Positions 1 through 64,000 of a stretch of DNA of 64,000 nucleotides are shown here, in pieces. Position 1 is the stretch's first letter; the number at the start of each line of letters is the position of its first letter. The stretch comes from Saprospirales bacterium (GTDB taxonomy: Bacteria > Bacteroidota > Bacteroidia > Chitinophagales > Saprospiraceae). A program made the translations under genes and the position numbers. The notes below the pieces were generated by a model, which had not been told where the DNA came from, did no database searches, and worked only from the letters and a program-made list of their open reading frames with translations. The stretch is from NCBI GenBank assembly GCA_007693915.1, contig RECS01000096.1, forward strand, positions 1-64,000, read 5' to 3'.

Positions 1-78
1 TACTTGATAAATAGTGTAAGCATCTTGGGATTAAATTTATTTTGGACAGGTATGAGACAAAAATTAAAAGAGAATTAG
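1..78 (+). CDS. Possible C-terminal end of a gene cut by the window edge
   Basis: Frame 1 is open from the first base to a TAG at 76-78 and encodes 25 residues with normal-looking composition ending in LKEN. No start is visible because the window begins inside it. It is too short to assign a family, and chance openness is possible. Confidence 0.25.
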   Translation, partial: YLINSVSILGLNLFWTGMRQKLKEN

Positions 79-179
79 AGCAAAATAAAGACGTAGGAAC
101 AAATTTTTACTTATTTGCACCTAATTTTTGATTGGTGTAAGTTGTTTAAATTTATTTTTTTAAATCATAAAAACCCAAT

Positions 180-776
180 ATGACATTAACTGAATTTATA
201 GAGAAACACGATCGCGATAAAGCAATTGTTCTTCTCGAGGGCAAACGCAAAGTAGCTGATGAAGATCAGGATAAATTGTTTGCATTGGGTAAACTGCTTG
301 CTCACCAAACAGAGAAAATGATTTTCAGAAGTGGTAATGCTGCGGGATCAGATCAGTTTTTTTCCGAGGGGATAGCCGCAGTCGATCATACCCGCTTGCA
401 GGTCATTACCCCCTATGACAATCACCGAAAAAAAACCAATAAAGCTTATGAAACGGTTTCGATGGACAGCATCGATCTGGCATCAGAACCCGAATTGCTG
501 TACCAATCCAAAGGCAATAAAAAAATGGAAAAACTTATCGACCAATACGCCTCAGGCCAAAGAGGACGCTTTGCCATTAAAGCTGCATACATCATACGCG
601 ATACCGTTAAAGCTATTGGTACTGAAACCATTTCCCCTGCTACTTTCGGCATTTTCTATGACGACCTCAATAATCCCATGTCAGGGGGCACCGGTCATAC
701 CATGCAGATCTGTAAGCAAAACGAAATCCCGATTATTGACCAGAATGTGTGGATGAAGTGGCTGGACACAAATTAA
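180..776 (+). CDS. SLOG/YAcAr-like nucleotide-binding protein, function unknown
   Basis: A 198-residue soluble protein with no signal peptide. Residues about 50-75 carry the pattern RSGNAAGSDQFFSEG, which resembles the G-x-A-x-G-(A/S)-D motif of SLOG/YAcAr (DUF2493-like) Rossmann domains. Near the C-terminus a second glycine motif, SGGTGHT, is followed by a short helix and the segment IPIID, as in the family's second ligand loop. SLOG domains bind nucleotides or nucleotide-derived ligands and often act as sensors in conflict systems; which ligand applies here cannot be told. It lies 19 bases before the repeat protein on the same strand, with no effector gene beside it. Domain class is moderately supported; function is not known. 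Confidence 0.65.
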   Translation: MTLTEFIEKHDRDKAIVLLEGKRKVADEDQDKLFALGKLLAHQTEKMIFRSGNAAGSDQFFSEGIAAVDHTRLQVITPYDNHRKKTNKAYETVSMDSIDLASEPELLYQSKGNKKMEKLIDQYASGQRGRFAIKAAYIIRDTVKAIGTETISPATFGIFYDDLNNPMSGGTGHTMQICKQNEIPIIDQNVWMKWLDTN

Positions 777-795
777 TCATTAAAAGACCAATTCA

Positions 796-1203
796 ATGAA
801 GTTACTTTTGCTGTTTTTTACTTTTTTTGTTTTCATTGGAGCTGAACTGAGCGCCCAAAGCCTTTGGTATTCAGGCAGGAAAGTCGGGGAGATTCGGGAC
901 AACGGCAGATTATATGTCTCAGGAAGAACAGTCGGTGAGTTTCGCGATAATGGACAAATTTATGCTCAAGGTAGGCGAATCGGCAGCATAAGAGCCCAAG
1001 GCAAAATGTATGCAGGAGGTCGACTGATTGGAGAAGTAAGACAAAACGGAAGGGTTTATCATAGCGGTAGAATTATCGGCGAGGTCAGGGATAACGGCTC
1101 TGTCTATCAATCCGGTCGCAGAATTGGCCAGGTCAGAGGTGATTTCTGCAGAAATCAAGTAGCTGCATTTTATTTCTTTTTCTTTGAGGAGTATTTGGAT
1201 TAA
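796..1203 (+). CDS. Secreted protein of six 16-residue tandem repeats (beta-flower-like)
   Basis: A 135-residue protein. Residues 1-20 form a signal peptide ending ELSAQ. Residues 24-119 are six copies of a 16-residue unit with consensus (Y/W)xSGRxxGExRxNGx(V/I/L), starting at W24, Y40, Y56, Y72, Y88 and Y104. The tail (about 120-135) is rich in Phe and ends EEYLD. The repeat resembles the glycine/arginine-rich units of the '4-fold beta flower' type, which would give a small closed beta structure; this is inference from the pattern. The copies diverge at DNA level, so the array is old. Downstream on the opposite strand lies a decayed ATPase gene. No function is known to me. Confidence 0.8.
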   Translation: MKLLLLFFTFFVFIGAELSAQSLWYSGRKVGEIRDNGRLYVSGRTVGEFRDNGQIYAQGRRIGSIRAQGKMYAGGRLIGEVRQNGRVYHSGRIIGEVRDNGSVYQSGRRIGQVRGDFCRNQVAAFYFFFFEEYLD

Positions 1204-1219
1204 AGGGCAAAGGATCCAT

Positions 1220-1690
1220 AAGGGTAATTCACTTGCCAAATCTAAATATTTTTCCAGAAGTGTAGCAGTAACATAAGGTAGATTTAGCAGTTTAAATTTT
1301 GTGTCCGAGGAGGTCTTAGGTATATCTACTTTATGTAGTCCTGAATAAAACCTAAAAGCGAGATGGTGAGGTGTGATTTCCATAAACATGTGTAGAGATT
1401 TTAATTTCCCTGATTTCACTCAATGGGTATTAAATTATTTCGGTATCTGAGGTTTTCTTCTCTCTGATCCAAAAATGGGTTTTGCAAGTACCTGATAATT
1501 TCCAGACCTACAAAATGTTCCTGACCTACAGGATGCTCAATTGAAACCCCTTTGCTTAGATTCAAGTAGATCTTTAATCCCGACTAAGCTTTTTTGAATG
1601 CCGAGTGAATAATTCATCAAGCCTGTATCTAAAACCCTAAGTCTCGGAGATTTTCGCTTGTAAGTAAAAGGTGGAATTTTGGATGATGAA
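1220..1690 (-). pseudogene. Decayed ATPase with DUF4143 C-terminal domain (COG1373 type)
   Basis: Reading the minus strand, three frames join into the C-terminal half of an AAA-type ATPase/DUF4143 protein. The first frame (to a TGA at 1537-1539) has RLRVLDTGLMNYSLGIQKSL. The second (to a TGA at 1416-1418) has IEHPVGQEHFVGLEIIRYL and ends LIPIE. The third (from 1419) has VKSGKLKSLHMFME, HHLAFRFYSG and KLLNLPYVTATLLEKYLDLA. These match the usual family order LDTGL, EHxVGQE, IPIEVKSG, RFYxG, LLNLPYY. A one-base loss at about 1419 and a second shift near 1540 break the frame. The N-terminal Walker region is missing; the frame runs straight into the tRNA-derived tandem array. Clearly non-functional. 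Confidence 0.75.
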
Positions 1691-1693
1691 GCA

Positions 1694-2069
1694 GGATAAA
1701 CTCCCCAACTCCTTTATCTTTTCCTTAAAAAAAAAGAGGAAACGATGATGACCGTTCCCTCTTTGTGGGCGATGATGGATTTCCCGCTCCAGCGGGATAA
1801 ACTCCCCAACTCCTTTATCTTTTCCTTAAAAAAAAAGAGGAAACGATGATGACCGTTCCCTCTTTGTGGGCGATGATGGATTTCCCGCTCCAGCGGGATA
1901 AACTCCCCAACTCCTTTATCTTTTCCTTAAAAAAAAAGAGGAAACGATGATGACCGTTCCCTCTTTGTGGGCGATGATGGATTTCCCGCTCCAGCGGGAT
2001 AAACTCCCCAACTCCTTTATCTTTTCCTTAAAAAAAAAGAGGAAACGATGATGACCGTTCCCTCTTTGT
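1694..2069. repeat. 101-bp tandem array carrying copies of the tRNA-Val 3' end and terminator
   Basis: Near-identical units begin at 1694, 1795, 1896 and 1997 (each starting GGATAAACTCCCC), so the period is exactly 101 bp. Each unit holds the tRNA terminator hairpin (AGAGGAAACG / CGTTCCCTCT). The first three also hold 15 bases identical to the 3' end of the tRNA gene, at 1767-1781, 1868-1882 and 1969-1983 (real copy 2070-2084), then a palindrome TCCCGCTCCAGCGGGA. A degenerate partial unit (GATGATGAAGCAGGATAAAC) lies at the left edge and merges into the decayed ATPase gene. Confidence 0.95.
2029..2065 (-). terminator. Intrinsic terminator of tRNA-Val
   Basis: On the minus strand, stem AGAGGGAACG / CGTTTCCTCT with an 8-base loop is followed by an unbroken run of T. 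It begins 4 bases after the 3' end of the tRNA. Three more copies lie in the tandem array beyond it. Confidence 0.85.
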
Positions 2070-2143
2070 GGGCGATGATGGATTCGAACCAACGACCCCC
2101 TGCTTGTAAGGCAGGTGCTCTAAACCAACTGAGCTAATCGCCC
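2070..2143 (-). tRNA. tRNA-Val (anticodon UAC)
   Basis: The minus strand folds as a complete 74-base cloverleaf. The acceptor stem is GGGCGAT/ATCGCCC, the D-arm begins GCTC-AGTTGG, the anticodon stem CCTGC/GCAGG holds loop CTTACAA (anticodon TAC), and the T-arm is GTTGG-TTCGAAT-CCATC. CCA is not encoded. It lies 76 bp downstream of htpG on the same strand. Confidence 0.95.
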
Positions 2144-2219
2144 CTGCATTGCATTTTAAAATGCGAGTGCAAATATACATTGATTTTTTAATTGGCAATG
2201 CTTTTTTTAAAAAACTTTT

Positions 2220-4088
2220 TTACTGAAGTAATTCCAGGTTTCTATGAATGAAATTACTTAGGTCTTCACCATTAAGCATTCCCTGATCCAGACGAGCCAG
2301 ATCATACAAAGTTTTTACCATTTGCTCTTTTTTCTCCGGACTGCGCATTCTTAGGAGTTTTTCTGAAAAAATAGGATGGTTAGTATTGACCACAACATTT
2401 GACATGTCGCCAAAGCCTGTATTCATTCCCTGCATGGCCTGCATCTCTTGCATTCGCCTTAAAAACTCAGGACGTACAATTTGTACCGGCTTATCGTGAG
2501 GAGTCAATGCCTTAAACTCCAGTTGGAAATTACTGTCGGTTTTCACTTGGTCTTCAAACAACAGCTTCAACTTATTTTCTTCATCTTCACTTAGTACAGA
2601 GTCCAGTTTTACATCCTTATCTATGAGTTGATCAATGGTTTCTGCATCCACTCTTTTGAAGCGAAAATCAGTGTTCTTAGTCTCTAATTGCTGAATAAAG
2701 TGGTTGTCGATCACTTGATCCATCACAATGACTTTATAGCCTTTCTCTGTAGCAGACTTTATAAATGAACTCTGCATTTTTTCATTAGAGGTATAGAGTA
2801 GGTTAAGCGTATCATTTTTGTCAGTCTGTTCGTCCTTTACCGCTTCTTTGTGCTCTTCAATAGTCTGATATTCACCATCCGTAGTTTTCAATAAAGCGAA
2901 TTTCAAAGCCTTATCGTAAAATTTTTCTTCCGTAATCATTCCATATTTGACAAAAATTCCAAACTGATCCCATTTGGATTCATAGTCCTTTCTATCCGTA
3001 TTGAAAAGTTCCTTTAGTTTGTCAGCTACCTTTCGGGTGATGTAACCGGTAATTTTACGAACATTCTGATCTGCTTGTAAATAAGATCTCGAAACATTCA
3101 GCGGTATATCAGGTGAGTCAATTACGCCGTGAAGATGCAATAAAAAGGGCGGTAGAATATTGCTTACATCATCTGTAACATACACCTGATTACTGTATAG
3201 TTTTATCCTGTTTTTCTCAGGTTCTACCATAGCGTTTTCCAAACGTGGAAAATAAAGTACACCATTCAAATTAAAGGGGTAATCGATATTCAGATGAATC
3301 CAGAAAAGGGGTGGCTGTGCAAAGGGATACAATTCACGGTAAAAGTTTTTATAATCTTCGTCTGTCAGATCAGTTGGAATTTTTTTCCAAAGTGGATTGG
3401 GGTTATTGATTATATTGTCCACCTCTTTGGTTTCCGTTTTTTGATCATCACCTTCTCCAACAGTCTCGTGTTCTTCTTTTTTTCCAAATCTGACAGGTAT
3501 AGGTAAAAATCCACAATACTTGTTGAGTAGCTTTTCTAGCTCAGCTTTTTCAAGATACTCTTCGCCGTCTTCATTGATATGAAGGATAATGTCAGTCCCT
3601 CTATCATCTTTTTCTACTTCCTCCAAAGTAAAAGAGGGATCACCCTTGCAGGACCATTTTACAGCAGACTCACCTTCTTTCCAGGACTTCGTAATTACAT
3701 CAACTTTTTCAGCTACCATAAAGGCTGAGTAAAAGCCCAAACCAAAGTGCCCAATGATAGAACTATCTTCTTTGTACTTTTCCAAAAACTCAGATGCACT
3801 TGAAAATGCAAGTTGATTGAGATATTTTTTGACCTCCTCAGCTGTCATACCAATACCGCGATCTCTTATAATGATTTGCTTTTCTTCCTTTTTTAGCACC
3901 ACATCAATGGTCAATTCTCCCAACTCACCTTTAAATTCACCCTTATTGGACAGTACTTTTAGCTTATTAGTGGCATCCACTGCATTAGACACCAATTCCC
4001 TCATAAAAATCTCTTGTTCAGAGTAAAGAAATTTCTTGATGATGGGAAAAATGTTTTCGGTCTGAACTGATATATTTCCTTTTTCCAT
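2220..4088 (-). CDS. htpG: Molecular chaperone HtpG (bacterial Hsp90)
   Basis: A full-length cytosolic Hsp90 of 622 residues. The N-terminal GHKL ATPase domain shows ELVSNAVDA (about 31-39) with the Mg-binding Asn, DRGIGM (76-81), and the lid segment GHFGLGFYSAF (about 113-123). A middle domain has the NVSRSYLQ segment, and the C-terminal dimerisation domain ends in a helical stretch. It is an ATP-dependent folding chaperone acting as a homodimer. The gene appears monocistronic, followed by tRNA-Val on the same strand. The start is supported by the normal N-terminus. Nothing odd seen. Confidence 0.98.
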   Translation of the reverse strand: MEKGNISVQTENIFPIIKKFLYSEQEIFMRELVSNAVDATNKLKVLSNKGEFKGELGELTIDVVLKKEEKQIIIRDRGIGMTAEEVKKYLNQLAFSSASEFLEKYKEDSSIIGHFGLGFYSAFMVAEKVDVITKSWKEGESAVKWSCKGDPSFTLEEVEKDDRGTDIILHINEDGEEYLEKAELEKLLNKYCGFLPIPVRFGKKEEHETVGEGDDQKTETKEVDNIINNPNPLWKKIPTDLTDEDYKNFYRELYPFAQPPLFWIHLNIDYPFNLNGVLYFPRLENAMVEPEKNRIKLYSNQVYVTDDVSNILPPFLLHLHGVIDSPDIPLNVSRSYLQADQNVRKITGYITRKVADKLKELFNTDRKDYESKWDQFGIFVKYGMITEEKFYDKALKFALLKTTDGEYQTIEEHKEAVKDEQTDKNDTLNLLYTSNEKMQSSFIKSATEKGYKVIVMDQVIDNHFIQQLETKNTDFRFKRVDAETIDQLIDKDVKLDSVLSEDEENKLKLLFEDQVKTDSNFQLEFKALTPHDKPVQIVRPEFLRRMQEMQAMQGMNTGFGDMSNVVVNTNHPIFSEKLLRMRSPEKKEQMVKTLYDLARLDQGMLNGEDLSNFIHRNLELLQ

Positions 4089-4192
4089 TTGTCTTAACTT
4101 TTTTTTTAAAAAATTTCAATAATCATTCCAAGTAGTATTTGCCTGTCAAAACTACAATTTTCATATATAAAAAGCTGGAAAACAACATCTTT

Positions 4193-4200
4193 TAATTTTG
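4193..4200 (+). promoter_or_regulatory. Candidate -7 promoter element for the small ORF
   Basis: TAATTTTG matches the Bacteroidota -7 consensus TAnnTTTG exactly. No clear -33 TTG was seen. It is 14 bases before the ATG of the 31-codon ORF, so the predicted transcript would start just before that ATG. Confidence 0.4.
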
Positions 4201-4214
4201 TCAAGGCTGTAAAA

Positions 4215-4310
4215 ATGTCAGCTATGATGATTTTGAAAGGAAAATTGTATTACATATTAAAAAAATTGGCAAGGTTTATGCTATTAGGAGAATATACAGC
4301 TTTTGTATAA
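4215..4310 (+). CDS. Possible 31-residue basic/hydrophobic small protein (or small RNA gene)
   Basis: An ATG-to-TAA ORF encodes MSAMMILKGKLYYILKKLAR followed by FMLLGEYTAFV. The middle is amphipathic, with clusters of Lys and hydrophobic residues. It sits between a good -7 element (4193-4200) and a strong plus-strand terminator (4344-4380), in a gap where no other plus-strand gene exists, so a transcript of about 170 nt is likely. The transcript could instead be a non-coding RNA with a chance ORF. I do not recognise the protein. Confidence 0.4.
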   Translation: MSAMMILKGKLYYILKKLARFMLLGEYTAFV

Positions 4311-4343
4311 TAGCGAGCTTTTAATTAAGTTTCTGCTGATGAA

Positions 4344-4380
4344 GGCCGGTTCACTGGGGGGTAGAGCCGGTCTTTTTTTT
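4344..4380 (+). terminator. Intrinsic terminator, plus strand
   Basis: GGCCGGTTC pairs with GAGCCGGTC (9 bp, two G-U pairs) around an 11-base loop, followed by eight T. There is no A-run on the other side, so it acts on the plus strand. It ends the putative small transcript and abuts the stop codon of the convergent porin gene. Confidence 0.7.
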
Positions 4381-5602
4381 ATATACCAAATTCGAGCTGG
4401 AACATGAAGACAAAATGGTTAGACCTCGGCTCTATAAAACCTTCACTGATCGAATAGGTGTAGTAACCAATATGACTTTGAAGCTTTACCCTGTGTTTAT
4501 TTAAATACTTAGTCATGCCAAACAGAATTTCCTCTCTGCTCGCTAAGAGGGATTCAATTTTACTATCCGGCTGAACCAATGCGTAACGTACTGCAAATTC
4601 AAGATTGTTGTGGTTTACATAACTCGCCTGTAAATTTACTCCATTACCGATTAGCATTACAAAAGGATTTTCAGGATCGTCTTGCTGAGCAATAATTGGA
4701 TCATTAGCAAATCGGTTTATCCATTCACCCGAGAGGGACCATCCATTGTATTTGAATATCATATCAGCAATCAAGGAACTTATATTTCTAGTTTCCATGT
4801 CCGGAAATAAGGTGCCGGTTTGCCCACCGGATTTTACCGCCTTATCATTAAAAGAGCCTGTAAAGCCGAAAGCCAATTTGGGATGCGGTTCGCGATACAA
4901 ATCCCCTTCCATGAAATCCCCATCCTTTGTAAATGCTCCAAATGGCAACCATTCCAATCTGCCGGTATAAGCTAAACCCTCATTTAAAGCAGGTGCATTT
5001 CTACCGTCACCTGTGGAAATGGCTCCTTTTATCCTGAACTCAGACCAATCCAATGGTAGGGAATAATAAGCAAAAAAGCCAAAATCCCTATCTATATTAA
5101 GGCTTGCATTTACAATAGAACGATCGGCAAACTGGAGGTTTCCTGAGGAAGTTACCCGTTGTCGGTTACCGGGAAGTTTACCTTGACCAAAACCCACGTA
5201 AAAATTCTCATTAAAATGATAGTAAACCATAGCATCCCTGACCACCTCAGCAATTCGACTACCACCATCCAGATTTTGATCTGATCGGGAGAAGGAAAGT
5301 TGAATATAATATTGGAAAGATGGATTTAGCAGGTAACCATCAAACCTCAATCTGAGCCTTCTCACCCTCGCCTCAAACTCCTCAGGACTTAAATCACTTT
5401 GACTTTTGGTAGAAAACCCAAAGCGGTTCTGCATCCTAAATCGAAGGTTGAGCAAGAAATCTTCATCCTTTTTGATACTTATGGCATCCTTTACTTCAAT
5501 AAAAGCACGTTCATCAACCTCGGTTTGTGCATGAATATCAAAAACGGGAACACTAACAATCATAGCCGTCAACAAAAGGAAAATAAACCTATAGTGCTTC
5601 AT
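4379..5602 (-). CDS. Outer-membrane porin, OprO/OprP (phosphate-selective) type
   Basis: A 407-residue beta-barrel protein. A signal peptide (residues 1-25) ends DIHAQ. The mature N-terminus contains RFRMQNRFGF, then VRRLRLRFDGYLLNPSFQYY, a hallmark of the Porin_O_P family, followed by alternating aromatic strands and a final Phe-rich strand (FVFMFQLEFGI). Family members form trimeric channels; phosphate or polyphosphate is the classical substrate, but selectivity here is not shown. The gene starts 10 bases after pckA on the same strand, so the two are probably co-transcribed. Confidence 0.85.
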   Translation of the reverse strand: MKHYRFIFLLLTAMIVSVPVFDIHAQTEVDERAFIEVKDAISIKKDEDFLLNLRFRMQNRFGFSTKSQSDLSPEEFEARVRRLRLRFDGYLLNPSFQYYIQLSFSRSDQNLDGGSRIAEVVRDAMVYYHFNENFYVGFGQGKLPGNRQRVTSSGNLQFADRSIVNASLNIDRDFGFFAYYSLPLDWSEFRIKGAISTGDGRNAPALNEGLAYTGRLEWLPFGAFTKDGDFMEGDLYREPHPKLAFGFTGSFNDKAVKSGGQTGTLFPDMETRNISSLIADMIFKYNGWSLSGEWINRFANDPIIAQQDDPENPFVMLIGNGVNLQASYVNHNNLEFAVRYALVQPDSKIESLLASREEILFGMTKYLNKHRVKLQSHIGYYTYSISEGFIEPRSNHFVFMFQLEFGI

Positions 5603-5612
5603 TTTTTAAGAG

Positions 5613-7226
5613 TTAATACACCAACTGAATTTTGGGTGCTGCTTCCAAAATAGCAGGTGATGCCTTGGTTTCAAACTTTTTAAAATTTTCCAAAAAACAA
5701 GCAGCTAACTCGTTTGCTTTATCTTGGTAAGTATTAGCATCTGACCAGGTATTTACAGGGTTCAATAACTTAACAGGAACGCCGGGACAGCTTTCCGGCA
5801 TTTTCAATCCAAATACCTCGTGTTCCCTATAATTAACATTGTTTAACTCTCCCTCCATTGCAGCCTTAATCATGGCTCTTGTAAATTTCAGATTTATTCT
5901 GTTACCAGTTCCATAAGCACCGCCTGTCCACCCAGTATTGATCAACCAGACATTCACTTTGTGATTTTTCATTTTTTCACCGAGCATTTCAGCATAGGTC
6001 GTAGGGTGCAAGGGTAAGAATGGGGCACCAAAACATGCAGAAAAAGTAGTCTTGGGCTCAATTATTCCATCTTCTGTACCGGCTACTTTAGCCGTATAAC
6101 CCGAGATGAAATGATACATTGCTTGCCCGGGACTCAATTTGGAAATGGGTGGCAAAACTCCAAAAGCATCACAAGTGAGAAAAAAGATATTCTCCGGATG
6201 TCCTCCTTTTGATCCCTTTATCGCATTGTTGATATGATAAATGGGGTAAGAAACTCTGGTATTTTGTGTTATGCTTTCATCATCAAAGTCCGGTATCCTG
6301 GAGTTTGAGTAAAAGCCAATATTTTCAAGAATTGCTCCATGTTTTATGGCATGGTAAATTTGTGGTTCAGCACTTTCAGAAAGATGAATGCATTTTGCAT
6401 AACATCCACCTTCAAAATTAAAAACACCTTTATCAGACCAACCGTGTTCGTCATCTCCAATTAGTTGTCTGTTGGGGTCAGCGGAAAGGGTGGTTTTTCC
6501 TGTTCCTGACAAGCCGAAAAAGATAGTGGTATCTCCGTCTGAGCCTACATTGGCTGAACAATGCATACTCAAAACCTCTCTCTCATGAGGTAAAATAAAA
6601 TTCAGGGCGGAAAAAATTCCCTTTTTTATCTCTCCGGTATAGGCCGTGCCACCTATTAAAATAGTTTTTTCAGAAAAATTAATGATTGCAAAATTCTTGC
6701 TCCTCGTTCCGTCACGCTTGGGGTCAGCTTCAAATCCGGGGGCACAAATTACTGCCCATTCAGGCTGGAAAGCTTCAAGTTCAGATTTTGTCGGGCGTAA
6801 AAACATATTGAAACCAAACTGATTGCTCCATGGGTATTCGGTAATCAGTCGTAGATTCAATCTAAAATCCTTATCAGAGCAAACATAAGCCTCTCTTGCA
6901 TAAACTTCCTTATTACTTAGATACTGAACCATTTTTGCTTTCAGTAAAGAAAAAGATTGGGGATCAAATGGAATATTTATGTCATTCCAATCCACCGTTT
7001 GGGAGGTATATTCATCTAGTACAATATATCTGTCTTTAGGTGACCTACCGGTAAATCTGCCGGTGTTTACGCATATAGCACCCCTATCACTTAATATTCC
7101 CATATCTCTTTTGATAGTAGCTTCAACTAGTTCTTCAGCTGTTAGGTTCCAGTTTACTTTGGCTACTTTTTCAATTCCGTGATCCTTTAAACTCGCTTGG
7201 GGATTTCTTAATCCTGTTTCAACCAT
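5613..7226 (-). CDS. pckA: Phosphoenolpyruvate carboxykinase (ATP)
   Basis: A 537-residue cytosolic enzyme converting oxaloacetate and ATP to PEP, CO2 and ADP in gluconeogenesis. The P-loop is GLSGTGKTTLSAD (about 238-250, Lys244). The oxaloacetate-binding Arg lies in GRFTGRSPKDRY (about 56-67) and the metal-binding region in IGDDEHGW. Length is normal for the ATP-dependent class. A -7 element at 7249-7256 gives a leader of about 16 nt. The OprO/P-like porin follows directly. Confidence 0.97.
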   Translation of the reverse strand: MVETGLRNPQASLKDHGIEKVAKVNWNLTAEELVEATIKRDMGILSDRGAICVNTGRFTGRSPKDRYIVLDEYTSQTVDWNDINIPFDPQSFSLLKAKMVQYLSNKEVYAREAYVCSDKDFRLNLRLITEYPWSNQFGFNMFLRPTKSELEAFQPEWAVICAPGFEADPKRDGTRSKNFAIINFSEKTILIGGTAYTGEIKKGIFSALNFILPHEREVLSMHCSANVGSDGDTTIFFGLSGTGKTTLSADPNRQLIGDDEHGWSDKGVFNFEGGCYAKCIHLSESAEPQIYHAIKHGAILENIGFYSNSRIPDFDDESITQNTRVSYPIYHINNAIKGSKGGHPENIFFLTCDAFGVLPPISKLSPGQAMYHFISGYTAKVAGTEDGIIEPKTTFSACFGAPFLPLHPTTYAEMLGEKMKNHKVNVWLINTGWTGGAYGTGNRINLKFTRAMIKAAMEGELNNVNYREHEVFGLKMPESCPGVPVKLLNPVNTWSDANTYQDKANELAACFLENFKKFETKASPAILEAAPKIQLVY

Positions 7227-7248
7227 TATTGAAATTCCGATTTTTTTA

Positions 7249-7256
7249 CAAAATTA
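7249..7256 (-). promoter_or_regulatory. Candidate -7 promoter element of pckA
   Basis: On the minus strand TAATTTTG matches TAnnTTTG exactly, 23 bases before the pckA ATG. Confidence 0.45.
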
Positions 7257-7369
7257 TTTTAAGGATTGCAAAGGTAGAAAAAGAGATTTAAATAGGCAGC
7301 TGTTAGTGGTCTTATTTGTAATTGGCGTAAAATCTGTTTTGGTAACTTCTTCCAAAAAGTCTATTGTGT

Positions 7370-8551
7370 TCAATTGGCTTCTGGCAATTCTATGCAAATG
7401 GTAGTTCCCTCATTAATTCTGGATTCTTTTACAAAAATTTTCCCGCCGTGATAGTCTTCTATAATTCGTTTGGCCAGTGAAAGTCCTAAACCCCAACCTC
7501 TTTTTTTGGTACTATAACCCGGTTTAAAAACCTCTTTGAATTTGCCGGGACTTATACCTTTTCCTGAATCAGATAAATCGATTACAATTTTACCGCTTTT
7601 CTTATACAAAGAGGTCATGATAAGACCTTTTTGGCCCATAGCATCCAATGAATTCCTGATCAGGTTTTCTATTACCCACTCAAAAAGGTGCCTGTTGACC
7701 TTTGACATATATGGATGTTCATTGGAGTTTTCCATTCTGAATTGAACTTGTCGCGGTGCCCTCCTTTTCATATAATCAACAATTGTAGGGATGATTTCTG
7801 CCAGATTGGTAGTACTGAGCTCCGGGCTACTACCCACCTTAGAAAACCGATCCGCTATCAACTCCAGGCGATCAATGTCTTTTCGCATCTCGTCGATGAT
7901 GTCCTTTCTTTCAGCGTCGTTTTCATCAGTAATTGAATTCAATACTTCAACCCAGCCGACTATGGCGTTGATAGGTGTTCCCAATTGATGAGCTGTCTCT
8001 TTGGCCATTCCTGCCCAAACTCTGTTTTGTTCTGCTTTTCTAGCTGCACTAAATCCCAAAAACCCAAGGATAACAAATGTACCCACGAGAATGATTTGCA
8101 TAATGGGAAAATATGTGAGTAATTGCAAGACTAGAGAATGCTTGTAGTATATGTAATGTCGAGGACCTTGTTGTGTTGTATTGATGACAAAAGGTGGATT
8201 GCCATCTGCTTTTATTCTCTCCAACTGTCTTTTGAGGTATTCTGTATCAGTATTTCTTTCACCTCTAAAATTTACCGCAAATTCAATATTATCTTCTTCA
8301 TCAGCTAAAATTAGGGGGATGGTGCTATTTTTTTCAATCACGTAGGCTTGAAAGGTCAAATCTGCATCTCGATTATCAGACTCTATATTAATAGCTTCAA
8401 AAGCTTTGGAGATTAAATCTATTTTATCTCTTTCTCCCTCAGCCAACTGGGTAGCCAAGTAATTTGTATAAATTAGTGAAATAAACAGAATAAGTATCCC
8501 ACTTAAACCTAACCACCATTTGTAATTCAGATGTATGTAGTTCAATCTCAT
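7370..8551 (-). CDS. Membrane sensor histidine kinase
   Basis: A 393-residue inner-membrane kinase. One helix lies at about 14-32 and a second at about 143-170, enclosing a periplasmic sensor region of about 110 residues with no recognised fold. The H-box is AKETAHQLGTPINAI with phosphoacceptor His188. The catalytic domain shows the N-box (NLIRNSLDAM), the G1 box (DSGKGI) and the G2 box (GWGLGLSLAKRI). The AHQLGTPI variant of the H-box is common in Bacteroidota orphan kinases. No response regulator gene lies nearby, so its partner is unknown. Confidence 0.92.
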   Translation of the reverse strand: MRLNYIHLNYKWWLGLSGILILFISLIYTNYLATQLAEGERDKIDLISKAFEAINIESDNRDADLTFQAYVIEKNSTIPLILADEEDNIEFAVNFRGERNTDTEYLKRQLERIKADGNPPFVINTTQQGPRHYIYYKHSLVLQLLTYFPIMQIILVGTFVILGFLGFSAARKAEQNRVWAGMAKETAHQLGTPINAIVGWVEVLNSITDENDAERKDIIDEMRKDIDRLELIADRFSKVGSSPELSTTNLAEIIPTIVDYMKRRAPRQVQFRMENSNEHPYMSKVNRHLFEWVIENLIRNSLDAMGQKGLIMTSLYKKSGKIVIDLSDSGKGISPGKFKEVFKPGYSTKKRGWGLGLSLAKRIIEDYHGGKIFVKESRINEGTTICIELPEAN

Positions 8552-8646
8552 CAGAGCATTGAAAGATTAATAATCAACAAATATCTTAATAAAAGCATAA
8601 ACGGTTTACTTATTGCTTAAAACATTTTAAAAAATAAAACGTACAC

Positions 8647-8654
8647 TATCTTTG
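8647..8654 (+). promoter_or_regulatory. Candidate -7 promoter element of rlmN
   Basis: TATCTTTG matches TAnnTTTG exactly, 52 bases before the rlmN start; no convincing -33 element is seen at the expected distance. Confidence 0.45.
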
Positions 8655-8706
8655 ACATGGCAAATAAAGCAAAAGCTTTGCCAATTTTGTAAATAGAAGA
8701 TTCATC

Positions 8707-9759
8707 ATGAAGGCAAATGACAAAAAAGACATCAGGCAGTTTACAAGAGAAGAACTTACTTCAGCTCTGAAAGAGTTGGGTGAACCCTCTTACAGAGCTG
8801 ATCAGATATGGAAATGGTTATGGAATGAGGGTGCAGGAGATTTTGATCAAATGACCAATTTATCTAAAAAGCTAAGAGAAAAATTAAGTGAAAAGTATTT
8901 TATCCCCAAAGCCAAAGCGTTTAAGGTACAGAACAGCAATGACGGAACTCTCAAATCGGTTTTTGAGCTGTACGATGGTGCAATTATAGAAGCTGTTTTG
9001 ATTCCAGTACCGAAGGACAAGCGCTTTACCTTGTGTGTATCCTGTCAGGTTGGTTGCAGTCTTAGTTGCTCGTTTTGTGCAACTGGAAAAATGAAACGCG
9101 TCCGAAATCTAACAGCGGGGGAGATAGTAGATCAGTTTTTTGAAGTAAACAAACAATCTCTTGAAACATTCGGTCATGCACTGACCAATATCGTTTACAT
9201 GGGAATGGGAGAACCATTACTCAATTACAAGGAGGTAATGAGAAGTATTCATTTTATAAGCCATCCTGATGGCATTAATATGTCGCCTAGACGAATTACA
9301 GTTAGTACGGCCGGTATTGCAAAAATGATCAGAAAACTGGCAGATGATGAAGTCAGATTCAATCTAGCGCTTTCGCTTCATGCAGCAAATGATGAAAAGA
9401 GAAATGAAATCATGGCTATAAATGAGCAAAATGACCTCAGTTGCCTTATGGAGGCTTTGAGATACTTTTATAAAAAGACAGGAAACAGGATTAGCTATGA
9501 ATACATTGCTTTCCAAAATTTCAATGACCACCCTGAAGATGCCCGGGAGCTCATTAAGCTATGTAAACACTTCCCTGTACGGGTAAATATTATAGAATAC
9601 AATCCCGTAGAAGGTCTTGACTTTATCAAATCAGATGAAGACCGTCTGGACAAATTCGCAGCCATTCTCGCCAATAATGATGTGAGAGTCACAGTCAGGC
9701 GCAGTCGAGGCAAAGACATAGATGCAGCTTGTGGTCAATTGGCCAATAAATCGGTGTAA
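8707..9759 (+). CDS. rlmN: Dual-specificity rRNA/tRNA adenine-C2 methyltransferase RlmN
   Basis: A 350-residue radical-SAM enzyme that methylates C2 of A2503 in 23S rRNA and A37 in some tRNAs. The cluster motif CSLSCSFC gives Cys117, Cys121 and Cys124. The SAM-binding GEP motif appears in YMGMGEPLLNY. The C-terminal Cys of AACGQL (about residue 342), needed for the methyl-transfer intermediate, is present. Length and N-terminal accessory domain are normal. Monocistronic, convergent with the PfkB kinase gene. Confidence 0.97.
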   Translation: MKANDKKDIRQFTREELTSALKELGEPSYRADQIWKWLWNEGAGDFDQMTNLSKKLREKLSEKYFIPKAKAFKVQNSNDGTLKSVFELYDGAIIEAVLIPVPKDKRFTLCVSCQVGCSLSCSFCATGKMKRVRNLTAGEIVDQFFEVNKQSLETFGHALTNIVYMGMGEPLLNYKEVMRSIHFISHPDGINMSPRRITVSTAGIAKMIRKLADDEVRFNLALSLHAANDEKRNEIMAINEQNDLSCLMEALRYFYKKTGNRISYEYIAFQNFNDHPEDARELIKLCKHFPVRVNIIEYNPVEGLDFIKSDEDRLDKFAAILANNDVRVTVRRSRGKDIDAACGQLANKSV

Positions 9760-9792
9760 GCAGCAGGTATTTCTAAATGAGGATCTCCCTTT

Positions 9793-10707
9793 TTACAAAT
9801 CAAAGTGCACTAAATCAACAAACATATCCAACCTGTTATTAAGGTCATCCTGACTAAGTGTTTTCAATCTGTTAATACCGAATTCTTCAACACAAAATGA
9901 AGCCATTGCGGAAGCATGAATAATAGCACTTTTCAAATTATTGAAGTTCAAATCCCCTTTTCCGGCAAGGTAACCCATCAATCCGCCGGCAAAAGTATCA
10001 CCTGCACCGGTGGGATCAAAAACCTGAGATAATGGTAAAGCAGGAGCGAAGAAGACATTTTCCCGATCAAATAGCAATGCGCCATGTTCACCTTTTTTAA
10101 TAATCAGATAACGCGGACCCATTTCAAGAATAATTTTTGCAGCCTTAGACAAGTTTTTATCTCCCGATAACTGCTTTGCTTCTTCATCATTTATGGTAAG
10201 TATGTCCACATGTTTAATCACCTCCTTGAGTTCATCCATAGCCGTATCCATCCAGAAATTCATGGTATCCATGGCGGTTATTTTGGGTCTGGATTTCATT
10301 TGCTTTAGAACACTCATTTGAATGGACGGAGTCAGATTGCCGAGCATCAGATAATCACTTTCCAGTTGGCTTGGAGTCAGGACAGGATTGAAATCTGCCA
10401 AAACATTCAACTGTGTATCAAGCGTATCTCTGGAATTCATATCAATATGATATTTCCCTGACCAGAAGAAGGATTTCTGGTCTTTTATTCTCTTTACTCC
10501 ACTGGTATCCACGCCCCTTTTTTCCAAAAAGTTGAGTTCTTCCTGTGGAAAATCTTCACCAATGATAGAAACTATTTTAATATCACTTGTATAATATGAA
10601 GCGGCCAGAGAGATATATGTTGCAGCACCGCCCACAATACGGTCAGCTTTACCATAAGGAGTTTCAATGCTATCTATAGCCACTGTACCAATAGTTAATA
10701 AGGACAT
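9793..10707 (-). CDS. PfkB/ribokinase-family carbohydrate or nucleoside kinase
   Basis: A 304-residue soluble kinase. The N-terminal PfkB signature is GGAATYISLAASYY (about 26-39) and the C-terminal signature is DPTGAGDTFAGG (231-242) with catalytic base Asp237. LTINDEEAKQL is the conserved mid-protein segment. The substrate cannot be set; the family covers ribose, fructose-phosphate, adenosine and others. It lies downstream of the OmpA-like lipoprotein gene on the same strand, but a strong terminator at 10713-10751 sits between them, so it probably has its own promoter or depends on read-through. Confidence 0.9.
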   Translation of the reverse strand: MSLLTIGTVAIDSIETPYGKADRIVGGAATYISLAASYYTSDIKIVSIIGEDFPQEELNFLEKRGVDTSGVKRIKDQKSFFWSGKYHIDMNSRDTLDTQLNVLADFNPVLTPSQLESDYLMLGNLTPSIQMSVLKQMKSRPKITAMDTMNFWMDTAMDELKEVIKHVDILTINDEEAKQLSGDKNLSKAAKIILEMGPRYLIIKKGEHGALLFDRENVFFAPALPLSQVFDPTGAGDTFAGGLMGYLAGKGDLNFNNLKSAIIHASAMASFCVEEFGINRLKTLSQDDLNNRLDMFVDLVHFDL

Positions 10708-10712
10708 AATTA

Positions 10713-10751
10713 TTTTTTTAAAAAAAAAGAGGGTAGGAAAATCCCACCCTC
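10713..10751 (-). terminator. Intrinsic terminator after the OmpA-like gene
   Basis: On the minus strand GAGGGT and ACCCTC bracket GGGATTTTCCT, which can extend the stem, followed by a long T run. It ends the OmpA-like gene and lies just before the start of the PfkB gene. Confidence 0.85.
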
Positions 10752-10794
10752 AATGATTTAAAGTTTAAATACAATTTTCAATTGGATTAATTGC

Positions 10795-11562
10795 TTAATT
10801 GTCTTTGTATATTTTATAAACACCACCCATATTTGGAATAAGGATGAACTCAGTTCTTCTGTTTTCAGCTCTTGTTGCAGAAGATCTTGGGTTTTCAGTA
10901 GCGAATGGCTGGAATTCTGCCGCACCTGCAGCAGTCAATTGAGAAGGATTAACTCCTAAACGAACCAACTGACGAATCACTCTTGTTGATCTTGCAACAC
11001 TCAAATCCCAGTTGTCTCTATACACTTCAGTACTGATCGGCACATCATCTGTATGACCTTCTACAATCAGGTGCATTTCAGAATTGTTTTTTAGCAAATC
11101 TGCCATAGCCTCAACTACATTCATGTCTCTTCTGCTTAATGCAGTTGATGCTGATCGATATTTGATCCCATCCTCAACAACCAAATAGAACTTACCATTG
11201 CGCTCATGAACTTCCATTCCACTCTTTTCGAAAACCATGAAAGCTTTGGCCAATTCTTCATTCAATGCACTTAATCTCGCTTCATTAGCAGCAGTAGCTC
11301 TTCTGATATCTTCTTTTTCCTGATTAGATCTTTGTAAGTCAGATGAAAGTCTATCACGCTCAGATTGAAGATTGTCCGTACGTTCCTTAAGATTAGCCAT
11401 TTCGCCTTCCATATTAGAAAGTCTGTCGTTAGCAGATTGCAATTGAGAAGCAATTGAATCCTTTTCATCCATCAATTCGTTGAACTTCTTGTTAGAAACA
11501 CAAGAACTAAACACCAAGAGAGATGCAAGTCCAAATAATAAAGTTAGTTTTTGAATTTTCAT
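10795..11562 (-). CDS. OmpA-family outer-membrane lipoprotein with coiled coil
   Basis: A 255-residue protein. The lipobox VFSSC makes Cys21 the lipid-bearing residue. Residues about 25-115 are a heptad-rich coiled coil (LQSANDRLSNMEGEMANLKE). The C-terminal OmpA/MotB domain (about 135-245) binds peptidoglycan; EGHTDDVP and SVARSTRVIRQL, followed by RRTEFIL, are the family motifs. It should tether the outer membrane to the cell wall from the periplasmic side. A near-consensus promoter lies upstream and a strong terminator downstream, so it is a single-gene unit. Confidence 0.92.
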   Translation of the reverse strand: MKIQKLTLLFGLASLLVFSSCVSNKKFNELMDEKDSIASQLQSANDRLSNMEGEMANLKERTDNLQSERDRLSSDLQRSNQEKEDIRRATAANEARLSALNEELAKAFMVFEKSGMEVHERNGKFYLVVEDGIKYRSASTALSRRDMNVVEAMADLLKNNSEMHLIVEGHTDDVPISTEVYRDNWDLSVARSTRVIRQLVRLGVNPSQLTAAGAAEFQPFATENPRSSATRAENRRTEFILIPNMGGVYKIYKDN

Positions 11563-11612
11563 ATTAAATAAAGTTTTTGATCTTTAACAATTTGATTTTC
11601 TTTTAAGAGACG

Positions 11613-11642
11613 CAAATATACCGTTTTTATTTTATTCGCCAA
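11613..11642 (-). promoter_or_regulatory. Bacteroidota-type promoter of the OmpA-like gene
   Basis: On the minus strand a -33 TTG (11640-11642) is separated by 19 bases from TATATTTG (11613-11620), a full match to TTG-N19-TAnnTTTG. The leader would be about 45 nt. Confidence 0.6.
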
Positions 11643-11933
11643 TCACTCCAAAGAATCATTTTTATATAATTATTTTTTTAATAAATTAAAGCCATGAATC
11701 TTCCTACCATTCTAAGATTCTAACTAATTTTCATCCCACTATGTTCATTTTAAGATTTTCTATCCCTTCCCTTATTTTGAAATTTCTGATTCACATTCTT
11801 ATTAAGAAGTTTACTAAGGTATAAAAAATTCATTTCAAAACAGTTAACTACATATATGCAAATACAAAAACCGTGCCTATTTTTTTTGATCAAAAAAAAA
11901 ATTCAAAATTCAGGAATTTCCATGAAGTTTTAA

Positions 11934-11954
11934 TAAATTTGCAACATTGTTGCA
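11934..11954 (+). promoter_or_regulatory. Promoter -7 element overlapping a palindromic operator
   Basis: TAAATTTG (11934-11941) matches the -7 consensus. It overlaps the perfect palindrome TGCAACATTGTTGCA (11940-11954), which would cover the transcription start. The same half-sites occur at the TonB-receptor/DUF4625 intergenic region (16345-16365). A repressor of the Fur/Zur class is a plausible ligand (inference). Confidence 0.65.
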
Positions 11955-11987
11955 TCTAATGAGTTATTAAATAAAAACTAGAAGATT

Positions 11988-12407
11988 ATGAAAAACTTAC
12001 TTTACGGATTGCTCCTTCTTTTTTCAGGAGCTTTACTTTTTACAGCATGTAGTGACGATGATGATCATCATCATAGTGACAATAATGAGGTTACGATCCT
12101 AATCCAATCTCCAACGGATGGTCAAACATTTAGTATGGAGGAAGCTGAGAGCATTGACATTCAGATCACCTTTGAAGCTACTGAAGAAAATCACGATATA
12201 GAAGTCGTTTTATACGCCCATGGGGATTCAGCTAATAAAATTATTGATTGGGATGCTCATGATCACGATCCTTTAATCGAGTTCAATGCAACTGTTGATC
12301 TAAGTAGTTTTGAAGCCGGTACTGAATTCCACCTAAAAACTAAATCCTGCGTAAATCACAGCTGTAATGATTACGAAGAAAAAGAAATAACATTTACTAT
12401 TGAGTGA
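11988..12407 (+). CDS. Small His/Asp-rich lipoprotein, probable metal binder
   Basis: A 139-residue lipoprotein with lipobox LFTAC (Cys21) followed at once by an acidic and histidine run (DDDDHHH, residues 23-29). The rest is a single Ig/beta-sandwich-like domain with scattered His (YAHGD, DAHDHDP, CVNHSC) and two Cys. It resembles one repeat of the DUF4625 lipoprotein at 16396-17208, and both share the same operator sequence upstream. Binding of a transition metal such as zinc at the cell surface or periplasm is the likely role, by inference. It has its own promoter and terminator. Confidence 0.7.
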   Translation: MKNLLYGLLLLFSGALLFTACSDDDDHHHSDNNEVTILIQSPTDGQTFSMEEAESIDIQITFEATEENHDIEVVLYAHGDSANKIIDWDAHDHDPLIEFNATVDLSSFEAGTEFHLKTKSCVNHSCNDYEEKEITFTIE

Positions 12408-12477
12408 TAAGTTCGGACTAAAAACTATTAATAATCGTTTTTCTATTTCATTGAGTTTCGGTTTTTAGTGAACATAA

Positions 12478-12505
12478 GGGATTCCAAAGGGAGTCCCTTT
12501 TTTTT
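12478..12505 (+). terminator. Intrinsic terminator of the His-rich lipoprotein gene
   Basis: GGGATTCC / GGAGTCCC (8 bp with one G-U pair), loop AAAG, then eight T. Confidence 0.85.
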
Positions 12506-13124
12506 GTCCTATGGGATCCTTTTTATTTTAAGAAATCAGCCGGTATTTAGTTGAGACTACTCTGAAAACCCGTACGACGAGTGCAATATCAAATTCAAGA
12601 AGATTTTGGTGATGTAGTAATTAAATTTTTGGAATTAGGCTATTAAACAATAATGTAAAAGTTAGATGGCTGTTGATCCAAACTAACTAAATGTATAAGG
12701 ATAATTACTTTTGTTGATTAGCTAGGCAGATTTATAATCAATCGACCTGACTTGCCCCCGAGAAAATTGAACACCGAACACCCATTAATCTTGTCTCGTC
12801 AATGGGCTGTGACTTGACGAGGCGATATTTGATTTAAGAAGTATTCAAAGCTTAAGAATAATGATTATAAATCAAATCCATATTGAATAATGGAAAATTC
12901 TTAAATTGAATATTGATGCCTGCCCCATATATTTTAATAGATCCCTTGCCTGTCTCCAATCGATTTTGTAGATTTTTCAATCAAAAAAATTTGAATAAAG
13001 TATGTTTTAATAAAGTAGAAAAATACTTTCGTATCTATTAGCTTGTTTTAAAATTAGCTATGCGCCTAATACAATAAATTTTTTATTCTATTCATTTGTA
13101 ACGAATACTATTGTTCATTTGTAA
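12506..13124. other. AT-rich gap without recognisable genes
   Basis: About 620 bases with frequent stops in all frames and no recognised motif. It may hold sequence left from the decayed ATPase gene whose C-terminal part lies beyond the MITE-like element, but I could not identify an N-terminal Walker region. Confidence 0.5.
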
Positions 13125-13128
13125 TAAA

Positions 13129-13427
13129 TGAGTCCGCTCCAAAAACCCCTTTCTATTACAAATTGCTGCAAAATTCAATATCTTCATCATTAGGAAAAAT
13201 CTTTCCTCAACTTCTCGTCTTTTGGGACGAGATGGCTAAGCCTGCGGGCAACCCGCCCGCTTCGCGGTTCTCGATCTTGAAGGTCCCCCGCACAGCCAAG
13301 CCGCCCGCTTCGCGGTTCTCTCTCTTGAAGGTCCCCCGGACCTTCACCCTCCGGGATCGTTCGTTCATCCTCGATCTTGAATTTTTCGCTCATTTTCATG
13401 ACGAAAAGGGTTTTTGGAGCGGACTCA
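13129..13427. mobile_element. 299-bp MITE-like element with 20-bp terminal inverted repeats
   Basis: The left end TGAGTCCGCTCCAAAAACCC (13129-13148) is repeated exactly in inverted form at 13408-13427. Each end is flanked by TAAA (13125-13128 and 13428-13431), a plausible 4-bp target duplication. The interior is markedly GC-rich for this window and contains two 38-bp copies of a CCGCCCGCTTCGCGG-type unit (13253-13290 and 13301-13338, period 48). No transposase is encoded; short ORFs inside are by-products of the repeats. Confidence 0.7.
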
Positions 13428-13441
13428 TAAATGATTAAAAT

Positions 13442-13807
13442 TTGACCACTTTTGAAAGCTCTATGAAGCTTCACATCAATCTTGAGGGTTTTCCCGCATT
13501 TTTAACAACAGAAAATACAGACATACTCACTACATTGGTTGATCATAATATTTACAGATACATCGCAGTCAGGCATAATATCCGAGATATTAGGTTATTA
13601 AAGCGATTATTATTGTTTCTCACATCAAATTGCTCTAAGCTTATTTCAGCAAGCAAATTTAAACACCACATAGGCACAAAAAGCACAGCTACAGTATTGG
13701 AATATCTTAACTTTTTTCGAGAGTCCTATCTCATTCAACTCATCTCTAAATTTTCGTAATCACAAAAGGTTCGACTTTTCAATCCAATGAAGATTGATTT
13801 CCATTGA
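13442..13807 (+). pseudogene. Second decayed ATPase/DUF4143 fragment
   Basis: Open from 13442 to a TAA at 13757-13759, then recognisable for 15 more codons. The segments EGFPAFLTTEN, YRYIAVRHNIRD, LLKRLLLFLTSN, TVLEYLNFFRESYLI and ISKFS, then after the stop LFNPMKIDF, match the central part of COG1373/DUF4143 ATPases (GFPE, YRDIxxRYNI, YLxxLxxxxLI, NPKKIYAID). The N-terminal ATPase domain and the C-terminus are absent. The fragment begins 14 bases after the MITE-like element. Non-functional. Confidence 0.7.
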
Positions 13808-13973
13808 TAGAAAAAAGATCCAAATCATTCCCGCTCATAAGTACTTTGTTTAATGTTACTAACTGCAAAATCTTAACTTTTCCTGAACTGGTTGGCATAT
13901 TGGGGGCAGGAGGACAAGCCTCCATTAAATTGGGGACTCTTTAGGTTGTGAACAAGTGGGCAATACTCAAAGA

Positions 13974-16355
13974 TCAAAAGCCAACACTAACGGGAATATG
14001 CAATCTCAATACAAAATTTCTGCCCTGTTCGGGTATTCCCAATTGACGATACCTGCTCAAATGATTGAAGTATTTTGTATCCAAGATATTGTGCGCCATA
14101 AGAGATATACTAACCCCACCAAGCCAATTTTGAAAGGTAAATCTCAAGCCTGTATCAAGTATATGATAAGACGGAGTCGTCAATTCGTTCCTGTCCACGC
14201 GAATTTGAGCCGCAACCCACCGGTGCGAAATATCTGCACTAAACTTTATCTGTGGTCCACTCCACATTTTTTGATAACTAATTTTACTCAGCAAACTATG
14301 GGGTGGAGTAAATGGCAAGGCCAGACGCGTATCCAAATTGTACGACCAAACACTTTCAATTGATTGTGCCCAATTGAGAAAAGAAAAAACCTGGTATTCC
14401 CACTCCACTTCAAATCCTGAAAATATGGCATTGTGTTGCTCATATCTATACAATTGCCCCGCATCAGGCAGTGGAGAAAATTCAGGAGATGGTCGCAGAT
14501 AAATGTAGTCGTTAAAAAAGTTGAAAAATGGAGAGACGGATATGAGTGCTTTTTCTGAAAAATACCTTAATCCAATATCCAACTGATATCCGTGTTCTGC
14601 ATCTAGATCCGGACGACCTATTTCGTGTCTGAATGATCCATGATGCACACCATTGGAGGAAGTTTCCACGGGATAAGGAATCCTAAAGCTTTTTCCCAAG
14701 TGACCAAACAATTCAAGCTGATCATTGTCTGTAAATTTTTTAATAAAACCTACTGAAGCTGCATAATTGAAAAAGTGGTGGTCAGTTGCTGCTGAGTTCA
14801 ACTTTCCTATAACATCACCTGATGTATTCCAAACATCTCTGCCCGCTTCATCAGATTTATTGTGGCCATAATCCAGTCTTAAGCCCGCCTTTAATCTAAG
14901 TAACTCGCCCCAATTAAAGTCCCGATAACCATAAATACCCGCCCTCAATGTCCGAAAAGGAGGTAAAAAATAATCAAAGCCCCCTGTTTCATTACCCTGA
15001 TGTTGAATATTGAGGCCCAATTTGAATTCCTCCTTTGAAGAAAAAGCAGCATCTATACTAATGGTCCTCAATTCCATTTCCAGCGCTAATCTTTCATTGA
15101 TATCAGCCCTGTCTTGAATGGCGTGAAATTCAGGGAAAGAAAATTCACGACGGTGATTTTCCTGAAGACCCAAGTTGATTTCCAACATTTTTTCTCCCCT
15201 CAGCTGACGTTGAAAAAAAGCGACTAATCTTTGATGGCTTACCCTTTGGCTGGGAAATTCAATATTCCTTGCATCTCCATCATCTTGCAGAGCAAAAGAT
15301 TGCGGGATACCCACTGCACCGGAAAATATTCCTACATGCTGTCTGTATTTCGAAGCAGTCAGCCTGAATAGATTTTTCTCATCCCTGAAACCTGCGGTGA
15401 GACTGAAGGCCGATTCTTTACCGGCACTATTTTTCAGACGCTCATTAAAAATAGGCAGTTCAAAAGTGTTATAAACAAAACGATCAGTCGGAACGCGATA
15501 GTCAGAAAAAGCCTGTTGGGAAACATTTGCAGAGGCAAAGAAATTTTCTCCTGCACCCGATACGAATAGATTTCCACCTAGGTGGTCATTATTGGATTTG
15601 CCCAAAAGTGTAACTGCAATATTTGCGGTATTCCTGATTGCAATCGGATCTGGTAAAATTCGAACTACACCTCCCAAACCATCTGAGCCAAATTCCAGAG
15701 ATGATGGTCCTTTTAATACCTCTATCCTCCTCGCGCGAAACTGGTCAATCTCTAATCCGTGATCGACCCCCCATTGGTGCCCCTCCTGCTTAACGCCTTG
15801 ATCTGCGACGATCACCCTGTTAGCGTACAAACCCCTGATTACCGGCTTCCCTATACCCAGACCTACATTTAGGTGATTTACACCGGGTAAAACTGATAAA
15901 CTGGCAGCCAAATTTCCCTCTGTTCGCTCATCAAAAAAATCTCCTCCAACAAAACTTACCGGCTGAAAGACATCTCTAACTAATCGATCTTCAAAGACGT
16001 TTATCTCCCTTAGGCTTTCTGTACTCGGGTGAAGTACTATATGAAAATGATCCTCATCAAAAACAGGACTTATTTCAACCCTCTTTTTTTTATATCCAAG
16101 GTAACTTACTTCTATATATCTTGGAAATCGCTTGTGTTGTAACTCAAAAGCACCGTGCTCATTAGTAACTGTACAGGTAGTATCGGGAAAAGTGCATACC
16201 GTAGCTCCGGGTAAGGTTGTTCTATTGTTGTCAACTACCACACCTCTCAAAGTAATCTGCGCTGCAATTTCAGATGACATCCCCAGGACGTTATACAAGA
16301 AGAAAAGCAGTACCACTTTTAGGGTCACTCCAAAAAAGTTCTTATTTTGCAACAT
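13974..16355 (-). CDS. TonB-dependent receptor, probable metal or metal-complex importer
   Basis: A 793-residue outer-membrane receptor. After the signal sequence (about 1-33, ending SEIAAQ) comes a carboxypeptidase-regulatory-like domain (about 34-112). The plug (about 120-240) contains GKPVIRGLYANRV, QEGHQWGVDHG and IEVLKGPSSLEFGSDGLGG, and a barrel follows to the C-terminal strand (FVLRLHIPVSVGF). The His-bearing plug motif and the divergent DUF4625 lipoprotein suggest ZnuD-like zinc uptake, but heme or another metal complex is possible. The annotated ATG lies inside a palindromic operator directly after a -7 element, so translation is either leaderless or starts at a GTG nine codons later. 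Confidence 0.9.
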   Translation of the reverse strand: MLQNKNFFGVTLKVVLLFFLYNVLGMSSEIAAQITLRGVVVDNNRTTLPGATVCTFPDTTCTVTNEHGAFELQHKRFPRYIEVSYLGYKKKRVEISPVFDEDHFHIVLHPSTESLREINVFEDRLVRDVFQPVSFVGGDFFDERTEGNLAASLSVLPGVNHLNVGLGIGKPVIRGLYANRVIVADQGVKQEGHQWGVDHGLEIDQFRARRIEVLKGPSSLEFGSDGLGGVVRILPDPIAIRNTANIAVTLLGKSNNDHLGGNLFVSGAGENFFASANVSQQAFSDYRVPTDRFVYNTFELPIFNERLKNSAGKESAFSLTAGFRDEKNLFRLTASKYRQHVGIFSGAVGIPQSFALQDDGDARNIEFPSQRVSHQRLVAFFQRQLRGEKMLEINLGLQENHRREFSFPEFHAIQDRADINERLALEMELRTISIDAAFSSKEEFKLGLNIQHQGNETGGFDYFLPPFRTLRAGIYGYRDFNWGELLRLKAGLRLDYGHNKSDEAGRDVWNTSGDVIGKLNSAATDHHFFNYAASVGFIKKFTDNDQLELFGHLGKSFRIPYPVETSSNGVHHGSFRHEIGRPDLDAEHGYQLDIGLRYFSEKALISVSPFFNFFNDYIYLRPSPEFSPLPDAGQLYRYEQHNAIFSGFEVEWEYQVFSFLNWAQSIESVWSYNLDTRLALPFTPPHSLLSKISYQKMWSGPQIKFSADISHRWVAAQIRVDRNELTTPSYHILDTGLRFTFQNWLGGVSISLMAHNILDTKYFNHLSRYRQLGIPEQGRNFVLRLHIPVSVGF

Positions 16356-16368
16356 AGTTGCAAAAATA
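16345..16368. promoter_or_regulatory. Divergent operator and minus-strand -7 element
   Basis: A palindrome with 9-base arms, TTTTGCAAC / GTTGCAAAA, and a 3-base centre ATA spans 16345-16365. TATTTTTG on the minus strand (16361-16368) matches TAnnTTTG and overlaps it. On the plus strand TTATTTTG is a 7/8 match. One bound repressor could control both the receptor gene and the DUF4625 gene. The half-site is the same as at 11940-11954. Confidence 0.65.
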
Positions 16369-16395
16369 CGGTTATTTTTACAATCTACTTGACTT

Positions 16396-17208
16396 ATGAA
16401 AAATATCTACAGACTTCTGATAGTGAGTTTATTTATTGGCTTGTTTTCATCTTGTACGGATGATGATATAGATACTACACCTCCTGAAATACTCTTTCTC
16501 GAAGTGAGCCCCAAGCCTCAGGAAAAGATAATCTGCGGTGAACCAGACCCGGAAACCATTGTCGTTACCGGAGGGGAAACAGTTACTCTTGATGTAGTAA
16601 TTACAGATGATACAGAACTTTCACAGTTGAAAATTGATGTACATCCCAATTTTGACTGTCACGGACACAGAACCATTAGTACCACAGACTGGACTGTTTT
16701 AGAGCTCATTAATCTGAGTGGAAAAACTGTAGAAAAACTAATTCAAATTGAAGTACCTGAATTGGTAACTGCGGGTTACTATCACCTTCAGTTGAGAGCT
16801 GTAGATAAATCCGGCAATACCAGCCCTGCTGCAGATTTCTGGAACCTTAAAGTGAGCAACCCTTTGGATACCATTCCACCGGTTTTTGATATTTTATCCC
16901 CATCTGAGCACCCGGCAGCTATAGAACGTGGAGAAGATTTGACCTATAATATTCTGGTATCCGATGATCAACCCCTTAACATGGGTGGCAACGCAAGGGT
17001 AGAATTGACCTACCGACAAATCAATAGTAACAATACTTTTACCGCATTGGAAAAAAAGCTTGAGACTAAGGACACTGTAAAAGAAGTTGAAATTTCTTTT
17101 ACCATACCCAACACTTTGGTCAGAGGGAGCTATTTGTTCACCATAAGAGTTTGGGACGGAGTAAACAATCAGGCGGAGCCGGAGAGATTTGAAATAGAAA
17201 TTCAATAG
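16396..17208 (+). CDS. DUF4625-type lipoprotein, probable metal-binding partner of the TonB receptor
   Basis: A 270-residue lipoprotein (FSSC, Cys20) with an acidic post-Cys run (TDDDIDTTPPEI). It has two beta-sandwich repeats, about 28-152 and 158-270, each opening with a TxPP(E/V) segment and ending with a D(K/G)xxNxxxP strand. The motif DVHPNFDCHGH (81-91) supplies His83, His89 and His91. DUF4625 proteins are typically encoded beside TonB-dependent receptors. Here it is divergent from one with 40 bp and a shared operator between them. A surface metal-capture role is inference. Confidence 0.8.
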   Translation: MKNIYRLLIVSLFIGLFSSCTDDDIDTTPPEILFLEVSPKPQEKIICGEPDPETIVVTGGETVTLDVVITDDTELSQLKIDVHPNFDCHGHRTISTTDWTVLELINLSGKTVEKLIQIEVPELVTAGYYHLQLRAVDKSGNTSPAADFWNLKVSNPLDTIPPVFDILSPSEHPAAIERGEDLTYNILVSDDQPLNMGGNARVELTYRQINSNNTFTALEKKLETKDTVKEVEISFTIPNTLVRGSYLFTIRVWDGVNNQAEPERFEIEIQ

Positions 17209-17331
17209 TAAGTTTTTTTCAAAGTATTAAATTTATTCATAAATCCAATGGGAAGGTTCTGGTATTCTTCGCCCTAGTTTGTAACTATGCTAATTACCAA
17301 AAACTGAATTTCCAACACCAAAAAGAATCAG

Positions 17332-17472
17332 TTAATCAATGCTGGATATTCCGGTGATACTGACCCACCATTCTGGAGCATCTTGACCACTGGTTGAGAC
17401 TATTAAACGACAATGGGGATCTATTTCATCAGGAGTAAGGTAAACCTTAAAACTCGGGAAGTTTATCTGGTA
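17332..17472 (-). other. Coding-like remnant in the gap before ugd
   Basis: The 530-base gap between the DUF4625 gene and ugd holds no complete gene. On the minus strand a 46-codon stretch without a start reads FKVYLTPDEIDPHCRLIVST, then SGQDAPEWWVSITGIS and a stop. Its composition looks like real protein, so it may be the tail of a decayed gene. I do not recognise the family. A stop codon lies just upstream in the same frame. Confidence 0.2.
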
Positions 17473-17670
17473 TTAATCTTCACGTTTTCAATCTTCAAAG
17501 CATCTTAAATCTATTCCTTCTAAGGGATTTAAAAGAATGCTAAAGCCATGTTTTTACTATATGTCAAGCCATTTTTAAGCTTCTTTAGATTACCAATTAA
17601 TTCTAGTGCGAAAATTTATTTATAAAGTTATTGTCCACCTATAGTTCCATAAAATCCGGTTGATTTTGAT

Positions 17671-17678
17671 TATATTTG
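17671..17678 (+). promoter_or_regulatory. Candidate -7 promoter element of ugd
   Basis: TATATTTG matches TAnnTTTG exactly, 64 bases before the preferred ATG. Confidence 0.45.
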
Positions 17679-17742
17679 CAGATCTTTTAATGTGATCCAA
17701 CTGTGGTAGGGTTACAATGTTTATCACAAAAATGTATTGAAG

Positions 17743-19059
17743 ATGAAGTTAGCGGTTGTTGGCACCGGTTATGTTGGTTTGGTTACTGGAACTTGTTTTG
17801 CAGAGATGGGTAATCATGTAGTATGTATTGATATCGATGCGGACAAAGTTAAGCGGATGCAGGAAGGTGAGGTGCCCATATATGAGCCGGATCTGGATAT
17901 TTTATTTGAACGGAATACAACCCAAGGGAGACTGCATTTTACTACAGAACTGAAAGAGGGGATAGCGGATGCGGAGATTATTTTTCTGGCACTACCCACG
18001 CCTCCAGGTGGTGATGGCTCCGCAGATCTGTCTTTTGTAATGGATGTGGCGCAGCAATTGAGCGGTATGATTACCGACTATAAAATTATAGTGGATAAAA
18101 GTACGGTGCCGGTGGGTACTGCGGAAAAGGTGCAGAATATACTTGCAGAAAGGCTGGATCCTGCTCTTTTTGACGTAGTCTCCAATCCGGAATTCCTGCG
18201 TGAAGGAGTGGCTGTGGATGACTTTATGAAACCGGATCGTGTGGTTGTAGGTACATCTTCGGATAAAGCAAGGGAAAAAATGAGGAGGTTGTACGAGCCT
18301 TTTGTGCGTCAGGGCAATCCCATCATTTTTATGGATGAGCGCTCGGCTGAAATGACCAAGTATGCCGCCAATTCTTATCTTGCTGCACGGATCACTTTTA
18401 TGAATGAGATCGCGAATCTGTGCGAAAAACTGGGTGCCAATGTAGATATGGTGCGCGTGGGTATGGGCTCGGATACGCGTATAGGAAAAAGGTTTTTGTT
18501 TCCCGGTGTGGGCTACGGTGGTTCTTGCTTCCCCAAGGATGTGCAGGCACTCGCAAAGGCTGCTGCTGAGTCGGACTACGATTTCCGCATACTGAATTCG
18601 GTCATGCAGGTGAATCAGGATCAGAAAGGTATACTTGTAGATAAAATTCTCCGCTACTTTGGTGGTGATATTAAGGGAAAAAACATAGCGATTTGGGGGC
18701 TCGCATTCAAACCTGAAACGGATGACATCAGGGAGGCTCCTGCCATAACCATTATCCAAAGTTTGTTGGAAAAAGGTGCCAAAATTAAGGCTTTCGATCC
18801 GGAAGCAATGGACAATATCCGGAAACTTTTTGGAAATTCCATAGAGTTGGTGGACAATCAGTATGACGCGCTTGATGAGTCGGATGCACTTGCCATTATA
18901 ACAGAATGGGGTGCCTTCAGAAATCCGGATTTTGAAGAGATGAAAAAACGAATGAGCAAAAAAGCTATTTTCGATGGTAGGAATGTATTTAGTCTGGAGA
19001 TTATGGAAGAGCAGGGATTTGATTATGAGAGTATCGGGAGGCCTGTTTTGAGGAAATAG
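17743..19059 (+). CDS. ugd: UDP-glucose 6-dehydrogenase
   Basis: A 438-residue NAD-dependent enzyme oxidising UDP-glucose to UDP-glucuronate. The Rossmann motif VVGTGYVGLVTG is at the N-terminus, YEPDLD follows, and the catalytic Cys262 lies in GYGGSCFPKD. WGLAFKPETDDIREAP is the conserved C-terminal segment. The ATG at 17743 is preferred over an upstream in-frame TTG (17737). Next downstream are an acyltransferase of a UDP-amino-sugar-uronate pathway and a GSCFA protein, pointing to surface polysaccharide synthesis. Confidence 0.95.
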   Translation: MKLAVVGTGYVGLVTGTCFAEMGNHVVCIDIDADKVKRMQEGEVPIYEPDLDILFERNTTQGRLHFTTELKEGIADAEIIFLALPTPPGGDGSADLSFVMDVAQQLSGMITDYKIIVDKSTVPVGTAEKVQNILAERLDPALFDVVSNPEFLREGVAVDDFMKPDRVVVGTSSDKAREKMRRLYEPFVRQGNPIIFMDERSAEMTKYAANSYLAARITFMNEIANLCEKLGANVDMVRVGMGSDTRIGKRFLFPGVGYGGSCFPKDVQALAKAAAESDYDFRILNSVMQVNQDQKGILVDKILRYFGGDIKGKNIAIWGLAFKPETDDIREAPAITIIQSLLEKGAKIKAFDPEAMDNIRKLFGNSIELVDNQYDALDESDALAIITEWGAFRNPDFEEMKKRMSKKAIFDGRNVFSLEIMEEQGFDYESIGRPVLRK

Positions 19060-19211
19060 CAATTAAGTTGGGCGTTGGGGTTTTGGTGTGAAATAGTAGG
19101 ATTATTTTAAAGAACTTGTAAAATTGGACGCCGAACAATGAACATCGATCAACGATTTAAGAAGCATTGAATGGAGAAGACGGGATTGTCCAATAAAAAA
19201 AATAAATAACT

Positions 19212-19796
19212 ATGTCTTATTTCTCCCATCCTACTGCCATAATTGACGAGGGTTGTTCCATCGGAAAGGGCTCTAAAATCTGGCATTTTTGTCATTTGAT
19301 GTCATCTGCTGTACTCGGAGAAAATTGTGTGCTCGGGCAAAATGTTTTTATTGGCTCAAAGGTTAGCATCGGCAATGGGGTGAAAATCCAGAATAACGTC
19401 TCTGTCTATGAGGGGGTAAAACTCGAAGATGAAGTTTTCGTTGGTCCTTCAGTGGTCTTTACTAATGTGATCAATCCACGTGCAGGCATAGAGCGAAAAA
19501 ATGAATTCAAGACTACTTTAGTGGGAAAAGGGGCAAGTATAGGCGCCAACTCTACTTTAATTTGTGGGATCACCGTGGGTCGATACGCTTTAATTGGTGC
19601 AGGTTCGGTGGTGACTAAGGAGGTGCCTGATTTTGCCATGGTTTACGGCAATCCCGCCAAGCAACAGGCTTGGGTGAGTAAGGCCGGCCACAAACTGTCT
19701 TTTGATGCCGAAAATAATGCGCAATGTCCGGAAACCGGGGAAACTTACCGCCTAATCAATCAGGGCTTCGAATGGAAATGCATCTTGGGAGTATGA
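19212..19796 (+). CDS. Hexapeptide-repeat N-acetyltransferase, WbpD/WlbB type
   Basis: A 194-residue left-handed beta-helix protein with hexapeptide repeats throughout (IGKGSKIWHF, IGNGVKIQNNV, IGANSTL). The N-terminus through NVSVYEGVKLEDEVFVGPSVVFTNV, then PRAGIERK, and a C-terminal CPETGETYRL tail match WbpD/WlbB, which acetylates the 3-amino group of UDP-2-acetamido-3-amino-uronic acid. The dehydrogenase, oxidase and aminotransferase of that pathway are not adjacent. Its TGA overlaps the next gene's ATG. The exact sugar is uncertain. Confidence 0.85.
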   Translation: MSYFSHPTAIIDEGCSIGKGSKIWHFCHLMSSAVLGENCVLGQNVFIGSKVSIGNGVKIQNNVSVYEGVKLEDEVFVGPSVVFTNVINPRAGIERKNEFKTTLVGKGASIGANSTLICGITVGRYALIGAGSVVTKEVPDFAMVYGNPAKQQAWVSKAGHKLSFDAENNAQCPETGETYRLINQGFEWKCILGV

Positions 19797-20776
19797 AATG
19801 GAATACGCCCATAAAAATTAATCCGCTACCCGATCTCATTAACCATCGGGATCAACTACTTTCTATTGGTTCCTGTTTTGCCGAGCAGATGTCGCTTTTT
19901 TTTCAAAAAAGAAAAATCCGGGTACTTTCCAATCCTTCGGGCATTGTTTACAATCCGCTTTCCATAGCTCACCTTCTGGAAAATCTGTTGGAGGAGCGCA
20001 CTGTTTCCCGGGAAGATCTCTTTTTCAGAGATGGTTTGTATCACCACTATCAATTTCACGGCAGTTATTCGGGTACAGACGCAGATACCATAGTAAAAAA
20101 AATGAATACTTCTTTGGAATCTGCTTTCACTCAGTTGAGGAGCAGCCGTTTTCTGATACTGACTCTGGGCACTTCATGGGTTTACAGAGAAAAGAAAAAA
20201 GAGGAGGTAGTAGCCAATTGTCACAAAGTGCCCAATAAGCAATTTGATAAGGAGTGGGTCAGTCCTGCGGTATTGTACAAATCTCTTTTAAAGGCATTCA
20301 AGGCTTTGCAGCAGCTCAAACCCGACATCAAAATCATCATTACTGTCAGTCCGGTTCGTCATCTAAGAGATGGAGCTGTGGAAAACAGCAGGAGTAAGGC
20401 GGCATTACTGCTTACTGCAGCTTATTTACAGGATTCTCTTCCAGACATCGTTTTTTATTTTCCGTCGTATGAATTGATGATGGACGAACTCCGTGATTAT
20501 CGGTTTTATGGGCAAGATTTAGTACATCCTTCTGTTGTAGCTACCGATTACATCATGCGTCGTTTTGCGGAGGCGGCTTTCGATAGTGAGACCCGCAATC
20601 TGCTAAATCGCACTGAGGATCTAGTCCGCGCAGTAGAACATCGCCCCTTCAATCCCGATACTGAGGAGCATCAGCGGTTCAGGAAAAAACAATTGGTGTT
20701 GGTGGAGGAATTAATGCGGGAATATCCGGCTTTGGATTTTGGTGAGGAGTTGGAGTATTTTGGTGGAAAGTATTGA
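19793..20776 (+). CDS. GSCFA-domain protein (SGNH-like)
   Basis: A 327-residue protein starting at the ATG at 19793, which overlaps the upstream TGA as ATGA; a longer frame opens upstream inside the acetyltransferase gene but is less likely. The signature SIGSCFAEQM lies near the N-terminus. The conserved segments LTLGTSWVY, TVSPVRHLRDG and DLVHPS follow; the Ser and the C-terminal Asp/His fit an SGNH-hydrolase-like active site. GSCFA proteins are common in Bacteroidota; their substrate is not known. Coupling to the acetyltransferase suggests a role in glycan modification (inference). Confidence 0.85.
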   Translation: MKWNTPIKINPLPDLINHRDQLLSIGSCFAEQMSLFFQKRKIRVLSNPSGIVYNPLSIAHLLENLLEERTVSREDLFFRDGLYHHYQFHGSYSGTDADTIVKKMNTSLESAFTQLRSSRFLILTLGTSWVYREKKKEEVVANCHKVPNKQFDKEWVSPAVLYKSLLKAFKALQQLKPDIKIIITVSPVRHLRDGAVENSRSKAALLLTAAYLQDSLPDIVFYFPSYELMMDELRDYRFYGQDLVHPSVVATDYIMRRFAEAAFDSETRNLLNRTEDLVRAVEHRPFNPDTEEHQRFRKKQLVLVEELMREYPALDFGEELEYFGGKY

Positions 20777-20936
20777 TAGGCGAGTAAAGGTATCTTCTGA
20801 TTATAGCCGATGTTTTCAAATTGAATTCCTTTTCATAAGTCAATCATAAGTTTTCATCCCCTGCAATTTTCCATGAATAGAATTATCGGATAACAGCAGC
20901 TTTTCTCATCTTTGCGGTTCATTTTAAAATTTTGGC

Positions 20937-22484
20937 ATGAGTGATGTTTTTAAAAATATAGTCTCCCATTGCAAGGAGTATGGGTATGTTTTTCAATCGA
21001 GTGAAATTTACGATGGGCTTGCTGCCGTTTATGACTACGGTCCCAATGGTGTTTTACTGAAAAATAATATCAGGGAATACTGGTGGAAATCCATGGTGCA
21101 ACTGCACGATAACATCTCGGGTTTGGATGCTGCTATTTTTATGCATCCCAAGACCTGGAAGGCAAGTGGTCACGTGGATGCTTTCATGGATCCCTTGATA
21201 GACAACAAAGATTCCAAAAAAAGATATCGGGCTGATGTACTAGTAGAAGATTATATTGAAAAACTTCATCAGAAAGTGGATAAAGAAGTGCGGAAAGCTG
21301 CGAAAAGGTTTGGTGATGACTTCGTAGAAGAAAAATTTAAAGCTGAGCATCCTCGTGTTTCGGGCTATATTGCTAAAATTGAGGAAATCAAAGCAGAGCT
21401 AGCAAGATGTCTCAATGAAAGTGATTTGGAAGCCTTGGGTCAATTGATCAAAAATCTCGATATACCCGATCCGGTAGGTGGTTCGCGTAACTGGACTGAG
21501 GTGCGTCAGTTTAACCTGATGTTCTCAACTCAATTGGGTAATGTAGCAGGTAAGGAGGAAAAATTATACCTCCGACCTGAAACGGCTCAAGGTATTTTTG
21601 TCAATTTTCTAAATGTAGCTAACACCTCCCGATCAAAAGTACCCTTTGGTATTGCGCAAACAGGTAAGGCTTTTAGAAATGAAATCATAGCACGGCAATT
21701 TATTTTCCGTATGCGCGAATTCGAACAAATGGAAATGCAGTATTTTGTACGTCCGGGCGAAGAGATGAAGTGGTACGAATATTGGAAGGAATTTCGTATG
21801 AAATGGCACAAAGCATTGGGTACACCCGATGAAAAATTGCGTTACCACAATCATGACAATCTTGCTCATTACGCAAATGCTGCGGTTGACATACAATACG
21901 ATTTTCCATTTGGCTTCAAAGAGTTGGAGGGCATACATTCGAGGACGGATTTCGACCTAAAGCAGCATCAGGAGTATTCCGGTAAAAAGCTACAGTATTT
22001 TGATCCCGAACTCAGTGAGAGTTACACACCTTATGTGGTGGAAACTTCCATAGGTCTTGATCGAATGTTTTTGGCGATTCTCTCGCAGGCTTATCAGGAG
22101 GATGAGGTGCCTGATGCCGATGGAAAAACCAGCAAGAGATTGGTATTGAAACTCCCGCCGGCTTTGGCTCCTATCAAGTGCGCTGTTTTACCGCTGGTAA
22201 AAAACAAAGAGGAAATAACGGAAAAAGCTACTGCAATTTTTAATGAGCTCAGATATGCTTTTGATTGCCAATACGATGAAAAAGACACCATCGGAAGGCG
22301 GTATCGAAGACAAGATGCCAATGGAACGCCTTTTTGTGTTACGGTGGATTTTGAAACATTAGAGGACAATGCAGTTACTCTAAGAGACAGAGATACGCTT
22401 GAGCAAATCAGGATACCCATTAATGAGGTGGAAAGAGTGATAGCAGAAAAAACCTCCATGAATACGCTATTGAAAAAGCTGTAA
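20937..22484 (+). CDS. glyS: Glycyl-tRNA synthetase, dimeric class II type
   Basis: A 515-residue enzyme charging tRNA-Gly. Class II motif 2 is seen in FRNEIIARQFIFRMREFEQMEM split around the loop, and motif 3 in VVETSIGLDRMFLAIL. The anticodon-binding domain occupies the last 100 residues (from about APIKCAVLPL). The N-terminal YGPNGVLLKNNI is typical of the alpha2 GlyRS rather than the alpha/beta type. The stop TAA overlaps the next ATG (TAATG), so it heads an operon with a phosphoesterase and lysA. CATCTTTG at about 20908 is a 7/8 match to the -7 element. Confidence 0.97.
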   Translation: MSDVFKNIVSHCKEYGYVFQSSEIYDGLAAVYDYGPNGVLLKNNIREYWWKSMVQLHDNISGLDAAIFMHPKTWKASGHVDAFMDPLIDNKDSKKRYRADVLVEDYIEKLHQKVDKEVRKAAKRFGDDFVEEKFKAEHPRVSGYIAKIEEIKAELARCLNESDLEALGQLIKNLDIPDPVGGSRNWTEVRQFNLMFSTQLGNVAGKEEKLYLRPETAQGIFVNFLNVANTSRSKVPFGIAQTGKAFRNEIIARQFIFRMREFEQMEMQYFVRPGEEMKWYEYWKEFRMKWHKALGTPDEKLRYHNHDNLAHYANAAVDIQYDFPFGFKELEGIHSRTDFDLKQHQEYSGKKLQYFDPELSESYTPYVVETSIGLDRMFLAILSQAYQEDEVPDADGKTSKRLVLKLPPALAPIKCAVLPLVKNKEEITEKATAIFNELRYAFDCQYDEKDTIGRRYRRQDANGTPFCVTVDFETLEDNAVTLRDRDTLEQIRIPINEVERVIAEKTSMNTLLKKL

Positions 22485-23218
22485 TGGAAAAGATGCGACT
22501 GGCAATACTTTCTGATCTTCATATTGCTGATCTGGGCGAATTTCCCTATGGTGTCGATACCCGCAGTAATTTTCTTAAAGCTCTGGATTTAGCAGTAAAT
22601 GACCGTCCGGATATGTTGATCATAACCGGTGATTTGTGTTTCAGAGAAGGGGTTAGAGAGGTGTATTGTTGGATAAAAAATGAATTAGATAAGACAGGCT
22701 TACCCTACAGAGTCATTTCCGGAAACCACGATAAACCGGCGCTTTTACAGAAAGTTTTCCATCCTGGAGAACCGCTGATGAATAGTGAGTTTTTCTATTC
22801 TGAGACTATTCGTGGTAAGCACTTTATTTTTTGCGATAGCACCAATGCTATATTAAGTGAAACTCAATGGCATTGGCTGGTGGATACTATAGAGGAATCA
22901 GGCGATAACGTTTTTATCTTCATTCATCATCCTCCATTCAGATCTGCTGTGCCCTACATGGATGAGCATCATGCTTTTGAGCAAATGGAAAAAATGGAGG
23001 ATATTATTGCTAATTTTGATAAAAATTTCTTCCTCTTCTGTGGGCACTACCACTGTGAAAAGACCATTATCCGGGATCAATGTATTGCTTTCATTACCCC
23101 ATCAACTTTTTTTAATCTTGATGACCGGTATGAAGATTTTACCATCCTTAACAAAATCCCTTCCTTTAGACGGTTGGTCATCTCTACGGATCAAATTGAA
23201 ACAGGAGTTTTTAGTTAA
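22484..23218 (+). CDS. Calcineurin-like metallophosphoesterase
   Basis: A 244-residue protein with the metallophosphoesterase motif order: SDLHIAD at the N-terminus, TGDLCF (GD), SGNHDKP (GNHD), HHPPF, and GHYHCEK (GHxH). These supply the two-metal centre. No signal peptide or membrane segment. Overlaps the glyS stop by one base and lies 31 bp before lysA. Substrate unknown; cAMP or nucleotide phosphodiesterases share this layout. Confidence 0.92.
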   Translation: MEKMRLAILSDLHIADLGEFPYGVDTRSNFLKALDLAVNDRPDMLIITGDLCFREGVREVYCWIKNELDKTGLPYRVISGNHDKPALLQKVFHPGEPLMNSEFFYSETIRGKHFIFCDSTNAILSETQWHWLVDTIEESGDNVFIFIHHPPFRSAVPYMDEHHAFEQMEKMEDIIANFDKNFFLFCGHYHCEKTIIRDQCIAFITPSTFFNLDDRYEDFTILNKIPSFRRLVISTDQIETGVFS

Positions 23219-23249
23219 AACCATTTATTTACCTCTAAAATACACATAA

Positions 23250-24485
23250 ATGACTGAAAGCGAGATAAAAGAAAAGCAGCTTGGAAAAGCCTTATTAAAA
23301 TTGACTCAAAAGTACGGAAGTCCCTTGTATGCCTATTTTACTGAGGATATTGAAAAAAATTACCGAAAGTTGAGGTCTGCCTTTGGCGATGAGGGAGTAC
23401 ACATCATGTATGCCTGCAAAGCACTTACCAATTTAGTTGTTCTTAAGTTTTTGAAAAAACTGGGTTGTGGATTGGATGCGGTATCCCTGGAGGAGGCTAA
23501 ATTGGGATTATTAGCGGGCTTTAAAGGTAGAGAGATTGTATTTACGCCTAGCATGGTTGGAGGGGCAGACTATGATAAAGCTGTAGAGTACGGACTACGC
23601 ATTAATGTTGGAGATCTGCAAGCACTGGAATATATGGGTAAAAATCATCCCAATTATCCCGTCTGTATTCGCTTGAATCCTCATGTATATGCAGGTGGAC
23701 ATGAGAAGATATCAGTAGGTCACGTGCAGTCTAAATTTGGGATTTCGATTTTTCAAATGGATGAGGTTTTGGATTTGGTTAAAAAGTACTCTATAAGAGT
23801 GGACGGGGTTCATATGCATGCCGGTTCCGATATTCAAAAAGATGAGCAATATATGGAGGCCATAGGAGTCATATTTGGAAAAGCTGAGTTTTTTCCCGAC
23901 CTGGAGTATGTTGATATAGGAAGCGGTTTTAAGATACCTTATCGCTCTTCTGATACTTCTTCCAATCTAGAAAAGATTGCTTCTTTTGTAAAGGAAAAAC
24001 TGAATACACTCTCAGTGAAACTTAATAAACGAGTTGAACTCCTTATGGAACCGGGCAAATTTTTGGTCAGTAATGCAGGCTATTTTATAGTGGAAGCCAC
24101 AGTGGTAAAAAAAGCCCCCGGCAAGACTTTTGTCGGAGTAGATTCGGGCTTTAATCATTTGATGAGACCCATGTTATACGATGCCTGGCACGATGTAATC
24201 AACCTCAGTAATCCAAATGGAAAATCTCAAAAATACGATCTTGTTGGCTATATCTGCGAAACCGACACTTTTGCTACTGATAGAGAAGTAGCGGAAATCA
24301 GAGTTGGGGACTTTCTGACGTTCAAAAATACCGGTGCCTATGGATTCAACATGGCGAGTAATTACAACAGCAAACTGAGACCCGCAGAAGTTCTAGTTCA
24401 TGAAGGAAAGGATTACTTGATTAGAAGAAGAGAAACTTTTGAAGATTTGATTAGCACCCAAGTGCTACCGGATTTATTTTATTGA
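23250..24485 (+). CDS. lysA: Diaminopimelate decarboxylase
   Basis: A 411-residue PLP enzyme making lysine from meso-diaminopimelate. The PLP Lys57 is in MYACKAL, the glycine-rich phosphate loop in DIGSGFK, and the partner-subunit residues in the CETDTFA segment with the final Y(D/N)FN-like GAYGFNMASNYN. Length is normal. It is 17 kb from the other lysine genes and appears co-transcribed with glyS and the phosphoesterase. A heptamer-repeat array starts just after its stop codon. Confidence 0.95.
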   Translation: MTESEIKEKQLGKALLKLTQKYGSPLYAYFTEDIEKNYRKLRSAFGDEGVHIMYACKALTNLVVLKFLKKLGCGLDAVSLEEAKLGLLAGFKGREIVFTPSMVGGADYDKAVEYGLRINVGDLQALEYMGKNHPNYPVCIRLNPHVYAGGHEKISVGHVQSKFGISIFQMDEVLDLVKKYSIRVDGVHMHAGSDIQKDEQYMEAIGVIFGKAEFFPDLEYVDIGSGFKIPYRSSDTSSNLEKIASFVKEKLNTLSVKLNKRVELLMEPGKFLVSNAGYFIVEATVVKKAPGKTFVGVDSGFNHLMRPMLYDAWHDVINLSNPNGKSQKYDLVGYICETDTFATDREVAEIRVGDFLTFKNTGAYGFNMASNYNSKLRPAEVLVHEGKDYLIRRRETFEDLISTQVLPDLFY

Positions 24486-24653
24486 CAAAGGCCAAAAGCC
24501 AACAGTCAAAGGCCAAAAGCCAAAAGCCAACAGTCAATAGTCAATAGTCAATAGTCAACAGTCAATAGTCAATAGTCAATAGTCAACAGTCAATAGTCAA
24601 CAGTCAAAGGTCAACAGTCAAAAATCAAAAATCAAAAATCAAAAATCAAAAAC
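24486..24653 (+). repeat. Array of 7-base repeats (GTCAAYA and variants), left side
   Basis: From the lysA stop to the next ATG the sequence is almost wholly 7-base units: GTCAATA, GTCAACA, GTCAAAG, GCCAAAA, and at the end ATCAAAA four times. The same unit family recurs on the other side of the four-helix-bundle gene. The period of 7 is regular over long stretches. Confidence 0.95.
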
Positions 24654-25019
24654 ATGAGAGATTTCAGAACTTGGGATGTTTATAAAGATTCAATGAACTT
24701 CGTTAAAGACATCTATATCTTCTCGAAGGAATTACCAAAGGACGAAGAATATGGATTAAGATCTCAGCTTAGAAGGGCAGCTGTTTCAATTGTAAATAAT
24801 ATAGCCGAAGGATCTGCAAAATCCTCATCTAAAGATTTTCACCGATATTTGGAAATTAGTCTTGGCTCAGCCTTTGAAGTAGAAACATTGCTGAATGTCA
24901 TCAAAAGCCTCGATTATTGTAACCAAGCAACAACTGATAAAATGTTAACTGATATTGACAGCATAGAAAGACGACTAAATGCTTTTATCCAAAAAATTCG
25001 TCGGGAAGATTTTAGATAA
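24654..25019 (+). CDS. Four-helix-bundle protein, S23/IVP type
   Basis: A 121-residue cytosolic protein of the TIGR02436 four-helix-bundle family, first known from intervening sequences in 23S rRNA genes. The signatures TWDVYKDSMNFV, YGLRSQLRRAAVSIVNNIAEG, FHRYLEISLGSAFEVETLL (helices 1-3) and a C-terminal helix ending IQKIRREDF are all present, so the gene looks intact. It forms pentamers in known structures; its function is not established. It lies between two arrays of 7-base repeats and not in rRNA. Confidence 0.92.
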   Translation: MRDFRTWDVYKDSMNFVKDIYIFSKELPKDEEYGLRSQLRRAAVSIVNNIAEGSAKSSSKDFHRYLEISLGSAFEVETLLNVIKSLDYCNQATTDKMLTDIDSIERRLNAFIQKIRREDFR

Positions 25020-25180
25020 TCAGTCAAAGGTCAATAGTCAAAGGTCAAAGGTCAAAAGCCAACAGTCAAAAGCCAACAGTCAAAGGTCAAAAGTCAAATG
25101 CCAAAAGAAAAATGTCAAAAGTCAAAGGCCAAAGGTCAAAAGTCAACAGTCAATAGTCAACAGTCAAAGGTCAAAAGCCA
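25020..25180 (+). repeat. Array of 7-base repeats, right side
   Basis: The same GTCAAAG / GTCAACA / GCCAAAA unit family as on the left side, in the same orientation, running to about 25180. It overlaps the last codons and stop of the minus-strand lipoprotein gene, so the repeat supplies that protein's final residues (about LAFDL). Confidence 0.93.
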
Positions 25181-25883
25181 ATCCCCCCACCGCTCTCCAA
25201 TGCCCAATAATCTCACCTTTTTTCATAAAGAATAAATCGGGGAATTCATATTTCAATTGATCGCTTTCGTTAATTTGATTTTTTATTTCTTCCGATCTTT
25301 CCAAATGAGAGCAATTGGATTCAAAGCGCCTTGGGGGTAGCTGGATATTAAGGGGTTGATCAGCATTGATTTCAAATTGAGCGGACAGATAATCGCAGGA
25401 GGAAAACAGCCTCAGTAAAAGTTTTTCATTTTGAGTGGACTCGAGAAAGAGGAAGGGAATCACGGGCTCATTAATTCCGTATTTTTCTGCAGGTATGAAA
25501 ATAGTGGATTCAATTTTATCTAAATCTAAAGGAAAAAGTGAGTTACTATCTTTTGCAGTCCAATTTCTATCCGGGGACTGTTTATCTCTTCTGAATACCA
25601 TAGCTTGGAACTCATTGTCCAACGCTATTTTCAAAGAGTCATTTTTCAGTTTCCAATTGCCGGTTTGAGTCTCTATTTTAGTGAAATCCCTAAAGTTAAA
25701 GACAATAGCATTTCCATTTTCCAGGAAATGAAAAAAGACTTGTTGAGTGCTATCGACTGAGTTACCGTTTAATTCAAAGATATGACTTGTAAGGTGATGC
25801 TCAGTAGAATCCCATCTACAGGAGCTGAGTTGAATAAAAAAAGTCAAAAGGACTATTAGTAAAAACTGATTTTTGATGTTCAT
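25164..25883 (-). CDS. Hypothetical lipoprotein
   Basis: A 239-residue protein from the ATG at 25883 (an in-frame ATG four codons upstream is less likely). Lipobox QLSSC gives Cys22. No family recognised. The middle segment TQTGNWKLKNDSLKI resembles lipocalin-like or META-type small beta-barrel lipoproteins. The C-terminal 80 residues (from about EKLLLRLFSSCDYL) have a different character, including YEFPDLFFMKKGEIIGHWRA split by motif; this might be a regulatory tail. The stop codon lies in the heptamer array. The gene begins about 20 bp after the SusD terminator, leaving little room for its own promoter. Confidence 0.65.
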   Translation of the reverse strand: MNIKNQFLLIVLLTFFIQLSSCRWDSTEHHLTSHIFELNGNSVDSTQQVFFHFLENGNAIVFNFRDFTKIETQTGNWKLKNDSLKIALDNEFQAMVFRRDKQSPDRNWTAKDSNSLFPLDLDKIESTIFIPAEKYGINEPVIPFLFLESTQNEKLLLRLFSSCDYLSAQFEINADQPLNIQLPPRRFESNCSHLERSEEIKNQINESDQLKYEFPDLFFMKKGEIIGHWRAVGGLAFDL

Positions 25884-25899
25884 TTTCAACTGCAAAAAT

Positions 25900-25932
25900 A
25901 AAAAAACCCGCCTTCTGTTGTGAAGGCGGGTT
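25900..25932 (-). terminator. Intrinsic terminator of the SusC/SusD operon
   Basis: A perfect 11-bp stem AACCCGCCTTC / GAAGGCGGGTT (25905-25932) with a 6-base loop, followed on the minus strand by TTTTTTTATTTTT. Confidence 0.92.
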
Positions 25933-25951
25933 AAAATCTAGTTCATTAGGA

Positions 25952-27397
25952 TTATGGTAAATCCCAAAATACCCTATCGAGCATTGTTCTATCAGGAACA
26001 TTAGCTTGATTTCTTTGTAGTTCAGAATCCGGATATCTTACTAACCTAATCATTTCGCCTCCTAGTGCTGAATTTACAGGAGCTTGAAAACCCTCATACT
26101 GATAGTCAAATCTTCTGGCATCATTCCATGTCTCAGGGTTTAGGAAAGTAGCAATATACTTCTCTTTCATGATTTCATTTACGGATAAGTTTGCCATTCC
26201 AACTGAAACAGATGGTTGGCTCCAGTAAGCATCAATAGCTTCACTATCCACCCCAAGTTTTTCCATATGAGATCTGATTCCTTCTTCATAAGCTGAATAG
26301 GCACGATCCCTATTACCTTGGGCAATTGCAGCTTCAGCTTCAATGAATTTCAATTCAGAATAAGTAATCATTTCAAGTGGTTGAGTTGAACTCAGTGCAT
26401 AGTAGGAACCCACTGCAAGGACAGCTCGCACTCCTTGTTCAGGAGCATCCCCTCTACCGGCACCATTGCGGGTGCCAATATACTGCCCTACTAATTCGGC
26501 AAATGAAGTATCTGAAGCAGGCTGGGTAATAAATTCAATTCTGGGATCAACAACCCCAAAAGTATTACCATTTAGCTGATCTACGACTTGAGTAGACAAC
26601 CAACCACCTAAGTTTAATCCAGCATTAAGAACTGCTGTTCTATACCACTGATTCTGAGCCGCAATAGGACTGGCAAAAAATGACATTTCAAAATCTTCAT
26701 CGCTATTGCTAAAAGCATTCTCTACAGCCACTAAAACTGCTGCTGGATCATAATTTCCGGTTTTACTGTAATGATTGAGTATCCTGGCTCTCAAAGCATA
26801 AGCTGTTCGAGTCCATGACTCTAAATCACCACCAAATATAAAATCATCGTTTCCTGGAGCTGCTGCAGATTCTTCAGCTGAAAGGTCAGTAATTCCATCT
26901 GAAATTAAAGCTTGAATTTCCTGATAAATACTTTCAGAATCGTCATATGCAGGCTGCAAAATTTCTGATGAAAATGCATCTGTATAGGGCACATCCCCAA
27001 ACATATTTACCAATAAACTTAAGTTATAAGCTTTCATTATTCTGGCTGGACCTGAGTAATGGGGAGCTCCAAGCTCTTCAGCTTGATCAATCAAGGTAAC
27101 TAAGTCCCCGATATTAAAATATAAATTAGACCAAGTTCCTCCATAAGAAACTGCATCATGAATATCTGTTCCGGTTGATGCATTTGGGGATGCAAAGTGT
27201 TGGACAAAGAAGGAAGTTGTTGATCCAACTCTTTGTGTATTCCTCGTAGTTTCAAATGTAGTATTGATCATCAGCCCTTCAATAGGAGCAGATGTTGGGT
27301 TGTTGGGGTCGTCATTGATGTCAAGGTAGTCATTACAACCAACACCAATGAAAGCCAGTAACCCCAATCCTAATATAATTTTTATAAATTGTATCAT
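25952..27397 (-). CDS. SusD/RagB-family outer-membrane lipoprotein (SusD-like_2 type)
   Basis: A 481-residue surface lipoprotein that binds substrate for the SusC-like channel. Lipobox IGVGC gives Cys21, followed by NDYLDINDDPNNP, the usual start of SusD-like_2 proteins. RIMKAYNLSLLVNMFGDVPY is the conserved TPR segment, and FIEAEAAIAQGN the second. It ends DRVFWDLP. It follows the SusC gene by 20 bp. No glycosidase gene is adjacent, so the substrate may be a peptide or small molecule rather than a glycan; this is inference from context. Confidence 0.93.
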   Translation of the reverse strand: MIQFIKIILGLGLLAFIGVGCNDYLDINDDPNNPTSAPIEGLMINTTFETTRNTQRVGSTTSFFVQHFASPNASTGTDIHDAVSYGGTWSNLYFNIGDLVTLIDQAEELGAPHYSGPARIMKAYNLSLLVNMFGDVPYTDAFSSEILQPAYDDSESIYQEIQALISDGITDLSAEESAAAPGNDDFIFGGDLESWTRTAYALRARILNHYSKTGNYDPAAVLVAVENAFSNSDEDFEMSFFASPIAAQNQWYRTAVLNAGLNLGGWLSTQVVDQLNGNTFGVVDPRIEFITQPASDTSFAELVGQYIGTRNGAGRGDAPEQGVRAVLAVGSYYALSSTQPLEMITYSELKFIEAEAAIAQGNRDRAYSAYEEGIRSHMEKLGVDSEAIDAYWSQPSVSVGMANLSVNEIMKEKYIATFLNPETWNDARRFDYQYEGFQAPVNSALGGEMIRLVRYPDSELQRNQANVPDRTMLDRVFWDLP

Positions 27398-27417
27398 AAT
27401 TGTTTGTTTTTTTACTC

Positions 27418-30400
27418 TTAGAAAGAGAAGTTAAGTGAAAAAATAAGGCTTCTGGTCCCCGGATAGGCTAAGTCAACCAATCCTATTAAATTACTGCCTG
27501 AGCTTACAAAAGCTTCCGGGTCATACTGAGTCCATGGTGTCCAAAGTAGAATATTATCCACAGTAACTGCTGCTCTTAATCCTCTTAATGGAGTTCTGTC
27601 CAGGATGTTTTGTGGAAGAGTATAACCCAAGGTTAAACTTCTCAATTTTATATAAGAAGCATCTTCTACAGACTGTTCTACTGCAACTCGGTAATAATCC
27701 CTATGATAACCTGCACCATAATTGACACCCTCTTCAGGATCTAGTCCTTGTCCCAACCATACTCTGGTAGTGTTAGGAGTCCCATCAGCAGTTACGCCAT
27801 CGAACACCTTGTAATCAGTCCTATTTAGGGTTTTTGTTGTGTGACCAAAAGCTGAATCCCATTGATCTAGTTTATTGTATTTATCTACACCCATTACCAT
27901 ATCAATGTTAAAGGAAAAGTCCCAACTCTTATAGCTAAAACTATTGAAAATGTTCCAGGTCCAATCTGGCAAGGCATCTCCAACAATTTTTGGTGTAGTT
28001 TCAATAACTGGAAATCCATTGTCTCCTATTAAAACTGGTAAGTTTTCTTCGAGAACTAAACTCTCTGGATTAGCTCCAGCTCTAGCATAACTGGTACCCC
28101 ATATTGCACCATAGGATTGCCCTGGTACCAATTGCATAAAGGGTCTGTTGATATATGCGGAAATATCTCCTAAAAAGATCGCATCTACGCCATCTCTTAT
28201 ACTGATTACTTCATTGGAGTTGGTAGTAAAGTTAGATACAATATTCCAGTCAAAATTGGTTCTCCTTAGTACATTTGCTCTTAAGGTTAGTTCAATACCG
28301 CTGTTTTCAATTTCCCCGGCATTGGTGATAAACGTGGCTTGTCCTGTAGCATTGGAAACAGGTACAGGAATTATCATGTCTTTACTATTAGCTTTGTAGA
28401 AACTGATATCCAAACCTAATCTGTTATTAAAAAATCTCAAATCCAGACCCAATTCATTGGATGTAGTTCTTTCAGGTTTCAAATCAGCTGATGCAATAGT
28501 CGCACCTCGTGTAAATCCAACCTGATCGTCTAAAGGATAAATAGCAGGAGAAACAAAAACGCTCTGAGTTGAATAAGGAGGAGCATCCTTCCCAACCTCA
28601 GCAAAGGATGCTCTTAACTTGGCAAAAGTAAGCCAATCAGGCGTATTGACCATATCACTTAACACCACTGCAAGATTAACCGATGGATAGAAAAAAGATC
28701 TATTGTCTTCAACCAAAGTAGAGGTCCAGTCATTTCTTCCGGTAATGTTCAAATAAATCATATCTCTCCAATCCAGGTTTAAATCACCATAGACTCCAAC
28801 TAGTCTTCTTTGGGTGAACCTCTGAGCAATACTGATATCTCTTGCATTGCTGAAATGGCTGAATTCAGGAACAACAAAGTTAGATCCTCTTGCCCTTACT
28901 AAATCCGTCTCCCTGTCAAAAATATCATTACCAACTCTAAAGGAGAGGCCAATATCGTCAGTTAATCTACTTTGAAGTAATAAGGATAAATTTGAAGTCA
29001 AATCTCTGCTATTGATCTTGGTTTCTTCTCTGAAACCACCTACACCACTCCAAACGAATTCATTTTCCAGTCCCTTAGGACCAGGCTCAATTTCTGTACG
29101 AGTATCCGAGTACAGATCTGCACCAAAAAGATAATTGATGCTCAACCAATCAGTAAGTGCATAAGATGCCCTAATATTGCCTATAAACCTATTTACATCA
29201 TCTTCATAAGTATTAGTACGGGCATCATAAATTGGATTTCTACCAGTTCCCCTTCCTGTTAAATTATCTGCTTTCATAGTGCCATCCTCATGCCTCCAAT
29301 CAGTTACATCAGCACTGGTATTCCAATAAGACAAGCGTTCCATAAAATTTACAAAAGGTACTCTGCTTCCACCGGAATTGATAAAGTTTGTACTTGCTCC
29401 AAAATTTAATCTGCCTTTTGTGATGTCACCTGACGCTCTTATAGAAGTTCTATTCCAATCATTATTTGGAATTACAGCTTTATTATAAGAATTAGACACA
29501 GAAGTATAAAATCTTGCTGCCTCCGTTCCCCCTGAAATACTTATAGTATTGTCGGTAGTAAAACCTGTTCGCATCGCATTTTCCCAATTGTTATAATAGG
29601 TCAAATCCGGAGTTTCGCTGTAAGCTGCTCCCCAAGAAGGCCAAAATCCATTAGGATTAGATTCGAATCCAAAGCCGGGACCAAAGACATCCTGATAATC
29701 AGGGTAGTTAATGACTTCCTGCCAACCTACGCTATTAGAGAAATCAACACGGACATCACCCGCTTCACCTTTTTTGGTAGTGATAATAACCGCTCCGTTA
29801 GCCGCTCTAACACCGTAAAGTGCAGTCGCTGGCGCAGATTTCAAGACAGAAATGGAAGCAATATCTGCAGGATTGATATCAATAGCTCTGTTGGACATGC
29901 CCCTAACTCTACCAAATGATTCCTGAGTGCTATTGTCTATAGGTACACCATCAACAACAAATAAGGGTTGATTATCAGCAGAGGGATCCAGAGAGGTAAA
30001 ACCTCGGATAAAAATTTGTGATCCCTGTCCTGCTCCACCACCACCTCGATTGATTTGCACGCCGGAAACTTGTCCTTGAAGCGCATTAAGGAGGTTGTTG
30101 GTTCCTGTGTTGGCTATATTATCTGCGGAAACATCCTGAACAGAATAACCCAGTGATCTTTCTGCTCTTTGGATCCCCAAAGCCGTCACCACCACTTCAT
30201 CCAAACCCACTCCCTGACTTAGATTGATTTCAACATTATTGACATCAGCGGCTACTTCAATACGCTTTTGATCATAGCCAATGTAGGTAATTACTAAAGT
30301 GACTGCGCCATTTGCTACCAAGCTGAAGTTGCCATCAAAATCGGTAATTGTCCCGGTTTGGGTGCCTTGGATAAAAACATTAGCCCCAATAAGAGGCTCA

Positions 30401-30510
30401 CCATTGTCTGCATCCACTATCGTACCACTCAAGGTGCGGTCCTGTGCATACAAATTGGTAAACCCCAAGAATATCAGAGGCACCAGTAAAAAAACGTAGA
30501 ATTTTTTCAT
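27418..30510 (-). CDS. SusC/RagA-family TonB-linked outer-membrane transporter
   Basis: A 1030-residue active importer. A signal peptide (1-22) ends NLYAQ. A CarboxypepD_reg-like domain follows (about 24-108, GTIVDADNGEPLIGANV). The TonB-box region precedes VVVTALGIQRAERSLGYSVQ. The plug (about 118-240) contains FIRGFTSL, PLFVVDGVPI and SAPATALYGVRAANGAV. A 22-strand barrel ends in RSLIFSLNFSF. It forms the operon with SusD. No ECF sigma/anti-sigma or hybrid sensor pair is adjacent. Confidence 0.95.
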   Translation of the reverse strand: MKKFYVFLLVPLIFLGFTNLYAQDRTLSGTIVDADNGEPLIGANVFIQGTQTGTITDFDGNFSLVANGAVTLVITYIGYDQKRIEVAADVNNVEINLSQGVGLDEVVVTALGIQRAERSLGYSVQDVSADNIANTGTNNLLNALQGQVSGVQINRGGGGAGQGSQIFIRGFTSLDPSADNQPLFVVDGVPIDNSTQESFGRVRGMSNRAIDINPADIASISVLKSAPATALYGVRAANGAVIITTKKGEAGDVRVDFSNSVGWQEVINYPDYQDVFGPGFGFESNPNGFWPSWGAAYSETPDLTYYNNWENAMRTGFTTDNTISISGGTEAARFYTSVSNSYNKAVIPNNDWNRTSIRASGDITKGRLNFGASTNFINSGGSRVPFVNFMERLSYWNTSADVTDWRHEDGTMKADNLTGRGTGRNPIYDARTNTYEDDVNRFIGNIRASYALTDWLSINYLFGADLYSDTRTEIEPGPKGLENEFVWSGVGGFREETKINSRDLTSNLSLLLQSRLTDDIGLSFRVGNDIFDRETDLVRARGSNFVVPEFSHFSNARDISIAQRFTQRRLVGVYGDLNLDWRDMIYLNITGRNDWTSTLVEDNRSFFYPSVNLAVVLSDMVNTPDWLTFAKLRASFAEVGKDAPPYSTQSVFVSPAIYPLDDQVGFTRGATIASADLKPERTTSNELGLDLRFFNNRLGLDISFYKANSKDMIIPVPVSNATGQATFITNAGEIENSGIELTLRANVLRRTNFDWNIVSNFTTNSNEVISIRDGVDAIFLGDISAYINRPFMQLVPGQSYGAIWGTSYARAGANPESLVLEENLPVLIGDNGFPVIETTPKIVGDALPDWTWNIFNSFSYKSWDFSFNIDMVMGVDKYNKLDQWDSAFGHTTKTLNRTDYKVFDGVTADGTPNTTRVWLGQGLDPEEGVNYGAGYHRDYYRVAVEQSVEDASYIKLRSLTLGYTLPQNILDRTPLRGLRAAVTVDNILLWTPWTQYDPEAFVSSGSNLIGLVDLAYPGTRSLIFSLNFSF

Positions 30511-30766
30511 AAGTTACTGAATTTAAATTAATTAGTTAAAAATAAACAAGCAATTAAATTCACAGGCTTTATGACTCACATAAAGAATGAAGGGACAAAA
30601 CCGAAGCTTTATCCTGAATAAAAATTGCTCATAGGAAAGCCCAAATATATAAATTTATTCACATTAAGTTAACATACAGGAAAAAAAAAATTAATTTTTG
30701 TTCAGTCTCTTAACCGATTTGTAAAAATGTGCTTTTCTTTATCTTTTAAATTTCAACGGCTTTTCT

Positions 30767-31561
30767 ATGAAAACCTTTTTTTCAGCTTGCGCACCTCATT
30801 ACTCTTCATATACTTTTCCTTATGGATATTATGCTGTCGCGGAGGGAAATGAAGATTTGTCTGAAATTTATGAAAATGGTTTCCTGCCTTATACCGGAGA
30901 TCTTCAACTGGATTATCCTGTATTTTATAAAGCAAGAAGTCTTAGAATAGCACTGGATAAATTTTCCGATAGCTCAGAAAACAGAAGAATTGCCAGAAAA
31001 TTTGAGGGATTGGAATTAAGCATTGATAAGTTGGATGCAGACTTTAGTAAAAATCACGCTTTTTATAAATTTGCTATAAATTACGCCCGGGAGAGATTCA
31101 AAGGTGGAGAGATGGATTTCGCGCGTCTGGATTATGTTCTCAGTCGTCCTTACTTAACTCAAGTATATCGCTTTTTTTTGGATAAAAAAAACGTGGGCTA
31201 TTTGTTGGCAATCGAAAATGATTCAGTTTTTCACTACTGGTTTTGTTTTTTTGATTTGGAAATGGCTTCTGATCTACCCCTGGGAAAGTACCTGATGCTG
31301 CAGTCTATTCATCTGGCCAAAGAAAAAGGATGCGATTATGTTTATCTGGGAACCTGTTATGGCAAGCGCTCTCTTTACAAAGTACGCGATTTTAAGGGCG
31401 TAGAGTATCACGATGGAAATAGCTGGTCTGCTGATGTTACGACATTGAAACAACTGTGTAAATTAGATGACGAACCTCTGGTGGGCTTTTCAGGTGATGA
31501 GTTAAAAAATGCTGTCAACTCAAATGAATACATTCAATCTATCTTAGCTACAAAAAAATAA
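30767..31561 (+). CDS. Arginyl/leucyl-tRNA-protein transferase-like protein (Ate1/Bpt-type GNAT fold)
   Basis: A 264-residue protein. The C-terminal half shows the order seen in the R-transferase C domain: VYRFFLDKKNVGYLLA, then LGKYLMLQSIHLAKEKG, then CDYVYLGTCYGKRSLYKVRD and VEYHDGNSW, matching the family's LGxxxxxxxIxxAKxxGxxYxYLGYxxxxxxxMxYK pattern. In Ate1/Bpt this domain moves an amino acid from aminoacyl-tRNA to a protein N-terminus, marking it for ClpAP-type degradation. The N-terminal Cys cluster of true Ate1 proteins is not evident, so the reaction is uncertain. An NhaC antiporter gene follows by 4 bases. Confidence 0.65.
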   Translation: MKTFFSACAPHYSSYTFPYGYYAVAEGNEDLSEIYENGFLPYTGDLQLDYPVFYKARSLRIALDKFSDSSENRRIARKFEGLELSIDKLDADFSKNHAFYKFAINYARERFKGGEMDFARLDYVLSRPYLTQVYRFFLDKKNVGYLLAIENDSVFHYWFCFFDLEMASDLPLGKYLMLQSIHLAKEKGCDYVYLGTCYGKRSLYKVRDFKGVEYHDGNSWSADVTTLKQLCKLDDEPLVGFSGDELKNAVNSNEYIQSILATKK

Positions 31562-31565
31562 AAAT

Positions 31566-33056
31566 ATGGAAAGCTTTGGAGCCTGGTCTCTTTTACCGCC
31601 CCTACTCGCCATACTTTTGGCATTAAGGACCAAACAAGTTTATGTTGCTTTATTACTAGGTATTTGGAGCGGATGGGTCATTATGGCCGGTGGAAATTTT
31701 ATACAGGGTTCATTCGATACGGTATTGGCATTGGTAAATGTCTTCAAAAGTCCCGGCAATACGATGACCATTATGTTTTGTGCACTCGTGGGTGGGCTAA
31801 TTGTATTTATGCAGCGATCGGGAGGGGTACAGGGTTTTATTCTTGTGGTTAACAAAATGATGAAAAAGTATGAGAATGATGATTCTTCCAGAAGCCGAAT
31901 CATAGTACAGCTACTCGCTGCAGTTACTGGAATACTGGTGTTTGTCGAGTCTAGTATTTCTGTATTGACGGTAGGTACACTCTATCGCCCGCTTTTCGAT
32001 AAATTGAAAATTTCCAGAGAAAAATTAGCCTACATCGCTGATTCAAGTTCAGCACCGGCCTGTATTCTCATCCCCCTGAATGCATGGGGTGCATTTATTA
32101 TGGGATTGCTGGCTGCGCAGGGTTTTGCCGATCCTTTTCAAACGATGATTAAAGCAGCTTTCGTCAACTTTTATGCGATTTTTGCACTGCTGCTCGTCTT
32201 TATATTGGTGATTACTCAGTTTGATTTTGGCCCCATGAAAAAAGCGGAAAAAAGAGCCCGGGAAGAAGGCAAACTCATGAATGATGATGCTGCTCCTATG
32301 ATTTCCGACGAATTAACAGATATAGATGTAAAGGAAGGAATTCCGTTGCGTGCCAGAAATATGGTTGTCCCCATAGTAGTAATGGTGCTGATGATGCCCA
32401 TTATACTCGGAGTAACAGGTTGGGAAACTGCAATGCAGGAAAGGGCTGATAGTTCCTTTTTTGGACAGTTTTTCTTTGCGATTGGCAGAGGATCCGGATC
32501 AACCTCTGTGCTGATAGCTGTAATTACATCCCTGATTTTTACCATGCTATTTTACAGCGCTCAGAAGTTATTCAAACTGAATGAAATGGTCGATATGACC
32601 ATGAAGGGAATCAGTGGACTTATGCCTTTAGCCATCTTGATGTTGATGGCATTTGGTATAAGCGATGTTTGTCGTGAGTTGCAAACCGGTCAGTATGTAG
32701 CTGATCTCGCTTCTGCATGGTTTTCGCCCGCTCTTGTTCCTGCTCTGGTTTTTGTGATCAGTTCCTTTATCGCCTTTTCTACGGGGACTTCCTGGGGTAC
32801 ATTTGCTATTATGATAGCTATCTCAGTACCTATGGCTCAGACAATGGAAGCACCGGTGATTTTGACAATAGCTGCTGCTTTGGGAGGGGGAGTATTCGGA
32901 GACCATTGCTCGCCCATAAGTGATACTACTATATTGTCGAGTATGGCATCTGCTTCAGATCACATCGATCACGTAAAAACACAATTACCCTATGCCTTAC
33001 TTTCCGGCGGCGCAGCTACGGTTTTGTATTTGATATTGGGGATGGTTTATGCTTGA
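31566..33056 (+). CDS. Na+/H+ antiporter, NhaC family
   Basis: A 496-residue inner-membrane protein with about 11-12 hydrophobic segments. The motifs GTSWGTFAIMIAISVPMA and GDHCSPISDTTILSSMAS are the conserved transport-site signatures of the NhaC/ion-transporter family. A soluble loop (about 220-260) is rich in charged residues. The substrate might be Na+/H+ or an organic/amino-acid exchange, as in related antiporters. Probably co-transcribed with the transferase-like gene just upstream. Confidence 0.9.
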   Translation: MESFGAWSLLPPLLAILLALRTKQVYVALLLGIWSGWVIMAGGNFIQGSFDTVLALVNVFKSPGNTMTIMFCALVGGLIVFMQRSGGVQGFILVVNKMMKKYENDDSSRSRIIVQLLAAVTGILVFVESSISVLTVGTLYRPLFDKLKISREKLAYIADSSSAPACILIPLNAWGAFIMGLLAAQGFADPFQTMIKAAFVNFYAIFALLLVFILVITQFDFGPMKKAEKRAREEGKLMNDDAAPMISDELTDIDVKEGIPLRARNMVVPIVVMVLMMPIILGVTGWETAMQERADSSFFGQFFFAIGRGSGSTSVLIAVITSLIFTMLFYSAQKLFKLNEMVDMTMKGISGLMPLAILMLMAFGISDVCRELQTGQYVADLASAWFSPALVPALVFVISSFIAFSTGTSWGTFAIMIAISVPMAQTMEAPVILTIAAALGGGVFGDHCSPISDTTILSSMASASDHIDHVKTQLPYALLSGGAATVLYLILGMVYA

Positions 33057-33218
33057 TTTAGTTTAATAGTAAGAAAGTGAGGCACTGGTGTTGGATGTCT
33101 CTCACCTAAATTGCTGAAACAAGAGAGCTTAACCCAAGTAGAGCTTTCCATGGGATTGCTGATTTTTTAAGTATAGCGAGTTAACCCGGATTAAGAGTTT
33201 ATTGAGGTTTATGACACA

Positions 33219-33358
33219 TAAAAAAAGACCCGATACCTTTGTAGCGGGTCCCATAATTGCGGCGGATTCAATTTCCTACAACGTCTTTCCGCCTTATTCG
33301 CTGAACATTCAGTTAGTCAATAAAAAATTCAGCTTTTGTCTAGTAATGAGTTGACTCA
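33219..33358 (-). terminator. Terminator and structured 3' region of the sigma/OMP operon
   Basis: Minus strand: GACCCGcTAC / GTAtCGGGTC hairpin (33227-33250) followed by seven T (33220-33226) is an intrinsic terminator. Between it and the last gene lie two more possible stems: GGCGGA / TCCGCC (33261-33266 with 33288-33293) and GCTGAA / TTCAGC (33300-33305 with 33328-33333). The terminator is well supported; the other stems are suggestive only. Confidence 0.75.
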
Positions 33359-34213
33359 TTAATTTATATTTAGTGTTAAGCCGGTACTGATCATTCCTAT
33401 TTCATACCCGGCATTTCTTCTTTCTCTAAAAACATCAGTCATGGAGTAATTTACATAAAAATTAATACCTCCATAACCAATTTGTCCTGCTAATCCCCAT
33501 CTAAATGGCGCAAGGTGAAAGTGATTTTTCTCTTTAATATTATCTCTGTTCCTGTTGTTGAATTTTTGCTTGAAATTGGAGCCCAGTCTTGTACCTCCAT
33601 AAACTCCTGCCGATAATCGAAAGGATTTAGATGCATTCTCCGGATTACTTTCAAAATTCAAAAGAAGAGGAACAGTCAGATAGGAATAATTCAAACGCGT
33701 CTTTATCGGAATTCTTTCACCTCCGGAACCATCAGCTAACGAGAAATTGATCTCATTGGGCTCCCTATTAAGTATAACGGGATTGTCAAACATTATTTTG
33801 TGGAAATTTACACCTATTCCATAATCCAGATTCAGATAATTGTTTATCAGGCTGAAACGCTGCCTGCTGAGGTAAATATTGATATTGGTCGAATTGCCGT
33901 AACGTTGTTCAAAAGGATCAATATTTCCATCAGGACCGATAAAATAATCATCTTCAGACAGCCACACGTCTACACCTATTTCAAAAGAGAAGTAATTGGT
34001 GATATCCGGTTTGGTCTTTCTTGTCTTTCCCGTTGGGCTGATATTTATTTTTGGACTTGTGATCTTAATAGTATCCCCTGCTTCATTGACATGAAACATA
34101 TGAAAGCCGGGGGTTGCTTTAGTAGTATCTTGGGTCTCCTGGGCATTAATTTGAAAAACCAAACCCAAGCTAAATAAAATCAACGCAACTAAACTTGTTA
34201 ATAATTTTATCAT
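33359..34213 (-). CDS. Outer-membrane beta-barrel protein, paralogue 1
   Basis: A 284-residue protein with signal peptide (1-24, ending QINAQ) and a predicted 8-10-strand barrel: alternating aromatic/hydrophobic strands such as NYLNLDYGIGVNFHKIMF, SFRLSAGVYGGTRLGSNFKQ and GGINFYVNYSMTDVF. It is closely related to the gene directly upstream (34225-35085); the GVYG(G/N)TR(L/M)GSNFKQKFNN segment is nearly identical. It is last in an operon headed by an ECF sigma and its membrane partner. Function unknown; PorT-like barrels have this size. Confidence 0.8.
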   Translation of the reverse strand: MIKLLTSLVALILFSLGLVFQINAQETQDTTKATPGFHMFHVNEAGDTIKITSPKINISPTGKTRKTKPDITNYFSFEIGVDVWLSEDDYFIGPDGNIDPFEQRYGNSTNINIYLSRQRFSLINNYLNLDYGIGVNFHKIMFDNPVILNREPNEINFSLADGSGGERIPIKTRLNYSYLTVPLLLNFESNPENASKSFRLSAGVYGGTRLGSNFKQKFNNRNRDNIKEKNHFHLAPFRWGLAGQIGYGGINFYVNYSMTDVFRERRNAGYEIGMISTGLTLNIN

Positions 34214-34224
34214 TTTTCTAAAAT

Positions 34225-35085
34225 TTAAAACGGTATAAAAATAAATCCTGCACTTACCATGCCAACTTCATATCCACTATTGCGGTTTTCCTTAAAAATA
34301 TCGGTCATAGAGTAGTTGGCGTAGAAATTAAATGCACCGTATCCAATTTGACCAGCTATTCCCCAGCGAAAGGGAGACAAGTTGAAATTGTCTTTGTCCT
34401 TAATGTTATCACTTCGCTTGTTGTTAAACTTTTGTTTAAAGTTTGAACCCATTCTGGTATTCCCATAAACTCCTGCAGCCAATCGGAAAGATTTTCTAGT
34501 GTTGGATGGATTGGTCTCAAAGTTAAACATGACTGGCACCGTTAAATAATTACTCATCAATCTTGTTTTTACCGGAATTCTATCTCCCCCTTCAATGGGA
34601 GCAAGGTCGAATTGCAATATTCCGTTTTCACGAGACATGATTACCGGATTATCAAACATGATTTTGTGGAAGTTAAAACCCAGTCCATATTCCAAATTCA
34701 AGTGGTGTTTGAGGAGATTGACTCGCTGACGAAAAAAGTAAATATTTACATTGGTTGAATTGGCATATCTCTGTTCAAACAACTCGACCTCCCCATCTCC
34801 AACAATATAATCATCTGCCGGTTGCAATATATCCACACCCATTTCAAAAACCAAATATCGGGTTTCGACATTTCTTTTTGTTCTGTCTCCGATACCTGGG
34901 ATAGAGAGTTCCAGTGAATTCGGTAATTCAAATTTAGACATATCAACAGAATCTGACCAAAGGGTATTTTCCACTTTTTCATAAGAATAAATCCATTCGG
35001 TATTGGTATCTGCTTTGAGTCCGTTGGTAAGAAGTAAAAGACCTAATAGAGCTGAAAATATCAGCTTAATCAATAAATTTTTCAT
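34225..35085 (-). CDS. Outer-membrane beta-barrel protein, paralogue 2
   Basis: A 286-residue protein with signal peptide (1-25, ending GLKAD) and the same barrel pattern as its downstream paralogue, with 11 bp between them. Conserved segments between the two include RYLVFEMGVDI, QRYANSTNVNIYFFRQRV, GFNFHKIMFDNPVI, GDRIPVKTRL and WGIAGQIGYGAFNFY. This is a tandem duplication with moderate divergence, mainly in the N-terminal 60 residues. Likely a target gene of the ECF sigma in its own operon. Confidence 0.8.
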   Translation of the reverse strand: MKNLLIKLIFSALLGLLLLTNGLKADTNTEWIYSYEKVENTLWSDSVDMSKFELPNSLELSIPGIGDRTKRNVETRYLVFEMGVDILQPADDYIVGDGEVELFEQRYANSTNVNIYFFRQRVNLLKHHLNLEYGLGFNFHKIMFDNPVIMSRENGILQFDLAPIEGGDRIPVKTRLMSNYLTVPVMFNFETNPSNTRKSFRLAAGVYGNTRMGSNFKQKFNNKRSDNIKDKDNFNLSPFRWGIAGQIGYGAFNFYANYSMTDIFKENRNSGYEVGMVSAGFIFIPF

Positions 35086-35107
35086 AATTCACTTTTTTTA
35101 AAAAGGT

Positions 35108-36049
35108 TTAATTTGATTGTTGCATGAATCTTGGTAGAAGTTCTTGGGGGATTCTTTCTGTATTAATTTTTACATCGATTTTATTCAAATTAGAGGCGAC
35201 CTGGTCCGGTAGTACCCTTTCTGCCAGATTGGCAAAAAATCTTATCAGGTGTAATTCTTCTTCAATTGCTTCCACATAAACGGGGTTCCACAATAGTTTT
35301 TGAGTAGCAATATCCAAAGGTTCAGAAGGTATTTCAAGCATCATTTGATTCACTGGAAGCAAAGCTATCTCGCGTTTTTCCTGTCTATTCAATTCAGGTA
35401 TTAGCTGCTCGAAATACAAGTTTTCAAAAACCTCTTCATCGCTTAAGCTTTTCACAAATTCAACTTCTGTATTGTAAGCCAGTTCGATTTCACTTTCCCT
35501 TAATGCTCTTTTCTCTTCAGAATCTGCGATTTTAATTTCTGTAGCAGACGCTAATGTAGCTCGTGGTTCAGGATTTAGTTCTTCTTTGTTTGCAGCTGCA
35601 AACAATTGAGTATTTTCAGGTAGAAATTCTTTTTCAATCCCCTCTACCACTTCTTTAGTCATTTCCACTTTAGGGGTAATTCTTTCTGGTTCCGCAGTGA
35701 CCATAGTTTGATTAACAGGGGCATCATTTAGATAATAAGAATTGATTACCCAAACAGAGGAAAGCAGTAAAATAAATGCAGCTGCAATTTGCCACAATTT
35801 TATATAAACCGGTCTTTGGAGTAAACTGATTACGGCTGCTTCCTTATATAGCTCTGTTTTTTTACTGAAAAAAAGAGTCGGTTCAAGATCTTCTTCAGAA
35901 ATACGAATCGGCTCAAAATCCTCCAGTTCTTGACGGACTTCCGGATTTTTGTTGAGGAAGTTAGAGAAGGCTGTTAATTCGGGCTCGCTGAGATTACCTT
36001 CCAGATAATCCAATGCAAACTCCTCATAATTGTGAATATTGATGTTCAT
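35108..36049 (-). CDS. Membrane anti-sigma factor-like protein
   Basis: A 313-residue single-pass protein. The cytoplasmic N-terminus (1-80) begins with YEEFALDYLEGNLS followed by FLNKNPEVRQELEDF, the zinc-less anti-sigma-type helical start common in Bacteroidota. One membrane helix lies at about 84-104 (IAAAFILLLSSVWV). The periplasmic part (105-313) is acidic and low in known domains. It follows the ECF sigma gene by 5 bp, the usual arrangement for a sigma/anti-sigma pair. The periplasmic half may sense the two barrel proteins encoded next (inference). Confidence 0.75.
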   Translation of the reverse strand: MNINIHNYEEFALDYLEGNLSEPELTAFSNFLNKNPEVRQELEDFEPIRISEEDLEPTLFFSKKTELYKEAAVISLLQRPVYIKLWQIAAAFILLLSSVWVINSYYLNDAPVNQTMVTAEPERITPKVEMTKEVVEGIEKEFLPENTQLFAAANKEELNPEPRATLASATEIKIADSEEKRALRESEIELAYNTEVEFVKSLSDEEVFENLYFEQLIPELNRQEKREIALLPVNQMMLEIPSEPLDIATQKLLWNPVYVEAIEEELHLIRFFANLAERVLPDQVASNLNKIDVKINTERIPQELLPRFMQQSN

Positions 36050-36054
36050 TTTTT

Positions 36055-36543
36055 TTACTTTTTCTCGGACTGAATAGTCTCGATATTACTTTTTAATTTT
36101 TTTCTCGCCCTGAACAGATAGGTTTTAACCTGACTGAGCTTAATTTCCATAATTTGAGAAATATCGTCATAGGAGTATCCCTCAATGTCTCTCAATAGAA
36201 CAATACTTTTTTGAGTCGGACTCAGTGCATCTAATGCCCGCTTAATATCATCGGAATAATCGCTACTGTCAAACCTTTCATGAACTGCGAAATCAGGCAT
36301 CTCTTCCCACATCTCCATGCGCTTGGTTTTCCTGTGTTGATCAATAAGGATGCGATAGACGGTGGTGAAAAGCCATGACTTTGCACCTTTAACTTCCACC
36401 TTTTTTTTGTTGGCCCACAATCTAATGAATGCTTCCTGAACTGCATCCTCGGCATTTGCATTATTTCTGCACACCTTATATGCATATCGCATTAAGTGGT
36501 CTGAGAAATCTCTCACAAGTCCGTTGTAGGTTGTAATGTTCAT
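36055..36543 (-). CDS. ECF-family RNA polymerase sigma factor
   Basis: A 162-residue sigma factor. Region 2 (about 10-75) has AYKVCRNNANAEDAVQEAFI and the segment KSWLFTTVYRILIDQHRK. Region 4 (about 105-155) shows LSPTQKSIVLLRDIEGYSYDDISQIM with its helix-turn-helix. It heads a four-gene operon with an anti-sigma-like protein and two barrel proteins. A GTAAC-N17-CGTAATA sequence directly upstream resembles ECF -35/-10 elements, suggesting self-activation. Confidence 0.93.
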   Translation of the reverse strand: MNITTYNGLVRDFSDHLMRYAYKVCRNNANAEDAVQEAFIRLWANKKKVEVKGAKSWLFTTVYRILIDQHRKTKRMEMWEEMPDFAVHERFDSSDYSDDIKRALDALSPTQKSIVLLRDIEGYSYDDISQIMEIKLSQVKTYLFRARKKLKSNIETIQSEKK

Positions 36544-36550
36544 ACGCTCT

Positions 36551-36579
36551 TATTACGTCTGTCTCTTAAAAAAAGTTAC
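36551..36579 (-). promoter_or_regulatory. Possible ECF-type autoregulated promoter
   Basis: On the minus strand GTAAC (36575-36579) and CGTAATA (36551-36557) are 17 bases apart, like the AAC/CGT pattern of ECF promoters. The predicted start lies right at the sigma gene's ATG, which would make the transcript leaderless. Suggestive only. Confidence 0.3.
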
Positions 36580-36670
36580 AGCTTTGTGAATGTTTTATTT
36601 TATTCTTTGAAAACTCAGCTATATATCATTAGCCAATATCTCTTTTTAACACTTGGCAAATTTTTATAAT

Positions 36671-36741
36671 CGTTATTAAGTACCTACGGCACTTTTGATA
36701 GACTTGACGAATTATTACCGTTATTAAGTACCTACGGCACT
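36671..36741. repeat. 23-bp direct repeat pair
   Basis: CGTTATTAAGTACCTACGGC followed by ACT occurs at 36671-36693 and again at 36719-36741, with 25 bases between. The core AGTACCTACGGCACT is a partial palindrome. Only two copies, so not a CRISPR array. Confidence 0.85.
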
Positions 36742-36989
36742 GCACTAAAAGCTAAAATTGCTGGTTCTACTTTTATGGGTAAGTCCAAAACATTGCATTT
36801 TCTGATTTATTAAACTTACTCATAAAATTAGGTTTTTCACATAAAGTTAACGCAAGCCACCATATTCTAACAAGAGAAGCTATATTAAAGGCTAAGACTT
36901 ACCTCACTTTTATCACTGATTCATTACATTACCATCTCTTTTTAATTACTTCAAGGGTATCAGGCTTTTTGGCTCATTGTTGATTTGTG

Positions 36990-37165
36990 AGGGGGATAAA
37001 AATCCGAAAGGATGTCATTATTGTCGAAAGAACGAATATAAAAACATATCAGAACCCAGTTGGGTGATATTATTTTTCGGATTGTAATTTTAATATCACC
37101 CCTTCGGGGTTTGGGTTAATCTGCAAATCATTTACTACAAAAATTTCATCCCTGCGGGATTCTAA
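36990..37165. repeat. Cluster of short palindromes (REP-like) in the gap before uvrB
   Basis: Three short perfect palindromes with different loops lie in 160 bases: ATCCGAAAGGAT (37002-37013), ACCCCTTCGGGGT (37098-37110) and ATCCCTGCGGGAT (37148-37160). The 834-base gap 36544-37377 has no gene; besides these and the direct repeats I see only AT-rich sequence. Confidence 0.6.
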
Positions 37166-37377
37166 CTCGAAAGTTATTTGATTTTGGATAAAACGGTTTT
37201 TTGAAAGTAACATCATCAAAAAAGTACCTTATCTAGAGAGTTTTCATGGAATTACGCTACGCAACAATAATCGACCTTAGCTTAAAAAGAAAATCTTTTT
37301 TCCGTATCTTCACCTTTTAAATCATAAAGGTAGCGGAATTTAGCTGAATAATAATTATTACGGAAAAAGCCAAGACA

Positions 37378-39396
37378 ATGAATTTCAAACTGGAGTCACC
37401 CTTTCAACCTACAGGAGATCAGCCAAAGGCAATTGAACGATTGGTAAATGAAGTCGAAAATGGAGAAAAATATCAGACGCTGCTCGGTGTAACTGGTTCG
37501 GGAAAGACTTTTACCATGGCCAATGTGATTGCCAAATTGAATCGCCCTACGCTCATTCTGACACATAATAAGACATTGACAGCTCAGCTATATGGAGAAT
37601 TCAGGGAATTTTTTCCCGATAATGCAGTGGAGTATTTTGTTTCTTACTACGATTATTATCAGCCGGAAGCTTATATCACCACTAGCGATACTTATATAGA
37701 AAAAGATCTTGCCATTAATGAAGAAGTAGACAAACTTAGACTTAGGGCGACGAGTAGTCTATTGTCCGGGCGAAGAGATGTGATTATTGTAGCTTCGGTC
37801 TCCTGTATATATGGAATGGGCAATCCAGAGGACTATAAATCGGGCATTATAAGAATTCATACCGGTCAGGTGATTAGCCGGAATAGCTTTCTGTATTCTT
37901 TGGTGCAGTCGCTTTATTCCAGAACAGAGGGAATAATTGAAAGGAGCAACTTCCGAGTAAAAGGGGATACTGTAGACATTAATTTACCTTATGTAGATTT
38001 TGGCTATAGAATCACCTTTTTTGGAGATGAAATAGAGACCATAGATATCATAGACCCCGAAACAGGCAGAAGACATGAACAATTGGAGCATGCAGCAATA
38101 TTTCCGGCAAATTTGTACGTTGCTCCAAAAGACAGAATACACGGAATCATTAAAGAAATAGAGGATGAGCTCTATGGACACGAGCAATTTTTTGAAAAAG
38201 AGGGCAGGTATATAGAAGCAAAGAGGATAAGAGAAAGGGTTGACTTTGACTTAGAAATGATGCGAGAATTGGGTTATTGCAGTGGGGTGGAGAACTATTC
38301 CCGCTTTTTTGATAGGAGAGAACCGGGTACTAGGCCATTTTGCTTGCTGGATTATTTTCCTGATGATTACCTGATGTTTATTGATGAAAGTCATGTAACA
38401 CTCCCCCAAGTCCGGGGTATGTGGGGCGGTGACAGAGCAAGGAAACTAAATCTGGTCAATTATGGTTTTAGATTGCCCAGTGCCATGGATAATCGTCCTC
38501 TGAATTTTGAGGAATTTCAAACGCTGGTGAATCAGGTGATTTTCGTAAGTGCTACTCCCTCTGATTTTGAATTGGAAAAAACAGGAGGTGTATTTGTTGA
38601 GCAGTTGATTCGACCGACCGGATTACTGGACCCGCCAATTGAAGTGCGACCAAGTCTTAATCAGATCGATGATTTGCTTGAAGAGATTGACAATCGCATT
38701 AAGAAAAACGAACGCATACTGGTCACCACCTTGACCAAAAGAATGTCTGAGGAACTGGCGAAGTACCTCACTCGATTGGAGATCAAAACGCGATATTTGC
38801 ACAGTGATATTGACACTATGGAAAGGGTTGAAATTCTCAGGGATCTCAGGTTAGGCAATTTCGATGTGTTGATTGGAGTGAATTTGCTTAGGGAGGGATT
38901 GGATTTGCCGGAAGTGTCCTTGGTAGCTATCATTGACGCAGATAAGGAAGGTTTTTTGAGAAATGATCGATCGTTGACCCAAACGGCGGGTCGGGCGGCT
39001 CGAAATGCAGATGGTCTGGTCATTTTCTATGCAGACACCATTACCGAGTCTATGCAGCGGACCATAGATGAGACCAACAGACGAAGGTCCATTCAAATGG
39101 CTTACAATAAAAAACACGGCATTGTACCCACAACAATTTACAAATCGCGAGAGGAAATCCTGGGTCAAAAATCCATTTTGGATATTAAAGGCGGGGCAGC
39201 TAAGGCTTATGTTGAAAAAACCGAAACGGATATAGCAGCAGACCCTATAGTGGAATACATGAGTAAAGATCAACTTGAAAAACTAATGAAGGAAACGGAA
39301 CGAAAAATGAAAAATGCAGCTAAAGAACAGGATTTTATGTCTGCAGCGAGATATCGAGATGAATGGTTTGCCATAAAAGAAAAATTAAAATCGTAA
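37378..39396 (+). CDS. uvrB: Excinuclease ABC subunit B
   Basis: A 672-residue nucleotide-excision-repair protein that loads onto damage with UvrA and recruits UvrC. Walker A is GVTGSGKTFTM (Lys43). The beta-hairpin region is YYDYYQPEAY, the helicase motifs include FIDESHVTLPQ (DExH-type) and QTAGRAARN, and the C-terminal UVR domain (about 630-668) is ERKMKNAAKEQDFMSAARYRD split by motif. Full length. It stands alone, with a thioredoxin-like gene on the same strand after it. Confidence 0.98.
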   Translation: MNFKLESPFQPTGDQPKAIERLVNEVENGEKYQTLLGVTGSGKTFTMANVIAKLNRPTLILTHNKTLTAQLYGEFREFFPDNAVEYFVSYYDYYQPEAYITTSDTYIEKDLAINEEVDKLRLRATSSLLSGRRDVIIVASVSCIYGMGNPEDYKSGIIRIHTGQVISRNSFLYSLVQSLYSRTEGIIERSNFRVKGDTVDINLPYVDFGYRITFFGDEIETIDIIDPETGRRHEQLEHAAIFPANLYVAPKDRIHGIIKEIEDELYGHEQFFEKEGRYIEAKRIRERVDFDLEMMRELGYCSGVENYSRFFDRREPGTRPFCLLDYFPDDYLMFIDESHVTLPQVRGMWGGDRARKLNLVNYGFRLPSAMDNRPLNFEEFQTLVNQVIFVSATPSDFELEKTGGVFVEQLIRPTGLLDPPIEVRPSLNQIDDLLEEIDNRIKKNERILVTTLTKRMSEELAKYLTRLEIKTRYLHSDIDTMERVEILRDLRLGNFDVLIGVNLLREGLDLPEVSLVAIIDADKEGFLRNDRSLTQTAGRAARNADGLVIFYADTITESMQRTIDETNRRRSIQMAYNKKHGIVPTTIYKSREEILGQKSILDIKGGAAKAYVEKTETDIAADPIVEYMSKDQLEKLMKETERKMKNAAKEQDFMSAARYRDEWFAIKEKLKS

Positions 39397-39483
39397 ATTA
39401 GAGTTTTATTTAAATGAGTGGGCTCATCAATGTATCTACCCCAAAAATCACCAAAAATGAGAAATATTGACATTTACGTTTGT

Positions 39484-40695
39484 ATGGGATTAAAAACAGC
39501 CTGTTATTTTATTCTCATTTTACTTTTTAGTTCAGGCTTTTCGCTATCTCTTTTGGCTCAGGAAACACAGCCAAAATACAGTACTACAGCGGGTAAAATC
39601 AGTTGGGAGTCGGTTATTGATCAGGCCAATGCGGAAGATAAAATCATCATGGTCAGCATTATAGCTGAATGGTGTTACTGGTGTCGCGCAATGGAAGAGA
39701 CCACTTTAAAGGATGAGCGTATTATTCGGGCTTTGGATGATCATTTTGTGCACATGAACTTGAATGCGGATAAGGGGTCAGGTCAGGTTTTTTCAGCTAA
39801 GTACAGAGTTGTTTCTTATCCTACACTACTATTTTTCGGGAAAAATGGAGAGTTCCTCTCTAAGCGAACAGGCTATATCAGAGATGTTGAAGATTTTCAG
39901 CGTTTTCTGATTAACCTCACTCAAAAGGAGGTTTCCGATTATCCTGAGGTCGCTTTCGATCCTCACAATTTGCAGCCTGATTTTCCTGAATTCTATCAGA
40001 CTCATTTTTTTGGTAGCAATGAAGAGAGAATTGATTTTACAGAGGATGCGGTTGATTATTTATCGGAACTCGATCCGGAACAGTATTTAGAAGAAATTCC
40101 CTGGTCAGTTATCTATGTTATGGGCATTACTTTTGGTCCTGCCGGTCAGCATTTTCTGGATAATTATGAAAAGTACAAAGACTCTTTTGGTTCCGAAGAG
40201 GCTTTCAGCCATTTGCAGCAAGTATTTAAGGACAGGGTTACGTTTTATGCTTCCACGAAAAATGAAGAGGGTATGCTCAATTGGATAAATCAACTACCTG
40301 ATTACGACGATCGCGCCAATGAAGAAATGCTCCTCCGCTACAAAATTTCTTATTACATGGAAGCCGGTGATTATGCCGGGGCAATCAGACAAATGGATCA
40401 GCACCTTTCAGAAAGTAAGTCCCCCAATTTGAATTCAATCAACTCTATCTGCATGAGCATTCACGACCTGACTACTGACCGGAAAATTCTTTCTGCGGCT
40501 GCAGAGCTAATGGGTCGGGTTACAGAAATTGAGAACCACTACTATCATTTGGATAGCTATGCTGCTCTACTTTTCCGTTCCGGTCAAATTGAAATGGGAA
40601 AAAAATGGGCGCAGCGCGCAATTGAAAGAGGGAATGAACAGGGTATTGATGTAACTGATACGGAAATCCTGATGGAGATATATGAGCAGGAGTAG
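39484..40695 (+). CDS. Exported thioredoxin-like protein with C-terminal helical repeats
   Basis: A 403-residue protein from the ATG at 39484, chosen because a clean signal peptide follows (MGLKTACYFILILLFSSGF, cleavage about LLAQ). The thioredoxin domain (about 35-150) has the active site EWCYWCRAM (CxxC) and the cis-Pro loop SYPTLLFF. The remaining 250 residues are mostly helical, TPR-like, ending in a pair typical of tetratricopeptides (QIEMGKKWAQRAIERG). It probably acts in periplasmic disulfide chemistry or redox sensing; the substrate is unknown. Confidence 0.85.
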   Translation: MGLKTACYFILILLFSSGFSLSLLAQETQPKYSTTAGKISWESVIDQANAEDKIIMVSIIAEWCYWCRAMEETTLKDERIIRALDDHFVHMNLNADKGSGQVFSAKYRVVSYPTLLFFGKNGEFLSKRTGYIRDVEDFQRFLINLTQKEVSDYPEVAFDPHNLQPDFPEFYQTHFFGSNEERIDFTEDAVDYLSELDPEQYLEEIPWSVIYVMGITFGPAGQHFLDNYEKYKDSFGSEEAFSHLQQVFKDRVTFYASTKNEEGMLNWINQLPDYDDRANEEMLLRYKISYYMEAGDYAGAIRQMDQHLSESKSPNLNSINSICMSIHDLTTDRKILSAAAELMGRVTEIENHYYHLDSYAALLFRSGQIEMGKKWAQRAIERGNEQGIDVTDTEILMEIYEQE

Positions 40696-40987
40696 GGTAT
40701 GTAATTCTGCATCCAACTTAGCTTTGAACCATTAAGGAATCATTTGCCAGAAACTAAAATTATTGCCAAAAAGTAGGAAGAGATAAGATATTAAAACCTT
40801 ATTATCAAAAACTTCTATGCTGAATGCTTTTATACCACAAATTATTACTGATATGCTCAGATTTAATCTGTGTGAATCTGAGGTTTTGCTTTACTGCACG
40901 CCTAATCTTGATATGTCAAAACAAAAAAAGAGAATATAAGTGGGTTTTGGTCTTTATGGAATCACTTTTCAGGATTTAATAGTTTTG

Positions 40988-41173
40988 TCAAAAAGAGTTT
41001 ATGAATGGAGATAAACCATGGGTATAAAACACCACCATTAAGCTGAGTGAAATCGCAATACCGGCAATAAAAAACGTCCTGTAAAAAGTGAAAATCAATT
41101 TCACGGCTTTTTGAAAGTGCGTGAGAAGAGATACTGCACGCCCCGGATAGTTTGGTTTATCTTTTACCACCAA
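40988..41173 (-). CDS. Small single-pass membrane protein downstream of asd
   Basis: A 61-residue ORF with a basic N-terminus and one membrane helix (about 30-52, FFIAGIAISLSLMVVFY). It begins 4 bases after the asd stop, so it is probably translated from the same mRNA. It may be the shortened remnant of a longer membrane protein; no homologue is recognised. The 292 bases beyond it, up to the thioredoxin-like gene, hold no gene. Confidence 0.5.
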   Translation of the reverse strand: MVVKDKPNYPGRAVSLLTHFQKAVKLIFTFYRTFFIAGIAISLSLMVVFYTHGLSPFINSF

Positions 41174-41177
41174 AGTT

Positions 41178-42173
41178 TTATTGAGGATTCAGCAACCCTT
41201 TTTGAAGACAGTATTCAGCTATCTGTACGGCATTAGTGGCTGCTCCCTTCCTTAGGTTGTCAGCTACTATCCACATATTTAGTGAGTTGGGCTCTGATTT
41301 GTCTCTTCTAACCCTCCCTACAAATACATCATCCTTATCGGCTGCCAGCAAGGGCATGGGGTACTTGTATTTCTTTTGATCATCCAAGACCTTAATACCG
41401 GGGCTGTTGCTTAGGATTTCCAATACATCCTTGAGCTCAAATGGATTGCTGAATCGGATATTTACTGCTTCTGAGTGCCCCCCTGATACCGGAACCCTTA
41501 CCGCTGTGGCGGATACCTTAATGGAGGGGTCAAGAATTTTAGCAGTTTCTCTCATTAACTTCAATTCCTCTTCTGTATTGCCATCATCATCGAAGTCTCC
41601 ACAATGTGGAATACAGTTGAGATCGATGGGGTGGGGATAAATTTTATCACCTTCTTTATTACTTCTTTCATTCCACATTTGATCGATGGCTTTTTGACCC
41701 GATCCGGAAACTGACTGATAAGTTGAAATCACCATCCTCTCAATTTGATAAGCCTTGTGCAACTGCCAGCATCCCATTAACAGTTGTATAGTGGAGCAGT
41801 TGGGATTGGCAATTATCTTGTGTTGAAGTTGAATGTCATTGCCGTTTATCTCAGGAATCACTAAAGGAATTTCGGGTGCCATTCTCCAGGCTGATGAATT
41901 GTCTATTACCAGGATACCTTTTTCAGCAAAAGCAGGAGCCCATTCTTTAGAAACAGATGATCCCGCGGTGAAGAAAGCTAGATCGGGTTTTTTATCGAGT
42001 GCCTGAGCAATTTCCATTACCTCAAATTTTGTTCCGTCGTATTCAATTTGCTTTCCAACCGATCTTGCAGACGCTACAGGCATCAATTCAACTATAGGAA
42101 AGGAGCGTTCTTCCATCACTTTTAAAAAGGTGCTACCTACAAGGCCCGTTGATCCTACTAATGCTACTTTCAT
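41178..42173 (-). CDS. asd: Aspartate-semialdehyde dehydrogenase
   Basis: A 331-residue NADPH-dependent enzyme reducing aspartyl phosphate to aspartate semialdehyde, the branch point to lysine, threonine and methionine. N-terminal GSTGLVGSTFL binds NADP; catalytic Cys126 lies in NPNCSTIQL; the active-site His is in GGHSEAV. Full length. It lies 262 bp after dapD on the same strand, so it could be part of the dap unit or have its own promoter. Confidence 0.97.
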   Translation of the reverse strand: MKVALVGSTGLVGSTFLKVMEERSFPIVELMPVASARSVGKQIEYDGTKFEVMEIAQALDKKPDLAFFTAGSSVSKEWAPAFAEKGILVIDNSSAWRMAPEIPLVIPEINGNDIQLQHKIIANPNCSTIQLLMGCWQLHKAYQIERMVISTYQSVSGSGQKAIDQMWNERSNKEGDKIYPHPIDLNCIPHCGDFDDDGNTEEELKLMRETAKILDPSIKVSATAVRVPVSGGHSEAVNIRFSNPFELKDVLEILSNSPGIKVLDDQKKYKYPMPLLAADKDDVFVGRVRRDKSEPNSLNMWIVADNLRKGAATNAVQIAEYCLQKGLLNPQ

Positions 42174-42435
42174 TTGGTTTTATATTTTAATTCCATTTAT
42201 TTATACAACTACCAATATTTTTCCTGACTAAAAAAAGTTCACACAAAGGCGAAAAGCCACCAATATTCGCTAAGAACCCTTGCAAAATAAGAATTATTTC
42301 TTTGCTTTTCAATGTATTTAGTTGAGTCTTTGGGAATTTTTTTTAATCAATGGCTTATCGGTAATAAAAAATACACAAAAAAATCTTGTTCAGTATTCAG
42401 TTTAGTCGCAGTATATGGACTTCTTTAATAAAAGA

Positions 42436-43191
42436 TCACCTCAGGGCATCCTCGAGTTCCAAGGAGGCATCGCTATTTTTATCCCTGTACTTAATGATCA
42501 AAGGGCAGGAAGCTTTTAATCCCATTTCCTCAGCCCAACTATTGTTTATCGGTCTTGTCCCGGGTATTACTACAGCATTAGGTGGGATAGGTGATCCTTT
42601 TGGAAGTACTTTATTGTTTACGCAATCGTAAACAGCTACTGCTTTTGACAAAATTGTTCCCGGAGCAATTACAGCCCCCTCACAAATCCTGATTCCCTCT
42701 ACCAAAATGGATCCTGCACCCAGAAAGCAGTTGTCTTCCACGATTACAGGTTTTTGTCCAATGGGTTCTAATACACCCCCTAATTGAACCGCTGCCGATA
42801 CATGAACGTTTTTTCCTACCTGTGCACAAGAACCCACCAGGGCATGGCTGTCAATCATGGATCCCTCATCAACATAGGCACCGGTGTTGATGTAGGCAGG
42901 AGGCATGATTATCACTCCTTTTGCCACAAATGCTCCCCTTCTTACCGAACTGCCACCCGGCACCATTCGAACCCCCTGTTGAGTGGTAAACTGGCGCGCT
43001 GGAAGATTGTGTTTATCTACAAACCCTTCATATATACCACTATATTCAATGTTTTTTCCCGCTTTAAAAGCTTCAAGTATGGCTGCTTTCACTTCAGTGT
43101 TTACCCTCCAGTCACCATCCACAGGTTCAGCCGCCCGCAATTCTCCGGTTTCAAGGAGGTCGAGTACTTTTTCCCAATTCATATTTATCAT
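42436..43191 (-). CDS. dapD: Tetrahydrodipicolinate N-succinyltransferase
   Basis: A 251-residue left-handed beta-helix enzyme of the succinylase branch of lysine synthesis. GGSSVRRGAFV, PPAYINTGAYVDEGSMIDSH (helix repeats), GSCAQVGKNVHVSAAVQLGG and EDNCFLGAGS are family hallmarks. Slightly shorter than the E. coli enzyme. Its first ATG overlaps the dapA stop (ATGA), which supports coupling; an alternative ATG lies three codons later. The succinyl-DAP aminotransferase and desuccinylase are not in the window. Confidence 0.95.
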   Translation of the reverse strand: MINMNWEKVLDLLETGELRAAEPVDGDWRVNTEVKAAILEAFKAGKNIEYSGIYEGFVDKHNLPARQFTTQQGVRMVPGGSSVRRGAFVAKGVIIMPPAYINTGAYVDEGSMIDSHALVGSCAQVGKNVHVSAAVQLGGVLEPIGQKPVIVEDNCFLGAGSILVEGIRICEGAVIAPGTILSKAVAVYDCVNNKVLPKGSPIPPNAVVIPGTRPINNSWAEEMGLKASCPLIIKYRDKNSDASLELEDALR

Positions 43192-44066
43192 TTGTTTTTT
43201 AAATACCAGTTATTTATGTCTTTATCTGCCTGAAGTAGCACCGAGAGGTCTTTTAACTCTTCTTCGTGTAAGGGTGGTCTCAAAGTTGCATTCTTTATTA
43301 TTCCTTTTTCTCTTAGCAATAACTTCGCAGGTACCGGACTGGAAACCTCAAATAAAGCATCTATTGCCTTGTTCCAAACAGGGAACAAATTGTCAGTTTT
43401 GCCGGACAAGCAGTGTTCTACATACAAATTGGTGGCTTTTGGCCAGATATTGGATGCAACTGAAACCAGACCTTGACATCCTGCTACATTAAAAAATGCT
43501 GTCAGCGCATCATCCCCGCTAAAGAATAAAAGTTCAGGAGCTTCATTTCTGTAATTCAGATATTCTATTATATTTCCACTGGCTTCTTTTACAGCCCATA
43601 AATTGTAGTGACCATTTAGTTCATTCAAAACGGATGTATCCATTTTTACTGCTGTCCTAGAGGGAACGTTGTAAAGCATACATGGCTTTTGAGATGCATC
43701 CAATAGGGTACGAAACCAATGGAGCTGCCCCTTGGGTCCCGGCTTAGCGTATAATGGGGTTACCAATAAAAATGCATCAATATTAAGGGAATTACATTGA
43801 TTGATCCAAACAATTTGTTCTGTAAGGTTAAAACCACCTACACCTGCCATAATGGGCACCATGATGTTAAGACTTGATACAAATTTAATGATTTCAGTTT
43901 TTTCTTCATTGGAAAAAGCCAATCCTTCCCCAGTACTACCGAGAATTAAAATTCCGTTACCTGCTGCTTCCTGCAATCGGATTAATTTCTCTAATTCAGT
44001 AAAACTTACTGTTCCATCTTGATTTAGTGGTGTTATTAATGCTGTCCAAAGCTTAATGTTTTTCAT
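43188..44066 (-). CDS. dapA: 4-hydroxy-tetrahydrodipicolinate synthase
   Basis: A 292-residue TIM-barrel enzyme condensing pyruvate with aspartate semialdehyde. Schiff-base Lys160 lies in WAVKEASGN; Tyr132 and Arg137 in MLYNVPSRT; the pyruvate-binding GSTGEG motif at about 43-48. It begins one base after the dapB stop and overlaps dapD by 4 bases, so lysC-dapB-dapA-dapD is a tight operon. Confidence 0.96.
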   Translation of the reverse strand: MKNIKLWTALITPLNQDGTVSFTELEKLIRLQEAAGNGILILGSTGEGLAFSNEEKTEIIKFVSSLNIMVPIMAGVGGFNLTEQIVWINQCNSLNIDAFLLVTPLYAKPGPKGQLHWFRTLLDASQKPCMLYNVPSRTAVKMDTSVLNELNGHYNLWAVKEASGNIIEYLNYRNEAPELLFFSGDDALTAFFNVAGCQGLVSVASNIWPKATNLYVEHCLSGKTDNLFPVWNKAIDALFEVSSPVPAKLLLREKGIIKNATLRPPLHEEELKDLSVLLQADKDINNWYLKNK

Positions 44067-44067
44067 T

Positions 44068-44739
44068 TTAGTTTTTTTGTGTCAGGAAATCAAAAAAGGT
44101 TTCGAATTTAAACCAACCGGGTCCAAACTCCGGATTCATTATCAATTTTTCTGCTGTCCAGAGTGCACCTTCAGCAAACAGTTTGCGATCGTGAGCTTTG
44201 TGCATTATACTAATGCTTTCAAAATCCGTGTGAATATTCAATTTGTGGATGCCTTTTACATCGCCTTCGCGTTCGGATTCTATTTCAGCCGGTTGATTCA
44301 ACCATTCTCTCCATGAAATGGCGGTTCCACTGGGTTTATCTTTTTTGTGTATATGATGGATTTCTTTGATGGAAAAGACGGGTTTGTTAAGTAAATCCGA
44401 CTGTTGTCCCATAAGTTGAATTGCCCGACGCACCAAATTCATACCAAGACTGAAGTTGCTTCCAATTATCCATGTAGCCCCGGATTTTTTAACTTTTTCA
44501 TTAAAGTCAGCAGGCCATTGCATGCCGGTTGTGCCCCATATTACCCTCAAAGGAAGTCCCTTCAACAACTCCATTATACCTTTTGCGGCAGTTGTTGGTA
44601 CAAAAACAATTACGCAATCAAAATCTATTAAATCTTCTCTTTGCGGCATATTCTTGCTATTGAAACCCACTGCATCATGACCTGCCAATTGAAGTATCGC
44701 GTTTCCTGTTTTTCCGGTGCCAATAACGGCTGCTTTCAT
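44068..44739 (-). CDS. dapB: 4-hydroxy-tetrahydrodipicolinate reductase
   Basis: A 223-residue short-form DapB from the ATG at 44739. This start is preferred because AAAAGGA lies at ribosome-binding distance and the Rossmann motif follows at once (MKAAVIGTGKTGNAIL). An in-frame GTG 17 codons upstream touches the lysC stop. The catalytic loop is EIHHIHKKDKPSGTAIS, matching the E-x-H-H-x-x-K-x-D-x-P-S-G-T-A motif. It reduces the DapA product with NAD(P)H. Confidence 0.93.
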   Translation of the reverse strand: MKAAVIGTGKTGNAILQLAGHDAVGFNSKNMPQREDLIDFDCVIVFVPTTAAKGIMELLKGLPLRVIWGTTGMQWPADFNEKVKKSGATWIIGSNFSLGMNLVRRAIQLMGQQSDLLNKPVFSIKEIHHIHKKDKPSGTAISWREWLNQPAEIESEREGDVKGIHKLNIHTDFESISIMHKAHDRKLFAEGALWTAEKLIMNPEFGPGWFKFETFFDFLTQKN

Positions 44740-44789
44740 GATTATTCCTTTTACTTTTTTCGTTAAATAATCCAATTTAATGGTTTTCA

Positions 44790-46154
44790 CTAAGTTTTAC
44801 TTACCTCTGCGCCAAGAAACTGTTGATGTAATAACTCTACGGTGGTAATGGCATCATGATCTTTCACTAAAAAGCAGATATTGTGTGAGCTTGCACCATA
44901 ACATATCAGTCTGATGTTTACTTCTTCTAACACCTGGAAAATTCGACTGCTGATTCCTGCAGTTTGGTTTAATTGATTACCCACTAAGGCAATGAGTGCC
45001 AAGTCAGTTTCAAAAGTAAGTTTACAAAATCCCCTCAATTCCTGAATAGCAGCATCAAGCATTGGGTAATTAAAATCCGACTTTATTCCGGTGTCAAGAG
45101 TCAGTGCGACATTGACCTCACTTGTAGTTACCAGATCAACACTGATTTTATATCTCGCCAGAATTTCGAATACTTTGGATAAGAAACCGAACTGATGAAG
45201 CATATCGAGACTGTGTATAGTCAGCAATTTTTGGTTGTTTCTAAAACTAATTCCTCTTATTGCAGGGGAGAATTCAGGTTTTTCAACAATCCATGTACCA
45301 CCCAATTCCGGGTTCATGCTTTTTCCGATAAAAACACTTGTTTTCTTTCTTATGGCTGCTTTCAGTGTTGCAGGATGAAGGACTTTAGCTCCGTAGATTG
45401 CTAATTCGGCTGCTTCATTGAAAGACACTTCCGGAATTGGAAAGGCTTCTTTCACAATTCTCGGATCAGTTGAAAAAATGCCATTTACGTCAGTCCAGAT
45501 TTCCAAAGTTTTAGCAGAAAGTGCTTCGGCAAACAAGGCCGCTGAGTAATCGCTTCCACCTCTGCCTAGGGTTGTTGTTTTGCCATCAATGGTTGCCCCA
45601 ATAAATCCTTGAGAAACGACTTTGCCTTCTTCAAGCAGAGGCGTGAGTTTTTCTTTTGCTCGATGAGCTATTTGTTCCAGCTGTGGCTCTGCCTTTCCAA
45701 AAAAGTCATCGGTAAGCAAAATATTTCTTACATCCAACCAAATAACTTTTTCATCCATTTGTCGGAGTACAGCTGCAAAAATTGTTGATGAGAAACGTTC
45801 ACCAAAAGACAATATATAGTCCCTTTCAGCGGGATTGATTTCTTCTTTTTTCATAACAAACTCAAAGAGTTCATTGGATAAGTCTTCGACTGAAGGATAA
45901 GATTGTCCAAAAGTTCCAAGTTCTTTAGCTAATTTGATATGTCTTTGCTGAATCTTTTCAATGATTTCGCTTTTCTCAAGCAGACCAATGTTTTGACACA
46001 ATTTGGTCAATTGATCGGTAGTCCCCGAAGTGGCACTGACGATGACCACTCTTCTGTTTGGGTTCTCTGCCACTATGCGCGCACATTTCCGCATGCAATT
46101 GATATCGGCCATACTCGTGCCTCCAAATTTTGAAACAATCAATTGAGTGTTCAT
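44790..46154 (-). CDS. lysC: Aspartate kinase, monofunctional
   Basis: A 454-residue enzyme phosphorylating aspartate. Catalytic KFGGTSMAD is at residues 9-17, SFGERFS and GRGGSDYSAALFAEAL follow in the kinase domain. The C-terminal third has two ACT domains (about 310-450) that usually bind lysine for feedback control. It has no homoserine dehydrogenase fusion. First gene of the dap operon; a -7 element lies about 94 bases upstream. Confidence 0.96.
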   Translation of the reverse strand: MNTQLIVSKFGGTSMADINCMRKCARIVAENPNRRVVIVSATSGTTDQLTKLCQNIGLLEKSEIIEKIQQRHIKLAKELGTFGQSYPSVEDLSNELFEFVMKKEEINPAERDYILSFGERFSSTIFAAVLRQMDEKVIWLDVRNILLTDDFFGKAEPQLEQIAHRAKEKLTPLLEEGKVVSQGFIGATIDGKTTTLGRGGSDYSAALFAEALSAKTLEIWTDVNGIFSTDPRIVKEAFPIPEVSFNEAAELAIYGAKVLHPATLKAAIRKKTSVFIGKSMNPELGGTWIVEKPEFSPAIRGISFRNNQKLLTIHSLDMLHQFGFLSKVFEILARYKISVDLVTTSEVNVALTLDTGIKSDFNYPMLDAAIQELRGFCKLTFETDLALIALVGNQLNQTAGISSRIFQVLEEVNIRLICYGASSHNICFLVKDHDAITTVELLHQQFLGAEVSKT

Positions 46155-46459
46155 TAAATTCTATTTGCAGTAAGTTTGAGTGAAGAAATTTTTTTCATTG
46201 AAAAGGCAATTTGCCAATCCTTTCTATTGTCATTTACAAATTGAATGCAAAAGTAAGGATAAATATTGTTGTACCGGGTAAGGTTGGACGTCTGTATTTC
46301 TAGAATAGAAACTAGAGTAAAAGGATTTAACTAAGGGAAGTATTTGCCACGAAATCCCGAACATCAATCCGACACTGAGGATTTTTTACCATGAGAAGCT
46401 AATAATTTGAGGGTTCACCAACATTTCTTTAAAACACCAGAATCAGAAATAACAAAAAC
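46155..46459. other. Gap between lysC and the serpin gene
   Basis: About 305 bases. It holds the lysC -7 element and an 11-bp palindrome GGCAATTTGCC (46205-46215) between that element and the lysC start. No gene, riboswitch-like structure or strong terminator is seen. Confidence 0.5.
46248..46255 (-). promoter_or_regulatory. Candidate -7 promoter element of the dap operon
   Basis: On the minus strand TACTTTTG matches TAnnTTTG exactly, 94 bases before the lysC ATG. Confidence 0.4.
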
Positions 46460-47695
46460 TTAATCCACAACCGGCTCTTCCACAAGTCCCTGAAAGATAT
46501 AAGTGTTTGATCTGTTGTGTCTGAGTATCAAAACAAATGGCTGATCATAAATAAAAGATGGAGGCAATGAGGTAACACCAAACCCAATTGATGTAACAGC
46601 AGCACCTTCAGCACCTTTTTCATCTACTTCAAGCACTGCTTTGTGTCTGATTTGATTGATGTATACATTGGGTCCTGTCAATGGTTGTCCAAGGGGTTTG
46701 AAATTAGCCATTTGCGGCTCAAAAGCATCAGTCATCCCCAATTGTTTTAAAGCTTCAGGTAGATCTGTTTCAAAACTCAATTTCAATTTTGGAAAAGATA
46801 AAAGAATGCGATTCGATTCCAGCTTTTCGTATAGTTGATTAACTAAGGTCATATTTAATTCTCTTACCCAATCTACAGGAACTACACCTGGTCTGTTGTG
46901 TTTTATCAGACTTAAGCTGTAAGTGGAATCTCTGAACGGTAGGTCAACCATGGCAAAGTCACCCACAGTAGCGTTGAGGTACTCCCCGTCAGCATTGAGG
47001 AAATATCTCTGAATGGAACTTCCTTCAGAGGGAAAGAAGTTTTCTACTCTGGTCATATTGTGATCAAATCCTTTTAACCAATCGGCTTTAAAGTGCAGCG
47101 CATTGATCAGAAAAGCAATGTCTTCATTAGTGATTCTCTCAATGATTCCATCAATTTTGCCATTGGTATTATCTTTTACCCAATTGTTTATCTTATCAAC
47201 TGTACCCGCTTGTGCAAAGGGATACACTCTTGATGCGCCATTGTAGTGATTTTTTAATTCAGCGAGAAAGTCTTCTTTTACCAAAAGTCGTTGATCGTCA
47301 TAAAAAAGTGCATTGGCAGAGGTAAGTCTTGGATGACCGCTTTTTTCCTCCAACCAAATCCTCAGTTCAGACTGCTGGTGATTGATTTCATTAACAGGAC
47401 ATTTGGGGCAATGTAAAACAGCAAGCATTTGCTCCAGAGTCCTTTCATCGGCTGCATTCAAAGCCATATTGAGTGCAGTCTGAATGCTCCATGGGGAGAT
47501 CAATACATTTTCTCCCTGCTCATCTTCCACTAATAAAGGAAAAAGATCCCATGCAAAAAGCTGATTGAATTCCGGGATGTTACCTATTTCTCCGGGTTCG
47601 CCTATGGGGTTGGTTTTGTCATTGTTTTTTTCGCAAGAGGTTATGAAAAAAGTGGTAGTCAAAAAGAGTATTAGCAAAGCAGTTTTCCTTATCAT
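46460..47695 (-). CDS. Serpin-family lipoprotein
   Basis: A 411-residue serpin with lipobox FITSC (Cys21). The family landmarks are present: NVLISPWSIQTALNMAL, LTSANALFYDD, INNWVKDNTNGKI, AFLINALHFKADW, ISLFPKL-like ILLSFPKLKL, and the reactive-loop hinge DEKGAEGAAVTS (about 365-376), followed by the scissile region and QPFVLILRHN. The small residues in the hinge predict a working inhibitor. The candidate P1 lies in IGFGVTSLP, pointing to elastase-like or chymotrypsin-like targets (inference). It probably protects the cell surface or periplasm from proteases. Confidence 0.9.
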   Translation of the reverse strand: MIRKTALLILFLTTTFFITSCEKNNDKTNPIGEPGEIGNIPEFNQLFAWDLFPLLVEDEQGENVLISPWSIQTALNMALNAADERTLEQMLAVLHCPKCPVNEINHQQSELRIWLEEKSGHPRLTSANALFYDDQRLLVKEDFLAELKNHYNGASRVYPFAQAGTVDKINNWVKDNTNGKIDGIIERITNEDIAFLINALHFKADWLKGFDHNMTRVENFFPSEGSSIQRYFLNADGEYLNATVGDFAMVDLPFRDSTYSLSLIKHNRPGVVPVDWVRELNMTLVNQLYEKLESNRILLSFPKLKLSFETDLPEALKQLGMTDAFEPQMANFKPLGQPLTGPNVYINQIRHKAVLEVDEKGAEGAAVTSIGFGVTSLPPSFIYDQPFVLILRHNRSNTYIFQGLVEEPVVD

Positions 47696-47868
47696 TATTC
47701 AGATTTTTAATTTTTGTAGAACACTTTTGATGTTAGACGACTGCCGATAGCAATTCGTTTGCAAAAATGGTTAATTTTAAAAAGAAACCAAAGACAAAAA
47801 GCACCTTATGAATTGGTTAAACAACTGATTTCTTTGAAGAAACTACTGAATACGGGATTCCAAACTTT

Positions 47869-48843
47869 CTATTTCCTCAACCTAATCGTATAATTTCCAC
47901 ACTCCCTAAAAGGAGCAGACTGATCGGTTGCAAATCTGAAAGTGGACATAATATCAAGGGCTTCTCTTAGAATATCAGGATCAGTGATGGTGGTTCCTGC
48001 ATCATTAATTTCCTGAAAAATGATGTTTCCACTTCTGTCAATACAAAGTCGTATCATAATGACCCCTTGCTGTCCCGCTAGTTGTGGTGTATTACCATAA
48101 GTAGTTACCTGACGGCGAAGAGGACCTGTACCCTGAAAGCCCGACCACTGAGATCTGTCAACACCACCTCCTCCTCCTCGGGGATTTGGTGAGCGTCCAT
48201 CGCCTGAACTGCTGCTTTGTCCCTGACCCTGTGTCTGGGCTTCACCTCTACCGTCATCAGTACTTGTATTATCGCTTGTAGATCCCGTTGGACTTCCAAA
48301 ATCACTTGTCCGATCAGGCCTTGTTCTCGGATTTTCTGCAGGAGTTGGCCTCTCGACTTCTATCGGAGGCGTCGGAGTTTCCTCTACAGGCTCCGGTGCT
48401 TCCTCAATAACTTCCTCCACTTCTTCAATTACTTCCTCTACCTCTTCAACTTGTCTTGCTCTTCTGTTGGCAATTATTTCTGATATGTCTGAGGTTCTTA
48501 AATCTGTATTCACATCTGAAGTCCGAGGAAGTTCAGGAGTAGTTTGCTGAATGGGTTGAGTTGGTTGGGGGCGTTCCTCAGGAGGAGCTTCCTCATTGAG
48601 TTCTTCCGCCTGAGCCATAGGAGCTGCTTCAGCGGATTGTTGCTGCATAGCTTCTGGTGCACTTGCCTGCGATTCAAATACTATTTCTATGGTAGCAGGC
48701 TGCTCAAGCCTGTCAATACTGCTGATCAATGGAAAAAGTACAAACAGAAATAAAATTAGGTGGAAGAGAATGGAATAAGTTACCCCTCTTCTTTTATCTT
48801 TCTTTTCGTATTTTGACAATCTGTCTTTTTGCCTGAAGCTCAT
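47869..48843 (-). CDS. TonB-like energy-transducer protein
   Basis: A 324-residue protein. A basic N-terminus (1-20) precedes one membrane helix (about 23-43, ILFHLILFLFVLFPLI). A long Glu/Pro/Gln-rich spacer (about 70-225) includes an EEVEEVIEE repeat; a Ser/Gly-rich stretch follows. The C-terminal TonB-like fold (about 250-322) contains MIRLCIDRSGNIIFQEI and a pair of Cys. TonB proteins carry proton-motive energy to outer-membrane receptors. ExbB/ExbD are not adjacent. It could equally be a paralogue for another purpose. Confidence 0.8.
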   Translation of the reverse strand: MSFRQKDRLSKYEKKDKRRGVTYSILFHLILFLFVLFPLISSIDRLEQPATIEIVFESQASAPEAMQQQSAEAAPMAQAEELNEEAPPEERPQPTQPIQQTTPELPRTSDVNTDLRTSDISEIIANRRARQVEEVEEVIEEVEEVIEEAPEPVEETPTPPIEVERPTPAENPRTRPDRTSDFGSPTGSTSDNTSTDDGRGEAQTQGQGQSSSSGDGRSPNPRGGGGGVDRSQWSGFQGTGPLRRQVTTYGNTPQLAGQQGVIMIRLCIDRSGNIIFQEINDAGTTITDPDILREALDIMSTFRFATDQSAPFRECGNYTIRLRK

Positions 48844-48957
48844 TTTTCAAATTTGTTTTGTTCTATTAACTGCAAAAATCGGGCATATTATGTTTATCAG
48901 ATGCTGATTTTTGATAAAAAGTGGAAAACACCCAGATTTTAACATTTTCATAATGTA

Positions 48958-49431
48958 CTATTTTTCAATAAAAAACAGTTCATCACCCATTTTTATCTTT
49001 CCATCTCTTACCACTTTGGCAGTCAAACCTGCTCTTCCCTGCATGGCTTTTTCTGCACCCTCACCAAGGTTTTTATCCATTTGATTACAGGGAAAACAAG
49101 GCCCGGTAATCTCTATTAATAAATCATTTCCTATGGCAATCCGGCGATTTTCTTTTTCAGAAATCGGTCCACCGGAATAAAGTAAATTTCTTCTCGTCAT
49201 CAATGGGTCAATTGACTCCTTTTTTAATAAGTTTGCAGTTTCTTTAATTTCCTGCTCGCTAATCAAAGTAAGTTGTCGTTTCCCACTTTGCCCTGAATAA
49301 TGATCTCCATTAAGACCATTAGTTGTATCCAAATCAGCCTCCGTTACAGTTTGTAGAGGGGCTTTTTTTACCGGACGAATACCTATTGATATGACTTTTC
49401 TGATATTGCCTAGTTCCTCGCTAACCTTCAT
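48958..49431 (-). CDS. MOSC-domain protein
   Basis: A 157-residue protein from the ATG at 49431 (an earlier ATG at 49443 would lengthen it by four). The segments GLNGDHYSGQSGKRQLTLI, RRNLLYSGG and GPCFPCNQMD are typical of MOSC (molybdenum-cofactor sulfurase C-terminal) proteins; the Cys in the last is the presumed ligand or reactive site. It overlaps the DUF2007 gene by 11 bases. Substrate unknown. Confidence 0.88.
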   Translation of the reverse strand: MKVSEELGNIRKVISIGIRPVKKAPLQTVTEADLDTTNGLNGDHYSGQSGKRQLTLISEQEIKETANLLKKESIDPLMTRRNLLYSGGPISEKENRRIAIGNDLLIEITGPCFPCNQMDKNLGEGAEKAMQGRAGLTAKVVRDGKIKMGDELFFIEK

Positions 49432-49636
49432 CTTCTGCCTCAAACTCTTCGATTAATTTTCTGGCTTTTACAGCATCTTCACTTGCTACAAAAACCGCAG
49501 CCTCACCAAGCATTACATAAGCAGTATCTTTTTTGTCCAAAACCGAGGCTTCCATACCGTTTTTATGCAGCATACTCTGAATCAACTGTGCTTTGATGGG
49601 ATCAGACGAGGCAAATACTTTGGTTAAATCTTCCAT
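49421..49636 (-). CDS. DUF2007-type small signal-transducing protein
   Basis: A 71-residue protein with the DUF2007 pattern: VFASSDPIKAQLIQSMLHKNGMEASVLDKK then AVFVASEDAVKARKLIEEF, split by motif. Members are small ferredoxin-like-fold proteins of unknown role. It ends in the MOSC gene's first codons, so the two are translationally linked. Confidence 0.85.
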   Translation of the reverse strand: MEDLTKVFASSDPIKAQLIQSMLHKNGMEASVLDKKDTAYVMLGEAAVFVASEDAVKARKLIEEFEAEDEG

Positions 49637-49740
49637 GTTTTTTTAAGTGGTTTATGTTTTTAACGTATTGGAAAGCTAATGAGTTCTGATCAAACAATGT
49701 TTGTTAAAATATAGAGTCAAAATCAATGCTTTCAATAAAC

Positions 49741-51525
49741 TTAGAACAAACTTACATAACCAAAGTGAATTTTTGTTCTTCTGTAGTCAATTTCTGTATC
49801 TCTTTGTTTTCCTAAAGCCGCTGACAGACTAAATATCCCGGCGGCAGTATCAAATGTCATACCTAAACCATACCCCTGAAGAAAGTCATTGTATGTCTGT
49901 ATCAGCCTGCTTTTGTTTTCAATGTAACCCAAATCAGCAAAAGCAAAGAAATAGGATCGTCTCCCGGTGATTAATCGATACTCGACTGTTCCTATTACAT
50001 AAGCAGATGTCGGAATACTCTCCTCATCAAAACCTCGCATAAGTTTATTTCCACCAATTCTGAATAATTCATTAAAAAGTATTTCATCACTGTTGTAAAT
50101 CCAAGCAGTGGTGATTTTAGTCTTGATCGTCATCAATGAACTCAATCTGAAAAAATGAGTTCCTTCCAAATGAAGATTTAAGCTAGTGGACTCCAAAGAC
50201 AAACTGTCGTAAAGTGCATTAAAGTCTGTGTTTTCAGTGCTGAGATTGAGGATTTGATCGTTTTTACTGATGTTTCTTCGTCCTAAACTTAGATTGGTTT
50301 TGATGGAGTAACCACTTGTTGGATTCCATCTAAAATCAAAACGCCTCAATTCGTAGGCGAGACCAATTCCTGTCCTCCCGTAATCCAGTCGATCAGGTAA
50401 ATTTCCGGATGACAAGATACTCGCTCGATCAATACTGAGTAAGTTGGACCTTTTATTGTCGAGAAAAAGGCGAACCAAACTACCACCGCTTATTAGGTAT
50501 TCGACACCAATATTGTAACTAATATCTAAAAAAAGACTGTCTCTTCGATTCAATTCAAAACGCGTATCCAAGCCAAATGGCAAATCTAGAAAGTACGGAT
50601 AAGTAAATGCCAGTTCAACATCCTGTGTTTGCGGTCTTATTCTTTGAAAATCAATGAAAAAGCGTTCTCCAAGTCCCAGTTGATTATAAAACTCGCCAGT
50701 TAGATTACCTGTAATCAAAAGCCGATTGTCTATCTCATCTCTCGGTAAAAATCCAATGACAAAATCTATGCGACTGGCATTGACGGACTCTAGATCAAGG
50801 ATGATGGTAGCTTTATTATCAATAAATCGCACTATAGGATCAGCCCGCAAGTCGGTAAACGGCAGTTCATCTATTCTGTTGATAATAGAATTGATAGTCC
50901 TTGAATCATAAGGGTTGCCGGGTCGAACATCCAGGTATGAAGCAAGGTAATAGGGAGCTATTGATTGATCTCCAATTAACTCTACACCATCAAAAACGAT
51001 TAAGGGACCCTCATTTAGGTAAACTCTAGCCCAAACATCTTCACCCTCAATGGAGAAGGTATCTATTCCTACGCTGGCAAAGGGGTAGCCATTTCTTTCT
51101 GTTGCTTCACCGAGTGCAGCAAATGCAGCCGTCAGGTTTTCCTGAGAAACAGTAGCACCGTGAAAAAACTCTGGTCGTAATCCCGCTCTTCGCAACCACT
51201 GTGAACTGATTTGGCTTAAGTCCAGTTCAACCCATTTGTATTGAATTCCCTGATACAGCTCAACTGTCCACAGACTATCTATTTTCTCGATTCCATCAAT
51301 TGATGAAGCGATAAACCCTTGTCCTCTATTTTCCGATAACCACTCATTTAAAAAAATCATGGCCGCAGTGCTGTCGGAGAATTCTAGGATTTCGTCGCCA
51401 TCCAGTTCAAAACTATCTATAAGCATAGGCTTTAAAAACACCTCCTGGGCTTGTAGGTCGATATTGAGACCAATTCCAAAAAGAAGTCCCAAAAGCAGAA
51501 AAAGAGTAAAGCGTAATTTTACCAA
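49741..51525 (-). CDS. Omp85/BamA-TamA-like outer-membrane protein
   Basis: A 594-residue protein with signal peptide (1-26, ending DLQAQ). The N-terminal half (about 30-280) is periplasmic and contains POTRA-like segments such as RNGYPFASVGIDTFS and FDGVELIGDQ. The C-terminal half is a 16-strand barrel with the surface-antigen motif RGFDEESIPTS (the RGF/RG(Y/F) loop) and a final strand ending GYVSLF. Shorter than BamA, so TamA-like or an Omp85 paralogue. Members insert or secrete outer-membrane proteins. Its role here is not defined. Confidence 0.85.
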   Translation of the reverse strand: MVKLRFTLFLLLGLLFGIGLNIDLQAQEVFLKPMLIDSFELDGDEILEFSDSTAAMIFLNEWLSENRGQGFIASSIDGIEKIDSLWTVELYQGIQYKWVELDLSQISSQWLRRAGLRPEFFHGATVSQENLTAAFAALGEATERNGYPFASVGIDTFSIEGEDVWARVYLNEGPLIVFDGVELIGDQSIAPYYLASYLDVRPGNPYDSRTINSIINRIDELPFTDLRADPIVRFIDNKATIILDLESVNASRIDFVIGFLPRDEIDNRLLITGNLTGEFYNQLGLGERFFIDFQRIRPQTQDVELAFTYPYFLDLPFGLDTRFELNRRDSLFLDISYNIGVEYLISGGSLVRLFLDNKRSNLLSIDRASILSSGNLPDRLDYGRTGIGLAYELRRFDFRWNPTSGYSIKTNLSLGRRNISKNDQILNLSTENTDFNALYDSLSLESTSLNLHLEGTHFFRLSSLMTIKTKITTAWIYNSDEILFNELFRIGGNKLMRGFDEESIPTSAYVIGTVEYRLITGRRSYFFAFADLGYIENKSRLIQTYNDFLQGYGLGMTFDTAAGIFSLSAALGKQRDTEIDYRRTKIHFGYVSLF

Positions 51526-51703
51526 CTGTTAGTTTTTGTTCAAACTTACGATTATTTATAACTTTTTGTGTTGGTTAAAATTTTAATTTAAGTTGGGAAA
51601 AAGGGTGATTCGTATTTTCTTGGTGGCAAAAAGAGATCATTAAGATCTTTAGCTGATGCCTGTAGTTTTGACATTATAAAATAATTTGGTTTGCGAAAAG
51701 CTA

Positions 51704-51791
51704 TTTTAACGGCAATGAGCGCCGTTAAAATATTTTTCTATAAACAAAGGTTTATGTAACTTTGTATTGACGGCAATGAATGCCGTTAAAA
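51704..51791 (+). promoter_or_regulatory. AbiE promoter with two inverted-repeat operators
   Basis: TTTTAACGGC / GCCGTTAAAA (51704-51713 and 51721-51730) is a perfect 10-bp inverted repeat with a 7-base spacer. ACGGC / GCCGT (51770-51774 and 51782-51786) repeats the core with the same spacing. TAACTTTG (51757-51764), a full -7 match, lies between them. AbiEi antitoxins are known to bind inverted repeats before their own gene and repress it, which fits this layout. Confidence 0.75.
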
Positions 51792-51806
51792 TTTAATACA
51801 GTAAAC

Positions 51807-52589
51807 ATGGCACTCAATACAAAGAGGAGACGGATATTAGAGTTTATTATGCCGGAAGGAGTTATAGTAACTCGAACCTGGCTAATGGGCATCGATGAAT
51901 TAGATAAACATGCTATTGATAATCTGGTAAAAAGCGAGGAATTAAAAGTTTTGAGCAGAGGAATATATTATCGCGGAAGATTGGATTCGTCCTAGCAAAA
52001 TTTGGTTTACACCCTGCAAAGTATCGTTAATTCTGATCATGTTATTGGCGGAACAAGGGCATTGGAGCTCAAGGGTTTTTCACATTATATTCCCGTTTCA
52101 CAAAATCAGAAAATTCCTCTGTTCGGTAATGATGACTTACCCCCTTGGTTGAATAAAATTTCCAAGAGCATTAGCTTCAAACGGCATACTAGAAATGAGC
52201 TTTTTTATGGTATGAGTAGAGAACTGTCAGAAGATTTTAATTCTTCCTTTTTTTGGAGGGAAGGGTTCGAAAAACTCAAAATATCCTGTCCGGAAAGGGC
52301 CTGCTTGGAAATGCTTAACGAAGTACCGGAAAATATTTCTTTTGAATATGCAGACCAGATTATTCAAGGTATGACATCCTTATCTCCTAAGATTTTGCAG
52401 CGATTAATTGATGAATGTACGAATGTAAAAGTGAATCGTCTTTTCTTTTGGTTTAGTTCAAGGTATGATTACCCATGGTTCTCAAAATTGGATGACACAA
52501 GTGTAAATTTTGGATCCGGAAATAGAGTACTGATAAAAGGAGGAGAACTGGATTCAAAATATAAGATTACTGTTCCGAAAAACTTTTAA
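51807..52589 (+). pseudogene. abiEi: AbiEi antitoxin gene with an in-frame amber codon
   Basis: Read through, this encodes about 260 residues of an AbiEi-type antitoxin. The N-terminal winged-helix domain contains RRRILEFIMPEGVIVTRTWL and LSRGIYYRG. The C-terminal domain contains GGTRALELKGFSHYIP and CPERACLEMLNEVP. A TAG at 51993-51995 interrupts the frame just after the DNA-binding domain; the flanking frame is the same, so it is a single nonsense change. The ATG at 51807 is preferred to the one at 51780, which lies in the operator. If the stop is real, a 62-residue DNA-binding fragment may still be made. Confidence 0.85.
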
Positions 52590-52594
52590 TCGCA

Positions 52595-53515
52595 ATGGAT
52601 ATTGATAGTATTTTTTACAAGCAAGTTCAATTACTGGCAAGAGTTCTTCCATTGATAGATACTGAAAAGTGTTTTGCATTAAAAGGTGGGACAGCAATAA
52701 ATTTGTTTTACAGGGAGCTACCACGACTTTCTGTGGATATTGACTTGTTATACCTCCCATTTGATAAGCGCAAAGAAGCACTTGAAAATATCCGTTCGGC
52801 TCTTTCCAGATTAAGTTTAAGAATAAAAAAGGCAATTCCCGGGATTCAGGTTTTTAATACCCATGAATATGGTAACTCTTTGCGACTCATTCTCCAATTA
52901 AATGAAATAAGAATAAAGGTTGAATTATCTCCGGTTATAAGAGGCACAGTCTTCCCGGAAATTCGTATGCAGGTATGTGAAACTGTAGAAAATGAATTTG
53001 GTTATGCCGAGCTTCAAGTAGCTTCATTTCCTGATTTATTTGCCGGGAAAATCTGTGCTGCATTGGATAGACAACATCCACGAGATCTATTTGATATAAA
53101 ATTAATGCTTGATAATGAGGGGTTTACTGATTAGTTACGAAAAACGTTTTTGGTTTTTTTAATCAGTCATCAAAGACCAATTGCTGAATTACTAAATCCT
53201 AATCTGAAAAATCTTGACAATGTATTTCAGTCTGAGTTTGCTAAGATGACAGCACAGAATATATCAGTATAAGTTCTTGAGCGCATAAGAAAAAAGCTGA
53301 TCGCAATAATAAATCATGAGATTACAAATAATGAGCGTAAGTTATTAATATCCTTCAAAAGACTTGATCCTAAGTGGGACTTGTTAGGTTTGGCATCGAC
53401 TAATCCAATACACAATCTACCCGCAGTAAAATGGAAGTTGATTAACCTATCCAAAATGGACAAGAAAAAACACTTCAAAGCTTTAGAAAAATTAGAAAAG
53501 GTTCTTTACCCATAG
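52595..53515 (+). pseudogene. abiEii: AbiEii toxin (nucleotidyltransferase) gene with two in-frame stop codons
   Basis: Read through, 306 sense-length codons of an AbiEii/AbiGii-family nucleotidyltransferase toxin. The nucleotidyltransferase core is FALKGGTAINLF, then LSVDIDLLY (the DxD metal site). The helical region includes LFAGKICAALDRQHPRDLFD. Stops at 53132-53134 (TAG) and 53270-53272 (TAA) interrupt the frame, but family-like sequence continues through them (FLISHQRPIAELLNPNLK, then SFKRLDPKWDLLGL). The first stop leaves 179 residues including the catalytic core. It starts 5 bp after the antitoxin gene. Confidence 0.88.
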
Positions 53516-53573
53516 AAAATAAAAAGATGTACTTAAGAAACCCTTTTTCATAAAAATCAGTAAAAGTTTCCAA

Positions 53574-55415
53574 TCACTCCATCGCCCGATCTTTGATGCA
53601 CCGAACAGACATACCCATTGATGCCGGTTGTGAGGAAAAAAGTGCCCTTGATCTAAACAAAGCCAAAGAAACTATGCGATCGTTATCTACGGTACTTGTC
53701 CAATAATGACCACTTTTACTCAGCCTCGGAATTGATCCGATTGTATTTCTCCATCCTGCAGCAGGTAACGCCAAGTCAGATCTTTTACCACCATGGAGTG
53801 ATGGATGACTCCAACTGTCGATTTCACTTATCCATTCAGCTTTTGTGGGAATTCGATACCCAATGGGGCAGGGGTTGTTTTCCCCTCCCACACCTTGCCA
53901 CATAGATAGTTCACCTGATAGCCTCCAGTCTTTATTCCCAGAATTTGAGGTAATAAACAAATCGTGATCCGGTCTATTTGTTTCTGCCAGCTCTGCTGTA
54001 GTGCCTGAATTCCGACATTGATGTCCATCCGAAAAGCGCCCCCATTGATAAAGGTCACCAAATGCGTTTCGGTCATTTTGAATATACGCAGCTCGTTGAG
54101 CTCCCAAATTTCTATCCATCCATACCTGACCTGTATGTGGGTTGATGACATCAATTATTTCCGTTGGGCCTTCTCCACAGTCAATGGCTCCTGAAGGATA
54201 AGTACACTCTCCCGCAAAAAAACTGCCTCCTTCGATAAATATAGCTGAGTCAAAATTGGCATCAACGACATCTGCGATTACTATTTTTATCCTGTACATT
54301 TCGAAGGGTATTAATTCTGCAGTCGCTTCAAGGATAGTGGTAAACCCATCAAATTCAATTAAGTCTATGGCTGCTCCATCATGATTTAGTAAATTTCCGC
54401 ATTGCGCAGGGTTGCCAGCTCCTTGATATTGAAATCTTGGAGTGTTGTCGATGTATAAGTGAGTAATAATATTGTGATTAATGGTATTGACAGCTATATG
54501 CTGATCAGATTCAGGCACACGAGCTATGTTTACTGCATCATTTGTAAAAGGACCATCTAAACCGGGTCCGCTAATAAAAATACCCATTACATCAGTAAAT
54601 CCCTGTTCTACCCATTCACAATATTCTTCAGAGGCAAACACAAAACGCAGCTGAAAGTCTTTTTCAGTTGGTACAAAATTAAAGGCTATTCCACTTGCGT
54701 CATAGGTATTCGCACCAACCAAACCTTCCAAATCGACATCCCCCTCATGGAGTAAATTGGTTCCTGTATTTGGCCTGCTATTTGGACCTATAATATTTCG
54801 AATATTTCCTGTGCTTAGTACTATTCCGCTGTCAATTCCTATTGACTCCAAACCCGAAGTGAACGCCCCGAAACTTAACTGCGATCCTATTAATTCCACA
54901 TCGCTAATTTCATAACAATTCCCACTGAAAAGCATATCCTTTAAAAAGGGTTTTACAGAATCAATGTAGTTATACTCAATGCCGTCAGTCCTAATTTGGG
55001 ATTCAGGTTCTTTTTGCATAGTAATATCCTCAATTTTCAAAAGAGACAGGTATATCTGATCCTGATTGTCTATGCAGGAAATGTCTAGCTTTATCGTAAG
55101 GCAGTCACTATCCGTAAAAATTCGGTGGTGGTTCTTCTTGTTTTCTATAGATCCACCACGAATAAGCTTAAGTTGGATATCAATTTTTCCATTTATATCA
55201 CTTACGGACAAACTATATTCAGAATCAGGATCGAGTTGGCAAAAGTCTAATAAAATCTGTTCTCCATTTGCCGGTACAAGAAGTTGCCTCACTTTTTCAC
55301 CATTCATAGTGAACATAGTCTGAGCATGATAAACCTCCTGAGCGCTTAAATTTTTAAAAGGGAAAAAAATAAAGAAAATTACAAGGGAAAAAAGTGTAGT
55401 AGTTGAAAAGTGCAT
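53574..55415 (-). CDS. Secreted protein with choice-of-anchor L and FISUMP domains
   Basis: A 613-residue exported protein (signal peptide 1-25, ending NLSAQ). Residues about 145-400 form a choice-of-anchor L domain: GIDSGIVLSTGNI, FNFVPTEKDFQLRFVFASEEY, and a GxDGPF-type loop. Residues about 425-608 form a FISUMP (Fibrobacter paralogous) domain: VWMDRNLGA, YQWGR, CPIGYRIPTKAEW, PAAGWRN, GHYWTST, and a C-terminal SVRCIKD. No T9SS sorting domain is present despite the domain company, so its attachment to the surface is unclear. Confidence 0.88.
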   Translation of the reverse strand: MHFSTTTLFSLVIFFIFFPFKNLSAQEVYHAQTMFTMNGEKVRQLLVPANGEQILLDFCQLDPDSEYSLSVSDINGKIDIQLKLIRGGSIENKKNHHRIFTDSDCLTIKLDISCIDNQDQIYLSLLKIEDITMQKEPESQIRTDGIEYNYIDSVKPFLKDMLFSGNCYEISDVELIGSQLSFGAFTSGLESIGIDSGIVLSTGNIRNIIGPNSRPNTGTNLLHEGDVDLEGLVGANTYDASGIAFNFVPTEKDFQLRFVFASEEYCEWVEQGFTDVMGIFISGPGLDGPFTNDAVNIARVPESDQHIAVNTINHNIITHLYIDNTPRFQYQGAGNPAQCGNLLNHDGAAIDLIEFDGFTTILEATAELIPFEMYRIKIVIADVVDANFDSAIFIEGGSFFAGECTYPSGAIDCGEGPTEIIDVINPHTGQVWMDRNLGAQRAAYIQNDRNAFGDLYQWGRFSDGHQCRNSGTTAELAETNRPDHDLFITSNSGNKDWRLSGELSMWQGVGGENNPCPIGYRIPTKAEWISEIDSWSHPSLHGGKRSDLALPAAGWRNTIGSIPRLSKSGHYWTSTVDNDRIVSLALFRSRALFSSQPASMGMSVRCIKDRAME

Positions 55416-55613
55416 AATTGATTGGTGTTTTGGTTTGTAAATGAATACTGAAAATTGGTAAAATTGTTGAGAGTGGTAAAGTTAATGTCTTTTTTGAATA
55501 ATGCCAAAAAAAGTACTGATTTTTTATTAAAAAACCTTTTCTCTCAATATCATACTTTCGGGTGAAGTCTGCTGGATTTTCAGATCAGATCTTTGCAGCA
55601 AAAAGATACAGTT

Positions 55614-57893
55614 ATGAAAAAGGTAATGATCAGCACACTTATTTTGAGTCTTTTTCTGGTCTTAAATACTCAGGCACAGGACTACTATTGGGTAGGCAAT
55701 GGTGGTAATTGGAGTGATTTGTCGCATTGGGCGACTACTTCAGGTGGAGACATCAAACACACTCAGCTACCAGGACCGGAGAACGATGTGTATTTTGATA
55801 TTAATTCATTTACTGAACCCAATCAGGTAGTAGTCATTGATCTGGAGGAAAGTTTTTGTAGAAGCTTTACAGCAGTTGATGTACTTTTTCAGCCAACAAT
55901 CAACGGGCTTAACTTTGCTGATCGATTGTTTGTGTATGGAGACTTTACCTTAAGTCCTGAATTGAATAGAGATTTCAGGTTTGTTGTAATGATGAATCCT
56001 GAGGAAGCCCATGTTACGACAGGAGGAATATACCTTGGGAGGTTTCTAGAATTTTCAGGAGGAGGCAAATACTATCTTCAGGATTCGGTTTCTGTGGAAA
56101 ATTTTTACGTTGTTGGAAGTGAATTATATTCTAATAATCACCCCATACACACTCGTTTTAGACTATATGCGTATAGTGGTAACCCCGTTCTGGATTTGGG
56201 AACCTCTAATGTTTACACTGCATATTGGCTAGTTTATCAATCCTCACTAATAAATGCAGAAAATGCAACGGTCTATTTTGGGACTGAGCAGAATATTTTC
56301 GGTGACTTTTTCGGAGGTGGACACCATTACCACAGAGTAGTTTTTATCGGTCAAGTAAACATCAGAGACAACAATACATTCGATATTTTTGAGGCCAGAC
56401 CTGGAGCTGATATTGAGCTCCGCTATGAATACACCCAAACGGCTGATGAATTTCTACTTCATGGAAATAGTCAACAAATGATCAATATCAGATCGTCCCA
56501 GCCCGGAACTCAGGCCACCCTTTTCAAGAGTTCCGGGACAGTAAATGCATCTTACCTTAGCATTCAGGATAATGCAGCAACGGGGGGAGCAGAATTTAAT
56601 GCTGAAAACAGTATTGATTTGGGCAATAACACAGGATGGAGTATTTCCGAATCGCTCTCCAAAGATTATTACTGGCTTGGCGGTGCAGGAGACTGGGAGG
56701 ATTTGTCACATTGGGCGACGAGTTCAGGGGGCAATGAATTTCACTCCCAACCTCCGACAGCCATAGACAATGTTTTTTTCGATGAAAATTCTGGGCTTAG
56801 TAACAACGACCTTGTAAGACTTGGAGCTTTCAACTGGAGTGTTGGCAATCTGATATTCATTAATATAGACGCCTCTGCATTGATCACCCAAAATCCGGGG
56901 GGATCTCTGAATATTTACGGCAATTTTATATCAGAGGGAGCTGTCGGCTTCAATTTACGGAGAATTAATTTTTTATCAGATGAAGAGGTGAGTATTTCCA
57001 TTGAAACTGAAACGCTTGGTGCAATGAGTGAATTGCAGATCAATGGTTCCGGAGCAGTCAACCTTCAATCACCACTTACAGTAAGAGACTTGGTATTAAA
57101 TAGCGGTGCTTTCAATGCAAATGGTCATGATTTGCGGGTGATTTTTAGCTTTGTAATGCATAACCATTCGAGCTGTCAGGTAGACTTATCGGGCATAAAT
57201 TTCAGAGTTAGGCAATTTAATAATTGGTCTCCCGAAGGTCAGTTGAATGTAGAGGGGACAAGGATAACCAGTTTAGGTGTATTTCATTCCAACAATCAGG
57301 AGTATTATCATGTGACCTTTGATGGTAGCGTAATGGGTTTCCTTCAGCGCGTTTACGGTTCTTTTTCGGCAGAGAAATTGGTCATCATGCCTGGAACTAC
57401 TTTAGAGCTCAGAGCAGGAATCACCATTACTACCGGAAGTCTTACAGCTTCCGGAAATGGGAATGAGCCTATCGAAATTTTTACTCATGAGGAGGGTGTG
57501 GAAGCTTTTTTTAGTCAAAGTTCAGGTACGGTAAATGGCAGGCATTTAATTCTTAAGGATAATCACGCTGTAGGCGGTGCGGAGTTTTTGGCATACGACA
57601 GTGAATTACACGCCAATGTCGAAGGTTGGCAAAGCTTAACTCCAGTACATGAAATCAGAGCTGAGGAAATATCCATTTATCCCAATCCTTTTACAGAATC
57701 CATTAATGTAAAGGGCTATGAAGGCGAGATACTAAATATTTTCAGTCTTGAAGGTCGTCTGATTGAAAGCTTTCACATCAACGAAAGTTGGAACCATATT
57801 CCACTTAATCATTTGAATTCCGGTAGTTATTTATTGGATATTCAAGGCGAAAAAAGGAGGGCTTTTGGGCAGGTAGTTAGGGTTGGTGAATGA
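55614..57893 (+). CDS. Large secreted protein with two repeated modules and a T9SS sorting domain
   Basis: A 759-residue protein from the ATG at 55614 (signal peptide about 1-21, ending NTQAQ). Two related modules begin with DYYWVGNGGNWSDLSHWAT at the mature N-terminus and DYYWLGGAGDWEDLSHWAT about 350 residues later. Each contains a beta-helix-like stretch with repeated short strands and ends in a (G/S)xxxxLxxxxNxAxGGAEF segment. The C-terminal 75 residues (ISIYPNPF...GSYLLDI) are a type A T9SS sorting domain. It should be exported to the cell surface. Function unknown; adhesion or polymer binding is possible. Confidence 0.88.
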   Translation: MKKVMISTLILSLFLVLNTQAQDYYWVGNGGNWSDLSHWATTSGGDIKHTQLPGPENDVYFDINSFTEPNQVVVIDLEESFCRSFTAVDVLFQPTINGLNFADRLFVYGDFTLSPELNRDFRFVVMMNPEEAHVTTGGIYLGRFLEFSGGGKYYLQDSVSVENFYVVGSELYSNNHPIHTRFRLYAYSGNPVLDLGTSNVYTAYWLVYQSSLINAENATVYFGTEQNIFGDFFGGGHHYHRVVFIGQVNIRDNNTFDIFEARPGADIELRYEYTQTADEFLLHGNSQQMINIRSSQPGTQATLFKSSGTVNASYLSIQDNAATGGAEFNAENSIDLGNNTGWSISESLSKDYYWLGGAGDWEDLSHWATSSGGNEFHSQPPTAIDNVFFDENSGLSNNDLVRLGAFNWSVGNLIFINIDASALITQNPGGSLNIYGNFISEGAVGFNLRRINFLSDEEVSISIETETLGAMSELQINGSGAVNLQSPLTVRDLVLNSGAFNANGHDLRVIFSFVMHNHSSCQVDLSGINFRVRQFNNWSPEGQLNVEGTRITSLGVFHSNNQEYYHVTFDGSVMGFLQRVYGSFSAEKLVIMPGTTLELRAGITITTGSLTASGNGNEPIEIFTHEEGVEAFFSQSSGTVNGRHLILKDNHAVGGAEFLAYDSELHANVEGWQSLTPVHEIRAEEISIYPNPFTESINVKGYEGEILNIFSLEGRLIESFHINESWNHIPLNHLNSGSYLLDIQGEKRRAFGQVVRVGE

Positions 57894-58151
57894 TGGTATT
57901 AATGCGATTTAAAAATAAAAAAACCACATAGAAACATAGAAAACATAGAAGGATATCTTTTTAAAACTATTCCGTTTTATGTGATACATTGTAGCTGTAT
58001 AATTGAAAAAGACAGAATAAATATTATTTACAAAGGTCTGTTTTGCAATTCAAATGACCAAAATTTAGGTTTATATAAGATGAGCAAGAATAAAAGGATA
58101 CATATGATATCAAATTAACTCCCTACCTTAGCAATAGAATAAATTTTGATT

Positions 58152-61100
58152 ATGGTCCGACTTTCTATTGTTACCCTAAGTTTTGTTTTTCTTTTTTCCA
58201 TAAACCATCTCAACGCCCAGTCCTATCAAATGCCGGTTTATACCGTCACTACTTTTCAGGAGCCGCAACCGGGTAGTGAGGGAATTAATGTTATTGATGG
58301 CGATATAAACAATATTTACCATTCGCGTTGGGGTCAGGAAGGCATTCCTGATACTTTGGACGCATACTTTACCAACAGGGTAAAAAGCATCAATCGAATA
58401 GTGTATGTTCCCAGACAAAGTGGGTTTAACGGGGTTTGGGCCAATGTAGATGTTTATTACTCTTCACATGACAGTCCCGAAGAATTTTTTCCCATTGATG
58501 GAAATCCCTTTGAATGGGCACGAGATAATGAAGATAAAATTATTGAACTGGACGAACCCATAGTGCAGCCGGCAGTGATCCGTTTTGCAGTAAATGAGAG
58601 TTATTCTATGCATTCGAGTTGTGCTGAGTTACGCTTTTTCTCTGATGAAGATTACGAATCAGCCGTCGGCTACGATTGTAGGGTGCCCACTGATGAATTG
58701 GGTACAACAAATGATCAGGATATTCAGGCAGAAATTTTTGTCAATGGTTCCTGGGCATCTTCTTTTCAGCCGGGTGAAAATATAGAGCGCTCTTTTGATG
58801 GGAACCTAAATACCCTATATCACTCTTCCTGGAGTGCCACCACTTTTCCGGTCTCTCTCAATTATAGGCTTGATGGTGAGACCAGGGTGGATTATATGCG
58901 TTATATTCCCCGAACTTCAGGCAGTAATGGCAACTTTGGGAATGTAGAAATCTACTACAATACTGCGGAGGATGGTGCTGGAAGTGAGTTTGTACATTTG
59001 ATGGATTACAACTTCGGGCAATCCGGTCTGCCTACAGTAGTGGATTTTCCGGAGGCCATTGTACCTCTGAATATTCAATTTGTAGTGCTGGACGGTGCCG
59101 GTGGATTTGCCAGTTGCGCTCAAATGGAATTTTTTACTCGTGTGCAAGGACCAGAGAGCGATAGACCTTTTGCTGATATATTTACCGATGAGCTTTATGC
59201 TGCACTCAATACCGGTCTAACTCAAGCTGTCATAGATACCATCAGTTCAGATTTTTACCGGACTTTGGCGCAGTGTCTTTTTGATGGGGATTACAATTTG
59301 CGATATCGTCTCCAATCCTATGAAGTTTACAAACCTTTAGCTTCTATCAGAAGGCAATTGAATGTAGGAAACTACAACGCTTTTGAAAATCCTACAGGCA
59401 TTGTTTTTGAAGAAGGAGAGAAAGCTGCCCTCTTTGTGCGGAATATCCCCGTCGGCAAAGCTGTCTTTTTGCGTGTACGAGACTTCGCCAATGAAGATAA
59501 TCCAATTGACAGAGCTTATCAATTGGTAAATGGGCTGAATGTAGTTAATCTGGAAAACTCCGGTCTGGGGTATATCAGTTACTTCGATGATGATTTAGAC
59601 CTTCCAAATATTGATGTGCATATCGTTTCCGGAAAAATCAATGGTTACTTTGACATCCATGAATCGAATGAGGAAGATTGGCTGGAATTGCTTACCGGAG
59701 AAAATTATTCCAAACTGGATGTCCGCGGTAGATATGCTCACCTGATTTACGATAAAGGTGCCATGAGGTACGGCTCTCCATTTGATGGCAGAAGACTCAT
59801 AATGATGTACGATTCAATTGTCAATAATCAAAGGCTAATGCTTGGAATGTACGCATTTCCCGAGCGGTATGTAAAAAACCGAATATTGTCATTAAGTGGT
59901 TTCAGTGGTGGATGGTATGCCGGTGGACTTGGTATTCATCTCGATTTGTCTTGGGGTGTAAATAGTGTCACCAATCCCGATCGACTTGGTCTTTGGGGTA
60001 TTGCTCATGAATTTGGACACATCAATCAGGTGAGACCGGGTATTATGTGGCACGGGACTGTAGAAGTGACGGTCAATATTTACTCCACCTGGGTCAATTA
60101 CCATATGAATTATGAAAAAAACCCTTTTATCAGGTTGGAAAGTGAAGTGGCTAACTTTGCAGATGGAGTTCCATCCTTGGCCGGTGGGAGAATAAATGCT
60201 CAGATTGCCAATACTTATATCCATGAAAAAGCACTCAAAGAAGCCGAGCCTTACGATGTGTTCAAGGTGTTGGTTCCTTTCTGGCAGTTGCAATTGTACT
60301 ATCAGTTGGCAGGAGCTGCAAAAAATGCTCCTGTTTTGAGCTTTGAGGAGGCGCCGGATGAATATGAGGGTGCTGATTATGCTAACTTCTATGCGAGGGT
60401 TGCAAAAATGGCAAATGAGATGGATTTGAGCGATTTGAATCCCGGTCAGTTACAACTCAATTTTGTAAAAATGGTCTGTGATGCCGTAGAGGAGGATTTA
60501 ACCGATTTTTTCATCAATACGGGTTTTCTACGTGCGATTAATCAGGTAATTGACGACTATGGACAGCGTCAGTTTGTAATCACTCAGGCTGAGGTCGATG
60601 AAACCATAGCTTACATTCAATCAAAGGGTTTCCAAAAGCCGGTTTCGCCTGTTATGCATTATATGAGTGCTCACAGTTTGAATGCCTTCAAAAATCAACT
60701 GCCGCTATCAGGTGAAAATGGACAGGGTTTCTCCATATCTGGTAATCTTATGATAGTTAATCACGAGGTCTGGCAAAATGCCGTAGCTTTTGAAACCTAT
60801 GATGGAGAGGAGAATCTAATTCATGTCAGCATTGTAGGTACTGGAGATACAGACAATCAAACCACCACAGTTGCTTTCCCCGCTGATTCGGAGCGGGTAT
60901 ATGCCGTGGGTTATGATGGAGAAAAATTGCTGGTCTATCCCGAGATACCAACTTCAACAAACCCAATACTTACTGCCAATACTTTAAATATCAGTCCCAA
61001 TCCCATTGGAGCAAATGATGTATTTGAGATAAAAATGGAAGATGCCAGAGGAGATTTCCGGCTTGAACTTTTCAATACAGAAGGTCAACTTATTCTGGCA

Positions 61101-61232
61101 CATCAGGGAGATATCGATCAGCTCAATAATCGTATGCAGCAACAAATAGAACAATTGTCCTCCGGCATGTATCTGTTACGGCTAAGAGATCAGAAAGGCG
61201 TTTATTGGGAGGCTAAGGTGGTGCGGAGGTAG
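58152..61232 (+). CDS. M60-type metallopeptidase with two F5/8 C-like domains and a T9SS tail
   Basis: A 1026-residue secreted protein from the ATG at 58152 (an upstream in-frame TTG is less likely). Signal peptide about 1-22 (HLNAQ). Two discoidin/F5-8C-like domains lie at about 35-170 and 185-330, each with a (G/D)xxxxxYHSxW start. The M60 domain (about 400-800) has the zinc motif HEFGH (His619, Glu620, His623) and a downstream Glu638, the HExxH-x(8-28)-E pattern of M60/enhancin proteins, which cut mucin-like glycoproteins. The last 75 residues (LNISPNPI...SGMYLLRL) are a T9SS sorting domain. The substrate here is inferred, not shown. Confidence 0.88.
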   Translation: MVRLSIVTLSFVFLFSINHLNAQSYQMPVYTVTTFQEPQPGSEGINVIDGDINNIYHSRWGQEGIPDTLDAYFTNRVKSINRIVYVPRQSGFNGVWANVDVYYSSHDSPEEFFPIDGNPFEWARDNEDKIIELDEPIVQPAVIRFAVNESYSMHSSCAELRFFSDEDYESAVGYDCRVPTDELGTTNDQDIQAEIFVNGSWASSFQPGENIERSFDGNLNTLYHSSWSATTFPVSLNYRLDGETRVDYMRYIPRTSGSNGNFGNVEIYYNTAEDGAGSEFVHLMDYNFGQSGLPTVVDFPEAIVPLNIQFVVLDGAGGFASCAQMEFFTRVQGPESDRPFADIFTDELYAALNTGLTQAVIDTISSDFYRTLAQCLFDGDYNLRYRLQSYEVYKPLASIRRQLNVGNYNAFENPTGIVFEEGEKAALFVRNIPVGKAVFLRVRDFANEDNPIDRAYQLVNGLNVVNLENSGLGYISYFDDDLDLPNIDVHIVSGKINGYFDIHESNEEDWLELLTGENYSKLDVRGRYAHLIYDKGAMRYGSPFDGRRLIMMYDSIVNNQRLMLGMYAFPERYVKNRILSLSGFSGGWYAGGLGIHLDLSWGVNSVTNPDRLGLWGIAHEFGHINQVRPGIMWHGTVEVTVNIYSTWVNYHMNYEKNPFIRLESEVANFADGVPSLAGGRINAQIANTYIHEKALKEAEPYDVFKVLVPFWQLQLYYQLAGAAKNAPVLSFEEAPDEYEGADYANFYARVAKMANEMDLSDLNPGQLQLNFVKMVCDAVEEDLTDFFINTGFLRAINQVIDDYGQRQFVITQAEVDETIAYIQSKGFQKPVSPVMHYMSAHSLNAFKNQLPLSGENGQGFSISGNLMIVNHEVWQNAVAFETYDGEENLIHVSIVGTGDTDNQTTTVAFPADSERVYAVGYDGEKLLVYPEIPTSTNPILTANTLNISPNPIGANDVFEIKMEDARGDFRLELFNTEGQLILAHQGDIDQLNNRMQQQIEQLSSGMYLLRLRDQKGVYWEAKVVRR

Positions 61233-61274
61233 ATTTAACAAGTCAGAATAAAAAAATCCATCAGCTAATTTCGG

Positions 61275-61727
61275 CTAATTTTTGAGAATATCTCTTATTA
61301 TCTTTAAATGATGGTGACTATGAATGCGAATAAATTTTTTCGATTGTTTCAAATTCAGATGACCAAAGTAAGGATGTGAAAAATGGCTATTGGCCGGCAA
61401 ATTATCGATTTTGCGATAATTTTTCTCTGCCTCATTGAGCATTTCCCTCAACTTATCAGCCGGTGTATTTTCCTTATTGTCGAATGGTTTAGGAGATCTC
61501 CCTCTTCCCCTTGGAATATAGCCAGTCAAGAGAATAAGGGATTTTACTAAACCAAAGCGCGGTCTATAATTTTCAGGATTAGAATCCATCAAAGCAATGC
61601 ATATTGAGTTCATTGATTTGATCGTATGGTTAAGGTGCCAGTCAACAGCTCTTTTGGAGACTTTAGGGTTATATTCCTCTGAACTGCTAATGTAAAAGGA
61701 TAATTGATCTAAAAAACTTTTTTTCAT
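61275..61727 (-). CDS. DinB/DUF1569-like four-helix-bundle protein
   Basis: A 150-residue protein. Possible metal-site histidines occur in the N-terminal VDWHLNHTIKSM and the C-terminal HSHHHLKIIRDI; PYFGHLNLKQSKKFIRIH is the last conserved segment of the DUF1569 subgroup. DinB-like proteins bind a metal and often transfer thiols; the substrate is unknown. Convergent with the M60 gene, 42 bp away. Confidence 0.8.
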   Translation of the reverse strand: MKKSFLDQLSFYISSSEEYNPKVSKRAVDWHLNHTIKSMNSICIALMDSNPENYRPRFGLVKSLILLTGYIPRGRGRSPKPFDNKENTPADKLREMLNEAEKNYRKIDNLPANSHFSHPYFGHLNLKQSKKFIRIHSHHHLKIIRDILKN

Positions 61728-61957
61728 TATATTGTTTCCTTTGGTGGTTTAATTTCTGATGGAAGGCATAAATATAAGTTTTTTTTGGTCTTTTTCTTTG
61801 AAACTTATTTACGGTGTAGTCTTTTTATATCATAAGTGTTCCAAATGAATAATAAGCGAGCCCTCTCTGAAGATCCTTTATTTAGTTGAATGTCTTTCAA
61901 AAGCCGGCCTATTTAGTTTTTTTTCTTTACCTTTATAAAAGAACCAACTCAAAAGCT

Positions 61958-62728
61958 ATGAAAAATACTTGTTTATTTTTGCTTGTTACAGGAGTTTTCA
62001 TTCTGTATACTTCTCCTGTCAATGCACAAAATCAAGTAGGTGGATGGGAGATAAGTGGAGGTATTGGATTGTCATCTATGGGTGAAGAAGCACAGGATCT
62101 TTATCTGTGGGAGATTAATTGGAATAACGACAATGCTTCAGAAGTTCGCAATTATGATTTTTCACCGGGTTTGTATTATTCTTTTCAAATGAGGCATTTG
62201 TCTTACTTTGGAAATGTTATGGTTGGTCCGTATATTTCTTTTTCTCAATTTTCCAGTAATTTTCAATCCACAATAGAGCGACCCGAATCACTTGGATGGA
62301 ATTATCAGAAAAACAATGTCCACTTAATGGAGTATAAGTTCGGACTCGGATTACTTATTCGCTATCTGGAGTGGGAAAAGAATCATCACCATATACAACC
62401 GCAAATCGGAATTGGTTTAGAACTTCAGTATGCTCACCGAAAAGTACACGAGCAAAAGGTAAGATATCATATGATAAAGGAACCGGCTAAATTTACCTTT
62501 AGGGAGTCTTTCCGGTACAGAAAAGTTCCACCTTCTATCGAGAACGACAGGTATTGGACCGGGCAGGCAAGCCTTGTATACAGCTATCAAAAAGGGAAGT
62601 TGATTCCTTTCTCTGAAATTGGGTTTAGATTTGTAAGGGAGTTACTTACTCGTTCTTGGCATATTCCCGAAAACTGGACATTGTTTTATTTAAATCTGGG
62701 TGTCAGATGGCACATGAGCAGATCTTAA
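61958..62728 (+). CDS. Exported outer-membrane beta-barrel protein, unknown family
   Basis: A 256-residue protein from the ATG at 61958, chosen because a clean signal peptide follows (MKNTCLFLLVTGVFILYTSP, ending VNAQ). The rest shows alternating aromatic strands (GLYYSFQMRHLSYFG, YISFSQFSSNFQS, FGLGLLIRYLEW, LVYSYQKGKLIPFSEIGFRF split by motif) typical of a small barrel of about 8-10 strands. It precedes a lipoprotein gene by 12 bases, so they probably form an operon. Function unknown. Confidence 0.75.
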   Translation: MKNTCLFLLVTGVFILYTSPVNAQNQVGGWEISGGIGLSSMGEEAQDLYLWEINWNNDNASEVRNYDFSPGLYYSFQMRHLSYFGNVMVGPYISFSQFSSNFQSTIERPESLGWNYQKNNVHLMEYKFGLGLLIRYLEWEKNHHHIQPQIGIGLELQYAHRKVHEQKVRYHMIKEPAKFTFRESFRYRKVPPSIENDRYWTGQASLVYSYQKGKLIPFSEIGFRFVRELLTRSWHIPENWTLFYLNLGVRWHMSRS

Positions 62729-62740
62729 AATTCAGAAAAC

Positions 62741-64000
62741 ATGAAAAAATTACTTTTTATCCTATTAGCAATTCCTCTGCTTTTTTTCTCCTGCGAAAAA
62801 GAAAGTGGCCAATTGTTTGATGACTCCCTCTCGAATCCGGCTTATAGTGCTGATATAATTGAGACGGTATGGTCCTCTAAAATTAGCTTCTCTGAAGATG
62901 ATGAAGGCTCTATATACCAAGTCAATATGTCGGATGATCTTATTCTATCACGATCTACAAACGAAATTCATGTCCATTCAGCGGAAACCGGAGAATTCCT
63001 TTGGTCAATTCCAAAAAACTGGGATGGTAGTCAGTTAGGACAAGATGCTATGGTGTTAGGCAATCAAGTGTATTTCTATCATAACAAGTTTAGGGATAAT
63101 GCAGTATGGGGAATCAACAAGCAAACAGGTGAAATTAAAAATCAAATTTTTTTAAATGACTTTGATGAGATCAAGGGCAGTTTTGTCAACCATCTCTTTC
63201 ATGGGAATAGTATTTACCTGCTGACCTATAAGCCTAATAAAACATTTTTAGATTATGATGATTTTTCATTTTTTATCTATAAATACAATTTAGTAGAAAA
63301 TGAATTGAGTTTGCTTTTCGAAAATACAGGAGTTTATAGATTATCATCTCAGTATTTATCCGATTTGGTCGTTAATAATGAAGGTACAGCCCTTTATTAT
63401 CCCTATCTGATGAAAACGGGAGAGGAGCAGTTTGAAATGGAGGTAGTAGAAATACTACTGGATCAAAAGTCCGCACAAATAGTAGTTAGAGATCATTTTA
63501 ATGCTGATTTGCGATTTAATTTTATTAGGGGAAATACATTTACAGTAAGTGATGATTTGTTGTTAATTAACTTCTATCAAACTGTTGATAGCTCTTTACG
63601 AGTGTATGATTTATCAAGAGATGGGGAGTTTCTCTGGAAACGCAATTCCAGCCGTATTCCTCAGGTGCATCAAGGGGGTTTGTATTTGATAGTACAACAC
63701 AATACTGGATCTATGCAAAAAATTGATCTAAATACTGGTATTAAGTTATGGGATTTCCCGAAAAGTGTAGTTTTAGATGGTTTTGACTTCGTTGGTGGCA
63801 AACCTTTGGGAGTTTTTGTTAACCGGGACAGAAATTCCTTTAGTATTCTGGATTTAAATTCCGGAAATGTCCTATTAGAAGTATTTATTGAAGACTTAGA
63901 TATAGAGCAGCTGGATAATCGTTTTGTCAGGAATATTTTTTCTTACAAAGATGGAAAACACCTTATTGTAACAACTCGTGTAGGAGAGATTCTTTTCTTA
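62741..64000 (+). CDS. Beta-propeller (PQQ-like repeat) lipoprotein, cut by the window end
   Basis: The frame is open from the ATG at 62741 to the last base (420 codons). Lipobox LFFSC gives Cys18. Repeats of the form (V/L)xxxxxxTGxxLWxx recur: SAETGEFLWSIP, NKQTGEIKNQIF, SRDGEFLWKRN, DLNTGIKLWDFP, DLNSGNVLLEV, a pattern of PQQ-type beta-propellers. It may bind a ligand or scaffold proteins at the cell surface. The C-terminus lies outside the window. Confidence 0.85.
   Translation, partial: MKKLLFILLAIPLLFFSCEKESGQLFDDSLSNPAYSADIIETVWSSKISFSEDDEGSIYQVNMSDDLILSRSTNEIHVHSAETGEFLWSIPKNWDGSQLGQDAMVLGNQVYFYHNKFRDNAVWGINKQTGEIKNQIFLNDFDEIKGSFVNHLFHGNSIYLLTYKPNKTFLDYDDFSFFIYKYNLVENELSLLFENTGVYRLSSQYLSDLVVNNEGTALYYPYLMKTGEEQFEMEVVEILLDQKSAQIVVRDHFNADLRFNFIRGNTFTVSDDLLLINFYQTVDSSLRVYDLSRDGEFLWKRNSSRIPQVHQGGLYLIVQHNTGSMQKIDLNTGIKLWDFPKSVVLDGFDFVGGKPLGVFVNRDRNSFSILDLNSGNVLLEVFIEDLDIEQLDNRFVRNIFSYKDGKHLIVTTRVGEILFL

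Follow-up and report, generated by a model that had tools for sequence, protein, structure and literature searches.

A palindrome shared by surface lipoprotein genes and a ZnuD-like receptor gene points to a probable zinc-uptake control system undescribed in Bacteroidota

Main finding

The palindrome TGCAACN3GTTGCA is rare in the genome of an uncultured Saprospiraceae bacterium (Saprospirales) and stands before genes of a zinc-type set, among them a His-rich surface lipoprotein, a ZnuD-like TonB-dependent receptor and a DUF4625 lipoprotein. Judged from the sequence, it is, with a probability of about 0.83, the Zur box through which a Zur-type sensor controls surface zinc capture. This would be a form of zinc-uptake control not described before in Bacteroidota. 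A first-pass annotation had read the lipoproteins and the receptor as a metal system, and this reading is supported: zinc-type genes stand behind the motif, the receptor keeps ZnuD ligands, and a Zur-like regulator is present.

The palindrome and the genes behind it

The two palindromes were found exactly where they had been annotated in the window, the whole stretch of 64,000 nucleotides that was analysed. Box 1, TGCAACATTGTTGCA (11940-11954), is a perfect 7-1-7 inverted repeat, and box 2, TGCAACATAGTTGCA (16348-16362), lies between the receptor and DUF4625 genes and probably serves both; with its T/A flanks included it reads TTGCAACATAGTTGCAA. Both are proposed Zur boxes, with no strand assigned. 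They are the only matches in the window, even when up to two mismatches are allowed. At that tolerance the count is ordinary (2 against 2.55 expected), so the significance comes from the exact matches, for which the expectation in the window is 0.003, and from the genes behind them.

The genome-wide search that had been proposed gave five exact copies in 3.43 Mb, where 0.15 are expected and the reversed-pattern control gives none. Sites with one mismatch (n=4) are at or below chance level in the genome and were excluded from the argument. Of the remaining three exact copies, one precedes DUF1826 with a ZigA-like COG0523 zinc GTPase, one the gene of a MerC protein and one an operon for glycerol-3-phosphate cytidylyltransferase. 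DUF1826 and MerC were assigned by Pfam, and ZigA is the best match of the COG0523 protein at 539 bits, below the cut-off of 600. DUF1826 and COG0523 are found in published Zur clusters (PMC2770081). The small regulon suggested by the first-pass annotation holds in that the shared motif links the genes of the window, but it exceeds the window, with five sites that include the COG0523 chaperone, MerC and the CDP-glycerol operon.

The association extends to relatives. Eight genomes of the genus contain 30 sites. Zinc-type genes follow 27 of them, namely those for the His-rich lipoprotein, the receptor/DUF4625 pair, DUF1826-COG0523, MerC and a second DUF4625-like lipoprotein; two sites precede tagD and one is an orphan. 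At 80 receptor loci from named Bacteroidota there are 42 exact sites against 0 in the control, and 99 sites against 0 when one mismatch is allowed, 82 of the 99 being upstream of a listed family. A palindrome shared across species before zinc-acquisition genes is the pattern of a Zur regulon. The outcome that would have refuted the first-pass reading, a frequent motif with no tie to metal genes, was not seen: in the genome and its relatives the motif is rare and precedes metal genes of a zinc type.

When 99 genomes were drawn from across the phylum, the motif was only modestly enriched, so the operator sequence is not universal in the phylum, and that idea was dropped. No site with up to three mismatches was found within the 3.8 kb surrounding the znuA-type gene of this genome (C178:39093), which speaks against the zinc reading; the promoter of its operon may lie beyond the stretch examined. 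A ZIP transporter (PF02535) was looked for and none was found.

Fusion of the palindrome to the promoter

Both overlaps with promoter elements described in the first-pass annotation were borne out. The His-rich lipoprotein gene has a Bacteroidota-type -7 box, TAAATTTG (TAnnTTTG; 11934-11941, plus strand), which overlaps box 1. The -7 box of the receptor, TATTTTTG (16361-16368, read on the minus strand from 16368 to 16361), overlaps box 2, and the annotated ATG of the receptor (16353-16355) falls within the same palindrome. Of the 30 sites in the genus, 24 show this fusion of palindrome and Bacteroidota -7 box, the background frequency being 0.015 per position.

The surface lipoproteins

The His-rich surface lipoprotein (139 amino acids; 11988-12407, plus strand) is encoded by a real open frame. 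It is predicted to form an Ig-like beta-sandwich with conserved His, Asp and Cys, and has no family assignment, although relatives do occur behind the same motif. Its N-terminus, C-S-D-D-D-D-H-H-H (12048-12074, plus strand), consists of the lipid Cys, a stretch that fits the Bacteroidetes lipoprotein export signal SDDDD, and three His. In the published consensus the lipobox Cys is followed by a polar and then by acidic residues, with SDDDD in B. fragilis and SDDFE in F. johnsoniae (PMC5080379). The lipoproteins of the window carry CSDDDD and CTDDD, and at least two acidic residues at positions +2 to +6 are kept in 10 of 12 relatives. The acidic and His-rich run that had been noted after the lipid Cys is thus present, but the reading of the acidic N-termini as metal sites was set aside; they more probably serve in lipoprotein export (PMC5080379). 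Since the acidic run is better explained by export, the metal ligands are likely to be the conserved His, Asp and Cys of the predicted folded domains.

The DUF4625 lipoprotein (270 amino acids; 16396-17208, plus strand) is likewise a real open frame, with two Ig-like domains, a model pLDDT of 94.6 and a Pfam E-value of 8.4e-29; it scores 100.9 bits against the gathering cut-off of 27 for PF15418. The motif DVHPNFDCHGH, its proposed metal site, is present (16636-16668, plus strand), and an alignment of 53 DUF4625 relatives (A3) shows no variation at the three His. DUF4625 was also searched for on plasmids with no match, and an open library of 5.4 million papers yielded none on the family.

Fold comparison gave only generic Ig/FnIII-like sandwiches for both lipoproteins, for example RbmA, which matches 99 residues of the His-rich lipoprotein (Z 9.7, 2.5 A). 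Folds this generic leave the comparison silent about function. Such plain sandwiches, for which the PDB offers no functionally informative neighbour, would also suit a real zinc regulon in which the lipoproteins are metal-free and serve only in shaping or capping the receptor or in protecting the envelope. This is the most serious of the alternatives and is still unlikely, given the invariant His triad of the 53 DUF4625 proteins, the conserved His, Asp and Cys of the His-rich family, the predicted co-regulation of the lipoproteins with the receptor, and the precedent of the Bacteroides BtuG-BtuB and XusB-XusA systems, where the lipoprotein binds the ligand of its partner receptor.

The receptor

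The TonB receptor that had been annotated (793 amino acids, start codon uncertain; 13974-16355, minus strand) is a real open frame with a TonB plug and barrel by Pfam. ZnuD ranks first when the receptor profile is compared with solved structures (1.8e-28; runner-up 1.5e-14). Three of the four ZnuD zinc ligands are matched by invariant residues: Asp99 and His100 align with Asp-His at residues 198-199 (15759-15764, minus strand), which are invariant in alignment A1, and His499 aligns with His 571 in NGVHHG (14643-14645, minus strand). Glu340 lies outside the two aligned stretches. The pattern NG-[VIM]-H-[HF] is present in 78 of 80 relatives. The receptor scores 97 bits against the cut-off of 950 for the NCBIfam ZnuD model NF038289, so it is called ZnuD-like and falls outside that model.

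Part of the ZnuD-type ligand layout is common to haem receptors, which counts against the zinc reading, and the best NCBIfam E-value of the receptor is to TIGR01785, TonB-hemin (1e-32), ahead of ZnuD (8e-28). ZnuD itself was formerly misannotated as a haem receptor. The palindrome might instead serve the canonical Fur (C119:6751), or else a haem or iron regulator, as operator, with a receptor that carries haem or an iron compound and lipoproteins that bind haem or a siderophore. This is improbable in view of the zinc-type companion genes (ZigA-like COG0523, DUF1826 and MerC) and the wide lead of ZnuD among solved structures; moreover, canonical Fur also occurs in genomes that lack the motif, and the motif precedes genes of the class B Fur-family protein.

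The candidate regulator

The candidate for Zur is this class B protein of 135 amino acids (G000:C112:56859-57158), which has the Fur fold (PF01475, 51.7 bits, cut-off 23.1). It carries His77 and Cys88, which in E. coli Zur are site B ligands and are missing from the canonical Fur paralogues. Within Zur, Cys88 is the most conserved site B ligand (PMC4219657). The region of two further site B ligands, His96 and Glu111, contains several His and Asp in a gapped alignment. E. coli Zur ranked first in a class B profile search (2e-14), a match obtained via the profile only; as a single sequence the protein scores better with other Fur proteins, best with the Fur-family protein 3eyy. It reaches 32 bits against the cut-off of 167 for the NCBIfam Zur equivalog NF008646, so it is termed Zur-like and stands outside that equivalog.

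Class B and the motif co-occur among 31 genomes (Fisher p 0.001-0.004). As in autoregulation, the motif is directly upstream of 9 of the 22 class B genes that named relatives have and precedes two such genes in one genome (G022), and several relatives have the class B gene inside the receptor/DUF4625 cluster. In Phaeodactylibacter xiamenensis, a cultured relative, the cluster (L155) holds the class B gene together with exact sites. Exceptions occur both ways. Three complete family members (G008, G013 and G015) have the class B protein and no exact site, two genomes (G034 and G039) have one site each and no detected class B protein, and in G019 a site is accompanied by a class B-like protein without the His77/Cys88 signature.

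The COG0523 and MerC families serve other metals too. That breadth and the 3eyy match would allow a Nur- or Mur-like regulator for nickel, cobalt or manganese, which is more improbable still than a haem or iron regulator because the protein has the Zur-type His77 and Cys88, the profile favours Zur and the receptor keeps the ZnuD zinc ligands.

Proposed mechanism and significance

Under the zinc reading, a zinc-loaded dimer of the Zur-type sensor would occupy the palindrome fused to the -7 box and block RNA polymerase; when zinc is scarce the repressor would release the palindrome and the target genes would be made. The His-rich and DUF4625 surface lipoproteins would bind zinc outside the outer membrane and hand it over to the ZnuD-like receptor for transport across that membrane, and the ZigA-like COG0523 GTPase with DUF1826 would allot it inside the cell. 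A MerC-type inner-membrane protein would be a further product of the regulon, and a CDP-glycerol pathway leading to a surface polymer probably another. The sites with their rarity, genes and conservation, the promoter fusion, the ZnuD ligands and the Zur signature are read from sequence; we infer that the class B regulator binds, that it answers to zinc, that it represses and does not activate, and that the lipoproteins bind zinc and hand it over. As a bolder and tentative proposal, doubtful in its full form, this may be an undescribed Bacteroidota zinc system in which DUF4625 and the related His-rich lipoproteins bind zinc at the surface and load the receptor, the Zur operator is merged with the -7 box, and the genus also induces a CDP-glycerol polymer as a zinc-gathering change of its surface.

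Zur and zinc uptake are well studied in several phyla and hardly described in Bacteroidota, which dominate the gut and many marine communities. The phylum gains a testable operator, regulator and target list, and DUF4625 gains a concrete proposed job. Gut genera, Parabacteroides among them, likewise have the receptor/DUF4625 pair, and there competition with the host for zinc matters.

Comparison with known systems

TGCAACN3GTTGCA was not found as an operator in the Zur literature searched, a 2018 Zur review does not mention Bacteroidetes, and no open paper describing this operator in Bacteroidetes was found (RegPrecise and subscription journals were outside the search). The proposed system resembles the Zur regulons of Proteobacteria, Actinobacteria, Bacilli and Cyanobacteria in its Fur-family sensor with a His77/Cys88-type site, its 7-1-7 palindrome over the promoter, and COG0523, DUF1826 and a TonB receptor among the targets. 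It differs from them in that the operator is fused to the Bacteroidota -7 box and the targets add surface lipoproteins (DUF4625 and His-rich), MerC and tagD, while znuA is not obviously included.

The receptor resembles Neisseria ZnuD overall and matches it in three of the four zinc ligands; unlike ZnuD, it has an N-terminal CarboxypepD_reg domain, typical of Bacteroidota, and surface lipoprotein partners. Zur-controlled ZepA of Anabaena, with extracellular zinc handling and a His-containing acidic N-terminus, is similar by predicted role. It is a PEP-CTERM exoprotein with H-X2-9-H-F/Y-H, whereas the window encodes lipoproteins whose motifs differ, and the text of the ZepA paper mentions neither Bacteroidetes, lipoproteins nor DUF4625. 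In Bacteroides BtuG-BtuB and XusB-XusA, too, a surface lipoprotein works alongside a TonB-dependent transporter to obtain a scarce nutrient, a partnership that is predicted here; those systems bind vitamin B12 and an iron siderophore, and their lipoproteins belong to different families.

Distribution of the palindrome and its candidate target genes

The two palindromes (TGCAACN3GTTGCA) described in the first-pass annotation were found exactly as given, at 11940-11954 and 16348-16362, and the window has no further match. Base composition of the window predicts 0.003 exact matches per 64 kb and 0.15 per 3.43 Mb genome, whereas the source genome of 3.43 Mb has five, against none for the reversed pattern. 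That annotation had proposed a metal-responsive regulon; genome-wide, the motif turned out to be uncommon and associated with metal genes, the opposite of the result that would have refuted the proposal. Eight genomes of the genus contain 30 exact sites (reversed control 0), 27 of which precede the His-rich lipoprotein (11988-12407, plus strand, in the window), the TonB receptor/DUF4625 pair (13974-16355, minus strand, and 16396-17208, plus strand), DUF1826-COG0523, MerC or a second DUF4625-like lipoprotein; two of the 30 are upstream of tagD and one is an orphan. Outside the genus, the same gene families are again found downstream of the site in members of the family and order, for example in G012, G025 and G037, which have the order lipoprotein-receptor(-DUF4625).

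Elsewhere in the source genome, the three remaining sites are located 30 bp upstream of a DUF1826 gene, after which comes a COG0523 GTPase (contig C91), 17 bp upstream of a MerC-type protein gene (C107) and 14 bp upstream of a glycerol-3-phosphate cytidylyltransferase gene in a teichoic-acid-like operon (C196). No site with up to three mismatches was found in the 3.8 kb examined around the znuA-type gene of this genome. Only two true orthologues of the cytidylyltransferase gene were found in the genus, in this genome and in G004, both with the site (G000:C196:34576, L038:4577; and L051:4947 in genome G004). It is the lead gene of its operon, which also has a TarF-like transferase and other surface-polymer genes; one would not expect a CDP-glycerol polymer to be under zinc control.

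The orphan operator (L053:4923, contig C128 of G004) has a fused -7 box and, about 200 bp further on, a terminator-like stem, with no frame longer than 26 amino acids. It occupies the position of the His-rich lipoprotein gene in relatives and might mark a gene deletion or a small RNA. The second lipoprotein is about 308 amino acids long and resembles DUF4625 weakly (Pfam 4.8e-6). Its gene is preceded by a separate exact operator in G003 and G005 (L047:6703, L055:10049), and in Cyclobacterium, Belliella and Lunatimonas it stands beside the receptor in place of DUF4625 (L169, L175 and L178 among others). A family-less protein of about 70 amino acids (MIPxTFEEWKNCIV...; L036:1048-1269, L064:4254-4460, L080:3225-3446) is often inserted in these clusters, with DUF1826 or MerC on one side and the COG0523 gene or receptor on the other.

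When the receptor alignment was used to search named genomes, 80 loci were obtained (1.22 Mb in total), all from Bacteroidota and chiefly Saprospiraceae, Cytophagales and Flavobacteriales; the nearest belongs to a CSSed16-series MAG of Saprospiraceae (89% identity), which places the window in an uncultured member of this family, and the most distant are Parabacteroides and Prevotellaceae. These loci have 42 exact sites and 99 with at most one mismatch, against 0 reversed in both cases; of the 99, 82 precede a gene from a listed family. No site was found in the Parabacteroides, Prevotellaceae and Tannerella loci although the receptor/DUF4625 pair is retained. Enrichment was only modest in a phylum-wide draw of genomes, thus the operator is typical for Saprospiraceae and neighbouring groups rather than for all Bacteroidota.

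Promoter overlap and candidate regulator

The Bacteroidota -7 box has the form TAnnTTTG. Palindrome 1 overlaps TAAATTTG and palindrome 2 overlaps TATTTTTG on the minus strand, both of this form, and such a box is fused to 24 of the 30 genus palindromes (background 0.015 per position), with the TG common to TTTG and TGCAAC. A dimer bound at the palindrome would mask the -7 element and the transcription start, which fits simple repression, and would be released upon zinc shortage. The evidence is at the level of sequence, from which we infer that the operator is bound, which metal is sensed, in which direction control runs and that the lipoproteins capture zinc.

The first ATG of the receptor (16353-16355) is within the operator immediately after the -7 box, implying either a leaderless mRNA or a true start further in, possibly GTG. 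The palindrome also occurs repeatedly in tandem, with certain spacings favoured, mostly 37-39 bp between starts (L147, L148, L151, L153, L157, L170, L184, L186, L187 and L219) but also 28 bp (L181, L193) and 22 bp (L196, L204), which suggests that two dimers may bind cooperatively.

The source genome encodes two Fur-family proteins, a canonical one (C119) and a short one of 135 amino acids (C112), and only the latter has residues corresponding to His77 and Cys88 in Zur of E. coli. These are zinc ligands of the regulatory site, Cys88 being the most conserved within Zur (PMC4219657). Both positions were confirmed against the PDB sequence of E. coli Zur. When the short-class profile was compared with solved structures, E. 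coli Zur was the top match (2e-14) with His77 and Cys88 aligned. Among 31 genomes at least 90% complete, presence of the short class goes together with presence of the motif (Fisher p about 0.001-0.004, according to the treatment of G019; as the genomes are related, this is not a strict probability). Some genomes have the protein without an exact site, and it was not detected in two genomes that have a site. The site is directly upstream of the short-class gene in 9 of 22 named loci and twice in G022, as expected of an autoregulated repressor, and in several relatives this gene is within the receptor cluster.

The lipoproteins

Both lipoproteins have an acidic run after the lipid Cys, which the first-pass annotation had connected with metal. 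Acidic surface-export signals are known in the phylum, SDDDD in B. fragilis and SDDFE in F. johnsoniae (PMC5080379); because the run matches this mark, surface exposure of both proteins is likely and a metal role for the acidic N-termini is not needed. The most conserved part of the DUF4625 protein is DxHxNFD(C/G)H(G/S)H, its three His being invariant in 53 proteins, and in the His-rich family several His/Asp residues are conserved, together with a motif resembling C-x-D-H-D-C. Alignment of the two families has a probability of 97%, so they are probably related Ig-like domains. Structure models were confident (pLDDT 92.6 for the His-rich and 94.6 for the DUF4625 lipoprotein), and fold comparison of both gave generic sandwiches only. 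No mention of DUF4625 was found in the open literature searched.

Comparison with known zinc systems

A profile of nine receptor orthologues gave ZnuD as first match in PDB (1.8e-28; next match 1.5e-14). The zinc ligands of ZnuD are Asp99, His100, Glu340 and His499 (PMC4557270); once the numbering of the PDB chain is corrected for its 14-residue offset, invariant receptor residues are found opposite Asp99, His100 and His499, and the alignment does not cover Glu340. Between the lipoprotein and receptor genes, at 13218-13345, there are repeated GC-rich units (CCGCCCGCTTCGCGGTTCTC...) in AT-rich surroundings. The COG0523 GTPase in C91 has the zinc chaperone ZigA as its nearest match (539 bits, with a cut-off of 600), and published Zur-controlled clusters include both COG0523 and DUF1826 (PMC2770081).
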